Shown here: positions 1 to 64,000 of the stretch, one piece after another
Numbering within the stretch: position 1 is the first letter of the stretch
Layout: each line of letters begins with the position of its first letter
Source: Azospirillum sp.
Lineage (GTDB): Bacteria; Pseudomonadota; Alphaproteobacteria; Azospirillales; Azospirillaceae
Direction of reading: 5' to 3'
DNA length: 64,000 nt
Assembly: GCA_027486405.1 (NCBI GenBank)
Contig: JAIXPD010000011.1
Span: forward strand, 44,561-108,560
Position numbers and translations under genes: made by a program
The notes under the pieces: model-generated
Told to the model about the DNA's origin: nothing
Seen by the model: the letters and a program-made list of their open reading frames with translations, nothing else
Databases searched by the model: none

Positions 1-3000
1 CGTGCGCCCGGTCAGTTCGACATAGGGAACGTCGATCTTCTCCAGCTCCACCTTGATCAGGTCGAGCATCGTGGTGAATTGCGAGAAGATCAGGATGCGG
101 CGGCCTTCCGGGACCATTTCCCGCACCATCTCGGTCAGCGCCTCCAGCTTGGCGCTCTCCTTCACCTTGGCCGCCGTCGGGATCTTCAACAGGCGGGGGT
201 CGCAGCAGACCTGCCGCAGCTTCAGCAGCGCGTCGATCACGGTGATGGTGTTGCGGCCCAGACCGCCGCCCGCCCCGCCGCCAACCGCCAGCGCCGCGCG
301 CACGGTTTCGTTCACCGACAGGCGGATGGTTTCGTACAGGTCGCGCTGGTCGCGATCCAGGTCGATGCGGACCACCATTTCCGTCTTGGGCGGCAGTTCC
401 TTGGCCACCGCCTCTTTCGTCCGGCGCAGCAGGAAGGGACGGATGCGCCGCATCAGCAGATTGGCGCGCGTGTTGTCGCCGCGCTTTTCGATGGGCACGC
501 GGTACCGCTTGCCGAACTCCTTGCGGTCGCCCAGCAGGCCGGGCATCAGGAAGGCGAACTGGCTCCACAATTCGCCCAGATTGTTTTCCACCGGCGTGCC
601 GGACAGGCAGAGACGATGCCGGGCCTGAAGCGCCACCACCGCGCGGGTTGCCTTGCCGTCCGGGTTCTTGATCGCCTGGGCCTCGTCCAGCACCAGCATG
701 TGCCAGCTCAGCCGCTTCAACAGATCGACGTCGCGGGCAACCACGCCGTAGGTCGTCACCACGATGTCGGTGCGGTCCAGTTCGGACAGCTTTTCGTGAC
801 GGTCCAGCCCGTGCAGCACCACCACCCGCAGATCGGGGGTGAAGCGTTCGGCCTCCGCCACCCAGTTGGGGACAAGGCTGGTCGGGACCACCACCAGACA
901 GGGGTCGGTCAGGCGGCCTTCCTGCGCCTCCATGGCGATGTGGGCCAGGGTTTGCGCGGTTTTGCCCAGCCCCATGTCGTCGGCCAGAATCCCGGCGACG
1001 TTGTTGGCGCGCAGGCTTTGCATCCAGGCCAGACCGGCGCGCTGATAATCGCGCAATTCGCCCCGGAATCCCGGCGGCGGGGCGCAATCGCCCAGCGTTT
1101 CGCTGTCGCGCAGCCGTTTCAGATAACCGTCGATCTGCGCGGTTTCGCCCATGCGGCGGCCGATCAGATCATCGATGTCGAGCAGCGTGTCGGCCTCGGC
1201 CATCGGCACCTTCAGCCGGTCGCCCACCGGCCGCCCGGTGCCAAGCATGGCGTCGAGCACGCTCATCAACCGTTCCACCCGCTCGGCGGGCAGGGCCAGC
1301 ACGTTGCCGTCGTCCAACACGATGTGCGCCCGCCCGTCGATGATGCGGGTGGCCGACAGGCCGCCGCGTTCGACCAATTGGGCCAGGATCGGCAGCAGCG
1401 GGCGGCGTTCGCCGTCGATCTCCACCCCGACGTCCAGATCGAACCAGCCGTCACCGGCGTCGCGGACGGCAACCTCGACCTCGGCCCCCGGCTCGATCAC
1501 CTTGGTGCCGAAATCGCTGCCGATCTCCACCAGCCATCCGGCGGCGGTCATGGCTGGAATCTCGGTGCTGAGGAAGGCGCGCCAGCGCTCCTCCACCTCG
1601 CGCCCGGTCAGCCAATGGACGCGCACACCGCGCGCGTTCAGGCTGCCCTTGGGTGGTTCGATCCGAGCCTGGGCGAAGCCGAAGGCGGACAGCCGGTCCA
1701 ACGCCCCCTGTTCGGTCGCCTTGTCGCGGCGGACGAACGTGACGGTGCCGACGGAATCCTCAAAACGGGCGAACTGGCGCTGATCGTCGGGTTCGATCTC
1801 CGCCGCCTCGCCGCCGGGTTCGCCGTAATCGAAGGACAGGCGCAGCACGTCCACCAACCCGTCCGACGGCGTGACCACCCGGCCCAACCGGGCGATGACG
1901 CGCGGGGAGCGGTCGATGATGTCGGCGGCCTCGGCGGCCCCGCTGCGGATGCCGGGAATGGCGTTGTCGCGAAAGGCGGGCGGCAGGCTGGGGGCGGCGC
2001 GCGACGGGGCGAACAGGCGCGACGGGGCCGGGCGTGCGGAAGCCGGGCGGGACGGCGACGGGACCGCCGGGACCGGAACGGCGATCGGCGGCGCGGGCTT
2101 GCTCTTCGGCACCTCGACGACCTGGAGATCGACGGGGAAGACGCTGCCGCTGGCCGAGTCGATGCACCAATAGGATTGCCCCTTCACCAGCGTGCAGCGC
2201 TCCGGCAGGCCGGTGGGGCGCAGCTTGCGCGTGGTCGGGTCGCGGAAGGCGCGCACCGCGCGGGCCGGGCCTTCGTTCAAGGGCGTGCCGTCGCGCCAGC
2301 GCAGACGCCCGGTGCCGAGCAGGCGGCGCAGCAGCCGGTCGATGGCCTCGCCCCGGTTCTTCGCCACCGGGGTGCGGGCCGCACCGCCGCCGCCCAACAG
2401 CCGGGCGATGGCGCGGTCGGCGTCGCCGTTGATGTCGCGCGGTGCCCGGGCCAGCACGTCGCGCGGGGTCGCCGCCTCGCCCTCGCTCTGGCCGTCGGCG
2501 CGGAACTCCGCCGCGATGACGCAAGCGACGTCGCCCTGCCCCGGTTCCAACATCCACCAGACGCTGCGCTCCGCCGCCGGTTTGGCCGCAGACGCGGCGG
2601 GGGCCGGGGCGACCGGGGACAGCGGAACGGACGGGGCGGCGGGCCGGACCAGGGACAGGGCCGGTTGCGCCGCGCGCGGCGGCGGGACCGCTGCGGCGGG
2701 CGGGGGTGGTGGGGCGGGTTGTGCGGCTGGTGTTGCCGCCGCCGGGCCGTTGGCCGGGCGCTGGTCCGGCAGATCGAACAGGGAGGCCCGCCGCCATTCC
2801 GGCCGGCTGTCCAGCGCCATCATCGCCACCGCCGCCATGTGGGCGCAGGCGTTGCGGCCGCAGGTGCAACTGCGGTCCAGCACGACGCCGCGCTTGCCCT
2901 GCACCGGGGTGATGACCACCGCCAGACGGCGGCCCAGATCGTTGACCTCCGCCCGGATGCGGTTGCCACCCGGTTCGCCGAGCGCAACCGCCCCGGTCAT

Positions 3001-3120
3001 GATGAGCGTGCGCCCGCGCTGCAGCGTCTTCGCTTCGAAGACGCGGGTCAGGTCCTCCTGAGCGAAGGGGACGGCCACACCCGTCTCAGCGCCGAGCGGC
3101 AAGGCATCAAAAAGGGACAT
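1..3120 (-). CDS. SNF2-family DEAD/DEAH helicase with N-terminal SWIM zinc finger (C-terminus cut by window edge)
   Basis: Minus-strand translation from ATG at 3120: MSLFDALPLG..., SWIM motif CTCGRNACAH, helicase motifs GILADDMGLGKTAQT, DEAQAIKN, LSGTPVENNLGELWSQF, RRTKEAV. Absent from ORF track because it runs off the window. Confidence 0.93.
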   Translation of the reverse strand, partial: MSLFDALPLGAETGVAVPFAQEDLTRVFEAKTLQRGRTLIMTGAVALGEPGGNRIRAEVNDLGRRLAVVITPVQGKRGVVLDRSCTCGRNACAHMAAVAMMALDSRPEWRRASLFDLPDQRPANGPAAATPAAQPAPPPPPAAAVPPPRAAQPALSLVRPAAPSVPLSPVAPAPAASAAKPAAERSVWWMLEPGQGDVACVIAAEFRADGQSEGEAATPRDVLARAPRDINGDADRAIARLLGGGGAARTPVAKNRGEAIDRLLRRLLGTGRLRWRDGTPLNEGPARAVRAFRDPTTRKLRPTGLPERCTLVKGQSYWCIDSASGSVFPVDLQVVEVPKSKPAPPIAVPVPAVPSPSRPASARPAPSRLFAPSRAAPSLPPAFRDNAIPGIRSGAAEAADIIDRSPRVIARLGRVVTPSDGLVDVLRLSFDYGEPGGEAAEIEPDDQRQFARFEDSVGTVTFVRRDKATEQGALDRLSAFGFAQARIEPPKGSLNARGVRVHWLTGREVEERWRAFLSTEIPAMTAAGWLVEIGSDFGTKVIEPGAEVEVAVRDAGDGWFDLDVGVEIDGERRPLLPILAQLVERGGLSATRIIDGRAHIVLDDGNVLALPAERVERLMSVLDAMLGTGRPVGDRLKVPMAEADTLLDIDDLIGRRMGETAQIDGYLKRLRDSETLGDCAPPPGFRGELRDYQRAGLAWMQSLRANNVAGILADDMGLGKTAQTLAHIAMEAQEGRLTDPCLVVVPTSLVPNWVAEAERFTPDLRVVVLHGLDRHEKLSELDRTDIVVTTYGVVARDVDLLKRLSWHMLVLDEAQAIKNPDGKATRAVVALQARHRLCLSGTPVENNLGELWSQFAFLMPGLLGDRKEFGKRYRVPIEKRGDNTRANLLMRRIRPFLLRRTKEAVAKELPPKTEMVVRIDLDRDQRDLYETIRLSVNETVRAALAVGGGAGGGLGRNTITVIDALLKLRQVCCDPRLLKIPTAAKVKESAKLEALTEMVREMVPEGRRILIFSQFTTMLDLIKVELEKIDVPYVELTGRT

Positions 3121-3278
3121 GCGAGCGAAACGCCGTTCAAACGGAACGAAACAAAAACGGGCGGCTGGTGTAACGCCTTTCGCCCGCCCTCGCAAGCGAT
3201 CCCAACCGGGCCGCCCGCGCGCGAACGCCCGTGATAGCACAGGATCGACGCGGCGGCATCATTGTGGTGAGGATGATG

Positions 3279-3524
3279 CAGGGCAATCGCTTGAAACATC
3301 GTGCGCCCGACCGAAACAAGGGTTGCCACGGATTTCACGGATTTTTCACGGATTTCACGGAACGCATCTCAGAACCATCCGTTTGTGATCTTGGTGTAAA
3401 CCTCATGACGGGATGCGGAATGCGATTGGGTGCGAAAATCCGCGCAATCCCTCATTTTTGTTCGTGAAATCCGCGTCCATTCTCGTCTGCTTGACGATGA
3501 TCGCTCGTTCAAGCGATTGCCCTG
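3279..3524 (+). mobile_element. MITE-like element copy A (246 bp)
   Basis: CAGGGCAATCGCTTGAA...TTCAAGCGATTGCCCTG terminal inverted repeats; flanked by TGAGGATGATG at 3268-3278 and 3525-3535. Confidence 0.88.
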
Positions 3525-3562
3525 TGAGGATGATGGGGGTGGTGTTGCCCCCGACCGGCTGG

Positions 3563-4957
3563 TCAGCCGTCGATGGCGATGCGGGCGTCGGCCATCACGC
3601 AGTTGCGGCCCGACCGCTTGGCCTCGTACAGCGCCTCGTCGGCGCGGCGGATCAGGGTTTCGGCGGTGTCGCCCAGACGGCCGCCGACGGAAATGCCGAT
3701 CGACACGGTGACGGAGATTTCCCCCGCCCCCACCGCCGACACGGTGAAGGGCACATCGGCGATGCGCTGGCGCAGCCGTTCGGCGACGATCAGCGCGGCC
3801 TCCCCGTCGGTGTCGGGCAGGATGACGATGAACTCCTCCCCGCCCAGCCGCGCGACCAGATCGAAGGTGCGCAAATTGCGGCTGGCGCGCGCCGACACCT
3901 CGCGCAGCACCTCGTCGCCGATGGTGTGGCCGTAGCTGTCGTTGACGACCTTGAAATGGTCGATGTCGAACATCAGCACCGCGACCGGCTTCTGGCTGTC
4001 GATGGCGCGTTCCAGCAGGCGCGGCAGATGGGCGTTGACGTAACGGCGGTTGAAGACGCCGGTCAGGCTGTCGGTCAGCGCCATCGACAGGCTTTGCTCG
4101 TAATTCGCGCGCAGCCGTTCCTGATAGCGCTTGCGCCGAATCTGGGTGCGGGCGCGGGCCAGCAGCTCGTTCCGGTCGATCGGCTTGATGACGTAGTCGT
4201 TGGCCCCCAGCTCCAGCCCCTTGGCGACGTGGTTCAGGTCGCCCTCGTCCACCATCAGCAGGATCGGGACCTGCCGCGTCCGCTCGTGCGAGCGCAGTTG
4301 CGAGCACAGGCGCAAGCCATCCTCGTTGGCCAAGGTCAGGCTGACGACCACGAGGTCCAGCTCGTTGGTCAGGGCGCGTTCCAACGCCTTGGCCCCGGTG
4401 TCGGTCGCCATCACGCTGTTGTGGTCGCGTTGCAGGGTTTCCGTGACCTTGTCGAGGTCGAGCGCGGAATCCTCCAGCACCAGGATGCGGGCGCGTTCGA
4501 AGGATTCGTTCAGCAAGGTCCCGCTGCGCTCGATCACCCCGAATTGGCCGGAGGTGTTTTCGCGCAACCGCCATTCGTCCATCATCATCTTGAGGCGGAC
4601 GAGCGAGCGCACCCGCGCGAACAGCGCGATGTCGTTGACCGGCTTGGTCAGGAAATCGTCGGCCCCGGCCTCCAACCCGCGCACGCGGTCGGCCACGTCC
4701 GACAGCGCCGTGACCATCACGACCGGGATGTGCATGGTCGCGGGGTCGGAGCGGATGCGCTCGCACACCTCGAACCCATCCATGCCCGGCATCATCACGT
4801 CCAGCAGGACGATGTCCGGGGATTCCCGGTGCACCATCTCCAGCGCCTCGGGTCCGTTGAAGGCCGTGATGACGTTGAAGTACTCGCGCGTCAGCTTCGC
4901 CGCGAGCAGCTTCACGTTCGGCAGAACATCATCGACGACGAGGACACGCGCAGACAT
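3563..4957 (-). CDS. pleD: PleD-type response regulator diguanylate cyclase (REC-REC-GGDEF)
   Basis: MSARVLVVDDVLPNVKLL..., second REC domain, GGEEF motif; directly downstream of divK. Confidence 0.92.
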   Translation of the reverse strand: MSARVLVVDDVLPNVKLLAAKLTREYFNVITAFNGPEALEMVHRESPDIVLLDVMMPGMDGFEVCERIRSDPATMHIPVVMVTALSDVADRVRGLEAGADDFLTKPVNDIALFARVRSLVRLKMMMDEWRLRENTSGQFGVIERSGTLLNESFERARILVLEDSALDLDKVTETLQRDHNSVMATDTGAKALERALTNELDLVVVSLTLANEDGLRLCSQLRSHERTRQVPILLMVDEGDLNHVAKGLELGANDYVIKPIDRNELLARARTQIRRKRYQERLRANYEQSLSMALTDSLTGVFNRRYVNAHLPRLLERAIDSQKPVAVLMFDIDHFKVVNDSYGHTIGDEVLREVSARASRNLRTFDLVARLGGEEFIVILPDTDGEAALIVAERLRQRIADVPFTVSAVGAGEISVTVSIGISVGGRLGDTAETLIRRADEALYEAKRSGRNCVMADARIAIDG

Positions 4958-4996
4958 GGAGCGATGCGATCCTGTGATACTTCGTAGGTTCAACCG

Positions 4997-5377
4997 TTAG
5001 CTTAGAAACCTTCTAACCGTCTCCAAAAACTTAACGACTGAGATCGGTTTTGCAATGTAATCTTCACATCCGCCCTGACGGATTTTTTCTTCGTCACCCT
5101 TCATGGCAAAGGCGGTGACGGCGATGATGGGGATGCGGCGCAGGTCGGAGTCATCCTTGAGCCAGCGCGTCACCTCCAGCCCCGACACCTCGGGCAACTG
5201 GATGTCCATCAGGATTAGATCGGGACGGTGCTGGCGGGCCAGCCGCATCGCCTCCATCCCGTCGCGGGTTTGCATGGTCTTGTAGCCGTGCGCCTCAAGC
5301 AGATCATGGAACAGCTTCATGTTCAGCTCGTTGTCCTCAACGATGAGGACGGTCTTGCCGGACACGCCGCCGATCAT
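4997..5377 (-). CDS. divK: DivK single-domain response regulator
   Basis: [74 protein letters not shown]; synteny with pleD. Confidence 0.92.
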
Positions 5378-5594
5378 GCTTGATCCACCCGGTTCCACCG
5401 ACATGCACACTCCGCTGAGCTTGGACCCGGATCGACCACCGGGCGCGTCGTTGACCGACGCGTCATGGGTCGCGCAAGGCAATCATTGTTCGGTATACCC
5501 CTTTTTCCCCCTGGTCGCGACGGTTAATTTTCCGGATCGGGGCAGAGCGCAAGGGGTGTGGGGCGGGCGCAACAAATTGATCGGACACGACAAA

Positions 5595-5618
5595 GCCGCC
5601 CGCAGGCTGGCGGGCGGC
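5595..5618 (-). terminator. intrinsic terminator-like hairpin downstream of GGDEF gene
   Basis: GCCGCCCGC(aggctg)GCGGGCGGC stem followed on minus strand by TTTG. Confidence 0.6.
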
Positions 5619-5672
5619 CGGTTGATGGTCGGTTGGTGTCCAAGGGGGCCGGGTGCGGTTCGCGCCGATCGG

Positions 5673-6410
5673 TCACAATTCCGCACCGGCCGGATCGGCG
5701 GCGGGCTTGGTCTTGCGCTTGGCCTCCTGGCGGCGGGCGCATTTGGCACCGTACATCATGGTGTCGGCCCGGCGCATCACCTCGTCCTCGCGGTCGTCCT
5801 CCGCACCATAGGGCTGGGTCCCGACCGAGAAACGGACCGACAGCGCCACCCCGCCCCATTCGGCGTGGCAGGCGTCGGCCAACCCCGCCAGCTCGCGGGC
5901 GCGGGCCAGGCCGTTGGCGACGTCGGTGTTGGTCAGCAGCACGGCGAATTCGTCGCCACCCAGCCGGGCGACCACATCCTCCTGCCGCACGCTGGACGCG
6001 ATCATCACCGCGACCTGACGCAGATAGCTGTCCCCGGCCAGATGACCATGGGTGTCGTTGATCGCCTTGAAGCCGTCCAGGTCGATCATCACCAGCAGAC
6101 CGCCGACCCCGGTGCGCCGGGCGGTGGCCAGCTCGCGCCGGAAGTGGCTGTAGAAACCGCGCCGGTTCAACAGACCGGTCAGCTCGTCCGTCATCGTCAG
6201 GCTTTCCAGATACGCGATGCGTTCCTGTTGCTGGGCGATGGTTTCACGGGCTTCGGCCAACAGGGCCAGCGTCTCGTCCAGGGCCTGCCTTTCGGTGCCC
6301 CGCAGCAGGCCGACGCGCGACGCCAGGGCGACCGGGTTCCACACCATGTCACCGTGCATACGGTCGGCGGAGTGGGACGTCAGATCCAGGGCGGCAACGA
6401 TGGCGTTCAT
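5673..6410 (-). CDS. GGDEF-domain diguanylate cyclase
   Basis: LTMTDELTGLLNRRGFYSHFRREL...DGFKAINDTHGHLAGD...RLGGDEFAVLL. Confidence 0.9.
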   Translation of the reverse strand: MNAIVAALDLTSHSADRMHGDMVWNPVALASRVGLLRGTERQALDETLALLAEARETIAQQQERIAYLESLTMTDELTGLLNRRGFYSHFRRELATARRTGVGGLLVMIDLDGFKAINDTHGHLAGDSYLRQVAVMIASSVRQEDVVARLGGDEFAVLLTNTDVANGLARARELAGLADACHAEWGGVALSVRFSVGTQPYGAEDDREDEVMRRADTMMYGAKCARRQEAKRKTKPAADPAGAEL

Positions 6411-6592
6411 GGGGCGGCTCCTTCACGGGAGTTCGGTGCTCTACGCCACCCTCTATGCAGAAGCTATGCCAAATGGACAGTCCAGGGATTCCGCCACCGC
6501 GCCCCTGACCCGGATGGCGGTTTTTGCCCCGCCATCCTTTGCCGCCCGGCAGCTTCTGCCGCCGCTGGGAAAAATTGTCCCCCGCGATGCGC

Positions 6593-7591
6593 TCACACCA
6601 CCCGGTCGGGCGGCTCCCGCCCGGCGATCACCGCGTCAACATTGTCCAACGCCTTGAAACCCATGGCGTTTCTGGTTTCGACGGTGGCGCTGCCCAGATG
6701 CGGCAACAAAAACACATTGTCCAGGTCACAATAATCCGGGAACAGGTTCGGTTCATTCTCGAACACATCCAGACCGGCGGCGGCCAACCGCCCGCCGCGC
6801 AGGGCGGCAACAACGTCCCGGTCGTTCACCACCGTGCCGCGCGCGGTGTTGACCAGAATGGCCCCCGGCGGCAGGCGGTCGATGCGCGCGGCGTTCAGCC
6901 AATGGCGGGTGTCCGCCGTGGCCGGGAAATGCAGCGACAACACGTCGCTGACCGACAGCAGATCCTCGGGGTCGGCGTGATAGACCGCACCGGCCTCCAA
7001 CTCGGGCGGCAGACGCTTGCGGTTGCTGTAATGGATGGTCATGCCAAAGGCGCGGGCGCGCTGGGCCACCGCCTGCCCGATCCGGCCCATGCCGATGATG
7101 CCCAGCCGCTTGCCACCGATGTGCGTCCCCATCAATTGGGTGGGGGTCCAACCGGTCCAGCCCTTGGCGCGGATCAGGCGCTCCCCTTCCGACGCGCGGC
7201 GGGCCGCCCCCAGGATCAGCAACAGGGCGATGTCGGCGGTGGCGTCGGTCAGCACGTCCGGCGTGTTGGTGACGATCAGGCCACGGGCGCGGGCGGCGGC
7301 CAGATCGATGTGATCGGTGCCGACGGAGAAGGTCGCCAGCACCCGCACCCGGTCGGGCAGCGCTCCGATGGCGGCGGCGTCCAGCCGATCCCCGGCGCAG
7401 CACAGCACCGCGTCGGCCCCGATGTCCGCCGCGCGCGCGGCGATCTCCAGCCCGGACAGCGCGGCGTCGGCGGGGTTGAGGGTCGCGGCGTAATCGCGGG
7501 CGGCGCGCGCCTCCACCGCGTCGGGCAGGCGGCGGGTCAGCAGCAGCGCCGGGCGGGTGACGGGCGCGTTGGGGGCGGCGGGTGTGACCAT
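6593..7591 (-). CDS. D-2-hydroxyacid dehydrogenase (glyoxylate/hydroxypyruvate reductase family)
   Basis: TFSVGTDHIDLAAARARGLIVTNTPDVLTDATAD, GKRLGIIGMGRIGQAVAQRARAFGM, NTARGTVV. Confidence 0.9.
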   Translation of the reverse strand: MVTPAAPNAPVTRPALLLTRRLPDAVEARAARDYAATLNPADAALSGLEIAARAADIGADAVLCCAGDRLDAAAIGALPDRVRVLATFSVGTDHIDLAAARARGLIVTNTPDVLTDATADIALLLILGAARRASEGERLIRAKGWTGWTPTQLMGTHIGGKRLGIIGMGRIGQAVAQRARAFGMTIHYSNRKRLPPELEAGAVYHADPEDLLSVSDVLSLHFPATADTRHWLNAARIDRLPPGAILVNTARGTVVNDRDVVAALRGGRLAAAGLDVFENEPNLFPDYCDLDNVFLLPHLGSATVETRNAMGFKALDNVDAVIAGREPPDRVV

Positions 7592-7687
7592 GCTGGGAAT
7601 TCCTTTCCAAATATAGGAATTGCTGGTGGCGGCCCTTTCGGACGGCGTTAAAAACACCCATAATCGAACCAGCGCCGACAATCACCT

Positions 7688-8599
7688 GTGGATACCGCCT
7701 TGTTCAACCGCCGCACCGCCCGCCGTTCCGCCGGTCGCCCCCGCTGGGGCCTGTTCAAGGGCGCGGTGATGGGGGCTGTCACCCTGGGCCTGGCGTTGAC
7801 GCTGGGCGCACCATCGCCCGCCGCCGCCGCGCCGCTGGCCAACGGGCTGCCCGCCCCCGCCGATCTGGCCGCCGGCATCCAGCCGCACCGGGCGATCTAC
7901 ACCATGTCGCTGCTGTCGGCCCGCAACAGCTCCAAGGTCAGCGACGTGCGCGGGCGCATGATGTTCGAATGGGCCGACGCCTGCGACGGCTGGACCACCG
8001 AGCAGCGTTTCCAGTTGCGCTTCGTCTACAGCGAAGGCGACGAGATGGCGATGAACACCAATTACACGACGTGGGAGGCCAAGGACGGCTCGCGCTACCG
8101 CTTCAACGTCCGCAAGGTCATCAACGGCGAGGTGGACGACGACGTGCGCGGCGAGGCCAACCTGTCGGCCAACGGCGGCAGCGGGACCGCGCATTTCACC
8201 AAGCCGGAGCCGCAGGAAATCGATTTGCCCGCCGGGGCGATGTTCCCCACCGCCCACACGCTGGCCATCCTGGACCACGCCCGCCGGGGCGAGCGGTTCT
8301 TCAGCCGGGTCATCTTCGACGGGGCCGACGCCGAGGGCGCGACCGAGGTGTCCACCGTGATCGGCCAGCCCGGCCCGGCCAAGGACGCCGCCAAGGACGC
8401 CCTGTTGCGCGACGCCACCACCTGGCCGGTGCGCATGGCCTTTTTCCCCAGCCACAGCGACTCGGCCCAGCCCGATTATGAAATGAGCCTGCGCCTGCTG
8501 CAAAACGGCATCGCCGAATCCATGCAGATCGATTACGGCGATTTCACCGTGAACGCCATCCTGGACAAGATCGAGGCGCTGCCGCGCTCCGGCTGCTGA
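7688..8599 (+). CDS. EipB-like (DUF1849) periplasmic cell-envelope protein
   Basis: Signal-like N-terminus, HRAIYTMSLLSARNSSKVSDVRGRMMFEWADACDGWTTEQRF..., paired Cys. Confidence 0.8.
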   Translation: MDTALFNRRTARRSAGRPRWGLFKGAVMGAVTLGLALTLGAPSPAAAAPLANGLPAPADLAAGIQPHRAIYTMSLLSARNSSKVSDVRGRMMFEWADACDGWTTEQRFQLRFVYSEGDEMAMNTNYTTWEAKDGSRYRFNVRKVINGEVDDDVRGEANLSANGGSGTAHFTKPEPQEIDLPAGAMFPTAHTLAILDHARRGERFFSRVIFDGADAEGATEVSTVIGQPGPAKDAAKDALLRDATTWPVRMAFFPSHSDSAQPDYEMSLRLLQNGIAESMQIDYGDFTVNAILDKIEALPRSGC

Positions 8600-8611
8600 C
8601 CGGGGCGGGAT

Positions 8612-8636
8612 GCCCGGCAACCGATGCCGGGCTTTT
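8612..8636 (+). terminator. intrinsic terminator after eipB-like gene
   Basis: GCCCGGCAaccgaTGCCGGGC followed by TTTT. Confidence 0.7.
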
Positions 8637-8771
8637 GCCGAAAATAGGAAAGAGTTGATCGCGGTCCTGCGCTGCGGTTAACTGTTGGCCACACACAGGC
8701 GCAATCAACGGTCGCCCGCCTTCCGGCCCGATGGGGTCACGGGTGGGGTCTGGCCGCATAAGGGTTCCAAC

Positions 8772-8999
8772 ATGGCCAAGAAGCACGTCCAGGTCGGACA
8801 GGTGTTCCAGCCGGTCGGCGCGGCCAAGGGGCGCGCGTGGCGGGTGACGGAGACCATCAATCTGCTGGGCATCCCGCACGCCCGCATCGTCAGCACCGAA
8901 GACGACGGGGTGTCGAAAACCCTGAGCTGTTCGGTTCTGGTCGACACCGATCATTACAAGCTGATCGGCACGGCCCCGTTGGACGGCGTGGCGGCGTAA
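8772..8999 (+). CDS. conserved small protein of unknown function
   Basis: MAKKHVQVGQVFQPVGAAKGRAWRVTETINLLGIPHARIVSTEDDGVSKTLSCSVLVDTDHYKLIG; followed by terminator. Confidence 0.7.
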   Translation: MAKKHVQVGQVFQPVGAAKGRAWRVTETINLLGIPHARIVSTEDDGVSKTLSCSVLVDTDHYKLIGTAPLDGVAA

Positions 9000-9038
9000 C
9001 CGCCGCCGCAACAGCGCACAACCGGTTGATCCAGGACC

Positions 9039-9069
9039 GCCGCCAGACTCACGATTCTGGCGGCTTTTT
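9039..9069 (+). terminator. intrinsic terminator
   Basis: GCCGCCAGA...TCTGGCGGC followed by TTTTT. Confidence 0.8.
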
Positions 9070-9182
9070 CTGTTTGCACGGGCCGTTCTGTTCCCGCACT
9101 GTTCACGGACACCCCCCGCTCGCCCCCCCTTTCCCCCGCCCCCTCTCCCCCGCCACTTCGGCCCTTCCTCCTCGGCCCGCCC

Positions 9183-10472
9183 ATGTCCTCCAGCCTTTTT
9201 GCCCAACAGGCCCCGCGTCCGCTGGCCGACCGCCTGCGCCCCACCCGTTTGGCGGAGGTGGTCGGCCAGGATCACCTGTTGACGCCCGACGCCCCCATCG
9301 GCCGGATGGTGGCGGCCCGCAGCCTGTCGTCGATGGTGCTGTGGGGCACGCCCGGTTGCGGCAAGACCACCATCGCCCGCCTGCTGGCCGAGGCGACCGA
9401 CCTGCATTTCGAAGCGGTGTCGGCCCTGCAAAGCGGCGTGGCCGACCTGCGCAAGCTGTTCGACGCCGCGCGCGGGCGGCGCGCCGGTGGGCGCGGTACC
9501 CTGCTGTTCTGCGACGAGGTGCATCACTTCAACAAATCGGTGCAGGACATCTTCCTGCCCTATCTGGAGGATGGGACGATCACCCTGGTGGGGGCGACCA
9601 CCGAAAACCCCAGTTTCGAACTGAACGCCGCCATCCTGTCGCGCGTCCAGGTCTTCGTTCTGCGCCGCTTGGACGAGGAGGCGCTCGCCGCCCTGCTGGC
9701 GCGCGCCGAATCCCATCTCGGCCACCCCCTGCCCCTGACCGACGACGCGCGCGCGGCGCTGGTGACGATGGCCGACGGCGACGGGCGTTTCCTGCTGAAC
9801 ATGGCCGAACAGATCGACGCGCTGTCGGGGGACGAGGCGCTGGACGCCGCCGGTCTGGGGCGCGTGCTGCAACGGCGGATGCCGTCCTACGACAAGGCCG
9901 GGGACGGCCATTACAACCTGCTGTCGGCCTTCCACAAGAGCCTGCGCGGGTCCGACGCCGACGCCGCGCTTTATTGGATGTGCCGGATGCTGGCGGCGGG
10001 GGAGGATCCGCGCGTGATCGCCCGCCGCATGCTGTGCGTCGCCAACGAAGACATCGGGCTGGCCGACCCCAACGCCATCGTGCAGGCGCTGACCGCCTGG
10101 GAGACCTATGAACGGTTGGGACCGGCGGAGGGGGAACGGGCGCTGGCGCAGGCCTGCCTGTATTTGGCCACCGCGCCGAAATCCAACGCGGTCGAGGTCG
10201 CCCTGTCCGAAGCCCGCGCGCTGGCCCGCAAAACCGGCAGCGTCATGCCGCCGATGCACGCGGTGAACGCGCCGACGCGGATGATGAAGGATCTCGGCTA
10301 CAAGCAGGGCTACATCTACGACCACGACACGCCGGAGGGGTTTTCCGGCCTGAATTATTTTCCGCCCGGCGTGGAGCGGCACAGCTTCTACCGCCCGGTC
10401 GAACGCGGATTCGAACGGGACATCCGCAAACGCCTGGCCTATTGGAACAACCTGCGCGGGCGGCGGTCCTGA
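9183..10472 (+). CDS. rarA: replication-associated recombination protein A (MgsA/RarA AAA+ ATPase)
   Basis: RPTRLAEVVGQDHLL, LWGTPGCGKTTIARLLAE, LLFCDEVHHFNKSVQD, GATTENPSFELNAAILSR. Confidence 0.95.
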   Translation: MSSSLFAQQAPRPLADRLRPTRLAEVVGQDHLLTPDAPIGRMVAARSLSSMVLWGTPGCGKTTIARLLAEATDLHFEAVSALQSGVADLRKLFDAARGRRAGGRGTLLFCDEVHHFNKSVQDIFLPYLEDGTITLVGATTENPSFELNAAILSRVQVFVLRRLDEEALAALLARAESHLGHPLPLTDDARAALVTMADGDGRFLLNMAEQIDALSGDEALDAAGLGRVLQRRMPSYDKAGDGHYNLLSAFHKSLRGSDADAALYWMCRMLAAGEDPRVIARRMLCVANEDIGLADPNAIVQALTAWETYERLGPAEGERALAQACLYLATAPKSNAVEVALSEARALARKTGSVMPPMHAVNAPTRMMKDLGYKQGYIYDHDTPEGFSGLNYFPPGVERHSFYRPVERGFERDIRKRLAYWNNLRGRRS

Positions 10473-10511
10473 CCGGATCCGCCGCCCACTGCCCACGGCC
10501 CGGAGTCGCGA

Positions 10512-10934
10512 TCAGCGCACGGTGTTGCAGCGCTGGAAGCACTGCTTGAGCTGATAGCTGCAATTGTCCGACGGGGTGAAGGGGCCACCGGCGTCCGGGC
10601 GTTCCAACCCGCTCTGGGTGCGGGCCGCCACCGAATCCATGCACATGTTCAGGCTGCGCTCGCACTGGCTGCGGCAGGTGCCGCCGCCGCCGCTGTCACC
10701 GTTCAGGCGCAAGGACTGGTCATCGCCCTGGGCGGCCCCAGCAGCCGGAGTCGCCGGGCGCGCCGCGTTGGGCTTGCTGGCCGGAACCTGCGGCAGCGCT
10801 GTGGAACCGGCGGACGCCGTCGCCGACGGGGCGGCCACCGACGCGGCGCGCGGCGCGGGTTGGTCGGCGCAGGCGCTCAGGCCAAGCAGCGCCACCGCAA
10901 CCAGCGAAGCAAAAAGGCGGATCGGACGGAACAT
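10512..10934 (-). CDS. Cys-rich lipoprotein
   Basis: Lipobox LLGLSAC; C-terminal CRSQCERSLNMC...CSYQLKQCFQRC. Confidence 0.65.
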   Translation of the reverse strand: MFRPIRLFASLVAVALLGLSACADQPAPRAASVAAPSATASAGSTALPQVPASKPNAARPATPAAGAAQGDDQSLRLNGDSGGGGTCRSQCERSLNMCMDSVAARTQSGLERPDAGGPFTPSDNCSYQLKQCFQRCNTVR

Positions 10935-11051
10935 GCCACACGGCTCCTATTCTTCTTTGTGCGAAGATGGTATGCGGCTGGGCGGAATGCCACGCGCGCG
11001 GGTCCATCCCCGGATCGACCCCAATATGCCGGGAACCGGCCCCAGAAGGGA

Positions 11052-11321
11052 ATGACCCAAATGACACCCACCCCCGCGAACCCGACCCCCAACCGCAAGA
11101 CCCGGCTGTTGTTCGCCGCGCTTCTGGTGGTTGGGCTGGTGATGCTGGTCGTCCGCACCGCCACCCGGCCCGACGTGAGCGCGGGCGAGATGCTGGTCCC
11201 CGCCCTGGGCGGGCTGGCCGTGGCCGGGGTCATCGCCCTGATCGTCCGCCAGGATCGTCGGGACCGCGCCGCCCTGCCCGCCAACCAGCGCGACCGCCAG
11301 GATCACGGCACACCCAATTGA
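11052..11321 (+). CDS. small two-TM membrane protein, unknown function
   Basis: MTQMTPTPANPTPNRKTRLLFAALLVVGLVMLVVRTATRPDVSAGEMLVPALGGLAVAGVIALIVRQDRRDRA. Confidence 0.6.
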   Translation: MTQMTPTPANPTPNRKTRLLFAALLVVGLVMLVVRTATRPDVSAGEMLVPALGGLAVAGVIALIVRQDRRDRAALPANQRDRQDHGTPN

Positions 11322-11329
11322 GAGGGGGG

Positions 11330-11352
11330 GGGGCGGAGCGAACGCTCCGCCC
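11330..11352. terminator. hairpin between convergent genes
   Basis: GGGCGGAGCG AA CGCTCCGCCC preceded by a G run. Confidence 0.5.
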
Positions 11353-11363
11353 GCCAAAGCCCC

Positions 11364-11942
11364 TCAGACGAATTTGAAGCTCAACAGGCCGCCGACCACG
11401 ACGACCAACAGCAGAGTCGTGACCAGCATCAGGCGTTTTTCGATGATCGCCTGCACCTGTTCGCCATAGAAATGCAGCAGCACGGCGATCATGTAGAAGC
11501 GTGAAAAGCGCGCGATGATCGAGCAGAGCACGAACACCGTCAGGTCCAGATGGGCGAATCCGGCGGTGATGGTCAGCAGCTTGTAGGGGATCGGCGTCAC
11601 CCCCTTCAAAATCAGGAACCAGGGGCCATAGGCGGCGAACATCTCCTGGAACCGCAGGAAGGAGTCCTGGGCGTCGTACAGCTCGATGATGAGCCGCCCC
11701 AGGCTTTCAAACAGATAGAACCCCAGCGCGTAGCCGAACACACCGCCCAGCAGGGACGCCAGCGCGCACAGGTTGGTGTAAAACCACAGCTTTTTCGGCT
11801 GGGCCAGACACATCGGAATCAGCATCACGTCGGGCGGCAGCGGAAAGAAGGAGCTTTCCGCAAAGGAGACGGCGGACATCCACCACACGGCATCCCGACG
11901 AACCGACAAACGCTGAATGCGGTTGTAAAGGGAACGCAACAT
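11364..11942 (-). CDS. YqaA/DedA-family (SNARE-associated) inner-membrane protein
   Basis: WWMSAVSFAESSFFPLPPDVMLIPMCLAQPKKLWFYTNLCALASLLGGVFGYALGFYLFE. Confidence 0.85.
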   Translation of the reverse strand: MLRSLYNRIQRLSVRRDAVWWMSAVSFAESSFFPLPPDVMLIPMCLAQPKKLWFYTNLCALASLLGGVFGYALGFYLFESLGRLIIELYDAQDSFLRFQEMFAAYGPWFLILKGVTPIPYKLLTITAGFAHLDLTVFVLCSIIARFSRFYMIAVLLHFYGEQVQAIIEKRLMLVTTLLLVVVVGGLLSFKFV

Positions 11943-11959
11943 TTCACCGGCCCCATACA

Positions 11960-11994
11960 AGAAAACCCTCTCTTCGGCGCACCGAAGAGAGGGT
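11960..11994 (-). terminator. intrinsic terminator of rpsM-rpsK-rpoA-rplQ operon
   Basis: ACCCTCTCTTCGG/CCGAAGAGAGGGT 13-bp stem followed on minus strand by TTTTC. Confidence 0.85.
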
Positions 11995-12052
11995 CGTTCT
12001 TCATCCTATACCGGTCTTGCCCGGTGAAAGGCAAGGATCGGATGTATGGATG

Positions 12053-12481
12053 TTATTCGTCAGCCGCAGCGTCCGTGTCGACGGCATCGCCGGTCGGGCC
12101 GGAATCCTGGCCCTTGGCGTCCGCGTCACGATCCACCAGCTCGAACACGGCCATGTCGGCGGCGTCACCGTAGCGGAAGCCAGCCTTCAGAACGCGGGTG
12201 TAGCCACCCTGACGGTCCTTGTAGCGGTCGGCCAGAACGGTGAACAGCTTCGTCACCATCTCGTCGTCGCGCAGCTGAGCGTAAGCCAGGCGACGGTTGG
12301 CCAGGCCACCCTTCTTCCCCAGGGTGATCAGCTTGTCGACGATGGCGCGGAGTTCCTTCGCCTTCGGCAGGGTGGTGGTGATCTGCTCGTGCTTGATCAC
12401 CGCGTTCGCCATGTTCGAGAACATGGCCTTGCGGTGGCTGGTGGTCTTGCTGAGCTTACGTCCCGAAACGCCGTGACGCAT
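12053..12481 (-). CDS. rplQ: 50S ribosomal protein L17
   Basis: [58 protein letters not shown]. Confidence 0.97.
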
Positions 12482-12590
12482 GGCGGTCCTCCTTCATGGC
12501 TTGGCCCCCCTCGGGGAGCCGATCGTGAACCCCGCCGCCCAGACCGGCGGTCTGGTACGGCAACGGGGGCGGGCGATTGCCCTGGAAACA

Positions 12591-12643
12591 GCACCCTCCC
12601 CCACCCGTGCCCGCATGGGGCGGGAGCGGGTGGGGGAGGGTGC
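12591..12643. repeat. long GC-rich hairpin between rpoA and rplQ
   Basis: GCACCCTCCCCCACCCG (12591-12607) exactly complementary to CGGGTGGGGGAGGGTGC (12627-12643). Confidence 0.75.
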
Positions 12644-12656
12644 GGAACAAAACGGC

Positions 12657-13685
12657 TTAGTACGGCTCTTCCAGACGCTTGGCCAGTTCCTCGATGTTCT
12701 CGGGCGGCCAGTTCGGGATTTCCATACCCAGGTGCAGGCCCATCTGGGACAGCACTTCCTTGATCTCGTTCAGCGACTTGCGGCCGAAATTCGGCGTGCG
12801 CAGCATTTCGGCTTCGGTCTTCTGAACCAGATCGCCGATGTAGACGATGTTGTCGTTCTTGAGGCAGTTCGCCGAACGAACCGACAGCTCCAGCTCGTCC
12901 ACCTTGCGGAGCAGGTTCTTGTTGAACGGAACCTCCTCGTGCTTCTCCTCGGAGACGGCGTGCGTCGGCTCTTCGAAGTTGATGAACAGCTGCAACTGGT
13001 CCTGCATGATGCGGGCGGCGAGCGCCAGCGCGTCATCGGGCTTCACCGACCCGTTCGTCTCGATGTTCATCGTCAGACGATCGTAATCGGTGACTTGGCC
13101 GACGCGGGCGTTGTCGACCTTGTAGGACACCTTGCGGACCGGCGAGAACAGGGCGTCGATGGGGATCAGCCCGATCGGAGCGTCTTCCGGACGGTTCTGG
13201 CTGGCGGGGACGTAGCCCTTGCCGGTCTCGACCGTCAGTTCCATGTTCAGGCGCGCGCCGTTGTCCAGCGTGCAGATGACCAGATCGGGATCCATGACCT
13301 GGATGTCCGGCCCGGTTTCGATCATGCCGGCGGTGACTTCGCCCGGACCATCGGCGCGCAGGCGCATGCGCTTCGGGCCATCGCCGCCCATGCGCAGGCC
13401 CATCGTCTTGATGTTCAGGACGATGTCGGTCACGTCTTCGCGGACACCGGGGATCGACGAGAACTCGTGCAGAACACCGTCGATGTGGATCGCCGTGACC
13501 GCAGCGCCCTGCAAGGAAGAGAGCAGGATGCGGCGCAGCGCGTTGCCGAGCGTCAGGCCGAAACCGCGTTCCAGCGGTTCGGCGACCACGGTCGCGGTGC
13601 GGTCGGCGTCATCGCCGGGCTGGATGTCCAGCTTGCTCGGCTTGATCAGCTCTTGCCAGTTCTTTTGAAGCACGGGAGACCTCAA
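12657..13685 (-). CDS. rpoA: DNA-directed RNA polymerase alpha subunit
   Basis: [26 protein letters not shown]...[24 protein letters not shown]-terminal [15 protein letters not shown]. Confidence 0.98.
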
Positions 13686-13803
13686 TTGCCATCAGGTGAA
13701 AACGAACCCGCAGGAATCCTCCACCCCCATTCTGGGACGGTTGCGATGGCTGCAACCGTCCGTCCCGGGGTGGATGATTCCTGCGGATGCGGAAACCAAC
13801 AGG

Positions 13804-14202
13804 TTAGACGCGGCGCTTCTTGGGCGGGCGAACACCGTTGTGGGGGATCGGCGTGACGTCGCGAATCGAGGTGATCTGGAAGCCGACCGACTGGAGGGCG
13901 CGCAGGGCGGACTCACGCCCCGAACCCGGACCCTTCACTTCGACTTCCAGGGTCTTCATGCCGTGTTCCTGAGCCTTGCGGCCAGCGTCCTCGGCAGCCA
14001 CCTGGGCGGCGTAGGGGGTCGACTTGCGCGAACCCTTGAAACCCATGGTGCCCGACGACGACCAGGCAATGGTGTTGCCCTGCGCGTCGGTGATGGTGAT
14101 CATCGTGTTGTTGAACGAGGCGTTCACATGCGCGACGCCAGCGGTGATGTTCTTACGCTCACGACGACGCAGACGCTGCGAGGCGGCGGACGGCTTGGCC
14201 AT
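13804..14202 (-). CDS. rpsK: 30S ribosomal protein S11
   Basis: [51 protein letters not shown]...[10 protein letters not shown]. Confidence 0.97.
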
Positions 14203-14220
14203 GGAAGGTAATCCTCTGTC

Positions 14221-14589
14221 TTACTTCTTCTTGCCGGCGATCGGCTTGGCCGGACCCTTGCGGGTGCGGGCATTGGTGTGGGTGCGCTGACCGCGAACCG
14301 GCAGGCTCTTGCGGTGACGCAGGCCGCGATAGCAGCCCAGGTCCATCAGACGCTTGATGTTCATCGCGACTTCGCGACGCAGGTCGCCTTCGACGCGATA
14401 GTCGGCGTCGATGGTTTCGCGAATCTTCAGGACTTCGTCGTCCGTCAGCTGATTCACACGACGCTCGGCCGGAATGGCCAGCTTCGTGCAGATTTCCTTG
14501 GCCTTGAAGGGGCCGATGCCATGGATGTAGGTCAACCCGATCTCCACACGCTTCTGCGCGGGGATGTTGACGCCAGCAATACGCGCCAC
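14221..14589 (-). CDS. rpsM: 30S ribosomal protein S13 (GTG start proposed)
   Basis: [34 protein letters not shown]...[21 protein letters not shown]; upstream ORF extension has no S13 similarity. Confidence 0.95.
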
Positions 14590-14985
14590 GCCTGCTCTCC
14601 TCGATTCCCGTCGGCCACCCGGCAGGGCGACCGATGATCCACGCGCGCCGAAAGTCAGATCCCCCTGAAACCCGGCGCGCAAAACGTCGTTCGTACCCGG
14701 ATAGGGCACGAGAGGGTGCGACTATAGAAAATACCCGGAACTTGTCAAGGCGGAAAGCCATGGTCCGGGGTCTGTCCGACCCACGGACGAAGGCCTAAAC
14801 GACCGTGCGGCAGAACGCAAGCGCGACTCCGCAAGACTTCCGCAGGAATCCGACACGCTGCCCCTTGATTGGCGCATAATGATGCGGCAACTACCATCAG
14901 AACGGATTGTTCGAACCAACGGACAGCCACGGCGCACCAGTCTCTGCCCCATCACCACACGATCAACCTGCAAAGGCTTGCCTTC

Positions 14986-16461
14986 ATGACCACGACTGGC
15001 ACGACGCCGACCGACAGCGTTCCGACTCACACCGCCAAAATCCGCCGCTCCCGCCTGACCAAGGTCGTGGCCACCCTCGGCCCGGCCTCCGCCACGCCGG
15101 AGATGATTCGCACCCTGTTCGAAACGGGCGTCGATGTTTTCCGCCTGAATTTCAGCCACGGCAGCCACGCCGACCACGGTGCGCGCGTCAAGATTCTCCG
15201 CGATCTGGAGGCCGAAACCGGCCGCCCCATCGCCATCATGGCCGACCTGCAAGGCCCCAAGCTGCGCATCGCCACCTTCGCCAACGGCCCCATCGCGCTG
15301 ACCGCCGGGCAAAAGCTGCGGCTGGACCTGTCGAAGGAACCCGGCGACTCGACCCGTGTCGGCATGCCCCATCCGGAGATTTTCGCCGCCCTGACCCCGG
15401 ACACCGACCTGCTGCTGGATGATGGCCGCGTGCGGCTGCGCGTGGTCGATTGCGGGCCGGAGCACGCCGACACGGTGGTGGTGTCCGGCACCAAGCTGTC
15501 GGATCGCAAGGGCGTGAACGTGCCCGGCGTCGTCCTGCCGCTGTCGCCGCTGACCAAGAAGGACCGCGAGGATCTGGTCTTCGCGCTCGACGCCGGGGTC
15601 GATTGGGTGGCGCTCAGCTTCGTGCAGCGGCCCGAGGACGTGGCGGAGGCCCGCCGCCTGATCGGTGGCCGCGCCTCGCTGCTGTCGAAGCTGGAGAAGC
15701 CGCAGGCCATCACCCACCTGACCGAAATCATCGAGATGTCGGACGGCATCATGGTCGCCCGTGGCGATCTGGGCGTCGAGTTGCCCGCCGAAGACGTGCC
15801 GACCCTGCAAAAGCGCATCGTGCGCGAATCGCGCCGGGCGGGCAAGCCGGTGATCGTCGCCACCCAGATGCTGGAATCGATGGTCGGCGCTCCCGCCCCG
15901 ACTCGCGCCGAAGCCTCGGACGTCGCCACCGCCGTCTATGACGGGGCCGACGCGGTGATGCTCTCGGCGGAAACCGCCTCGGGCGATTACCCGGTCGAAG
16001 CGGTGTCGATGATGGACCGCATCACCCGCCGGGTGGAGCACGACCCGCTCTACCGCACCATCATGGACGCCCAGCACCCCGACCCGCAGCAGACCGCCGC
16101 CGACGCCATCACGGCGGCGGCCCGGCAGGTGGCCCACACGATCCAGGCGGCGGCCATCGTCACCTACACCACGTCGGGATCCACCACGCTGCGCGCCGCG
16201 CGGGAACGGCCGGAACAGCCGATCCTGTGCCTGACCTCGGCGTTGGAAACCGCCCGGCGTTTGCAGTTGGTGTTCGGCGTCCACGCCGTCCACACCTCCG
16301 ACTGCGCCAACTTCGCCGAAATGGTGCAGAAGGCCACGCGCGCGGCCTTTGACGACGGTCTGGCCAAGGACGGCCAGCGCCTGGTCATCACCGCCGGCGT
16401 GCCCTTCGGCACCCCCGGCAACACCAACATCCTGCGCATCGCCTGGGTGGGGGCCGAGTAA
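14986..16461 (+). CDS. pyk: pyruvate kinase
   Basis: RRSRLTKVVATLGPASATPEMIRTLFETGVDVFRLNFSHGSHADH; MVARGDLGVELPAE; MLESM; DAVMLSAETA. Confidence 0.96.
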   Translation: MTTTGTTPTDSVPTHTAKIRRSRLTKVVATLGPASATPEMIRTLFETGVDVFRLNFSHGSHADHGARVKILRDLEAETGRPIAIMADLQGPKLRIATFANGPIALTAGQKLRLDLSKEPGDSTRVGMPHPEIFAALTPDTDLLLDDGRVRLRVVDCGPEHADTVVVSGTKLSDRKGVNVPGVVLPLSPLTKKDREDLVFALDAGVDWVALSFVQRPEDVAEARRLIGGRASLLSKLEKPQAITHLTEIIEMSDGIMVARGDLGVELPAEDVPTLQKRIVRESRRAGKPVIVATQMLESMVGAPAPTRAEASDVATAVYDGADAVMLSAETASGDYPVEAVSMMDRITRRVEHDPLYRTIMDAQHPDPQQTAADAITAAARQVAHTIQAAAIVTYTTSGSTTLRAARERPEQPILCLTSALETARRLQLVFGVHAVHTSDCANFAEMVQKATRAAFDDGLAKDGQRLVITAGVPFGTPGNTNILRIAWVGAE

Positions 16462-16505
16462 CCATCGCCCCGCTTCGGTCGGACCGGCTTCGCTCTGACC
16501 ACGCC

Positions 16506-16541
16506 CACCGCCCGCCGTGCGCTCCCGCGCGGCGGGCGGTG
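16506..16541. terminator. terminator-like hairpin between convergent genes
   Basis: CACCGCCCGCCG...CGGCGGGCGGTG 12-bp stem. Confidence 0.55.
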
Positions 16542-16569
16542 TCGTTTGCGGCGGTCGCGAATGCCCGCA

Positions 16570-18006
16570 TCAAGCGGGTTCAACGACGCGCGGCGACTCC
16601 GACAGGGCGGCCACCGGTGCGGCAACCGGCGCAGGCGGAGAGTCCGCCGCCACTGGCTCCGCCCCTTCGGGGACGGCGGAAGCCGCTTCGGTGAGAGCCG
16701 CAGCCGCCGGAGCGGCCGCCGACGCGAAAATCGGAACGGCCAAATTCAGGCGCTCCCGCTCTTGCCGAACATGCGGCAGGTCGAAATTCAACTTGATCTC
16801 GATGTTGCGCCAGATTTGCCGCAGGCGTTGAACGTGCAGATCCTCGCCAATCGCCCGCACCACCGACTCGAGGTTGTCCAGCGTGATGCCGCGATCAGCC
16901 TGGATCACCGTCTTGCCGTCGGTCTTGGCCGTGTTGAGCGCGGCCAACAACAGCGGGCGCGACTCCGGCCGCTCCATGAAGCGTTCGATGTCAAAGATGG
17001 TGCGGATGTTGATCGCCCGCAGCGCCTCGATCTGGTCCAAATCCAGGGCCAGGATCAATTGCGCCTGCGCCACCCAATCGAGCGTTTCGTAGATGCCGTA
17101 GGGGGTTTCGACGAACAGCAGGACCGGATTGGCCGTCGCCAGATTCTGCACATCTTCGATCTCGAATTCGGCCAGTCGGAATTTGATCGCCGAGTCGATG
17201 CCCATGATCATGTCGATGGGGTATTCGCGGACAAACCCTTGGGCGCGCGGGTCGATCCGCCGGATCTGCAATTGCGGAACCCGGCTCAACAGGGTTTGCA
17301 GGCCCAGGCGTGGGAAGAAGCCGACCAGAAAGGCCAACACCAGTTCCGGGACCCGATCCCCCATCGCGCTCGCCGGGGTGGCCTGGGCCATGTCCATGTA
17401 GCCGTGATGCAGCGTGACCGAGGTGACGCAGGCCAAGATGATGTGCGCCGTCACCCGCAGGAAGGAGATCGGCGACAGATCGTAATTGGAAATCCGGCGG
17501 ACCAGATAATCGATGGACCAGACATAGGCCCCGAAAAAGGTGAAGGTCAGCACCGCGATGGTCTGAAGCTGGTAATCCATCATCGCTTTCAGACTGACCG
17601 GATCGGTGTTGGTCAGGGTGATGCCGCTGAACAGGGGCTGGAAATGCTCCAACCGCTCCCGAGTCAGCACGACGCCGCTGGCGGTCACAAAGCCGCTGAA
17701 CGTCACCATGATGAAGATCAGCACCGGCAGCAGGTAGGCCCGCCACTCCGACGGCTGCCGCCCTTCGGCAAAATGCGGCAAGGCGCGGTATTTGTAGGCG
17801 GCGAATTCGAAGGACGGGATCAGCGTGCTGCTGCCGTCGATGCGGAACACCGATTCCAGATCGGCGATGATCTTCTGGCGCACCGTCTTGATGTTGCTGC
17901 GGCCGATGAAGATGGTCAGGGGCAGCAGAAAGGACAGGCACAGCAACCCCGTCAGGCTGATGACCCGGAGTTCGCTCGCCAATTCAAAGAAGAGATGTGC
18001 CGTCAT
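16570..18006 (-). CDS. multi-TM membrane protein of unknown function
   Basis: MTAHLFFELASELRVISLTGLLCLSFLLPLTIFIGRSNIKTVRQKIIADLESVFRI...; several hydrophobic segments, Ala/Pro-rich tail. Confidence 0.65.
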   Translation of the reverse strand: MTAHLFFELASELRVISLTGLLCLSFLLPLTIFIGRSNIKTVRQKIIADLESVFRIDGSSTLIPSFEFAAYKYRALPHFAEGRQPSEWRAYLLPVLIFIMVTFSGFVTASGVVLTRERLEHFQPLFSGITLTNTDPVSLKAMMDYQLQTIAVLTFTFFGAYVWSIDYLVRRISNYDLSPISFLRVTAHIILACVTSVTLHHGYMDMAQATPASAMGDRVPELVLAFLVGFFPRLGLQTLLSRVPQLQIRRIDPRAQGFVREYPIDMIMGIDSAIKFRLAEFEIEDVQNLATANPVLLFVETPYGIYETLDWVAQAQLILALDLDQIEALRAINIRTIFDIERFMERPESRPLLLAALNTAKTDGKTVIQADRGITLDNLESVVRAIGEDLHVQRLRQIWRNIEIKLNFDLPHVRQERERLNLAVPIFASAAAPAAAALTEAASAVPEGAEPVAADSPPAPVAAPVAALSESPRVVEPA

Positions 18007-18230
18007 CCCACACCGCGCGTCTTCAGGGATTCGAAACATGGCCCTGCACGCAAAGCCACAGGCGCTTCCCCTCTCTACGCGCGCAACGAGGGAATCAAAA
18101 GGACTTTGCTCGCATTGTGGAAAACGGCGCGTGGCCTGCGCAAGAGCGACCGCCCCCGCGCGGGATTGATGCGGCTTTGATGGGCGAGGAGGCCGCCAAA
18201 CCGCTGTTAAGACCGCCGTGAAAACGGTTG

Positions 18231-18791
18231 TTACAGGGCTAGCCCGGCGTACACCACGCGCCGCAGGCTGTCGGCCTGCTCGCGCACCTTGACCAGATGG
18301 GGGTTGATGGCCAGGGCGGCGTCGAACGCCTTCAACGCCGCGTCGGTTTGCCCCTCCGCCAGATACACCAGCCCCAATTCGGTCAAGGCCCCGAAATGGC
18401 GCGGCTCCAGGCGCAAGGCCCGGCGCAAATCCTCCAGCGCCGCCCGGTTCTGCCCCAGCATGTAATGGGCGGCCGCCCGCTTGTTCCACCCCTCGGCGTA
18501 GGTGGGATCGAGCGCCACCACCGTGTCGAAGGCCGTCAAGGCGGCGGCATACTCATCGTTGTTGAAGCTGAACACACCGGCCCGCATCACCCGGAGCGTT
18601 TCGGCGTTCGGATTCTCCAGCCACAGGTCCCAGATGTGTTCTTCCAGTGACTCGGCGTATGCGGCGTCGGTCGTGGCCCGCAACGCCTGAAACAAAGGGT
18701 CGAGACGCACACAGCCCTGCCCCGCCCCGGCGGGGGCCACGATGGTCAACAGCGCCATCAGCAACAGGGTCATGAGTCTGCGAACAACCAT
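18231..18791 (-). CDS. TPR-repeat protein with signal peptide
   Basis: MVVRRLMTLLLMALLTIVAPAGAGQ; tandem TPR: AFDTVVALDPTYAEGWNKRAAAHYMLGQNRAALEDLRRALRLEPRHFGALTELG. Confidence 0.85.
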   Translation of the reverse strand: MVVRRLMTLLLMALLTIVAPAGAGQGCVRLDPLFQALRATTDAAYAESLEEHIWDLWLENPNAETLRVMRAGVFSFNNDEYAAALTAFDTVVALDPTYAEGWNKRAAAHYMLGQNRAALEDLRRALRLEPRHFGALTELGLVYLAEGQTDAALKAFDAALAINPHLVKVREQADSLRRVVYAGLAL

Positions 18792-18983
18792 GCCTTAAAT
18801 GTGCGCACGGTTCTGGGCGACCGCCAATCGCTTTTTGATTACGAGAATCGGTTAATTTTCGTAAATGCAAGAGAAATCCGACACAAGCCCGACACATTGT
18901 GTCAAAGCGGAAACAATAAGACCGATTCCTGCGCAGAGTCGTCCGCCACCGCCCCACTCCACCGCAAACAACCCACAAACGAC

Positions 18984-19014
18984 AAAGGCCAGCGGATCGC
19001 TCCGCTGGCCTTGC
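18984..19014 (-). terminator. terminator of EF-G gene
   Basis: AAGGCCAGCGGA tcgc TCCGCTGGCCTT, followed on minus strand by TTTG. Confidence 0.75.
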
Positions 19015-19041
19015 CGTATCACACCGTCACAACCGAGGCGG

Positions 19042-21183
19042 TTAGGCCTTGTTGTTGCGGCCCGCCACGATTTCGTCGGTGACGTTGCGCGGCACCGGCT
19101 CGTAGTGGCTGAACTCCATGCTGTAGGACGCACGGCCCGAGGTCATGCCACGGAGCTGGCCGATGTAGCCGAACATCTCGTTCAGCGGAACGTTGGCTTC
19201 CACGGCGATGTTCGAGCCACGCTCCAGCTGACCCAGCACGGTGCCACGGCGGCGGTTCACGTCGCCGATCACGTCGCCGAGATAGTCATCCGGCGTCACG
19301 ATCTCGACCTTCATCACCGGCTCCAGCAGGATCGGACCGGCCTTGGGCAGGGCTTCGCGGAAGCAAGCCTTGGCGGCGATTTCGAACGTCAGGGCGTTCG
19401 AGTCGACGTCGTGGTACTTGCCGTCCACCAGGCGGGCGCGGAAATCGACCGTCGGATAGCCGGCGAGCACGCCGTCTTCCTTCTGCATCTCCAGGCCCTT
19501 CTTGACCGACGGAACATATTCGCGGGGCACGGTGCCACCGACGGTCTCGTCGACGAACTCGAAGCCCTCACCACGCTCGCGCGGCTCGAAGACGATCTTC
19601 ACTTCGGCGAACTGGCCCGAACCGCCGGTCTGCTTCTTGTGGGTGTAGGTGTATTCGATCGGCTTGGTGATCGCTTCGCGGTAGGCGACCTGGGGCTTGC
19701 CCATGTTGCCTTCCACGTTGAACTCCGTGCGCATGCGGTCGAGCGTCACTTCGAGGTGCAGTTCGCCCATGCCGCGCAGGATGGTCTGGCCGGTTTCACG
19801 GTCGGTCTCCAGACGCAGCGACGGATCGGCGCGGACCATCTTGCCGAGCGCGATGGAGAACTTCTCCTGCTCGCCCTTGGTCTTCGGCTCAACCGACACG
19901 CTGATGACGGGGTCCGGGAAGCGCATGCGCTCCAGGATCACCGGCGCGGAGGCGTCGCACAAGGTGTCACCGGTCTCGGTCTCCTGCAAGGAGACGAGCG
20001 CGATGATGTCTCCGGCGCGGGCTTCTTCGATCGGGTTGGCGTCCTTCGCGTACATCTCGACCATGCGGCCGATCTTCTCGCGCTTGCCACGGGTCGAGTT
20101 CAGGATCGACATGCCCTTGGTCAGCACGCCCGAATAGACGCGCACGAAGGTCATGGAGCCGTAGGTGTCGTTCAGCACCTTGAACGCCAGCGCCGAGAAG
20201 GGCGCGTCGTCGGAGCTGAGACGCTCGCCGTTCGGGTTGCCGTCCTCGTCCACCGTCTTGATGGCTTCGACGTCCGTCGGGGCCGGCAGCAGATCGACGA
20301 CCGCGTCCAGAACCTGGCAAACGCCCTTGTTCTTGTAGGACGAGCCGCAGAGGACCGGCGTGAAGGCGCTGGTGATGGTTCCCTTGCGCAGGCAGGCGCG
20401 CAGCACGTCGGCCGACGGCTCCTCGCCCGTCTCAAGGTAGACTTCCATCGCCGCGTCGTCCTGCTCGAGCGCGGTGTCGACCAGCTCGGCGCGCAGGGCC
20501 GGGATGCTGGCGATGTTGTCCAGGTCTTCCTTGACGGTCAGGTTGAGCTTCTGGGCGAGATCATCGGTGATCTCCCAGATTTCCCACTTGGCGTCCTTGT
20601 CGTCCGAGAACCAGACATACGCCTTCATCTCGACCAGATCGACCATGCCACGGAAGTTGTCTTCCGAGCCAAGCGGAACCTGGATGCAGACCGGACGCGC
20701 GTTCAGGCGGGTCTTGATCATGCCGACGCAACGTTGGAAGTTCGCGCCCGAACGGTCCATCTTGTTGACGTAGCAGATGCGCGGCACGTTGTAGTTGTCG
20801 GCCAGACGCCAGTTGGTTTCCGACTGCGGCTCCACACCGGCCACGCCGTCGAACACCACGACCGCGCCGTCGAGCACGCGGAGCGAGCGGTTCACCTCGA
20901 TGGTGAAGTCCACGTGGCCCGGGGTGTCGATGACGTTGATCTTCTTCTCGCGCCAGAAGGTCGAAACGGCGGCCGACTGAATGGTGATGCCGCGCTTCTG
21001 CTCCTGCTCCATGTAGTCGGTCGTCGTCGACGTCTTGAGATCCTTCGTCTCGTGAACGTCGATGATCGTGTGCTTGCGACCGGTGTAATACAGGATGCGT
21101 TCGGTCGTCGTGGTCTTACCGGCATCGACGTGCGCGATAATACCGATGTTGCGGATGTCAGACAGTGGCGTTTGGCGCGGCAT
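19042..21183 (-). CDS. fusA: elongation factor G (divergent paralogue-like)
   Basis: [58 protein letters not shown]; not next to rpsL/rpsG/tuf. Confidence 0.9.
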
Positions 21184-21413
21184 GTTGCGGTTCCATTGCA
21201 GATACGCGGCAACCGAGGCGCATCCCATCGGGGGACGCCGCCTCGGCAGCAGAGGTTGGTCGGGGTTTTACGGTCGATCCGTTAAGGCGTCATTAACATT
21301 CTGTAAACCGGCGAAGGATTTCGTCGGTTTATGGAAGCGCGAGGCCCTCACAGCGTTTGGGCCACGCCGGCACACCCCAACCGAGGCTGCCGGGTTGCCC
21401 CGTATCCACCGCC

Positions 21414-21761
21414 TTACTTGGCAGCGATCACCTGGATTTCCACGAGATACTCCGGCGCGGCGAGCGCGGCTTCCACCGTGGCGCGGGCGGGCGTGTTGCC
21501 CGCAGCGACCCAGGAGTCCCACGCCTTGTTCATCGCGCCGAAGGTGGCGATGTCCACCAGATAAATGGTGGCCGACAGCAGCTTGGTCTTGTCGGTCCCG
21601 GCCTCGGCCAGCAGGGAATCGATCTGGGCCAGGATCTGGCGGGTCTGGTTTTCGACATCGGGCGTCGGCTGGTCGGCGACCTGACCGGCGAGATAAACCG
21701 TGTCGTTGTGGACAACCACCTGGCTCATGCGCGGTCCGATGTGGAAGCGCTGGATCGACAT
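21414..21761 (-). CDS. RidA-family (YjgF/UK114) protein
   Basis: MSIQRFHIGPRMSQVVVHNDTVYLAGQVADQPTPDVENQTRQILAQIDSLLAEAGTDKTKLLSATIYLVDI. Confidence 0.92.
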   Translation of the reverse strand: MSIQRFHIGPRMSQVVVHNDTVYLAGQVADQPTPDVENQTRQILAQIDSLLAEAGTDKTKLLSATIYLVDIATFGAMNKAWDSWVAAGNTPARATVEAALAAPEYLVEIQVIAAK

Positions 21762-22017
21762 GATAGAAAGACTCCGGGTTCCGAGGCAAAAGATCGGCTA
21801 GGTCTATGCCATTCCCGCTCCGGCGCGAAGTGAAAAATGCGTGACCGGGCGTCAGGGCTGCCCGGCGCGGGTGCCGACACCGCAACGACCACCGCGACAG
21901 CCACCGCCACGACCGGTCCGGCGACACCCGGACAACGGGAACAAAAAGGGAAAAAATCACGCGCACCCGTCGTCACGTTCTTGATCCGTTTCCCGCAGTC
22001 CCGTATCCTGGCGGCCA

Positions 22018-24317
22018 TGACGACGCTCATCATCACGGAAAAATCCAGTCAGGCGAAGGACCTGCGCGCGGCCCTGGGCACGCGCTATGGGCGCATTCTG
22101 CCCGCCGAGGGGCATTTGCTGCGGCTGGCCGAACCGGATGAGGTCGATCCGGCGTGGAAACGCTGGACGCCGACTCTGCTGAAACCCAATGGCCTCTACC
22201 CCACCCGCCCCGACAGCGGCGGCAACAAGGCGGCCAAGCTCCAGGCGATCCGGGAGGCGTTGAAGGGCTGCGACGGCGTCATCCTCGCCACCGACTGCGA
22301 CCGCGAGGGGCAGTTGATTGGACAGGAGATTTTGGAGCATGTCGGCTATCGCGGCCCGGTCCAGCGCGCCATCTTCACCGCGCAGGATCCCAAGACGCTG
22401 CGCGACGCCTTCGCCCGGCTGAAGCCGAACGCCGAACTCCGCCCGATTTACGAGGCGGCGGTGGCGCGCCAGCAGGCCGACCAGATTTTCAACCTGTCGC
22501 TGACCCGCACGGCGACCAAGACCCTGCTGGCCCCAGGCGCGCAGGGGGTGATCGGCATCGGGCGGGTGAAAACGCCCACACTGGCCATCGTCTGCCTGCG
22601 CGAGTTGGAAATCCGCGATTTCGTGCCGGAGGATTATTTCGAGGTGGTGGCGACCGCCACCGTCGCCACCGGCTGTTTCCAGATGCGCCACGCCCCCGCC
22701 CCGAAGGACCGCATCAAGGACCGGGCGCGGGCCGAGGCGATCGCGCGGGCCGCCGACGGGCATGACGGCCCGCTGGCGGTGTCGGTGGAGGACAAGCGGC
22801 AGGCCCCGCCCAAGCTGTACGACCTGCCCGCCCTGCAAAAGACCTGCGGCCAGCGCTGGGGCTGGAGCGCGGACCGCACCCTGTCGGTGGCGCAGGAACT
22901 GTACGACGGCGACGGCAAGAAGCTGATCACCTACCCGCGCGCCGAGGCCCGCTATCTGGCGGAAAACCAGATCGCCGACGCGCCGCGTCTGGTCGGCGCG
23001 CTCACCCGCCTGCGCGGCTTCGCCCATCTGGGCGCGCATATGGACGTCGCCCGCCCGGTGATCCGCAAGGGCAAGTCCGGCCATTTCTGCGACCGCGCGC
23101 TGGAAGGGGTGTCGCACCACGCGGTGATTCCCAACGTCAATGTGATGGATGATCTCGACGCCCGGCTGATGCGGTTGAGCGACGATGAAAAGCGGCTGTT
23201 CGCGCTGATTTGCCGCTCCTACCTCGCCGCCGTCATGCCCGATTACGAATACCGGCAGACCAGCGTCGGCATGGCGGTTCCGGTCGATGGCAAGCCGGTC
23301 CCTTTCCGCGCCGTGGGCCGCATCCCCTTGATCATGGGCTGGAAGGCCGCCTTCGCCTCGGCCGAATCCGATGGCAAGGCGGAGGAGGAGACCGAACAGA
23401 CCCTGCCCAACCTGCGCGACGGCGAAACCGCCCGCCTGTCCGATCCGAAGGTGGAGGCCAAACGCACCCAGGCCCCGCCGCGCTACAACGAAGGGACCCT
23501 GGTCGACGCCATGCAAAACGCCTGGCGCTTCGTTGAGGATCCGGCCCTGCGCGACCGGCTGAAGGAGGCCAAGGGCATCGGCACCCCGGCCACCCGCGCC
23601 GAGATCATCAAGGGCCTGCGCAAACAGAATCTGTTGGGGGCCGATGGCAAATGGCTGTCGCCGACGCCCGCCGGTCTGCGCCTGTTCGAAACGCTGCGCG
23701 CCGCCGCCCCGACCCTGGTCGATCCCGGCACGACCGCGCTGTGGGAACTGAAGCTGGACGAGGTGGTGACGGGCCGCGCCGATTTCCGCGCGGTGATCGA
23801 CGCCATCGCCGCCGAGGCCGACCGCCTGATCGGCGCGCTGGTCGGGCAACGGGGCGCTGCGGTCGATCCCGGCCTGCCCGCCGCGCGCGGCCGTTTCGGG
23901 GCCAAATCCGGGGGCAAACCTGGGACCAAGGCCGGGGCCAAGCGCCGCAGCCCGGCAAGCCGCACGGCGTCAGCGGGAACCGACGCCACCCCACGCCCCC
24001 GCCGCCGCAAAACAGCGGTGCCGCTTGACGGCGACTCCGCCATGCCGGACAGCCCGACGGTCAAGCCGCGCCGGACGCGCAAGGCCAAGACCACCGCGTC
24101 GGCTCCAGAACCGTTGGCCCCTTCTTCCGCAGCAACGGACACTCCACCGCCGCCCACCGCCCCACGCGCGGGCAGCGGCGCGCGGCGCAAGGAACCGACC
24201 GACAAGATGCTGGCCTTCGCCCGCAGCCTCGCCGACCGCAAAAAGATCGAGCTTCCCGCCGCCTGTCTGGCCGATTTCGACCAATGCCGCCAGTTCCTCG
24301 ACCAGCACGCGCGCTGA
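22018..24317 (+). CDS. topB: type IA DNA topoisomerase (topoisomerase III, TopB-like)
   Basis: MTTLIITEKSSQAKDLRAAL; ATDCDREGQLIGQEIL; catalytic region LITYPRAEARYLAENQI; GIGTPATRAEIIKGL; Lys/Arg-rich C-terminal region. Confidence 0.92.
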
Positions 24318-24363
24318 CCATTCCGGCGCGGGTCGGCACCGGGATGGTCCATGCGCCGCCGGG

Positions 24364-25533
24364 TCAGGCCAGATGCGGGCTTTTCAGATAATCCTCGGCC
24401 TGCATCTCCATCAGGCGGCTGACGGTGCGTTCGAACTCGAAGGCGTGGGTTCCTTCGGGGTACAGCCGCTCCGGCGGGCCTTCGGCGGCGATCATCAGGT
24501 TGACCCGGTGCTCGTACAGCGCGTCGATCAGCGTCATGAAGCGCTTGGCCTCGTTGCGCATCTCGTCCTTCATCGTCGGCACGCCATCGATCAGCAGCGT
24601 GTGGAAATGGGTGGCGATGGCCAGATAATCCGCCGCGCCCAGCGGCTTGCCGCACATGTCCTGGAAACCGACCCAGGCCACGCCCTTGGCCGCCCGCGCG
24701 ATCTCCACCCGGCGGCCCTGCACCAGCAGATGGGTGGGGTCCGGCGTCGCCCCGCCGGTCAGGGTGGCGAAGGTGTCCGCCATCGCCCGGTCCGCCGCCG
24801 CCCCCAACGGGTGATGGTAGATCGGTTGCCCCTTCAACCGGTCCAGCCGGTAATCGGTCGGCCCGTCGAGCGACAGAATGTCGAGCTTGTCCTTGAGCAA
24901 CGCGATGAAGGGCAGGAACAGGTCGCGCTGCAAGCCGTCCTTGTACAGCATGTCGGGCGGCCAGTTCGAGGTCGCGACCACCACCACGCCCAGCTCGAAC
25001 AGGTGGGTGAACAGCCGCCCCAGGATCATCGCGTCGACGACGTTGGTGACGTGGAACTCGTCAAAGCACAACAGCCACGCTTCCCCCGCCAGGGCGCGGG
25101 CCAGTTCGGGCAGGCTGTCGTCGGCCCCGCCCGCCTTGACCTTGCCGGATTGGCGATGGTCGTGGATGCGCTGGTGCACCTCCAGCATGAATTCGTGGAA
25201 ATGGACGCGGCGCTTGCGGTCCACCGGGGCGCTGTCGAAGAACAGATCCATCAGCATGGATTTGCCGCGCCCGACGCCGCCATACAGATACAGTCCCTGC
25301 GGCGCGGTGGTCGCCACCTCCGGCGATGGCGCGGCGCGGCGACGGCCCAAGCCGAAACGCTCCAGCCAGCCCCCACCCGCCGCCTTGGCCTCCCCCGCCG
25401 CCTGCGGCTGGTAGCCCTTCAGGGCGTGATAGAGGCTTTGGAACTTCTCGGCCGCCAATTCCTGATCGGGATCGGGGCGGAGGGTGCCGGTCCCGCGCCG
25501 GGCGCGGTACAGCGAAAGCGGACCTTCGGTCAT
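24364..25533 (-). CDS. zapE: cell division protein ZapE (AFG1-like ATPase)
   Basis: GLYLYGGVGRGKSMLMDLFFDSAPV, RVHFHEFMLEVHQRIHDHR, LLCFDEFHVTNVVDAMILGRLF. Confidence 0.93.
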   Translation of the reverse strand: MTEGPLSLYRARRGTGTLRPDPDQELAAEKFQSLYHALKGYQPQAAGEAKAAGGGWLERFGLGRRRAAPSPEVATTAPQGLYLYGGVGRGKSMLMDLFFDSAPVDRKRRVHFHEFMLEVHQRIHDHRQSGKVKAGGADDSLPELARALAGEAWLLCFDEFHVTNVVDAMILGRLFTHLFELGVVVVATSNWPPDMLYKDGLQRDLFLPFIALLKDKLDILSLDGPTDYRLDRLKGQPIYHHPLGAAADRAMADTFATLTGGATPDPTHLLVQGRRVEIARAAKGVAWVGFQDMCGKPLGAADYLAIATHFHTLLIDGVPTMKDEMRNEAKRFMTLIDALYEHRVNLMIAAEGPPERLYPEGTHAFEFERTVSRLMEMQAEDYLKSPHLA

Positions 25534-25745
25534 GGGGGCATCGCCGGGGGCTGGACGGAGGACGGCGTTTGTCCTAACCGATGCCATGCTGCGGAGCAAC
25601 GACGGCGTCGCCACGGCACCCATGCACGGCAGCCATACGCGCGCCGCCTGCGGCAACCCCTGCGACACGGTTAAGCTTTCTTTACAGGGTCAGCTTCTTT
25701 AATCAGGGCGCACCCTGTCCGCCGCCCACCGAACACGCCGCCATC

Positions 25746-27566
25746 ATGGACGAGTCTGGATCGCCCGCCCTGCCCCCGCCCCTGACCCGCCGTCGGCCAA
25801 TGCTGGGCGGCGCTTTGGCGTCGGTGCGCTTCCTGATGGTCGCCTCCGGGCTGGCCTTCATCCTGGTGGTCAACGGCTTGATCGGTTACGGGATTCACCA
25901 GCGTTACGGGGAATCGCTCGACGCGGGCGCACGGGCCACCCGTGATCTGACGCGGCTGCTGGAACAGCACACCGCGCGGGTTGCCACCGCCCCCAACCAA
26001 ATGTTGCCCGATCTGGATCGACTGGCGGCGCGGCTGGACCAGGCGCGCGGCGGTGGTCCGGGCAGCGTGCTGCTGGCCCGCCCCGACGGAACCATCCTGC
26101 TGGAACGGCCGGACCGCAAGGCCGCCCCGCCCGCCTTCGCCGATTGGCCCGCCCTGCGGGACGCGCTGGCGGACCAGGACGACATCAGCCTGCGGGCGCA
26201 GGCCCCGGACGGGCAGGACAGCCTTGTCAGCCTGCGGCGGGTGGAGGGGCATCCGTACCTCGTCGCCGCCACCCTGCCGCGCGCCGACGCGCTGGCCGAT
26301 TGGCGGCGCGACACCGCCGCCTGGACCGCGATCGGCGCGGTGATGACCATCGCCATCGCCCTGCTCACCGCCTTCGTCGTCCGCCAGCACGCGCGGTTGG
26401 AGGAGGATCAAGCGCAATTGGCCGCCGCGTCGCGCCGGATTCGCGGGATCCTCGATTCGATGCTCGACGCCGTCGTCACCTTCGACGCCGATGGCCGCAT
26501 CCTCACCTTCAACCGGGCGGCGGAGCGCATGTTCGGCACGGCGGAGCGCGACATGGTCGGGCAATCGATCAACGCGCTGATTCCCGACGGCGTCATCAGC
26601 GCCAACGACCACGACCTGACCGCGCTGCGGCCCGATGGCCGGGCCTTTCCCATCGGCTTCATGGTCAGCGACCTGCGCGTCATCGACCATCCCGACGCGG
26701 GCGACGACGACCGCCCGTCCCACGTCTTCGTCGGCGTGATCCGCGACATGACGCGCCGGAAAAAGCAGGAGGCCGAACTCATCGCCTCCAAAACCCAGGC
26801 CGAACTGGCCAACCGGGCCAAGAGCGAGTTCCTGGCCAACATGAGCCACGAGCTGCGCACACCGCTCAACGCCATCATCGGTTTTGCGGAAATCCTGAGC
26901 AGCGACTTTTTCGGGGTGCTGAACGCCCGGCAGAAAAGCTGCGTGCAGGACATCCACGACAGCGGCGCGCATCTGCTGTCCATCGTCAACGCCGTGCTCG
27001 ACATGTCAAAGCTGGAATCGGGCCATTACGAGGTGCAGGAGGAGGCGGTGGAGGCGCATGAGGCCATCAGCCAATGCCTGCTGATGGTGCGCGACCGCGC
27101 CAGCGCCAACGGCGTGGCCCTGCGCAACGAAGCCGCCGCCGCCGTCGCCACCCTGTGGGTGGACCGGCGCGCCTTCAAACAGGTGATCCTGAACCTGCTG
27201 TCCAACGCCGTGAAATTCACCCCGTCGGGCGGCAGCGTCACCATCACCGCCGGTCACGACCGTGACGGCGGCTTTTCCCTGGCCGTGCGCGACACCGGCA
27301 TCGGCATCCCGGCGGATTTCATGGCCGATCTGTTCCAGGCCTTCCGCCAAGCGGAAAACAGCGCCAACCGGCGTTACGAAGGGACCGGGCTGGGCCTGTC
27401 GATCGCCAAGAATCTGTTGGACCTGCACGGCGGTTCGCTGTCCTGCCGCAGCGTGGTCGGCAGCGGCACGACGATGACGGTGCATCTGCCCGCCGACCGT
27501 CTGCTGCCGCCTGGCGTGACCCGCAGCGGTCACAGCCGGACGGGCGCGCCGCGCGGCGCGCCCTGA
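25746..27566 (+). CDS. membrane PAS-domain sensor histidine kinase
   Basis: PAS ILDSMLDAVVTFDADGRILTFNRAAERMFG; SEFLANMSHELRTPLNAIIGFAEIL; HATPase DTGIGIPADFMADLFQAFRQ. Confidence 0.93.
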   Translation: MDESGSPALPPPLTRRRPMLGGALASVRFLMVASGLAFILVVNGLIGYGIHQRYGESLDAGARATRDLTRLLEQHTARVATAPNQMLPDLDRLAARLDQARGGGPGSVLLARPDGTILLERPDRKAAPPAFADWPALRDALADQDDISLRAQAPDGQDSLVSLRRVEGHPYLVAATLPRADALADWRRDTAAWTAIGAVMTIAIALLTAFVVRQHARLEEDQAQLAAASRRIRGILDSMLDAVVTFDADGRILTFNRAAERMFGTAERDMVGQSINALIPDGVISANDHDLTALRPDGRAFPIGFMVSDLRVIDHPDAGDDDRPSHVFVGVIRDMTRRKKQEAELIASKTQAELANRAKSEFLANMSHELRTPLNAIIGFAEILSSDFFGVLNARQKSCVQDIHDSGAHLLSIVNAVLDMSKLESGHYEVQEEAVEAHEAISQCLLMVRDRASANGVALRNEAAAAVATLWVDRRAFKQVILNLLSNAVKFTPSGGSVTITAGHDRDGGFSLAVRDTGIGIPADFMADLFQAFRQAENSANRRYEGTGLGLSIAKNLLDLHGGSLSCRSVVGSGTTMTVHLPADRLLPPGVTRSGHSRTGAPRGAP

Positions 27567-27604
27567 TCGCTCCCAGCCAGGAGACTGTCTTGGCGAGATG
27601 GGGG

Positions 27605-28465
27605 TCAGCGCACCCGCGTGGCGGTGAAGCGCTGCGGCGGGTCCACAAAGGCATCCTGCGCGGCGATCAACTGCAACTCGCGCGTGCCCATCCGCCCGGT
27701 GACGTCGAAGATGGCGTAGATGGCCGCCGCCGCCTGCTCCAACGCCGCGCGCGGGTCGAAGCCCTTCAGGTAATGGGCCAGGAACAGCGCGGCCACCGCG
27801 TCGCCCGATCCGTTCGGCGGCGGTTCCAGCGCCAGACGGGGCGTTTCCACCAGCCATGCGCCATCGGCATCGTCCACCAGCATTTCGATGCGGTCGGCGG
27901 CGGCGTCGCGGCGGGTCAGGCTCGTCACCAGCACCAGACGCGGGCCGCGCGCGCGCAAGGCCGCCGTCGCCGCCAGCGCGTCGTCCAGCGTGGCGATGGG
28001 GCGGTCGGCCAGAAACTCCAGCTCGAACTGGTTGGGCGTCAGCAGATCGGCGGCGGGAACCGCGTGGGTCTTGATGAAGTCGGGCAGACCGGGCCGCACG
28101 AAGAAGCCGCGCCCGACATCGCCCATCACCGGGTCGCAGCAATAGATCGCCTGCGGGTTGGCGGCCTTGACGCGGGCGACCGTGTCGACGATCACCCGGC
28201 CCAGCCCGACATCGCCCATATAGCCGGACAGCACGGCGTCGCAGCGCGGCAGAACCGCGCGCGCGGCGATGCCGTCCACGATCTCGGCGATGTGCTCGGC
28301 GGTGAAGACCTGCCCGGTCCACGCGCCATAGCCGGTGTGGTTGGAAAACTGGACGGTGTTCACCGCGACGGCATCGATTCCCAACCGTTGCAGCGGAAAC
28401 ACCGCAGCCCGGTTGCCGACATAGCCGTAAGCGACGTGCGATTGGATCGAAAGGACGGTCTTCAT
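27605..28465 (-). CDS. pdxY: pyridoxal kinase
   Basis: [71 protein letters not shown]. Confidence 0.92.
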
Positions 28466-28651
28466 GGGCAAAAGCCTATGCGACCCTCCGCCCCCGGTAA
28501 ACCCATGATGGGGGTGAGGGGATGGGCCGGATCGCGCATGGCTGCCATGCCGGTTTTCCAACCGGACACATGGCGGCATGGACAGCGGTGGGGGGCTGCG
28601 GATACTTCTGCCGCACCGCAAGCCTTTCGTCGCATTCCGGGGATCCGAACC

Positions 28652-29539
28652 ATGGCCATGACCGTCCGCCCGCGCCGCAGCGTCCTTTACATGCCGGGGT
28701 CCAACGCCCGCGCGCTGGACAAGGGGCGCAGCCTGCCCGCCGACGGCCTGATCCTGGATTTGGAGGACGCGGTGGCCCCGGACGCCAAGGTGCCGGCCCG
28801 CGACACCATCGCCCAGGCCATCGCCGCCGGTGGCTATGGCGGGCGGGAGCTGGTGATCCGCACCAACGGGCTGAACACGCCCTGGGGCTATGACGATCTG
28901 CGCATGGCCGCCACCAGCGGGGCCGACGCCGTGCTGTTGCCCAAGGTGGAAAGCGCCGACGCGGTGCGGCAGGCCGAAACGCTGCTGCGCGCCGCCGGTG
29001 CGCCGGACTCTCTGCGCCTGTGGTGCATGATGGAAACGCCGCTGGGGATGCTGAACGCCAAGGAGATCGCCGGGGCCTCGCCCGCGTTGGGCGCGCTGGT
29101 GCTCGGCACGTCGGATCTGGCCAAGGACCTGCACGCCGCCCACACGCGGGACCGGTTGCCGATGCTGACCAGCCTTGGCCTCTGCCTGCTGGCCGCCCGC
29201 GCCTATGGCCTGGCGGTGCTGGACGGGGTGCATCTGGACCTGAACGACGAGGAGGGCTTCGCCCATTCCTGCCGCCAGGGCCGCGAGCTGGGCTTTGACG
29301 GCAAGACGTTGATCCACCCCAAGACCATCACCGCCTGCAACGCCGTGTTCGGCCCCGACGCCGAGGAGATCGCCCAGGCGCACCGGCTGATCGCCGCCCA
29401 CGCCGAGGCCGCCGCGCAGGGCAAGGGCGTGGTGCTGGTCGACGGCAAGCTGGTGGAAAACCTGCACGTCGAAAACGCCCGCCGCCTGGTCGCCCTGAGC
29501 GACGCCATCGCGGCGTTGGAAGGCGACGCGCAGGGGTAA
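28652..29539 (+). CDS. HpcH/HpaI aldolase / CitE-like CoA-ester lyase
   Basis: [52 protein letters not shown]. Confidence 0.9.
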
Positions 29540-29562
29540 AGCGGACGGATGAGGACCGATGA

Positions 29563-29800
29563 TGGGGCAATCGCTTGAACGAGCGATCACCACCACGCAA
29601 GCAAGAATGCACACGGATTGCACGGAAAAAATGAGGGATTACACGGATTTTCTCCCCAGTCGCATCCTGTCATGGGGTTTGTAGCCAGATCGCAAACGGG
29701 ATGGATCTGAGACGCGTTCCGCGAAATCCGTGAAAATCTGTGAAATCCGTGGCGAATCTTGTTCCGGTGCAGGCGCACAATGCTTCAAGCGATTGCCTCT
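29563..29800 (-). mobile_element. MITE-like element copy B (238 bp, inverted, degenerate)
   Basis: Reverse-complement relationship to copies A/C/D/E; imperfect flanking duplication GGACCGATGA / GAACCGACGA (8/10). Confidence 0.8.
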
Positions 29801-29822
29801 GAACCGACGATGGGGCCGGGCG

Positions 29823-31034
29823 TCAGTCGGCGTTCAGCCCCATCAGGGATTTGGCAAAGGCGTCGGCGTCGAAGGGGCGCAGGTCATAGACGCCCTCGCC
29901 CACGCCGATGGCGTGGACCGGCAGCTTGAACTTTTCGGCCAGCGCGACCAGCACGCCGCCGCGCGCCGATCCGTCCAGCTTGGTCAGGATCAGGCCGTTG
30001 ACGTTCACCATGTCGCGGAAAATCTCGACCTGGCTGTGGGCGTTCTGGCCGGTGGTGGCGTCCAGCGTCAACAGCGTGGTGTGCGGCGCGCTGTCGTCCA
30101 CCTTCTTGATGACGCGGACGATCTTGCGCAGCTCGTCCATCAGCCCGGCCTTGTTCTGCAAACGCCCGGCGGTGTCGATCAGCAGGACATCCACCCCCTG
30201 CGCCCGCGCGCGTTCGACCGCGTCGAAGGCCAGACCGGCGGCGTCGGCCCCGGTGTCGCGCGCGATCACCTCGCAGCCGGTGCGCTCGCCCCAGATCTTC
30301 AATTGGCTGACGGCGGCGGCGCGGAAGGTGTCGCCCGCCGCCAGCATCACGCTTTTGCCCTCCGCCCGGAACTGCCGGGCGAGCTTGCCGATGGTCGTGG
30401 TCTTGCCGGTCCCGTTGACGCCGACCAGCAGGATGACGTGGGGCTTGCGCGCCGGGTCGATGACCAGCGGCTGGGCGATCGGGCTGATCGTCTTGGCGAT
30501 TTCGGCGGCGAGGAAGCCCTTGACCTCCTCCGCCGTCACCTCCTTGCCGAAGCGGGTGCGGGCCAGCTCCGCCGTCACCTTGGCCGCCGTGGTCGGGCCA
30601 AGATCGGCGGTGATGAGCAGTTCCTCCAACTCCTCCAGCGCGGCGTCGTCCAGCTTGCGCTTGGTGAAGATGCCGGAAATCCCCTCCGTCAGCTTGGAGG
30701 AGGATTTCGCCAACCCTTCTTTCAGACGGGAGAACCAGCCCTTCTTGGTCGGCGGCGGCTCGTCGATGATCGGTTCGACCGCTTGAACGCTTGGGAGTGG
30801 TTGCGGAACCGGAACGGTGTCGATTGGGTGCGAAACCGGAACGGACATTGGTTCCGCTTCCGAAACAACCCTTGTTTCAATTGTTTTGGACGCAGCGGCA
30901 CCCGTCGTGGCCGCCGCGTCGTCCGCAACCGATGGCGCGGGTTGCGGCGGGACGGCGTGATCCGACCGGTCCGGCGTCTCGGGCTTGCGGGCGTCGTCTT
31001 CGGGCTTCTTGCGGCCGAACCAGCGCAAAATCAT
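29823..31034 (-). CDS. ftsY: signal recognition particle receptor FtsY
   Basis: HVILLVGVNGTGKTTTIGKLARQFRAEGKSVMLAAGDTFRAAAVSQLKIW; LIDTAGRLQNKAGLMDEL; TKLDGSARGG. Confidence 0.97.
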   Translation of the reverse strand: MILRWFGRKKPEDDARKPETPDRSDHAVPPQPAPSVADDAAATTGAAASKTIETRVVSEAEPMSVPVSHPIDTVPVPQPLPSVQAVEPIIDEPPPTKKGWFSRLKEGLAKSSSKLTEGISGIFTKRKLDDAALEELEELLITADLGPTTAAKVTAELARTRFGKEVTAEEVKGFLAAEIAKTISPIAQPLVIDPARKPHVILLVGVNGTGKTTTIGKLARQFRAEGKSVMLAAGDTFRAAAVSQLKIWGERTGCEVIARDTGADAAGLAFDAVERARAQGVDVLLIDTAGRLQNKAGLMDELRKIVRVIKKVDDSAPHTTLLTLDATTGQNAHSQVEIFRDMVNVNGLILTKLDGSARGGVLVALAEKFKLPVHAIGVGEGVYDLRPFDADAFAKSLMGLNAD

Positions 31035-31047
31035 GGGATGTCCGCTT

Positions 31048-32364
31048 TTACAAAAGGGTGCCGGTCAGCGCGCCATCGGCCACGCCGGTGATGGTGGCGC
31101 GCACCACCGATCCGGGTGGAAGGGTGACGCGCAGACGGATTTCAGCAAAATGTTCGGTGCGGCCCAGATCGTCCTTTTCGATCAGGACCGAGGCGGTGCG
31201 CCCGACCAGCGACGCCAGCGTGCGCGCTTCCGCTTGCGCCCCGACGGCGCGCAGGCGGGCGGCGCGCTCCTTGCGGATGCCCCCGTCGATCTGCGGCATC
31301 CGCGCGGCGGGCGTGCCGGGGCGCGGGCTGAAGGGGAAGACGTGCAGCCAGGTCAGGCCGCAATCCTCGACCATCTTCAGGGTGTTGGCGAACATCTCCT
31401 CGGTTTCCGTCGGGAAACCGGCGATGAAATCGGCCCCGAACACCGCGTCGGGCCGCAGACGGCGCACGCGCTCGCAAAAGGCGACGGCGTCGGCCCGGCT
31501 GTGGCGGCGCTTCATCCGCTTCAGGATCATGTCGTCGCCCGCCTGGAGCGACAGGTGCAGGTGCGGCATCAGTCGCGGTTCCTGCTCGATCAAGCGCCAC
31601 AGATCCTCGTCCATCTCGATGCAGTCGAGCGAGGACAGGCGCAGACGCGGCAACTCCGGCACGCAGGCCAGCAGGCGGCGGACCATCTGCCCCAGCGTCG
31701 GCGATCCCGGCAGATCGGGGCCGTAGCTGGTGATGTCCACGCCCGACAACACCACCTCGTTGTAGCCCGCACGGACCAGGGCCTGGACCTGCTCCACCAC
31801 CGCGCCGATGGGCACGGAGCGCGAGGGACCACGGCCAAAGGGGATGATGCAGAAGGTGCAGCGGTGGTCGCAGCCCTGCTGCACCTGGACAAAGGCGCGG
31901 GCGCGATCCTCGAACCCGCCGATGAGATGACCGGCGGTCTCCTTCACCGACATGATGTCGTTGACCAGCACCCGTTCGGTCGGCGGCAGCCCCCAGCTTT
32001 CGGCCTGCAACTTTTCCTGATTGCCGATGACCTGATCGACCTCCGGCATGGCGGCGAAGCGCTTGGGGTCGATCTGGGCCGCACAGCCGGTCACGACGAT
32101 GCGGGCACCGGGCCGTTCCCGCCGCAGCTTGCGGATGGTCTGGCGGGCCTGCCGCTCCGCCTCCGACGTCACCGCGCAGGTGTTGACGATGACCACATCC
32201 TCCAACCCGGCGTTGCGGGCGTGGGTGCGCATCACCTCTGACTCATAGCTGTTCAGACGGCACCCGAAGGTGACGATCTCCGGATCGCGTGCCCCGGTCG
32301 GCGGAGGGGGGCTTGCACCCTGCTCAGGGGACAGGGCGCTGTCGGGCGTGGCATCAACGGGCAT
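31048..32364 (-). CDS. mtaB: tRNA (N6-L-threonylcarbamoyladenosine(37)-C2)-methylthiotransferase
   Basis: VTFGCRLNSYESEVMR; radical-SAM VQQGCDHRCTFCIIPFGRGPSRS; FGADFIAGFPTETEEMF. Confidence 0.94.
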   Translation of the reverse strand: MPVDATPDSALSPEQGASPPPPTGARDPEIVTFGCRLNSYESEVMRTHARNAGLEDVVIVNTCAVTSEAERQARQTIRKLRRERPGARIVVTGCAAQIDPKRFAAMPEVDQVIGNQEKLQAESWGLPPTERVLVNDIMSVKETAGHLIGGFEDRARAFVQVQQGCDHRCTFCIIPFGRGPSRSVPIGAVVEQVQALVRAGYNEVVLSGVDITSYGPDLPGSPTLGQMVRRLLACVPELPRLRLSSLDCIEMDEDLWRLIEQEPRLMPHLHLSLQAGDDMILKRMKRRHSRADAVAFCERVRRLRPDAVFGADFIAGFPTETEEMFANTLKMVEDCGLTWLHVFPFSPRPGTPAARMPQIDGGIRKERAARLRAVGAQAEARTLASLVGRTASVLIEKDDLGRTEHFAEIRLRVTLPPGSVVRATITGVADGALTGTLL

Positions 32365-32656
32365 GAGCGTTCCCCTTCCCGGTCGGCAACGGCGCGCCCG
32401 TCACGGCGGCGTACAGCACCAGCGGATCCAAATCGGCCCCGTTCGGCCAAACGACGGTTCCCAAATCCGCATCAACCCGAACGGCGGTGAAGACGTCGCG
32501 GTCACGCAGCGGGGCGAACACGCCGGTGAAGTCCACCATCGACGCAACATCCACCGCCCCTTCGGCCCCATCCTCAAAGCGGAGTCGCAAGCGGTGGCCG
32601 TCCAGCGGCTGCACGGCAATGATGTCCTTCAGCATCGGCTCATTCCAAACCGGCAC
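32354..32656 (-). CDS. DUF2442-family protein
   Basis: MPVWNEPMLKDIIAVQPLDGHRLRLRFEDGAEGAVDVASMVDFTGVFAPLRDRDVFTAVRVDADLGTVVWPNGADLDPLVLY. Confidence 0.85.
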   Translation of the reverse strand: MPVWNEPMLKDIIAVQPLDGHRLRLRFEDGAEGAVDVASMVDFTGVFAPLRDRDVFTAVRVDADLGTVVWPNGADLDPLVLYAAVTGAPLPTGKGNAHAR

Positions 32657-32659
32657 AGT

Positions 32660-33514
32660 TCAGGCATCAACGCGGTCGCCTTCCCCAACCAACGCCGCCG
32701 ACAGCCGCCCCCGGAAGCTCACGGCGATGGGGCCGGTCATCAGCACGCGGTTGTCGGGCGTCCATTCGATGGTCAGGGTTCCGCCGTCCAGGATGACGTC
32801 GGCCTTGCGTTCGGTCAGGCCCCGGCGCACCGCCGCCACCTGGGTGGCGCAGGCCCCGCTGCCGCAAGCCTGGGTGACGCCGGCGCCCCGTTCCCACACC
32901 CGCATGCGGATTTGGGTGGGCGACAGAACCTGCGCGAATTCGATGTTGGCGCGTTCGGGGAACGCGGCGTGATGCTCCAGCGCCGCCCCGATCTCCTCCA
33001 ACGGGACCGCGTTCACATCGTCCACCAGAAAGACGGCGTGCGGGTTGCCCATGTTGACGGCGACGGGGGCGCTGTACCCGGCGTGCTCAACCGCGTCCAC
33101 CCGCAGGGTGTCGGCGGGGGCGGCCAGCGGGATCGCGTCCCACTCCAGGCGCGCCGGTCCCATATCGACGGTGATCCGCCCCTGGTCGGCGCGGCGGGCG
33201 TGCAACAGCCCGGCGGCGGTCTGGAAGGACACGGCGTCCGCCCCGCTTTCCTCCATCAGCAGCCAGCCGATGCAGCGGGAGGCGTTGCCGCAGGCCCCGA
33301 CCTCGCCACCATCGGCGTTGCGGATGCGCATGAAGGCGCTGGCCCCGGGCGCGTCGGTTTTTTCCAGAACGATGAACTGGTCACAGCCAACCCCGGTGCG
33401 ACGGTTGGCGATCGCCCGCACCTCGGCCTCGCTGGGCTGGTAGGGCGTGTGGCGGGCGTCGATCACGACAAAGTCGTTGCCAAGCCCGTGCATCTTCAGG
33501 AATTCGCGCGTCAT
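32660..33514 (-). CDS. dapF: diaminopimelate epimerase
   Basis: MTREFLKMHGLGNDFVVIDAR; GACGNASRCIGWLL; TQACGSGACATQVAAVRRG. Confidence 0.97.
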   Translation of the reverse strand: MTREFLKMHGLGNDFVVIDARHTPYQPSEAEVRAIANRRTGVGCDQFIVLEKTDAPGASAFMRIRNADGGEVGACGNASRCIGWLLMEESGADAVSFQTAAGLLHARRADQGRITVDMGPARLEWDAIPLAAPADTLRVDAVEHAGYSAPVAVNMGNPHAVFLVDDVNAVPLEEIGAALEHHAAFPERANIEFAQVLSPTQIRMRVWERGAGVTQACGSGACATQVAAVRRGLTERKADVILDGGTLTIEWTPDNRVLMTGPIAVSFRGRLSAALVGEGDRVDA

Positions 33515-33647
33515 AGCACCGTATATAGGGCGAGCGGCGGTCCAAAGTCCACAGCGGCAACCCCGCCCGCACCCCACCCATGCCAAAACGCGATGCCAGC
33601 CAGCCTCCGGCCCGCCAATCGCAAAACCGTCACACAGCCCGCCGATA

Positions 33648-34679
33648 ATGGCGCGCCTGTCCCCCTCCCCGCCCGCAGGAGCCTTTGGCGTGTCGTCTTT
33701 CGAATCCAACGACGTGGACCTGATCTGCGGCTATCACATCCCGGTCAACGGCCGTGCCACGCCGATCCGCATGGCCGATGTGCCGGAGATGCTGGCGCGG
33801 ACGGACGGGCTGCTGTGGCTGCATTTCAACCTGTCCTCCCAACGGGCGCGCCACTGGATCGCCGGTCAAGAGTGGTTGGACGAGTTCGTGCGCGAGGTGC
33901 TGTTGGAGGGAAAGGACACCCGCACCCGCGTGGAAAGCGTCGATGACGGTCTGCTGACCGTGTTGAGCGACATCCATTACGATCTGAAATACGAGCCGAC
34001 GGACATCGGGACGCTGCGGCTGTTCGTCAACGCCCGCCACCTCATCAGTTGCCGCCGCCACCCGCTGAAGGCCACCGACCGCCTGCGCCGGGCGCTGGAC
34101 GACGGGCAGCAGTTCGACAGCACGGTGGAGTTGCTGGCCGATCTGGTCGAATATTTGTCCGACACGCTCGACACCGTCACCCACACGCTGGCCGACGAGG
34201 TGGACCGGACGGAAGACGCCATTCTGGCCGAACGATTCCAGACCGGCCGGGCCACACTGGGGCAGGTCCGCCGCATGGTGGTGCATCTGCGCCGCCACGT
34301 CGCCCCGCAACGCCAGGCGCTGGGCCGGGTCAGCCACAACAACCTGCCCTGGGCGGACGAGGACGCGATGGCCCGGATGCAGAACGCCACCGGCAAGCTG
34401 GGCGATGTGCTCTACGACATCGAAGCCTTGCAGGACCGCACGAAGGTCTTGCAGGATGAATTGTCGGCCCGCATGGCGGAAGAGCAGAACCGCAACCTGT
34501 TCCTGCTGTCCTGGGTGACGGTGGTGTTCGCGCCGATGACGCTGATTTCCGGCATTTTTGGCATGAACGTCGCGGGTCTGCCCGGCGTCAGCGGCCATGA
34601 AACGGCCTTCTGGTGGGTGATGGCGCTGATCGTCGCGTCGGGAATCGGCATGTGGTTCCTGGTCAAGCCCCGGCGGTGA
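33648..34679 (+). CDS. CorA/ZntB-family divalent metal transporter (alternative GTG start at 33690)
   Basis: C-terminal LFLLSWVTVVFAPMTLISGIFGMNVAGLPGV (GMN signature), two TM. Confidence 0.9.
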   Translation: MARLSPSPPAGAFGVSSFESNDVDLICGYHIPVNGRATPIRMADVPEMLARTDGLLWLHFNLSSQRARHWIAGQEWLDEFVREVLLEGKDTRTRVESVDDGLLTVLSDIHYDLKYEPTDIGTLRLFVNARHLISCRRHPLKATDRLRRALDDGQQFDSTVELLADLVEYLSDTLDTVTHTLADEVDRTEDAILAERFQTGRATLGQVRRMVVHLRRHVAPQRQALGRVSHNNLPWADEDAMARMQNATGKLGDVLYDIEALQDRTKVLQDELSARMAEEQNRNLFLLSWVTVVFAPMTLISGIFGMNVAGLPGVSGHETAFWWVMALIVASGIGMWFLVKPRR

Positions 34680-34683
34680 ACGC

Positions 34684-35057
34684 CAGGACAATCGCTTGAA
34701 GCGTCGTGCGCCCGCACCGGAACAAGAGTGGACACGGATTTTACGGATTTTTTCGCGGATTTCGCGGAACGCGTCTCAGAACCATCCGTTTGCGATCTTG
34801 CTGCAAACCTCATGACGCAGGGCAATCGCTCGAAGGGTTATAAACCTATACGAAGAATTTACCGTCATCCTTGGCTTCGCAAATATGACGAATGTCCTAA
34901 TAGAGGAATTTTAAGCCTCCGCCCGATTGCCTTGCCTCATGACGGGATGCGGAATTCAATTGGGGGCGAAAATCCGTGAAATCCCTGATTTTGTCCGTGA
35001 AATCCGTGTCCATTCCTGCCTGGGTGACGATGACCGCTCGTTCAAGCGATTGCCCTG
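34684..35057 (+). mobile_element. MITE-like element copy C (247-bp core interrupted by nested element)
   Basis: TSD CGGTGAACGC at 34674-34683 and 35058-35067; left TSD overlaps the metal-transporter stop codon; removing nested insert plus one TSD leaves 247 bp. Confidence 0.9.
34818..34934. mobile_element. nested 117-bp AT-richer MITE sharing only the termini
   Basis: CAGGGCAATCG...CGATTGCCTTG, exact 10-bp TSD CCTCATGACG at 34808-34817 and 34935-34944. Confidence 0.88.
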
Positions 35058-35079
35058 CGGTGAACGCCCGCCGCCCCGC

Positions 35080-35505
35080 TCAGGTCCCTTTGAACACCAG
35101 ATGCTTGGAGGCGGCGAAGTTGAAGAACATGCCGGCGATGGACCCGGCGGCCACGGCCAGGACCGGATGGGCGGCGACCAGTTCCACCCCGGCCTCCAGC
35201 CCCACCGACACGCCGTAATTCACCACGCCGCCGAACGCGTTGGCGGCGATGAATTTCGCCCATTGCCGCAGCAGCGACCCGCCGCGCGCCGCGTCCTTGA
35301 AGGTGAAGGCGCGGTTCAAGGCCCAGGTCGCCGTCGCTGCGGCGAAGAAGGACGGGATGCGGGCGGCGAAGAACTCCAGCCCCAGCGCCAACCCGGCGTA
35401 GAGCACCGCCGTATCCACCACCAGACCGATCACGCCGACGACGCCGAACTTGGCAAACTGGATACCCAGACGCCCCAGACGGCTGTTCAGCAGCGCCGTG
35501 ATCAC
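35080..35505 (-). CDS. GtrA-family membrane protein
   Basis: RLGRLGIQFAKFGVVGVIGLVVDTAVLYAGLALGLEFFAARIPSFFAAATATWALNRAFTF. Confidence 0.9.
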   Translation of the reverse strand: MITALLNSRLGRLGIQFAKFGVVGVIGLVVDTAVLYAGLALGLEFFAARIPSFFAAATATWALNRAFTFKDAARGGSLLRQWAKFIAANAFGGVVNYGVSVGLEAGVELVAAHPVLAVAAGSIAGMFFNFAASKHLVFKGT

Positions 35506-36491
35506 GACCGCTCACCCCGGCGGTCGGCGGCCAGCGCCGGATGATCGCCAGGGGCCGGGATCGACAGGTAGCGCATCCGCTTGGCCTCCCGCCGCCCCAG
35601 CGTGACGGTGTCCAGGATCAGGCCGCAGGTCAGGCTGAGAAAGGCCACCAGCATCAGCCCGGTGGACAGCACGGCGGTGGGCAGGCGCGGGACCAGCCCG
35701 GTTTGGGCGTAGGTCATCATCACCGGCCAGGCCAGCCCCAGCGACAGCAGGGCCAGCAGCGCGAAGAGGCCGACGAAGAAGGGAATCGGCCGTTCCTCCT
35801 TCACCAGGATGATGATGGTCTTCAGGATGCGGATGCCGTCGCGGATGGTGTTCAGCTTGCTGTGCGATCCGGGCGGCCGGTCCTTGTAGGGGGTCTTGAC
35901 CTCGGCGATCGGCATGCGCAGCTCCAGCGCGTGCACGGTCAGTTCCGTTTCGGTTTCAAAACCGCTGGCCAGCGCCGGGAAGGATTTGATGAAGCGGCGG
36001 GAAAACACGCGGTAGCCCGACAGCATGTCGCCGATGCGCTTGCCGAAAATGTTGGCGACCATGCCGGTCAGCACCAGATTGCCCAGCCGGTGGCCGGGGC
36101 GGTAGGCGGCGACGATTTCGGTCACGCGGGCACCGTTGACCATGTCAAGCTGCTGCTCCCACAGCGTTTTCACCATCTCCGGCGCGGACGCGGCGTGATA
36201 GGTGTCGTCGCCATCGACCAGCACATAGACGTCGGCCTCGATGTCCGAGAACATCCGGCGCATGACGTTGCCCTTGCCCTGCAACGGCTCGCTGCGCACC
36301 ACCGCCCCGGCGGCGCGCGCCACCGCGATGGTGCGGTCGGACGAGTTGTTGTCATAGACATAGATGGTGGCGTCGGGCAGCGCCGCGCGGAAATCCCGCA
36401 CCACCGACCCGATGGCCGCTTCCTCGTTGTAGCAGGGAATCAAAACCGCGACGGTGGGCGCGGTGGCGGGGGCGGTGGAGCCGACGGGCAT
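35502..36491 (-). CDS. family 2 glycosyltransferase (DPM/undecaprenyl-phosphate glycosyltransferase-like)
   Basis: VAVLIPCYNEEAAIGSVVRDFRAALPDATIYVYDNNSSDRT; VLVDGDDTYHA; 4-nt overlap with gtrA-like gene. Confidence 0.92.
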   Translation of the reverse strand: MPVGSTAPATAPTVAVLIPCYNEEAAIGSVVRDFRAALPDATIYVYDNNSSDRTIAVARAAGAVVRSEPLQGKGNVMRRMFSDIEADVYVLVDGDDTYHAASAPEMVKTLWEQQLDMVNGARVTEIVAAYRPGHRLGNLVLTGMVANIFGKRIGDMLSGYRVFSRRFIKSFPALASGFETETELTVHALELRMPIAEVKTPYKDRPPGSHSKLNTIRDGIRILKTIIILVKEERPIPFFVGLFALLALLSLGLAWPVMMTYAQTGLVPRLPTAVLSTGLMLVAFLSLTCGLILDTVTLGRREAKRMRYLSIPAPGDHPALAADRRGERS

Positions 36492-36549
36492 GGTGCGGAA
36501 CGCTTCAAACGGGGTGGAAGTGACCGGATAAACAGCACAAAGCGGCGGC

Positions 36550-38208
36550 TTATTCCACCGCAACCCGCGCAACGTCGCACAGGTTCAGCGTTTCGCCCAG
36601 ATTGTTGGGGATCGGGCGGCAGCGTTCCGGGTCCAGCCGCAGGCCCAGGCGCACCGCCGCCTTGGCCGCACCGGCCGTGTCGGGAATGGTGCTGAGCATC
36701 AGATAGGGGCCGCGATGGGACGCCACCTTGTCCTTGAGAATCGCCAGATAGCCATTCCCGACCGAATCCGGTTGCAGGAAGTTGGACTGGATGCGGACGA
36801 AACTCGGACCGGGCGGAAAGGACGGAATGACGTGGGAAATCGCCCAATAGCCGCCCATCAGCACCATGGTGGCGTGGGGGTCCTCAATCGGCGGCACCTC
36901 CGCCGTCACCCAACGGCCGGGGCCATCCGGGCTGGGCCAGGGCACACGCCCCCAATCGGCGGGCTGCACGGTGGCCTGAATCACCAGCAACAGCGCGATG
37001 GACACCCGCACCGCCCAGCGGCGCGACAGCGGCAGCAGCCCGACCGCCATCACCAGGGCCAGCGGGGCCAGCATCTCCAGCGGCACGAGGTAGCGGTAGA
37101 TGCAGAACATCACCACCCACAGCGCGTAGGTCACGCTCAACGCCACCAGCAGGAAGCGGGTGGCCGCGCCATCGGTCAGGCCAAACGCGACCGGGCGGAT
37201 GGGGCGCAGGGCCAGCGCCGACAGCGCCCCCAACGGGACCAGCACGAACAGCGCCAGCGCCCGCAGGTCGAACCACGGGACCTCGCCCACCGTCAGCGGC
37301 GCAAGGGTGAAGGTGAAGGGGAAGAACAGCCGCTCCACCAGCGACGGCGGGAAGAAGCTGACGTTGACGTAATCGGAGATCGCGGCGAAGGGCGATTGGA
37401 ACACATGATTCATGTGCGGGAACACCGGATTCCCGTAATCGTGCCACAGATGGATCATCCAAAAGCCGCCGGTCGCCCCCAACCCGGCCAGCACGCCCAA
37501 CCCGAAGAAAAAGGACAGGAACAAGCGCCGCACCGGATGGGCGGGCAGCGCCAGAAAGGCCAGACACAGACCGACGGCGTAGATCACCGTCGGGTTCTTC
37601 AGCCCCATGGCCGCCCCGGCGAACAGCCCGGCGACAACCACCCGGCCAAAGGCCATCACCAGCCGCCCGGTCTTCAGCAACGGCAGCCCGCGCGCAACGA
37701 TGACCAGCGCCGCGATCACCCCCAGGCTGACCAGATTGTCATGAAAAGTGGTCCCGAGCAGCCCCAGCGTGCCGCCGCCCAAGCCGCCCATCAGCGCCAG
37801 CAGCATCGCCGCAACGGTGCGCAGCATCGGCACATTCACCCGCAGGCAGGCTTGCGCCAGCAGGAACAACAGGGACAGGTTGATGCCCTGCACCGTGCCC
37901 CAGACAAAGCCCGCGACCCGCGCGGGCAAGGCGCTGGCCAGACCGTAGAACACCACGTCCAACAACGGGTTGTAGAAGGTCGGCATCTGCGCGGGCAACA
38001 GATCGGTGTCGATCCGCCCGTTCAGCAGCGCGTACCCGTTGTACCAATGGTAATTGCGCAAATCCCAATTGGCGTCCATGCCAAAGGCCAGCGTCAGCGC
38101 GCCATGGGCCAACGGGGCCAGCAGCAGGAACAGCCAGCCCAGACGGCGGGCGGTGCGGGCGTCGCCGTCCAGCGGCACCGGATCGGTCTGGACCGGGGGC
38201 AAAGTCAT
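36550..38208 (-). CDS. polytopic membrane protein, GT-C/GT87-like glycosyltransferase
   Basis: MTLPPVQTDPVPLDGDARTARRLGWLFLLLAPLAHGALTLAFGMDANWDLRNYHWYNGYALLNGR; many TM; sits with GT2 and GtrA. Confidence 0.7.
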   Translation of the reverse strand: MTLPPVQTDPVPLDGDARTARRLGWLFLLLAPLAHGALTLAFGMDANWDLRNYHWYNGYALLNGRIDTDLLPAQMPTFYNPLLDVVFYGLASALPARVAGFVWGTVQGINLSLLFLLAQACLRVNVPMLRTVAAMLLALMGGLGGGTLGLLGTTFHDNLVSLGVIAALVIVARGLPLLKTGRLVMAFGRVVVAGLFAGAAMGLKNPTVIYAVGLCLAFLALPAHPVRRLFLSFFFGLGVLAGLGATGGFWMIHLWHDYGNPVFPHMNHVFQSPFAAISDYVNVSFFPPSLVERLFFPFTFTLAPLTVGEVPWFDLRALALFVLVPLGALSALALRPIRPVAFGLTDGAATRFLLVALSVTYALWVVMFCIYRYLVPLEMLAPLALVMAVGLLPLSRRWAVRVSIALLLVIQATVQPADWGRVPWPSPDGPGRWVTAEVPPIEDPHATMVLMGGYWAISHVIPSFPPGPSFVRIQSNFLQPDSVGNGYLAILKDKVASHRGPYLMLSTIPDTAGAAKAAVRLGLRLDPERCRPIPNNLGETLNLCDVARVAVE

Positions 38209-38290
38209 GGTGGGGACCGAAGAAAGGCGGTTGCGAACGCTTCCTTGGTAGGGCAGCGCCCGCAACGCCGCAAGCCCGCCGTGATGTGGG

Positions 38291-38537
38291 CTGGGCAATC
38301 GCTTGAAGCATCGCGCACCCGACCGGAACAAGAGTTGCCACGGATTTCACGGATTTTCTCACGGATTTCGCGGACATGGTTTCTGAGCCATCCTGTTTGC
38401 AATCTTACGATCGACCTCACGACGGGATGCGGGAGGCTATTGTGGTCGGAAATCCTTGCAATCCCTCATTTTGTCCGTGAAATCCGTGTCCATTCTTGCT
38501 TGCGCAACGATGATCTCTCGTTCAAGCGACGGCCCTC
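38291..38537 (+). mobile_element. MITE-like element copy D (247 bp)
   Basis: TSD GTGATGTGGG at 38281-38290 and 38538-38547. Confidence 0.88.
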
Positions 38538-38570
38538 GTGATGTGGGCGGAACACACACCGCTCATCACA

Positions 38571-38807
38571 TCAATCGGCTGGTGGACCGTCCGCCAACCG
38601 CCGACGCGCACGCCACAGCACCAGTGCCCCCACCAGGAAAGACGGCAGCCCGATCACCAGCGCCAGCATCGCGAACGCCTCGCCACCCTTGCCGCTGCCA
38701 AGGGCCACATAGCCCCAGACGGTCAACGCGGCGACGGCCAGCAAAACCGCGCCCAGCAGCCGGGCCGCAAGCCGCCCGATGGATCGCTTCGCCGCCGCCA
38801 TGGCCAT
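38571..38807 (-). CDS. small two-TM membrane protein
   Basis: MAMAAAKRSIGRLAARLLGAVLLAVAALTVWGYVALGSGKGGEAFAMLALVIGLPSFLVGALVLWRARRRLADGPPAD. Confidence 0.55.
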   Translation of the reverse strand: MAMAAAKRSIGRLAARLLGAVLLAVAALTVWGYVALGSGKGGEAFAMLALVIGLPSFLVGALVLWRARRRLADGPPAD

Positions 38808-39036
38808 CGTCTCCGTTTGTGACGCTGGATGATCCGCCCGTCCGCGCCACGCGTCCAGCGCCTTCCGGGGGGCAGAGCCGGGCGGAAAATCGGTGGGCGG
38901 TGTCCGATCCCGTCGCTCCCATGTCGCAAATGGACGAGATGGCGCGCGCGATCCTGCCAGCATCAATGCGCTGCGGGCAACCCGCGCGCCGCGCGCGGCG
39001 TGGAAGCGCGCGCAGTCCTTGAGCAGGGAGCACCAG

Positions 39037-39390
39037 ATGACCAGCACGATCAAGAAATTCGGCCTCAAGGCCGCGACACCCAGCCACAGCGACATCGAGG
39101 GCTGGAAGAAGGTCGCGGGCAACCCGACCATGACGACCTGGGTCGAACACACGTCGGCGGATGGCTCCACCGTGTCGGGCTGGTGGAGCGCCACGCCCGG
39201 CACTTATCACGCCACCTACAGCGATCTTGAGATCGTCCACATGATCGAGGGCGAGATCGTCATCATCCCCGACGGCGGCGAGCCGGTCACGGTGACGGCG
39301 GGCGACGCCTTCGTCGTCGAAAAGGACTTCGTCGGCACCTGGGAGATCAAGAAGGAGGTGTTCAAGCACTTCACGATCACGGTGTCGTAA
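39037..39390 (+). CDS. cupin-domain protein
   Basis: TTWVEHTSADGSTVSGWWSATPGTYHATYSDLEIVHMIEGEIVIIPDGGEPVTVTAGDAFVVEKDFVGTWEIKKEVFKHF. Confidence 0.88.
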   Translation: MTSTIKKFGLKAATPSHSDIEGWKKVAGNPTMTTWVEHTSADGSTVSGWWSATPGTYHATYSDLEIVHMIEGEIVIIPDGGEPVTVTAGDAFVVEKDFVGTWEIKKEVFKHFTITVS

Positions 39391-39467
39391 GACACGTCAC
39401 GATCACGGTGACGTAAGGCGCGACCGGTCGGCGGTGTGGAAACCGGACCATCCACACCGCCCCCACC

Positions 39468-40376
39468 TTACTCAGCTGCCCCCACGACCGGCTGTTCCGC
39501 CTGCGCCCGCAGCCAGTCCAGAAACTCCGGCGCGTCGGTGCGGTCGGGCTGACGGCTTTCCAGCAGATGATAGCGCCCGGACACCACCGGCGGGCAACCG
39601 GGGACCACCACCAGCCGCCCCATCGCCAACGAGCGTTCGATGAACAGCAGCGGGATCAGGGCGACGCCCAAACCGTCCTTGGCCGCCTGGATGGCGAAAT
39701 AGGTGTGGTCCACCTCCAACCGGCTGCCCAGCGCGTCCGCCGCCATGCCGTTGACCCCGCACCAGCGCGGCCACAGATCGGGCCGGGCGCGGATGGAGAT
39801 GATCGTCGTCTCGGCCAGCGCGGCGGGAAAGGGCCGCGCATCGTCGCTGCGGTCCGCCAGCAAGCGCGGGCTGCACACCGGGGCGCTGCGTTCGGTCATC
39901 AGCGGGTGGGGGGTCAGGCCGCCGAAATGCTCGGGATCACGGCGGATGGCGTAATCCAGGCGGCGCGACTGGTCGATGCGGTCGGGCGCGGTGAACAGCG
40001 ACAGATCCAGATCGGGGCAGCCGCGCTTCAGGTCGGGCAGGCGCGGCAACAGCCAATGCATGGCGAAGGTGGGGATGCAATCCAGATGCAGCACCCGGCG
40101 GTCGCCGCCCTCGTTCAAGGCGTCGGTCGCCGTCGCCAACTGCTCGAACAGGTCGGCGACCCGCGCGAAATAGCGGGCACCGGTCGGGGTCAGCCGGACC
40201 TGACGCTGCGAGCGGTCGAACAGGCGATGGCCGATCCGCTCCTCCAGCAGCTTGATCTGGCGGCTGATGGCACCGGGGGTGACGCACAGCTCCTCCGCCG
40301 CAAGGCGGAAATTGCTGTGCTGGGCGGCGGCGACGAAGGCGCGCAGCGCGTTCAGGGGCGGCAGGGCGGTCGACAT
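39468..40376 (-). CDS. LysR-family transcriptional regulator (GcvA-like)
   Basis: [66 protein letters not shown]. Confidence 0.93.
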
Positions 40377-40379
40377 CCA

Positions 40380-40420
40380 TTGAGTTTTTCTCAACACTCC
40401 GCGCAAAACAAGTCGTTTTG
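40380..40420. promoter_or_regulatory. putative LysR operator region with two inverted repeats
   Basis: TTGAG-N5-CTCAA (40380-40394) and CAAAAC-N5-GTTTTG (40404-40420) between lysR and divergent MFS gene. Confidence 0.6.
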
Positions 40421-40505
40421 CCGCAGCCGCGCGCCGGGTCTAGCCTGTCCGCCAACGCAAGCTCCCCACGTCGGGCGGGGCTGAACAGACAGGACGGGCG
40501 GGCCG

Positions 40506-41687
40506 GTGGACCATGTGACGCGGCGGTTGGTGGTGGCGCTGGGGATGTCGCAACTGCTGTGCTGGGGCATCTCCTATTATCTGGTCGGGGTGTTCGGCGG
40601 GATGATGGCCGCCGATCTGGGGCAGAGTTTGACGGCGATCCATGGCGGCTTCACCGTCGCGCTGATCGTCCAGGGCCTCACCTCCAGCCGGATCGGCCAA
40701 CTCATCGACCAGCGCGGCGGGCGGCCGGTGATGGTCGCCGGATCGTTGGTGATGGCGGCGAGCCTGCTGGGTCTGGCCGCCGCGCGCGAGTTGATCGGCT
40801 ATTACGCCGCCTGGGTCGGGTTGGGGCTGGCGATGCGGTTGACGCTGTACGACGCCGCCTTCGCCGCGCTGGCCCGCATCGGTGGGCGCGACGCCCGCCG
40901 CCCCATCGCGCAGGTCACGCTGCTGGGCGGGTTGGCGTCGTCGGTGCTGTGGCCGGTCGGTCAGGCGTTGGCCGACGCGTTCGGCTGGCGCGGGGCGCTG
41001 TGCGTCTACGCCGGGATCGCCCTGCTGACCATCCCGCTGCATCTGGGAATTCCCACCCACCGCCACACCCCTGCCCCGGCACCGGAACCGGCTGCCGGCA
41101 CGACGGAGACGCCCGGCCACGCCCCAACCGACCCGGCCCCATTGGCGGCGATCCTCTACGCGTTGATCGTGGCGTTGAACGGCCTGCTGAACTCCGGCCT
41201 GTCGGCCCACATGATCGGGCTGATGGCCGGGTTGGGGCTGGCCCCGGCGCTGGCGGTGTGGGTGTCCACCCTGCGCGGCGTCGGCCAATCGGCGGCCCGG
41301 CTGGGCGAGGTGCTGTTCGGCGGGCGGCTGTCGCCCTTCACCCTGGCCGTGCTGGCGAGCGGGCTGGTGGCGTTCTGCTTCCTGCTGCCGCTCTTGGGCA
41401 TGTCGATCCCGCTGGGGGTCGCCTTCGCCCTGCTGTTCGGCGCGGGCAACGGGCTGCTGACCATCGTGCGCGGCACCCTGCCGCTGGCGCTGTTCGACCC
41501 GGCCAGCTATGGCCACACCGTCGGGCGGTTGGTGACGCCGGGCTTCTTCATCGCCGCGCTGGCCCCGATGCTCTACGCCTTTGTCATCGAACGCTTTGGC
41601 GAAGCGGCGGCGCTGTGGCTGTCGCTGGCCTGCGCGATCCCGGTGGTGGGGGCGTCGCTGCTGCTGAAGGCGCGCTTTGGCCGCTGA
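40506..41687 (+). CDS. MFS transporter
   Basis: [39 protein letters not shown]...; about 12 TM; divergent from LysR gene. Confidence 0.88.
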
Positions 41688-41911
41688 TCCCCGGCCCAGT
41701 TCCCCGGCCCGGCCCCTCGGTGAAACCCTTATGGATTTCGTGCCGACGGCGCGCAAGAATGCTGCGCCGTTTACGGTCCCCGCATGCCTGTTCGCTCGGC
41801 AACGGGCGGGCGGGCGGCAAGCTTCCGCTGGCAATGGCCGGACGGGTCTGCTATTCACCGACACTCCGCATGCGCACGCTTGCGCCTTCTTGCGCGACAG
41901 GATTTGAGGCG

Positions 41912-42523
41912 ATGGAAAAGTTTACGGTTCTCTCCGGCGTCGCGGCGCCGCTGCCGATGATCAACATCGACACCGATATGATCATCCCCAAGCAGTTCCT
42001 GAAGACCATCAAGCGGACGGGACTGGGCAAGCATCTGTTCGACGAGATGCGCTACACCACCGACGGTGGGGAAGTCGCCGATTTCGTGCTGAACAAGCCC
42101 GCCTACCGTCAGGCCAAGATCCTGGTCGCCGGTGACAATTTCGGCTGCGGTTCCTCGCGCGAGCACGCGCCGTGGGCGCTGGCCGATTTCGGCATCCGCT
42201 GCATCATCGCCCCCAGCTTCGCCGACATCTTCTACAACAACTGCTTCAAGAACGGCATCCTGCCGATCAAGCTGCCCAAGGAACAGGTGGATCTGCTGCT
42301 CGACGACGCGTCGCGCGGGTCCAACGCCGTGGTCACGGTCGATCTGGAAAACCAGACCATCACCGGCCCGGACGGCGGTTCGATCCCGTTCGAGCTGGAC
42401 CCCTTCCGCAAGCATTGCCTGCTGAACGGCCTGGACGACATCGGCCTGACGCTTCAGGAAGTGTCGCGGATCGACAGCTTCGAGGCCAAGCGCCGCACCG
42501 AACAGCCCTGGCTGGCGGTCTGA
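41912..42523 (+). CDS. leuD: 3-isopropylmalate dehydratase small subunit
   Basis: [62 protein letters not shown]. Confidence 0.97.
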
Positions 42524-42610
42524 TCGCGGTTGGTCCATGGGCGGGTCGGCCCCGGTCGCCCCACCCGGTTTCATCAGTTTTCGACGTCAGTCTTTGGGAG
42601 AGCGCGCGCC

Positions 42611-43726
42611 ATGCCCGCCAATAAGAAGCTTCTGTTCCTCCCCGGCGATGGTATCGGGCCGGAGGTCATGCGTCAGGTCCGCCGGGTCATCGATTGGATG
42701 GACCGCAAGCGCGGCGTGACGTTCGACGTGTCGGAAGGTCTGGTCGGCGGTGCGGCCATCGACGCCTATGGCGTGCCGCTGAACGACGCCACCCTGGCGG
42801 AAGCGCTGGCGTCGGACGCCGTGATGCTGGGTGCCGTCGGCGGGCCGAAATGGGACAACCCGACCGATTACACCAAGCGTCCGGAAGCCGGCCTGCTGGC
42901 CCTGCGCAAGGAACTCGGCCTGTTCGCCAACCTGCGCCCGGCGGTGGTGTTCGACGCGCTGGTCGACGCCTCCACCCTGAAGGCCGACGTCATCCGTGGC
43001 CTGGACATCATGATCGTCCGCGAACTGACCGGCGGCGTCTATTTCGGTGAGCCGCGCGGCATCACCGACATCGGCAACGGCGAGCGTCGCGGCGTCAACA
43101 CCCAGGTCTACACCACGTCGGAAATCCGCCGCGTCGCCCGCGTGGCCTTCGAGTTGGCGCGCAAGCGCAACAACAAGGTCCATTCGATGGAAAAGGCGAA
43201 CGTCATGGAATCCGGCCTGCTGTGGCGGCAGGAAGTGACCAAGCTGCACCAGGAGGAATACTCCGACGTGACGCTGGAGCACATGTACGCCGACAACGGC
43301 GCCATGCAGTTGCTGAAGAACCCCAAGCAGTTCGACGTCATCGTCACCGACAATCTGTTCGGCGACATCCTGTCGGACGAAGCGTCGATGATGACCGGCT
43401 CGCTCGGCATGCTGCCGTCGGCCTCGCTGGGCGCGCCCGACGCCAACGGCAAGCGCAAGGCGATGTACGAGCCGGTGCACGGTTCGGCCCCGGACATTGC
43501 CGGTCGCGATCTGGCCAACCCCTGCGCCACCCTACTGTCCTTCGCGATGGCCCTGCGCTACTCGTTCGATCTGGACGAGGACGCCAAGCTGATCGAAAAG
43601 GCCATCCAGAACGTGCTGGGCGGCGGCATGCGCACGGCCGACATCATGGCCCCCGGCATGGCCCGTTGCTCCACCACCGTCATGGGCGATTCGATCCTGC
43701 GCGAGCTGGACAAGGTTGCCTCCTGA
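42611..43726 (+). CDS. leuB: 3-isopropylmalate dehydrogenase
   Basis: [80 protein letters not shown]. Confidence 0.98.
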
Positions 43727-43756
43727 TCGGGGTTGCGCGCTGATTTGGGTTGCGCG
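43723..43756 (+). repeat. two tandem 17-bp units at 3' end of leuB
   Basis: TGATCGGGGTTGCGCGC TGATTTGGGTTGCGCGC then TGATCGG. Confidence 0.7.
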
Positions 43757-43780
43757 CTGATCGGTTGAGTTTTGTTGCGG

Positions 43781-43815
43781 AAAAAGGCCCGTCCCCACCG
43801 GGGGCGGGCCTTTTT
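43781..43815 (+). terminator. intrinsic terminator downstream of leuB
   Basis: AAAAAGGCCCGtCCCC acc GGGGgCGGGCCTTTTT. Confidence 0.88.
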
Positions 43816-43911
43816 CATGCCCGCAACGCCCGTCTTTGCGGTTGCGGCGGCCGGGCGGGCTGTCCAAGATCGGTGCATCCCATCCGTGTTGCCCGAGGCC
43901 GATCCGACGCC

Positions 43912-45417
43912 ATGCCCCATTTCCCCCTGCCGCCCGGCCCGGTTGGCCAGTTCACCGACGCCAAGGCCGCGCTGGCCTGCATCCGCGACATTTACGACCG
44001 CAACACCGGCTATCTGCGCGACCGCTTTTCCACCTACACCGGCGGCGGCGAGGTCAGCGGCAGCAACCGCGCCCATTACCCCTATGTGCGGCTGACCACC
44101 CGGTCCAGCGCGGCGGTGGACACCCGCCTGGCCTATGGCTTCGTCGGCGGAACCGGGACCCACGCCACCACGCTGACCCGGCCCGACCTGTACGACCGTT
44201 ACCTGACCGAACAGCTCTCGCTGCTGCTGCGCAACCACGGCGTTCCGCTGGAAATCGGCGTCAGCGAGGAGCCGATCCCCATCCATTTCGCCTTCCCCCA
44301 GGGGCTGTATGTCGAAGGCGATCTGCCGCCCGACCGGCTGACCCGCCTGCCCGACCTGTTCGACCTGCCCGATCTGGCGCGGATGGACGACACCATCGTC
44401 AACGGGGTGGAGGATCTGGGGCCGGACGCGGTGAAGCCGCTGGCGCTGTTTACCGCGCCGCGCGTCGATTTCTCGCTGCACCGGCTGCGCCACTACACGG
44501 CGACCGGGCCGGAGCATTTCCAGAACTTCGTCCTGTTCACCAACTATCAGTTCTATGTGGACGAGTTCATCCGCCTGTCGCGCGAGATCATGACGGCCAG
44601 CGACGACCCGGCCACCGCCGCCGACCGCGCCCAGTATGACCGCTTCGTCGAACCGGGCGAGGGCATCACCCACAACCGCAACCGCGCCAGCGCGCCCGAC
44701 GATGTGGCCCCCACGCTGGCCCGCATGCCGCAGATGCCCGCCTATCACCTGACCCGGCCCGACGGCAACGGCATCACGCTGGTCAACATCGGCGTCGGCC
44801 CGTCCAACGCCAAGACCATCACCGATCACATCGCCGTGCTGCGGCCGCACGCCTGGATCATGCTGGGCCACTGCGCCGGGCTGCGCCACACCCAGCGGCT
44901 GGGCGATTACGTGCTGGCCCACGGCTATGTCCGCGAAGACCAGGTGCTGGACGCCGATCTGCCGCTGTGGGTCCCGGTTCCGCCGCTGGCGGAGGTCCAA
45001 CGCGCGCTGGAAACGGCGGTGGAGCGCGTCACCGGCCTGTCGGGTTATGACCTGAAAAGCATCATGCGCACCGGCACGGTGGCGACCATCGACAACCGGA
45101 ACTGGGAGCTGCGCGACCACCGCGAACCGCTGATGCGCTTCAGCCAGAGCCGCGCCATCGGGCTGGACATGGAAAGCGCCACCATCGCCGCCAACGGTTT
45201 CCGTTTCCGCGTTCCCTACGGCACCTTGCTGTGCGTGTCGGACAAACCGATGCACGGGCAGTTGAAGCTGCCGGGCATGGCCGACCGTTTTTACCGCGAA
45301 CGGGTGGACCAGCATTTGAAGATCGGCATGCTGGCGATGGAGCTGCTGCGCGAACACGGGATGGACACGCTGCATTCCCGCAAGCTGCGCAGCCTGGCCG
45401 AAGCGGCGTTCCAGTGA
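43912..45417 (+). CDS. amn: AMP nucleosidase
   Basis: AYGFVGGTGTHATTLTRPDLYDRYLTEQLSLLLRNHGVPLEIGVSEEPIPIHFAF; NIGVGPSNAKTITDHIAVLRPHAWIMLGHCAGLR. Confidence 0.95.
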   Translation: MPHFPLPPGPVGQFTDAKAALACIRDIYDRNTGYLRDRFSTYTGGGEVSGSNRAHYPYVRLTTRSSAAVDTRLAYGFVGGTGTHATTLTRPDLYDRYLTEQLSLLLRNHGVPLEIGVSEEPIPIHFAFPQGLYVEGDLPPDRLTRLPDLFDLPDLARMDDTIVNGVEDLGPDAVKPLALFTAPRVDFSLHRLRHYTATGPEHFQNFVLFTNYQFYVDEFIRLSREIMTASDDPATAADRAQYDRFVEPGEGITHNRNRASAPDDVAPTLARMPQMPAYHLTRPDGNGITLVNIGVGPSNAKTITDHIAVLRPHAWIMLGHCAGLRHTQRLGDYVLAHGYVREDQVLDADLPLWVPVPPLAEVQRALETAVERVTGLSGYDLKSIMRTGTVATIDNRNWELRDHREPLMRFSQSRAIGLDMESATIAANGFRFRVPYGTLLCVSDKPMHGQLKLPGMADRFYRERVDQHLKIGMLAMELLREHGMDTLHSRKLRSLAEAAFQ

Positions 45418-45422
45418 CCACC

Positions 45423-45460
45423 CCGCCCCCTCCCCGCGATGCCCGGCGGGGAGGGGGCGG
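45423..45460. terminator. bidirectional terminator-like hairpin between convergent genes
   Basis: CCGCCCCCTCCCCG (45423-45436) complementary to CGGGGAGGGGGCGG (45447-45460). Confidence 0.6.
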
Positions 45461-45471
45461 CGCGGAGCCGT

Positions 45472-46083
45472 TTACAGGAAGGGCAGCGGGTAGATCAGCG
45501 TGAAACCGTCGATGGCCAGCGCCAGACCGACCGCCGCCAACACGCGGCTGACCCACAGGATGAAGGTCATGTTGGTGATGGCGAAGACCGAGGCCAGCAC
45601 GATGGCCAACTGCAACAGCCCTTCGGCGAAATCGAAATAGGGATCCTGGGTGGCGGCGTGGTCGCGCTTGGCCTCCGCCGCCTTGGCCTTGGCCAGCAAA
45701 TCCTTGCGACTGTTCTTGCCGTCGTCCGCCTCCATCCTGTCGGCGTTCTGGCGGTATTCCACCGACTTCGTCAGGGCACGGGCCTGGGCCTCGGGCGGCA
45801 TGCCCGCACTCAGCAACTCCAGCTCGTCGGCGGCCAGACGCAGGCTGATCTGGCGCTGGGTCTTGGCTTGATAATAGGCATAGGTGTCGGACGCCTCGAT
45901 GGCGTTGGCCATCATGTCCTTGCCCGCGTTCGATCCGGCGACGCTGACGATGGCCAGAACCGCCGCCAGCATGGAGATGTAGACGGCGGTCGATGTCTTC
46001 AGCCCGCCGTCCCCGCCGCCGTGCTTGCCCTTTTCGTTTTCGTGGGCCTCGTCGATCAACTCTTTGACTTCCGCCGCGTCCAT
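45472..46083 (-). CDS. DUF4337-like membrane protein
   Basis: MDAAEVKELIDEAHENEKGKHGG...TSTAVYISMLAAVLAIVSVAGSNAGKDMMANAIEASDTYAYYQAKTQRQ. Confidence 0.8.
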   Translation of the reverse strand: MDAAEVKELIDEAHENEKGKHGGGDGGLKTSTAVYISMLAAVLAIVSVAGSNAGKDMMANAIEASDTYAYYQAKTQRQISLRLAADELELLSAGMPPEAQARALTKSVEYRQNADRMEADDGKNSRKDLLAKAKAAEAKRDHAATQDPYFDFAEGLLQLAIVLASVFAITNMTFILWVSRVLAAVGLALAIDGFTLIYPLPFL

Positions 46084-46236
46084 GCCCGTCTTCCCCAAAA
46101 CCAAAGCCGATGTTGGCCGAAGAGGTAGACGAGCAACGCCGGAAAGAAAAGGGTTCGCAAAACCGTCATCGAAACCGGGCCTGCGGATCGCTTTCGCCCC
46201 TTTCACGGCGTGGCGGTTTCGGGCTATGTCAGGGGC

Positions 46237-46848
46237 ATGACTCCGCTCCTTCGCCTGCTGACGGAGGCTGGCCCGCTCGCCGCCTTCTTCATCGCCAATT
46301 CCCAGGCCGGCATCATGGTCGGCACCGCCGTCTTCATGGTCGCGATCACCCTGTCGCTGGGGGTGTCCTGGCGCATGGAGCGCCGGATCCCGGTGATGCC
46401 CGCCGTCGGGGCCGGGTTCGTGCTGATCTTCGGCGGGTTGACGCTGTGGCTGCAAAGCGACCTGTTCATCAAGATCAAGCCGACGCTGGTGAACCTGCTG
46501 TTCGCCGCCGTGCTGTTCGTCGCCCATGTCAGCAACCGCAACATCATGAAACGGCTGCTCGGCACCGTTCTGTCGTTGAGCGATGACGGGTGGCGGATCA
46601 TGGGCATCCGCTGGGCCTGGTTCTTCCTGTTCCTGGCGGTGGTCAACGAAATCGTCTGGCGCAGCCTGGACACCGACGCGTGGGTGAATTTCAAGGTGTT
46701 CGCCATCATGCCGCTGACCCTGCTGTTCAGCGCCCTGCAAACCCCGCTGATCATGCGCCACCAAATCCCGGACGGGGCGGCGACGCCCGCGTCTCCCCAC
46801 GCGTCCCCCCCTGCCTCCCAAGGTGCGGGCGACCGCCCGGCCCCCTGA
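46237..46848 (+). CDS. ispZ: intracellular septation protein A family (YciB/IspZ)
   Basis: EAGPLAAFFIANSQAGIMVGTAVFMVAITLSLGVSWRMERRIPVMP...; WFFLFLAVVNEIVWR. Confidence 0.92.
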   Translation: MTPLLRLLTEAGPLAAFFIANSQAGIMVGTAVFMVAITLSLGVSWRMERRIPVMPAVGAGFVLIFGGLTLWLQSDLFIKIKPTLVNLLFAAVLFVAHVSNRNIMKRLLGTVLSLSDDGWRIMGIRWAWFFLFLAVVNEIVWRSLDTDAWVNFKVFAIMPLTLLFSALQTPLIMRHQIPDGAATPASPHASPPASQGAGDRPAP

Positions 46849-46950
46849 CCACCCCCTTTTCCCCTTGTCGGGACGCGGTCGCGCCCTCACATCGGGGGGA
46901 TCGCCCGGTTCCCGCCGCAACACTGACCCGACCACGAAGGTTTCACGCTC

Positions 46951-47277
46951 ATGGGCAGCTTCAGCATCTGGCATTGGATCATCGTTCTGCTGATCGTCCT
47001 TCTCCTGTTCGGCGCGGGCAAGCTGCCCTCGGTGATGGGCGACATCGCCAAGGGCGTCAAAGCCTTCAAGGCGGGCCTGAAGGACGGCGAGGAGGAACAG
47101 CCCCCCGCCCCGGCCCCGGTGGCGCAAGCAGCACCGGTTCAGGCCGCGCCGGTTCAGGCCGCCCCGGTCCAGGCCGCCCCGGTCCAGCCGCAGGTTCAGC
47201 CGCACACGCCGCCGCAGGGCGCGCCCGCCGCCGCCCCGGCCACCACGATCGACCCGGCCAAGCCGCATCAGGGCTGA
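46951..47277 (+). CDS. tatA: Sec-independent protein translocase TatA
   Basis: [48 protein letters not shown]. Confidence 0.95.
47131..47192 (+). repeat. 15-bp coding tandem repeat (AAPVQ)n in TatA tail
   Basis: GCACCGGTTCAGGCC GCGCCGGTTCAGGCC GCCCCGGTCCAGGCC GCCCCGGTCCAG. Confidence 0.85.
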
Positions 47278-47429
47278 CGCGGCGGTCCCCCGTCCGGTCT
47301 TTCTCACACGCCGCGACCGCATAGCGGTTTGATCGGTCGGGGAAATACGTTAGAACACTGGGGTCGTTCCCGCAGCCTGCGTTTGCGTGGGCTTGGCGGG
47401 GACGGCCCCTGTTTTCCTTCCGGGATGCG

Positions 47430-48806
47430 TTGTCCGCCGTGACGTTCAAAGACGAAATGAAGGCCGCCGGCAAAGGCTCCGACGCGCCCAGCCCCGAAAG
47501 CGATGACATCGCCAAGCTGCTGCGCGCGCTGAACGATGACCTGAAGACCGACCCCATCGACGACGTCGCCGAACTGGACGACGAGGAGGAGGAGCCGAAG
47601 GCGTCCGGCGGGCTGCCGCTGGGCAAGATCGCCGTCGCCCTGCTCGCCGCCGCCGGTGTTGGCTTTGGCGTGGTCATGCTCGATCCCGGCGGCGCGCCCA
47701 GCGGCGAAGCCCCGGGAACCGCCGCCACCCCGTTGGTTCCGCCCGCCCCCGCCATCACCCGCGCGCCCGCCGCCGCCCCGGCGACGCCCGCGCCCGAATC
47801 GCTGATCGCCCGCGCGCCGGTCAATCCGCCCGCAGCGCCCCCGCCCGCCGCCGCCTCACCCGCCCTGGCCCTGCCGGTCCCGCCGCCCGGTGCCGCCGCC
47901 CCACCGCCGCCCGCCGGCGCCACCCCGATGGCCCCGCCGCCCGCGCTGAAGGTGCCGGAACCGCCGCCGCTGCCGCCCACCGCCGCCCCGGCCACCGCCG
48001 CCAAGCCCCCGGTCGCCAAACCGGCGGAACCGAAAGCGTCCGAGCCGAAAGCGCCGGAACCCAAGCCGGTGGACACCGCGCACGCCAGCGCCCCGGCGGC
48101 TCCGCCTGCGGCCAACCACAGCGCCGCCGCCCCGCCCCCGACCAAACCCGCCGAGCCGCCCGCCAAGGTCGAACCGCCCGCCAAAACGGCGGACACCGGG
48201 GCGCTGCAAGCCATGCTGGCCCCGCCCAAGGACCCGCGCGAGGCCGCCAAGCGCCCGCCCCCGCCGCCCAAGCCGGTGGAAACCAAGGCCGCCGAAACGC
48301 CAAAGCCCGAGGCCCCCAAACCGGACAGCAAGCCCGCCGACCCCAAGGCGACGGAGCAAAAACCGGCCACGGTGAAGCCGATCACCCCCACCACCGGAAC
48401 CTTGACCGTGCCGTTGGCTTCAACCCCAACGGCGCAAGCTCCAGTGGCACCGGCTCCCGTGGGGCAGGCTCCAGCCGCCCCGACCCCGCAGGCCGCCGCC
48501 CGCACACCCGCCGCCACGCCCGCCGCCACCAGCTCCGCCGCCTCGGCGGACGACGACGCGGTTCCCGCCGGGCGCTACTCGGTGCAGGTCGGCTCCTACA
48601 AGGTCGCGTCCAACGCGGCGGCACAGGTGCAGGCGCTGAAGAAGGCCGGTTTCCCCGCTTTTGGGCTGAACTGGACCGACAGTTCCAACAACACCTGGCA
48701 CGCCGTGCGCGTCGGTGGTTACGCCGATAAGGCCGCCGCCCAGCGCGCCGCCGATGAGGTGAAGGCCAAGATGGGCGTTTCCGCCTATCCGGTATCGACC
48801 CGTTGA
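47430..48806 (+). CDS. SPOR-domain cell-envelope protein with long Ala/Pro/Lys-rich linker
   Basis: N-terminal TM, Pro/Ala-rich region, C-terminal GRYSVQVGSYKVASNAAAQVQALKKAGFPAFGLNW...WHAVRVGGYADKAAAQRAADEVK. Confidence 0.88.
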   Translation: MSAVTFKDEMKAAGKGSDAPSPESDDIAKLLRALNDDLKTDPIDDVAELDDEEEEPKASGGLPLGKIAVALLAAAGVGFGVVMLDPGGAPSGEAPGTAATPLVPPAPAITRAPAAAPATPAPESLIARAPVNPPAAPPPAAASPALALPVPPPGAAAPPPPAGATPMAPPPALKVPEPPPLPPTAAPATAAKPPVAKPAEPKASEPKAPEPKPVDTAHASAPAAPPAANHSAAAPPPTKPAEPPAKVEPPAKTADTGALQAMLAPPKDPREAAKRPPPPPKPVETKAAETPKPEAPKPDSKPADPKATEQKPATVKPITPTTGTLTVPLASTPTAQAPVAPAPVGQAPAAPTPQAAARTPAATPAATSSAASADDDAVPAGRYSVQVGSYKVASNAAAQVQALKKAGFPAFGLNWTDSSNNTWHAVRVGGYADKAAAQRAADEVKAKMGVSAYPVSTR

Positions 48807-49062
48807 GGGCAAAACGGACGGCGGGCGGAGGGGATCCGCCGCCGCCCGTCACCGGTTTTCAGCCTGCGGCATACTGTCCTCCCCGGTGGGGAATTTTGGA
48901 AAAAGGCCGCTTTTCCTTGGCGCTGCCACCCCCCTGACTTTGGTCGCCCCTCCCGGCCAGCGGCTTGATCCGTGCTTCTGCTTGCTCGTACCATGGACAT
49001 TCCAGGGCGCACGCAAAAACAGACACGCCGGCACAAGACCGGCGAGCCGGAGGAAGCCCCCG

Positions 49063-49470
49063 ATGAAACCGACCATCCTGGTCGTTGACGACGAGCCAAG
49101 CATCGTCCTGTCGCTCCAGGTTCTCTTGCAACGCGCCGGGTTTGAGGTGCGCGTCGCCCGCAACGGCGACGAGGCGCTGCACTCCGTCGCCGCCTTCACC
49201 CCCGATCTCGTCCTGCTGGACGCGATGATGCCCAAACGCGACGGCTTCGACGTCTGCCAGACGTTGCGCGCCAGCCCCGATTGGAAAGACCTGCCGATCG
49301 TCATGCTGACGGCCAAAAGCCGCGACGTGGAACGGCAGAAGGGCATGGCGCTGGGGGCAACCGATTACATCACCAAGCCCTTTTCGACCCGCGACCTGCT
49401 GGCCACCGTCCGCCGCATCCTGGGCGTGACCGCCGACGCGGCGACGCCAGCGGCGGGAGGCGGTCGATGA
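49063..49470 (+). CDS. single-domain response regulator
   Basis: MKPTILVVDDEPSIVLSLQVLLQRAGFEVRVARNGDEALHSVAAFTPDLVLLDAMMPKRDGFDVCQ. Confidence 0.93.
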   Translation: MKPTILVVDDEPSIVLSLQVLLQRAGFEVRVARNGDEALHSVAAFTPDLVLLDAMMPKRDGFDVCQTLRASPDWKDLPIVMLTAKSRDVERQKGMALGATDYITKPFSTRDLLATVRRILGVTADAATPAAGGGR

Positions 49471-51656
49471 GCCTGCCCGCCACCGGAACCGCCAGCGCCG
49501 CCCCACCCACCCCACCCACCCCACCCCGCCGCATGGCCCCGCTGGTCTTCCGGCTGGTCGGGGGCGGTCTGGTGGCTTTGTCCATCGGGTTGCCAACGGT
49601 GGTGCGCGATTCCGGGGCCGCCGACCCGCTGCTGACCTACGCCATCGTCATGACCGGGGCCATCGCCGCCGGGGTGTGGGGGCTGTGGTTGGCGGTGGAC
49701 CGCTGGCTGTTGCGCGCCGCCGAAACCCTGAGCCGCGAGGCCGGGTTGATCGCCCATGGCAACGCCGAGGGCGCGGTGGGCGGGCGGGTTCCGCTGGCGC
49801 GCTACGGCGATCTCCAGCCCATCGCGCGGGCGGTCAACGATCTGTCGGACAAGCTGGCGCAGATGCGCCGCGACGTCGCCCGCACCGTCGCCGACTCCAC
49901 CGCCAAGGCGGAGGAGCAAAAGGGACGCCTCGCCGCCGTGCTGCGCGACCTGCACGAGGGCGTCATCGTCTGCAACACCCACCATCAGGTGCTGCTCTAC
50001 AACCAGACCGCCTTGGACATCCTGCATCTGACCGGCGATCTCGGGTTGGGGCGGTCGCTGCTGCATGTTCTGGTTGCCGAACCGGTGGCCCACACGCTGG
50101 AACGGCTGACGCTGCGGGTGCGCGAGGGGCGGTACGTCGATCACGAACACGGGACGACCGCGCAGTTCATCGGCTCGACCACCGACGGGCGCATCCTGCT
50201 GGCCGGGCGGATGAGCGCCATTCTGGCCGACGGCCCGGCCGACGCCGGGGAGCCGCCGACCATCACCGGCTATGTCCTGACCCTGTCCGACGCCACCCGC
50301 GAACTGGCGGCGCTGGGCCAGCGCGACGCCCTGCTGCGCGAAGCGACGGAGGGATTCCGCGCGCCCATCGCCAACCTGCGGGCGGCGGTGGAAACCCTCT
50401 ACGACAACCCCGACCTCGGTCCGGCCGACCGCGCCGCGTTTGAAAGCGCGATGATGGAATCGACCGAAGCCCTGTCGCAGCGGCTGGAAACCGTGACCGC
50501 CGCCTATCGCAGCGTCGTCGCGGGCAGTTGGCCGATGAGCGACATCCATTCCAACAACCTCATCACTCTGGTGCGCCACCGTGTGGGGGCCGATGCGGCG
50601 ACCAGCGTCACCCTGACCGGCCTGCCGCAATGGGTGCACGGCGACAGTTACACCCTGGTCGTGCTGTTCGGCCATCTGATCGGGTCGGTCCACGCCCTGA
50701 CCGGGGCCACCGCGTTCGATCTGTCGGCGGAGGGTGGCGACCGCTGGGTTTATCTCGATCTGGTGTGGCGCGGGGGGCCGATCCCCAGCGCGACGCTGGA
50801 TGGCTGGCTCGACCAACCCCTGCCCGGCGGGCTGGGTGGGCTGACGGTCGGCGACGTGTTGCAGCACCACCGCAGCACCGTGTGGTGCGAGCCGGTTCCC
50901 GACCGCGCGGGCTTCGCCCGGCTGCGCGTGCCGCTGCCGCCCGCCCAGTCGCCCCCCGCCGCCCACACGCTGCTGAAGCCGAGCGCGCGGCCCGAATTTT
51001 TCGATTTCGGTCTGCTGCACCAACCGTTGGTGACAAGCGAGCTGGGCCGCACCCCGCTCGACCGGCTGCATTATGTGGTGTTCGACACCGAAACCACCGG
51101 CCTGTCCCCCAGCACCGGCGACGAGATCATCCAGATCGCCGCCGTCCGTGTCGTCGGCGGGCGCATTCTGACCGGCGAGACCTTCAACGCGCTGGTCAAC
51201 CCGCAACGCCCGATCCCCGCCGAATCGATCCCCTTCCACGGCATCACCGACGGCATGGTCGCCGACAAGCCGACGGCGGACAAGGTGCTGCCCGGCTTCC
51301 GCGCCTTTGTCTCCGGCGCGGTGATGGTGGCGCACAACGCGGCGTTCGACCTGAAATTCCTGAAGATGAAGGAACGGGCCAGCGGCGTGCGCTTTGACGG
51401 GCCGGTGCTCGACACCATGCTGCTGTCGCGGATGCTGTTGGGCAACGACGGCGACCACACGCTGGACGGCATCGCCGAACGATTGGGCATCGCCGTGGTC
51501 GACCGCCACACCGCGCTCGGCGACAGTCTGGTGACGGCGGCGGTGTTCCTGCGGATGGTGGAGATGCTGCGCGACCGCAACATCACCACGCTGGACGACG
51601 CCATTCGCGGCGCGAACATCCTGGTCGAGTTGGCGGCGCGGGAGCGGGCCTTTTGA
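49467..51656 (+). CDS. membrane PAS/pseudo-histidine-kinase fused to DEDDh 3'-5' exonuclease (DnaQ-like)
   Basis: Two TM, PAS-like VLRDLHEGVIVCNTHHQVLLYN, HisKA-like TEGFRAPIANLRAAVETL without His, C-terminal VVFDTETTGLSPSTGDEIIQIAAVRV / HNAAFDLKFL / HTALGDSLVTAAVFL; 4-nt overlap with upstream regulator. Confidence 0.9.
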   Translation: MSLPATGTASAAPPTPPTPPRRMAPLVFRLVGGGLVALSIGLPTVVRDSGAADPLLTYAIVMTGAIAAGVWGLWLAVDRWLLRAAETLSREAGLIAHGNAEGAVGGRVPLARYGDLQPIARAVNDLSDKLAQMRRDVARTVADSTAKAEEQKGRLAAVLRDLHEGVIVCNTHHQVLLYNQTALDILHLTGDLGLGRSLLHVLVAEPVAHTLERLTLRVREGRYVDHEHGTTAQFIGSTTDGRILLAGRMSAILADGPADAGEPPTITGYVLTLSDATRELAALGQRDALLREATEGFRAPIANLRAAVETLYDNPDLGPADRAAFESAMMESTEALSQRLETVTAAYRSVVAGSWPMSDIHSNNLITLVRHRVGADAATSVTLTGLPQWVHGDSYTLVVLFGHLIGSVHALTGATAFDLSAEGGDRWVYLDLVWRGGPIPSATLDGWLDQPLPGGLGGLTVGDVLQHHRSTVWCEPVPDRAGFARLRVPLPPAQSPPAAHTLLKPSARPEFFDFGLLHQPLVTSELGRTPLDRLHYVVFDTETTGLSPSTGDEIIQIAAVRVVGGRILTGETFNALVNPQRPIPAESIPFHGITDGMVADKPTADKVLPGFRAFVSGAVMVAHNAAFDLKFLKMKERASGVRFDGPVLDTMLLSRMLLGNDGDHTLDGIAERLGIAVVDRHTALGDSLVTAAVFLRMVEMLRDRNITTLDDAIRGANILVELAARERAF

Positions 51657-51907
51657 CCGGCGGTCCCGCCCCGCAAGGACACAAGGCGGATGGCCGCGAG
51701 GATGGCCGGGACGCTGGCCCCGCGCCCCGGCGCGACCGGCTGATCGGTCTGTTCCTGCTCGCCCTGCTGCTGTTCAACCCGCCGCTGCTGCGGCTGTTCG
51801 GCGGCGATGGGGCGCTGTTCGGCCTGCCGTCGCTCTACGCCCACACCCTGCTCGTCTGGGCGGCGGTGATCGCGGCGGCGGCCCTGCTGGCGGAACGGCG
51901 CGGATGA
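51653..51907 (+). CDS. small two-TM membrane protein preceding SSS-type sensor kinase
   Basis: RRDRLIGLFLLALLLFNPPLLRLFGGDGALFGLPSLYAHTLLVWAAVIAAAALLAERRG; 4-nt overlap with upstream gene. Confidence 0.75.
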   Translation: MTGGPAPQGHKADGREDGRDAGPAPRRDRLIGLFLLALLLFNPPLLRLFGGDGALFGLPSLYAHTLLVWAAVIAAAALLAERRG

Positions 51908-51984
51908 CCGGCGCGCGGATGACGGGGGCGCGGATGACGGGGGCGCGGATGATCGGGGGCAGCCCGATGACCAAGACGGGGTGA
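51904..51984 (+). CDS. candidate 26-aa micro-ORF MTGARMTGARMTGARMIGGSPMTKTG
   Basis: ATG overlaps the TGA of the preceding CDS; 15-bp tandem repeat; ends 3 nt before the next start codon. Confidence 0.35.
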   Translation: MTGARMTGARMTGARMIGGSPMTKTG

Positions 51985-51987
51985 GGC

Positions 51988-54723
51988 ATGGCGTGGACCA
52001 GCGTTCTGTTCGTGTCGCTGGCCTATCTGGGCGCGCTGTTCGCCATCGCCCATTGGGCCGACCGGCGGGCGGCGGCGGGGCGCAGCGTCATCGCGTCGCC
52101 CACCGTCTACGCCCTGTCTCTGGGCGTCTATTGCACGACCTGGACCTTTTACGGGTCGGTCGGGCGCGCGGCGGGGCTGGGCGTCGGCTTCCTGCCGATC
52201 TATCTCGGCCCCACCCTGTTGATGCTGCTGGCCCCGTTGCTGTTGCGGAAGATCCTGCGCATCGCCAAGACCCAGCGCATCACCTCCATCGCCGATTTCC
52301 TGGCCAGCCGCTATGGCCGCAGCCCGCTGCTGGGCGGGTTGGTGGCGCTGACCGCCGTGGTCGGCGTCACCCCCTACATCGCCCTGCAACTGAAGGCGGT
52401 CGCCGTCAGCTTCGACGCTCTCACCGGCAATATGGGGAGCATCACCGGCACCGACCGGCCACTCTTCCTCGACAATGGATTCCTGATCGCCGCCACCATG
52501 GCGTTGTTCGCCATCCTGTTCGGCACCCGGCAGATCGACGCGGCCGAGCATCACCCCGGCATGGTCGCCGCCGTCGCCTTCGAATCGCTGGTCAAGCTGG
52601 TCGCCTTCCTGGCGGTGGGCGGCTTCGTCGTCTGGGGCCTGCACGACGGGCCGGGGGCGTTGTTCGACGCCGCCCGCGCGCGGCCCGACCTGCACCGGCT
52701 GTTCGCGGTGGACACGGCGGTGGAGGGCGGGGCCTGGACCACCAGCCTGATTTTGGCGGCGGCGGCGGTGCTGTGCCTGCCCCGGCAATTTCAGGTGGCG
52801 GTGATCGAAAACACCGACGAACGCCACCTGAACCGGGCGCTGTGGCTGTTCCCGCTCTATCTGCTGCTCATCAACCTGTTCGTGCTGCCGGTGGCGGCGG
52901 CGGGGCTGCTGCGCTTCGGCGCGAGCCTCGACCCTGACCTGTTCGTGCTGGCCCTGCCGCTGGCGGGCGGGGCCGAGGGGTTGGCGCTGCTGGTTTTTCT
53001 CGGCGGGCTGTCGGCCGCCGCCGGGATGATCGTCGTCGAATCGGTCGCGCTGTCCACCATGGTCTGCAACGATCTGGTGATGCCGCTGCTGCTGCGCCTG
53101 CGCCCGGCGGCGTTGGAGCGCGCCGCCGACCTGTCGCCGTTGCTGCTGGCGATCCGGCGCGGGGCCATCGCGGTGATCCTGCTGCTGGGCTACCTCTATT
53201 TCCGGCTGGCCGGATCGGCTTACGCCCTGGTGTCCATCGGCCTGATCTCCTTCGCGGCGGTGGCGCAGTTCGCCCCGGCCCTGATCGGCGGGCTGTATTG
53301 GACCGGCGCGACCCGGCGCGGGGCCTTGGCCGGGGTGGCGGGCGGAACGCTGGTCTGGGCCTACACCCTGCTGCTGCCCAGCTTTGCCCGCTCCGGCTGG
53401 TTGCCGGTGTCCTTCATCGAAGCGGGGCCGTGGGGTGTGGCCGCCCTGCGCCCCTACGCGCTGTTCGGGCTGGAGGGGTTCGATCCGCTGACCCACGCCC
53501 TGTTCTGGAGCGGTCTGGTCAACATCGGCCTGTGGCTGGGGCTGTCGCTGTTCGACCGCGCCGACGCGGCGGAGCGGGCGCAGGCCGCCGCCTTCATCGA
53601 TGTGTTCGAGCGGACGGACGCCGCCGATTCGCAGACCGACGGGCGCGGGGTGGTGCGGGTGGGCGACCTGTCGCGCCTGCTCGCCCGCTATCTCGGCCCC
53701 CAGCGCGCCGCCCGTGCCTTCGCCGGGGGCGACCCCGACGCGCTGGCTGGGCCGAAGCGGTTGCGGCTGGCCGAACGGCTGCTGGCCGGGGCCATCGGCG
53801 GCGCGTCGGCCCGCGTCGCCCTGGCCTCCGCCACCCCCGGCGGGGCGGTGGGCACGGCGGAACTGCTGCGGATGCTGGACGAGACCAGCCATGTGCTGGC
53901 CCACAGCCGGGCGCTGGAGATCAAAACCGCCGAGCTGGAGCGCGCCACCGACGCCCTGCGCGCCGCCAACGAACGGCTGACCGCGCTCGACCGGTTGAAG
54001 GACGAGTTCCTGTCCACCGTCACCCACGAGTTGCGCACGCCACTGACCTCGATTCGCGCCCTCAGCGAGATTCTGCACGACGATCCCGGCATCGAGGAGG
54101 ACCAGCGCCGCGAGTTCCTCGCCATCATCATCGCCGAGAGCGAACGCCTCACCCGCCTCATCAACGAGGTGCTCGACATGGCCAAGATCGAGGCCGGGGC
54201 GATGGAATGGGCCATCGAGTCGCTCGACCCCGCCCGCGCGCTGGAGCAGGCGGCGGCGGCCACCGCCGGGCTGTTCCAGGAACGCGGGTTGCGCCTGGAC
54301 AGCGCGATTCCCCCCGATCTGCCGCCGGTGCGCGCCGATCACGACCGTTTGGTGCAGGTGGTGGTCAATCTGCTGTCGAACGCCGCCAAATTCACCCCGC
54401 CGGGCGGGCGGGTGACGTTGGCCGCCGAAGCCATCGACGGAACGGTGCGGATCAGCGTCACCGACACCGGCCCCGGCATCGCCCCCGAGCATCACGACGC
54501 GGTGTTCGACCGTTTCCGCCAGGTGGGCGACCCGATGACCGACAAGCCCGCCGGAACCGGGCTGGGACTGGCCATTTGCAAGGGGATCGTCGAGCATCTG
54601 GGCGGGCGGATCGGCGTGGACAGCCGCCCCGATGCGGGTGCCCGTTTCTGGTTCACCCTGCCCCTTGCGGTCGCCCCCGGCGCGGAGGCCGACCCGTCCG
54701 ACCGGGCGGACAGCCCTCAGTAG
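51988..54723 (+). CDS. sodium:solute-symporter-like sensor histidine kinase (CrbS/CbrA-type)
   Basis: [27 protein letters not shown]...[25 protein letters not shown]; kinase [42 protein letters not shown]. Confidence 0.92.
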
Positions 54724-54997
54724 CGCCCCGCTTGTTTCAATTCGCCAAAAATACACCATCCCAGCCCGGACCGCTCGCGTGCTATCATGATCTTCACGTC
54801 GAACCCAGCACGCGCGAAGCGGAAGCAACAGGATACGGTCTTGCGGTTTTCCGGACTTTTCAACGAGATGCCCCCCACAACTCTCGCGTCGTGGTTTTGC
54901 GTGCCTCTTCCCGTTGCGGCGATCCGCGCTTATGCTGGCCTGGTCGGAACCGGATCGGGTTGCGGGTCGATGGTCCCCGTTCCTCCCGGTGCGCCAC

Positions 54998-55026
54998 CGT
55001 TCGGCCGGGCCATGGCCCGGCGAACG
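54998..55026. promoter_or_regulatory. 29-bp near-perfect palindrome upstream of REC-PAS-kinase gene
   Basis: CGTTC-G-GCCGGGCCATGGCCCGGC-GAACG. Confidence 0.55.
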
Positions 55027-55064
55027 CAATGCGCCGATGCTCCGGGTTGGCGTTAGGAAGCGGG

Positions 55065-56675
55065 ATGGGCAAGATTCTGGTGGTCGATGACGAACGGGAT
55101 GTGGAGACGCTGATTGTCCAGCGTTTTCGCCGCTCCATTCGGTCCGGGGAGTTGGAGTTCCTGTTCGCCCATGACGGGCAGGAGGCGTTGAACACCCTGC
55201 GCGCCGAACCCGACATCGACATGGTGCTGAGCGACATCAACATGCCGGGCATGGACGGCCTGTCCCTGCTGGATCATTTGCCGCAGGTGAACGCCGACAT
55301 CCGGGCGGTGATGGTGTCGGCCTATGGCGATCTGGGCAACATCCGCGCCGCGATGAATCGCGGGGCCTTCGATTTCATCATCAAGCCCATCGATTTTTCC
55401 GACCTGGAAGCCACAATCCGCAAGACGCTGGACGCCTGCAAGACGGTGCGCAAGCTGCGCGACGCCTTGCAGGAAACCCGCACGGCGGAAGCGGCGTCGC
55501 GCGCCCAGGCCGCCCGTATGCGCCGGGTGCTCGACACCAGCCCGATCGGCGTGTCGATCCTGACCGAAACCGGCGAGTTGCTCTATTGCAACCAGCGCAG
55601 CGTCGAGCTGTTCGGCATCTCGCTGGACTCGATGCGCCTGCGCGGGGCCTCCGCCCTGTTCCGTCACATCGAGGAGCGGGAGTATGATCCGCCCCGCCTG
55701 CGCGATGGCGACACCGCGCGCAGCGACGAATTGCACTTCATCCGCGACGACGGCAGCACCGTGTGGATGATCATGACCTTCGATCACACGGTGTATGAAG
55801 GGCGCGCGGTCTACATCGTCTGGCTTTACGACATCACCGAACGCAAGGTGCAGGCCGAGGCGCTGCGCAGCGCCAAGGACGCGGCGGAAAAGGCGCTGAG
55901 CGATCTGGAACGGATGCAAAGCGACCTGATCCGTGCCGAGAAAATGGCGGTGATCGGCCAACTCATCACCGCCGTGGCGCACGAGATCAACACCCCGGTC
56001 GGCATCGCCCTGACCGCCGCCACCCATTTGCAAACCGCGTCCGATTCAATCGTCTCGACCTTTCAGGACGGGCAACTGCGCAAAAGCGATTTCCAGGACT
56101 ATGTCAGCACCGCGACCGAGGTGTCGACCCTGCTCGTCACCAACATCGAGCGGGCCGCCGCCCTGGTGCAGAGCCTGAAGCTGGTGACGGAGGGCAAGGC
56201 GTCCTCCCCCCGCAGCCGATTCGATCTGCGCGAGTATCTGGCCGACATCATCCTGGCCGTGCGCGTCCAGCCCGCCGCCGCCGGGCATGATCTGGTCATG
56301 GAATGCGCCGACGGGCTGGTGCTGGACACCTACCCCGGTGCCCTGACCGAGGTGCTGATCGCGCTGCTGACCAACGCCTTCGCCCACGCCTTCGACCAAA
56401 AGCCCGGCGGGCGCGTGACGGTGTCGGCCCGGCTGCAAGCCGATGGTCGGGTGGAACTGCGGATCACCGACAACGGCCGGGGGATCCCGGCGGAAATCCT
56501 GCCGCGCCTGTTCCAACCCTTCGCCACCACCCGGCGCGGGTCCGGCAGCATGGGGTTGGGGCTGTACGCCGTGTTCAACCTCGTCACCGGCAAGCTGGCG
56601 GGCGAGATCGACGTGGACAGCCTGCCCAACCTTGGGACCACCTTCATCCTGCGTTTGCCGCTGGACGTTCCCTGA
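55065..56675 (+). CDS. response regulator-PAS-histidine kinase
   Basis: [94 protein letters not shown]. Confidence 0.9.
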
Positions 56676-56723
56676 TCCAGCCCCTGCCCTGCGCCTGATC
56701 CGCGCCGGAATTCCCGCCACAGC

Positions 56724-56970
56724 CAGGGCAATCGCTTGAAGCATCGTGCGTGCGACCGGAACAAGATTCACCACGGATTTCACGGATTTTCCCACGGATT
56801 TCGCGGAACCCGTCTCAGAGCCATCCTGTTTGCGATCCGGCGACAAACCTCATGACCGGATGCAGGATGGGGTTGGGGGAGAAAATCCGTGCAATCCCTC
56901 ATTTTGTCCGTGAAATCCGTGTCCATTCTTGCTTGCGTCGTGAGGATCGCCTGGTCAAGCGATTGCCCTG
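56724..56970 (+). mobile_element. MITE-like element copy E (247 bp)
   Basis: Exact 10-bp TSD CCGCCACAGC at 56714-56723 and 56971-56980. Confidence 0.92.
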
Positions 56971-57041
56971 CCGCCACAGCCTGTCCTGATTGCATATCCG
57001 CTTAGTCTGAAAGACAATGCCGTCGAACAATCGGCGGATGG

Positions 57042-58784
57042 GTGCGAGCGGTCATGACGGAGGCGAACAACGGCGACGACAACCACAACGGACAACCGAC
57101 GGCGGACGACGCGATCCCGCCGCCCGACACCGTGGACGGCACGCTGGACAGCGCCCGGCGTTACCGCGATCAGGTGCTGTCGGTGATTCCCGGCCTGCTG
57201 ATCCATCGCGGCGACCACATCCTGCATTGCAACGAGGGGCTGGCCCGCCTGCTGGGTTATGAAGCCGCCGACGACATCCTTGTTTTGCCGAGCGTGCTGG
57301 ATCTGGTCCCCGAAGACGCCGAACACGCCGAGCGGGAAGCCTATGCACGCTGCCTGTCCGGCGTGATCCGCCACGACGTGCGCCGCATCAAGCGTTTCCG
57401 CGCCAACGGGGATTTGCAGTGGTTCGACCAGCTGCTGGAGCCGGTCGATTGGGGCGGGCGGCCCGCCGTGATGGAAATGCTGGCGCAGGTCCGCCCACAC
57501 ACCGGCTTCATCGAGCTGCCGCACCAGTGGCAACGGCTCCAGGCCGCCATCGACGCCATGCCGAACGGCGTGCTGATGCTGGACGCCGAAGGGCGGATGG
57601 AGGGGCTGAACAGCGAAATGCTGCGGCTGTGGGATTACCCGCCCGGCCTGTTTCCGCCCGGCACGCCGATGGATGTGATGCTGCATTACAACCACGAGCG
57701 CGGCGATTACGGCGACGGCGACCCATCGGAAAAGATCGCGATGATGCGGTCGCAACTGCTGCGCAAGGGCGCGCACAACGCCGAACGGCGGGTCCCCAGC
57801 GGGCGCGTGCTGGACATCCGCACCGCGCCGCGCGCCGACGGCGGCATGGTCGTCACCCACATGGACATCACCGACCGCAAGCGGATCGAGGATGAACTGC
57901 GCGAGGCCAAGGAGCGCGCCGAAACCCTGTTGCGGGAATTGCAGGAGACCCAGCAGCAATTGATCGTGCAGGAAAAGATGGCCTCGCTGGGTCAATTGAC
58001 CGCCGGCATCGCGCACGAGCTGAAAAACCCCCTGAACTTCGTCAACAATTTCGCCGACCTGTCCGGCGAGCTTCTGGACGAGCTGCTGGAGTTGCTGGGG
58101 CCGCTGGACGACCGCTTGAACGCCAACGACCGCGCCGACGCCGAAGACCTGATCGACAGCCTGAAAGGCAATCTGCTGAAGATCGCCAACCACGGCCGCC
58201 GGGCCGACAGCATCGTCAAAAGCATGCTGGCCCATTCGCGCGGCGGCGGCGGGGAATGGCAGAGCGCCGACGTCAACGCCCTGGTGGACGAGGCCCTGAC
58301 CCTGGCCTATCACGCGGTGCGCGCCCAGGACCGCGATTTCAACACCGCGTTCGTTCGCCACTACGACCCGGCGGTGGGTGAGGTGAAGATCGTTCCGCAG
58401 GACATTTCCCGCGTCCTGGTCAACCTGTTCACCAACTCCTTTTACGCCCTGCGCAAGCGCCAGACCCTGGACCGCGAGGGTGATTACAGCCCAACCTTGA
58501 CGATTGTTACCTGCGATTGCAAAGACAAGATTGAAATTCGGGTGCACGACAATGGTATTGGAATGTCGCAGTCGGTGATTGAAAAACTGTTCACGCCGTT
58601 CTTTACAACAAAACCGACAGGCGAAGGCACTGGGTTAGGACTTTCGCTCAGCTATGACATCGTGGTACATCAGCATAAGGGTCGTTTTGATGTATCCAGC
58701 GTTGAAAACGATCATGCGGAATTCACGATCACGCTGCCACGCGCCGCCACGGCGATGGCGCTAGGGGAGCGCCGAAAGACATGA
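57042..58784 (+). CDS. PAS histidine kinase (GTG start at 57042 or ATG at 57054)
   Basis: [14 protein letters not shown]...; [62 protein letters not shown]. Confidence 0.92.
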
Positions 58785-59176
58785 CACTCGGAATTCTTGT
58801 CGTCGATGACGAACCCGACGTCGCGGATCTGTTCAAGCAACGTTTCCGTGCAGAATTGCGCACTGGTCAGGTCGCCTTCCATTTCGCCACCTCCGCCGAA
58901 CAGGCGCTGGAATCCTTGGAAACCGGCCTGAATCCGGAAACCTTTCTGGTGCTCAGCGACATCAACATGCCGGGCATGAGCGGGCTTGACCTGCTGGAAC
59001 GGCTGCGCGCCAGGACGCCGGATGTGCCGGTCATCATGGTCACGGCCTATGGCGACACCGAAAACCGCCGCCGGGCCTTGGACATTGGCGCGACGGATTT
59101 GGTGACGAAGCCGGTGGATTTCGCCGAGTTGAAAAAGATCGTCAACACGCTGATCGCGCAGAAACAGGCCGCCTGA
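58781..59176 (+). CDS. response regulator
   Basis: [47 protein letters not shown]...[23 protein letters not shown] overlap with kinase. Confidence 0.93.
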   Translation: MTLGILVVDDEPDVADLFKQRFRAELRTGQVAFHFATSAEQALESLETGLNPETFLVLSDINMPGMSGLDLLERLRARTPDVPVIMVTAYGDTENRRRALDIGATDLVTKPVDFAELKKIVNTLIAQKQAA

Positions 59177-59203
59177 CCGACGGCCTGCCTCCAACCCGCT
59201 TTT

Positions 59204-60367
59204 TCACACGCCGCACACCGCCGCCATATCCTCCAGCGCCACCACCGCCCCCGGCGCGCAGGATGGGCAATCGGGATCGACCGGCACGGCGATGTCGGAA
59301 AACTCCCCGCGCAAACCATCATACATCAGCAGCCGCCCGGCCAACGGTTCGCCCAGGCCCAACAGCAGCTTGATGGTTTCCGCCGCCATGATGGTCCCGA
59401 TCACCCCGGGCAGCACCCCCAACACCCCGGCCTCGGCGCAGGACGGCGCGTATTCCGCCGGGGGCGGTTCGGGGAACAGGCAGCGGTAGCAGGGCCGCAC
59501 ACCCGGTGCCGCCCCGCCAAACACCGACACCTGCCCCTCGAATCGGAAAATCGCGCCGTAGACGTTCGGCACGCCCAGCCGCAGACAGGCGTCGTTGACC
59601 AGATAGCGCGTCGGCAGATTGTCCGAGCCATCGACCACCACGTCGTGACCACCCAACAGCTCCAGCACGTTGGTCGAGTCGAGCCGGGTGTCGTGCGCCA
59701 CCACCGCGATCGTCGGGTTGAGGTCGAGCAAAGCCGCCCGCCCGCTGTCGACCTTGCGCTGCCCCAGGCGGCTTTCCGCGTGCAGGATTTGGCGTTGCAG
59801 GTTGCTGCGCTCGACCTTGTCGTCGTCGATCAGAGTCAAATGACCGACTCCGGCGGCGGCCAGATAGAGCGCGATGGGCGACCCCAGCCCCCCGGCCCCG
59901 ATCAGGGCGACGCGGCTGCGCAACAACCGGTGCTGCCCGGCCTCCCCCACCTCCGGCATGGTCAGGTGACGGCGGTAGCGCTCGCGCTGGGCGGCGTCGA
60001 GTTGCGGCGGGGTTTCCACCGGCAGACCCGCCGCCTTCCAGGCGGAAAAGCCACCCGCCAGCGACCGCACGTCGGCGTAGCCCAGCCGCGCCAGATCCTC
60101 CGCCGCGAACAGGGAACGCGCGCCACCGGCGCACATCAGCACCAGCGGGCGGGCCGGGTCGGGGACCTTTTCCTCGACCCGCAATTCCAGGAAGCCGCGC
60201 GGCAGGCGCAGCGCGCCGACCGGGCTGCCGGTGGCGGTTTCCTCATCCTCGCGGACGTCGATCAACAGCGCGCCGTCGCGTTGCAGGCGCAACGCCTCCT
60301 CCGCCCCCACTTCGGGGATGCGGGCGCGCAATTCGGCCAGACGGCGATCCTTCAGGCTCATCCCCAA
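59204..60367 (-). CDS. E1-like ThiF/MoeB adenylyltransferase with N-terminal rhodanese domain
   Basis: Rhodanese LLIDVREDEE...LVLMCAGGARSLFAAEDLARLGYADVRSLAGGFSAW; ThiF RYRRHLTMPEVGEAGQHRLLRSRVALIGAGGLGSPIALYLAAAGVGHLTLIDDDKVERSNLQRQILH; CYRC...CPSC Zn ligands. Confidence 0.93.
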   Translation of the reverse strand: MGMSLKDRRLAELRARIPEVGAEEALRLQRDGALLIDVREDEETATGSPVGALRLPRGFLELRVEEKVPDPARPLVLMCAGGARSLFAAEDLARLGYADVRSLAGGFSAWKAAGLPVETPPQLDAAQRERYRRHLTMPEVGEAGQHRLLRSRVALIGAGGLGSPIALYLAAAGVGHLTLIDDDKVERSNLQRQILHAESRLGQRKVDSGRAALLDLNPTIAVVAHDTRLDSTNVLELLGGHDVVVDGSDNLPTRYLVNDACLRLGVPNVYGAIFRFEGQVSVFGGAAPGVRPCYRCLFPEPPPAEYAPSCAEAGVLGVLPGVIGTIMAAETIKLLLGLGEPLAGRLLMYDGLRGEFSDIAVPVDPDCPSCAPGAVVALEDMAAVCGV

Positions 60368-60375
60368 CTCCTCCG

Positions 60376-60657
60376 TCAGCCGCCCGCCAGGGCGACCATC
60401 ACCGTCAGGGTGGCCCCGGCGGACAGGCCGGTGTCCAGGCCACCCAACCGACGCACATCCTCCCGCCCGAGATAGACGTTGACGAAGCGGCGCAGGTCGC
60501 CTTCGGCGGTGAACAGCCGATCCTGAAAGGCCGCCTGCCCGGCGGTCAGCGCGGTCAGCGCCTCGCGCACCGTCGCCCCCGGAACCGCCACCTGATCCCG
60601 CCCGCCGACAAAGCCGCGCAGGGGGGTGGGAATGCGAATCGTCACTTCGGTGGTCAT
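60376..60657 (-). CDS. ThiS/MoaD-like ubiquitin-fold sulfur carrier
   Basis: MTTEVTIRIPTPLRGFVGGRDQVAVPGATVREALTALTAG...; C-terminal GG. Confidence 0.9.
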   Translation of the reverse strand: MTTEVTIRIPTPLRGFVGGRDQVAVPGATVREALTALTAGQAAFQDRLFTAEGDLRRFVNVYLGREDVRRLGGLDTGLSAGATLTVMVALAGG

Positions 60658-62036
60658 GGGGTTTTCTCCTCGCTGCGCAGCGCCGCCCCCGCCTCCTCGG
60701 CCAGTTGGCGGAACAGATCCCGGACCTGCTTAGCCCGCATCAGGTCGATGCGCAAATCCAACGCGTCCTTGAAGCCCGACTCCAGCGCCCACGCCTCCAG
60801 CGGCCCGTCGATCCGCCCCTGGCTGTTGGCCAGATGGTCGAGGATCAGGTCGTCCATCGTCAGGTTGGGTTGCTGGCTGGCGTCGGCGAAATGCAGCTCC
60901 ATGGTCCGCTGCGCCAGCGCGGCCGACGCGGCGGTTTTCTCATACAGGCCGCGCAACCGCAGCTCGTTCAACACCGGCTTGGTGGTGCGGGTCAGGTAAC
61001 GCCGCCCGATCAACCACAGCCGCATCGCCCGTTCCACCGCCAGTTCGGTGATGAAATCGGAAAATTCCTGTTCGGTCAGATCGTTGCGGCGCGCCCACGC
61101 CGCCAGCGCCGCCGGACTGTCCAACCCGCGCGCCGCGCAGAAACGCCGCAGCTCGTCGGCGACCATCGCCGCATCGGCGGTCACACCGACCGACGCGGCG
61201 TACAGCACGATCAAATGCCGCCCCAACGCCGCCGCGTTGATCTCGGCGAAATCGGGCCTATGCAGTGCGGCGTGGCTGGCGATGTCCGACAGGGGAACCG
61301 TGTTGCCATCGTGCGACACGCGGCGGTCGCGTTCGTACAGCGCCTCGAAATAATGGGAGACGTTGAACGGGAACGGGGCCGGGCGCGGGGCCGCCGTCAG
61401 GCCGCGCAGATGGGTCAGCAGCGCTTCGGCGTCCAACCGCTTCTGGTCCACCGCCCCGCTGGCCAGAAAGGCGTCCAGCCGCGCCGTCTCCGCCTCGGTC
61501 AGACCCGCGTCGGCCCAAATCCGGTCGCGCGTGCGTTCCGGAAAGAAGCGGGCCTTGGCCGCCGCGATGATGCGGTCGTGCAGGGCGCGGTCGATCACCC
61601 CCGCCGCCACCGCCGCCGCCAGACTGGCGCGCAGATTGACCAGCGGTTCGGACAGCGGGAAATAGCCATCCTCCGCCCCGGCGTGGGCGAGCGCGACCTC
61701 GTCATCCCCGGACAGGCGTCCGGCGATGTAATCGCCCGCCACCACCCCCACGGGAATCATGCCGAAGGGCTGGCATTCCGCCGCCCGCAGCGCCCCCATG
61801 CTCGACGCGCCATAGACGGCGACGCCGTTGTGCAGGGCGAACAGAATTTCCTTGTGCCAGACCGACAGCGATTGCCCGAACACGCCGTCGATCAGGGCGA
61901 TGGCGTCGGGCTGGTGGATCGTCATCGCGCTCAGCAGATCCGCCTGCGCGGCGGGCGGCAGATACACGGCGTCGGGCAGGAGCGCGCGGGCGTCCTCCAC
62001 CGGCATGGTCGGGCCGAGAAACACACAGATTTTCAT
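60654..62036 (-). CDS. TfuA-like protein
   Basis: MKICVFLGPTMPVEDARALLPDAVYLPPAAQADLLSAMTIHQPDAIALIDGVFGQSLSVWHKEILFALHNGVAVYGASSMGALRAAE. Confidence 0.92.
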   Translation of the reverse strand: MKICVFLGPTMPVEDARALLPDAVYLPPAAQADLLSAMTIHQPDAIALIDGVFGQSLSVWHKEILFALHNGVAVYGASSMGALRAAECQPFGMIPVGVVAGDYIAGRLSGDDEVALAHAGAEDGYFPLSEPLVNLRASLAAAVAAGVIDRALHDRIIAAAKARFFPERTRDRIWADAGLTEAETARLDAFLASGAVDQKRLDAEALLTHLRGLTAAPRPAPFPFNVSHYFEALYERDRRVSHDGNTVPLSDIASHAALHRPDFAEINAAALGRHLIVLYAASVGVTADAAMVADELRRFCAARGLDSPAALAAWARRNDLTEQEFSDFITELAVERAMRLWLIGRRYLTRTTKPVLNELRLRGLYEKTAASAALAQRTMELHFADASQQPNLTMDDLILDHLANSQGRIDGPLEAWALESGFKDALDLRIDLMRAKQVRDLFRQLAEEAGAALRSEEKTP

Positions 62037-63334
62037 GGGACCGCTCCCACCGGCCGACCGGCGTAAGCGGCGGCGATCGCGTTGGCGAAGGCCACCGGAC
62101 GCGCGCCCGGTGTGTAGAAATCAAAGCCGTAGCCTTCCAGCCCCGGAACCACCACGCGGATGACCGGAATGCCGATTTCCGGCTGGGTCAGGTCGAATAC
62201 CAACACCTGCTCCACCCCGCAATGCTGCAGCGCCCCCAGCAACAGGGCGATGTCGCCCTCGAAGGTCGGGGTCGAGCGGTTGGGATGGCGGCGCGCGTCC
62301 ACCGTGGCCGGTTGCGATTCGATGCGCTGCACCTCGGCCGGGCCATCGCCGTTCTGGTTGCGCTGGAGGTCGCGGCGGAAAAAATCATCGCGCGACCCGG
62401 CGATCAGCACCAAACGCGATTGCACCGCCTCGGTCAGCGCGCGCGACATCGCCACCGCCGGTTCCAGATGGGTCCCATAGCCCCGGTGCATCCCGCTCTT
62501 GCGGACGTCGCGGTCGTAGACGATGGCGGAGTAGGTCGGCACGCCCATGTCGGTGGTGACGTCGAACAGCAGCGGGCAGATCCCCGCCTCGTCAAAGCGG
62601 CGCAGCAGATCCTGCACCACCGGGCTGTCCACCGTGCGCAGATCCACGCGCGGCAACGGCACGCCCATGCGTTCGGACACAAAGCGCCAGCAGGCCACCG
62701 AATCGCGTTCGATCACCTCGTACAGCCCGGCGGCGACCGCCTCCAAAATGTGGTTGCCGCTGGCCAGACCGTTGGTTCCCATCGCGCACAGGCTGCGCAC
62801 CCCGGCGTTGGGAACTGGAAAGCCGTACAGCGCGACCGAGGCCCAGGGGGCGGCGATCGGACGGCTGGACATCAGATCCCAGCCCCAGGTCCAGAATTCC
62901 GGGCGGTCGGCGCGGAAGGACCCGTTCTTGGTCCCCGGCAGCCGTTCCACCGGAATGCGGGCGTCGGGCGGCAAATCGTTCCAACAGGCTTCGATGTGGG
63001 GCAGACGCAGGGTTTCGGCGTGGTGGAACTCGATGGCCTCCATCGCCGCCGACACGGTGGCCGCAACCAGGCTGAAGCCCTTGCCAGCGCTGCCCGACAG
63101 CGTCGGGCTGTTGGGCCGATGGCCGAGCACCGTGTGGATGCCCAAACGGTCCAACCCGGTGACGTCGGCCAACCGGGTGATGCCGCAACGGGCCAGATGG
63201 GGCGAAATGCGCGCCAGGGTTTCTTCCGGCGAGGCGGTTCGGTGCGTGCCCTGGAAGAAGCGCTTGGTCGCGCGGTGCGTGGTGCCGCCAAGCCGAATTC
63301 CCGGCTCAACGTGCGACGACGGCTGGTCGGTCAT
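62033..63334 (-). CDS. YcaO-domain protein
   Basis: GITRLADVTGLDRLGIHTVLGHRPNSPTLSGSAGKGFSLVAATVSAAMEAIEFHHAE; GTNGLASGNHILEAVAAGLYEVIERDSVACW; ALTEAVQSRLVLIAGSRDDFF; 4-nt overlap with tfuA. Confidence 0.94.
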   Translation of the reverse strand: MTDQPSSHVEPGIRLGGTTHRATKRFFQGTHRTASPEETLARISPHLARCGITRLADVTGLDRLGIHTVLGHRPNSPTLSGSAGKGFSLVAATVSAAMEAIEFHHAETLRLPHIEACWNDLPPDARIPVERLPGTKNGSFRADRPEFWTWGWDLMSSRPIAAPWASVALYGFPVPNAGVRSLCAMGTNGLASGNHILEAVAAGLYEVIERDSVACWRFVSERMGVPLPRVDLRTVDSPVVQDLLRRFDEAGICPLLFDVTTDMGVPTYSAIVYDRDVRKSGMHRGYGTHLEPAVAMSRALTEAVQSRLVLIAGSRDDFFRRDLQRNQNGDGPAEVQRIESQPATVDARRHPNRSTPTFEGDIALLLGALQHCGVEQVLVFDLTQPEIGIPVIRVVVPGLEGYGFDFYTPGARPVAFANAIAAAYAGRPVGAVP

Positions 63335-63602
63335 GACGGGGAACAGGATTCACAACTCCGATCGGTCAAGGCTGGAACACCGCCGGGCCACACCGCCCAA
63401 CGGCAGCACAGACGAATGCTCTCATCGGTGGGATGGCAACCGCGCGGTCCCGATCCACGCTCCCGTGTTTGTTTTTCGGCGTTCGCTTTTTGGCGTCCGT
63501 CTTTCGGCTCCATCGCGGCCCGAGCACCGTCGGAACAACGGTCGCGCCGACCAAGACAACGCCGAAGACAATGCGCTGCGGTCATCCCCAACGTTGCGGT
63601 GG

Positions 63603-63632
63603 GCGCTGGGCCGATTCGCATCGACCCAGCGC
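63603..63632. promoter_or_regulatory. stable hairpin in leader between repetitive ORF and ycaO
   Basis: GCGCTGGG-c-CGAT-tcgc-ATCG-a-CCCAGCGC. Confidence 0.5.
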
Positions 63633-63698
63633 ACCGCAGAGCATCGCATCAACCGCGCCGCCGGTTCAACCAACGGCGCGATCAACGTGGCGACGGGA

Positions 63699-64000
63699 TC
63701 AGCCCGCCTCGCCGGTCGGTGGCACGTCCGCCGCCGGGGCGGACGGGGCAGCCGGTTGGCCCGCCCAGATCGCACCAGCCGCAGGCGAAGCCGCCGCCGG
63801 AGCACCCGACCAGATCGCGCCAGCCGCAGGCGAGGCCGCCGCCGGAGCACCCGACCAGATCGCACCAGCCGCAGGCGAAGCCGCCGCAGGAGCGCCAGAC
63901 CAGATCGCGCCAGCCGCAGGCGAAGCCGCCGCCGGAGCACCCGACCAGATCGCGCCAGCCGCAGGCGAGGCCGCCGCAGGAGCGCCAGACCAGATCGCGC
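63699..64000 (-). CDS. C-terminal part of repetitive ORF with 15-aa repeats AGAIWSGAPAAASPA (5' end outside window)
   Basis: Minus frame ending at TGA 63701-63699: ...[AGAIWSGAPAAASPA]n-AGAIWAGQPAAPSAPAADVPPTGEAG*; inter-repeat differences synonymous. Confidence 0.55.
   Translation of the reverse strand, partial: AIWSGAPAAASPAAGAIWSGAPAAASPAAGAIWSGAPAAASPAAGAIWSGAPAAASPAAGAIWSGAPAAASPAAGAIWAGQPAAPSAPAADVPPTGEAG
63781..64000. repeat. 45-bp tandem repeat, about 4.9 units visible, runs off window
   Basis: Unit GCAGGCGAAGCCGCCGCCGGAGCACCCGACCAGATCGCGCCAGCC. Confidence 0.97.

Follow-up and report, generated by a model that had tools for sequence, protein, structure and literature searches.

A 45-bp tandem array runs off the end of a contig of Azospirillum sp., and the copies that can be compared there differ only at positions that are multiples of three, raising the question of whether the array is translated, from which strand, and what its product might be. 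The window (the whole stretch of DNA analysed, 64,000 nucleotides, C45:44561-108560) comes from a 5.49 Mb assembly in 96 contigs, and tandem repeat finding (TRF) places the array at 63760–64000, with 5.4 copies and 91% matches. In the minus-strand frame that closes with a TGA at 63699–63701, five complete units carry the identical 15 residues AGAIWSGAPAAASPA. Five columns vary among these units, each a third codon position, the alternatives being TCG/TCT, GGC/GGT, CCG/CCT, GCC/GCT and GGC/GGT; these are columns 12, 15, 21, 30 and 45, the same five (39, 27, 24, 18 and 9 on the other strand, up to register) that a previous sequence-only reading of the window had picked out as all multiples of three. 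That reading also held that every unit encodes one peptide, which is true of the perfect units but not of the last one, which is degenerate (AIWAGQPAAPSAPAA...) and leads through the tail ADVPPTGEAG to the stop. The chance of five columns falling in one codon phase is about 3 x (1/3)^5 = 0.012 for the window alone, and this evidence is modest because the variable columns travel as haplotypes. Short 15/30-bp tandem repeats also occur inside long open frames at window positions 47127–47191 and 51897–51960.

The beginning of the gene lies on another contig. C45 terminates exactly at window position 64000, within the array, and contig C19 of the same genome opens within that array (94% identity). 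On the C19 minus strand, an ATG at C19:565 stands behind AAGAGGGCAGGA, a purine-rich, ribosome-site-like stretch, and is followed by MANEQALNLIKRLATDSVFRDQLNAQDANGKRALLEQNGFSGVGADDVRAAAADAFRSL... and then by five more perfect units, whose only differences fall at those same third positions. The start codon, ribosome-binding site and leader that the sequence-only reading had proposed to look for beyond position 64000 thus have their counterparts on C19, the leader being Nif11-like and in frame with the array. The gene holds at least 10 perfect copies of AGAIWSGAPAAASPA, five on C45 and five on C19. The two contig ends share only 15 bases, and their adjacency is taken from the gene order in contiguous loci of relatives, in most of which glyQ is followed by a small ORF, one or two precursor genes, YcaO, TfuA, ThiS, in some cases ThiF, and a convergent response regulator and histidine kinase; wherever the locus is contiguous, the precursor is directly upstream of YcaO. 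The components of the locus in this genome are as follows.

63760–64000, minus strand: 45-bp tandem array encoding AGAIWSGAPAAASPA, continuing on contig C19
63699–64000, minus strand: 3′ part of the precursor gene, comprising five perfect units of 15 residues, a degenerate one, the tail and the stop (5′ part on C19)
C19 positions 1–565, minus strand: 5′ part of the precursor gene, with the leader
62033–63334, minus strand: YcaO enzyme (PF02624, E 2.2e-72)
60654–62036, minus strand: TfuA protein (PF07812, E 4.5e-41), with an N-terminal TfuA domain (about 1–211) and a C-terminal extension
60376–60657, minus strand: ThiS/MoaD-like sulfur carrier with a Gly-Gly end
59204–60367, minus strand: rhodanese and MoeB/ThiF adenylyltransferase, the presumed sulfur loader of the carrier
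57042–58784, plus strand: histidine kinase convergent with the operon, a candidate regulator
58781–59176, plus strand: response regulator receiver protein, the partner of the histidine kinase

In nine of the 24 genomes that carry this cluster, the assembly is broken or gapped at the array: contigs end there in G000 (this genome), G013, G016, G020, G022, G026 and G030, while G033 and G035 have N gaps. Leader and enzymes are thereby separated, and such clusters can be hidden by assembly at the repeat array. The small ORF between glyQ and the precursor (L006 1017–1469) has a signal-peptide-like start, and its position is kept in most cluster-bearing genomes, with 54–78% identity (97% in A. griseum).

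The leader is about 80 residues long and Nif11-like by sequence, short of a certified family member, since its scores against both relevant models are below the curated cut-offs (TIGR03798, residues 1–61, E 8.8e-6, 25.9 of 32.3 bits; PF07862, E 4e-4, 21.1 of 23.8 bits). Among 25 leaders of the family, 13 are matched by TIGR03798 at E 0.01 or better and 11 by PF07862. An AlphaFold2 model of the leader is helical (pLDDT 77), and a fold search with it returned no solved-structure match. On reading the sequences of this precursor and its homologues, no Gly-Gly motif was seen at the junction of leader and core. Main leaders in relatives are 54–94% identical to this one (tblastn segments counted).

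Downstream of the precursor and on the same strand lie the YcaO, TfuA, ThiS-like and rhodanese–MoeB/ThiF genes, of which ycaO and tfuA are adjacent and overlap. The nearest curated family of YcaO is that of McrA-glycine thioamidation (TIGR03266), at 219.9 of 365 bits and thus below the cut-off, compared with 113 bits for SagD; TfuA likewise remains below the equivalog cut-off of the McrA-glycine thioamidation family NF033432 (185.9 of 235.2 bits). YcaO resembles MJ1094 (6pe3) and TfuA resembles 6xp8. A C-terminal PxPxP is the defining motif of the YcaO azoline cyclodehydratases, and it is not present in this YcaO, whose C-terminus reads ...YTPGARPVAFANAIAAAYAGRPVGAVP. The TfuA extension of about 250 residues (about 212–460) is strongly conserved and matched no Pfam family and no PDB sequence in a profile search; one guess is that it is a candidate for leader recognition. 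The TfuA model was of low confidence (pLDDT 65.8). A ThiS-like carrier with its activating enzyme is frequent, though not universal, in TfuA–YcaO clusters. According to published work, TfuA hydrolyses ThiS-COSH and the sulfide is used by YcaO (PMC13185837), and organisms without high sulfide tend toward a ThiS-like carrier together with TfuA (PMC13063428). Together, these four genes correspond to the set of components already described for thioamidation of peptide backbones. Within the conserved block, none of the genes was identified as coding for a protease, an exporter or an immunity protein.

Searching genome contigs with YcaO turned up 15 Azospirillum loci with 72–92% identity. Of 45 Azospirillum genomes, 24 have the leader, and exactly these 24 also have the cluster-type TfuA, YcaO, ThiS and the histidine kinase, a co-occurrence that would have a probability of 2.6e-13 were the genomes independent; since all 24 may belong to a single clade, this figure is not taken as a p-value, and their shared gene content is not independent evidence of function. 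The leader was found in no other genus of the order, in no plasmid record and, among 387 sampled genomes of Alphaproteobacteria, nowhere outside Azospirillum. A second leader match is present in 14 of the 24 genomes and, in the loci that were read, belongs to a second precursor that is usually shorter and lies just upstream of the main one. Open-licence papers yielded no report of TfuA in Azospirillum.

While the leader is conserved, the cores differ wholly between species groups. The repeat is AGAIWSGAPAASTPA in A. griseum, PAAAMPATANPAAAL in A. agricola, AGMAGFAAAGAPSPAASA in the oryzae group and SMLAGTAAPAASASM in A. picis, and AFSAVAAPASAFSAAAQSASAVPAP is common to several Azospirillum. 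The main cores are rich in Ala, Ser and Pro, with 30–53% Ala; nearly all are uncharged, and there is almost no Cys. Serine is absent from one main core (L059) and cysteine from nearly all cores, and no residue but alanine is abundant in the cores of all species, so that core composition singles out no residue as the one that would be modified. Neighbouring copies within each array were compared for 29 arrays from across the genus, whose units are in many cases quite unlike one another, giving a pooled pS of 0.170, a pN of 0.018 and a pN/pS of 0.11, with pS exceeding pN in all 29 arrays; these are descriptive counts, because the copies of one array are kin to each other and some units recur in more than one species. 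The selection on the peptide that had been suggested from the window is supported by this synonymous excess. One array was left out of the pool, that of the main precursor of A. cavernae (L061, minus strand), which is frameshifted relative to its leader and whose variation follows the third positions of that shifted frame, as would fit an array long translated in the other frame that acquired an indel recently or through an assembly artefact. Copies in one species keep a common amino-acid sequence under purifying selection, whereas between species the whole repeat unit is replaced. The pattern is observed; from it we infer concerted evolution of the array, probably by unequal exchange.

These data bear on whether the array is coding and on which strand. 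Slippage in a non-coding array was considered and rejected, given that all 29 arrays show a codon-phase bias and that a leader is present. The facing plus frame (AGEAAAGAPDQIAPA) shares its third positions with the minus frame, hence the variation inside the array is synonymous there too, and the warning in the sequence-only reading that third positions cannot by themselves choose the strand was right for the window; it is the related loci that settle the matter. In many homologues the facing frame contains stops, up to 26 in one core, in this genome it meets a stop opposite the leader, and it has no leader of its own, which leaves the minus strand as the coding strand, and the chance that the plus frame is a real gene is vanishingly small. 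The minus frame, which had been preferred on the evidence of the window, has a start, a leader, an array in frame and a stop at 63699. Interruption of this frame in homologues was to have spoken against it, and the sense frame is open in their cores, with the frameshifted A. cavernae main precursor as the exception.

If the gene is translated, its product might still be something other than the substrate of the enzymes beside it. A leader-tagged, low-complexity protein with a structural or surface role, made while YcaO and TfuA modify something else, would suit cores that are rich in Ala, Ser and Pro and have alanine alone in abundance throughout, as well as a conserved block in which neither protease nor exporter was identified. 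We consider this improbable, given that the precursor adjoins YcaO in every contiguous locus and occurs in exactly the genomes with the cluster-type enzymes, and that a Nif11-like leader is a feature of RiPP precursors (PMC2887384, PMC8120280). Less probable again, and very much so, is that YcaO and its ThiF-like partner make oxazolines from Ser/Thr and not thioamides. Azoline-forming YcaO enzymes are often paired with ThiF/MoeB-like proteins (PMC5589413), and the repeat unit here does contain serine; however, TfuA, the ThiS carrier and the rhodanese–MoeB protein together indicate sulfide delivery, and YcaO scores best against the thioamidation family. Azoline chemistry was judged unlikely, with some cores that have no Ser or no Cys and an enzyme that has no PxPxP.

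The best explanation, which we hold to be probable, is that the array encodes the modular core of a multicore RiPP precursor, probably thioamidated, with hypervariable and concertedly evolving cores. What is observed is the gene with its leader, the conserved repeats and the operon; thioamidation, its position, cleavage, export and the role of the product we infer. The leader would recruit the YcaO–TfuA pair; the ThiS-like carrier would receive sulfur from the rhodanese–MoeB/ThiF protein and release it through the action of TfuA, and YcaO, using ATP, would place it as a thioamide in the backbone of each repeat, as characterised homologues suggest; proteolysis, by analogy with the thiovarsolins, would free a short peptide, hydrophobic and uncharged, in many copies. 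Counted against this explanation are the scores of leader, YcaO and TfuA, all below the relevant curated cut-offs, the leader end without a visible Gly-Gly, and the conserved block without a protease, exporter or immunity gene.

Each half of this arrangement is already known separately, TfuA–YcaO with Nif11-like leaders (PMC8120280) and TfuA–YcaO with repeating cores (PMC6511847); what is new here is the combination of the two, together with arrays that are both long and perfect and a unit that is replaced wholesale from one species to another. Thiovarsolins arise from a repeating TfuA–YcaO precursor (PMC6511847), and their cluster in Streptomyces varsoviensis (VarA/VarY/VarT) shares with the present one a YcaO–TfuA pair, a leader followed by repeating cores and the lack of a dedicated protease. 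VarA, however, has five imperfect repeats around APR, compared with at least 10 perfect 15-residue repeats here, and its cluster adds heme oxygenase-like, ATP-grasp ligase and amidinotransferase tailoring genes (PMC6511847), whereas the Azospirillum locus has a Nif11-like leader, ThiS and ThiF in the operon, and a host among the Alphaproteobacteria. The precursors described by Malit et al. in 2021 (PMC8120280), from Desulforegula, Anabaena, Rhizobium, Simkania and Ruegeria, also combine a Nif11-like leader with an adjoining TfuA–YcaO, but carry a conserved GG cleavage motif, which was not seen here; that paper makes no mention of 'repeat', whereas the present cores are Ala-rich tandem repeats of a family found in Azospirillum only. 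The methanogen YcaO–TfuA of McrA glycine thioamidation, sometimes with sulfur-carrier genes nearby, represents the nearest curated families, yet its substrate is a large enzyme (PMC5589413) and not a leader-tagged repeat peptide, and the scores here stay below the McrA-specific cut-offs. The Nif11/NHLP precursors of Haft et al. (2010, PMC2887384) likewise pair a conserved leader with a hypervariable core, but their cores are rich in Cys, Gly and Ser and their leaders usually end in Gly-Gly, in contrast to the arrays of near-identical, almost Cys-free units found here.

If the core is thioamidated, this would be a naturally permissive system, in which one leader and enzyme set serves cores with hardly any sequence in common from one species group to the next, and it could be used to test the substrate needs of thioamide-forming YcaO enzymes and what drives the whole-unit replacement of tandem cores. 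A more speculative extension, which we hold to be possible though rather unlikely, is a genus-restricted class of thioamidated multicore peptides whose leader and enzyme set accepts almost any Ala/Ser/Pro-rich core; each species would replace its entire unit by concerted evolution and so make products of its own, which might have a part in recognition or competition among root-associated bacteria. A separate, second YcaO–TfuA pair is also encoded in this genome (L058 7838–9849; C66, about 67837–69848), flanked by small ORFs that, read by eye, resemble ribbon-helix-helix proteins, and TfuA of this second kind is present in 44 of the 45 Azospirillum genomes.
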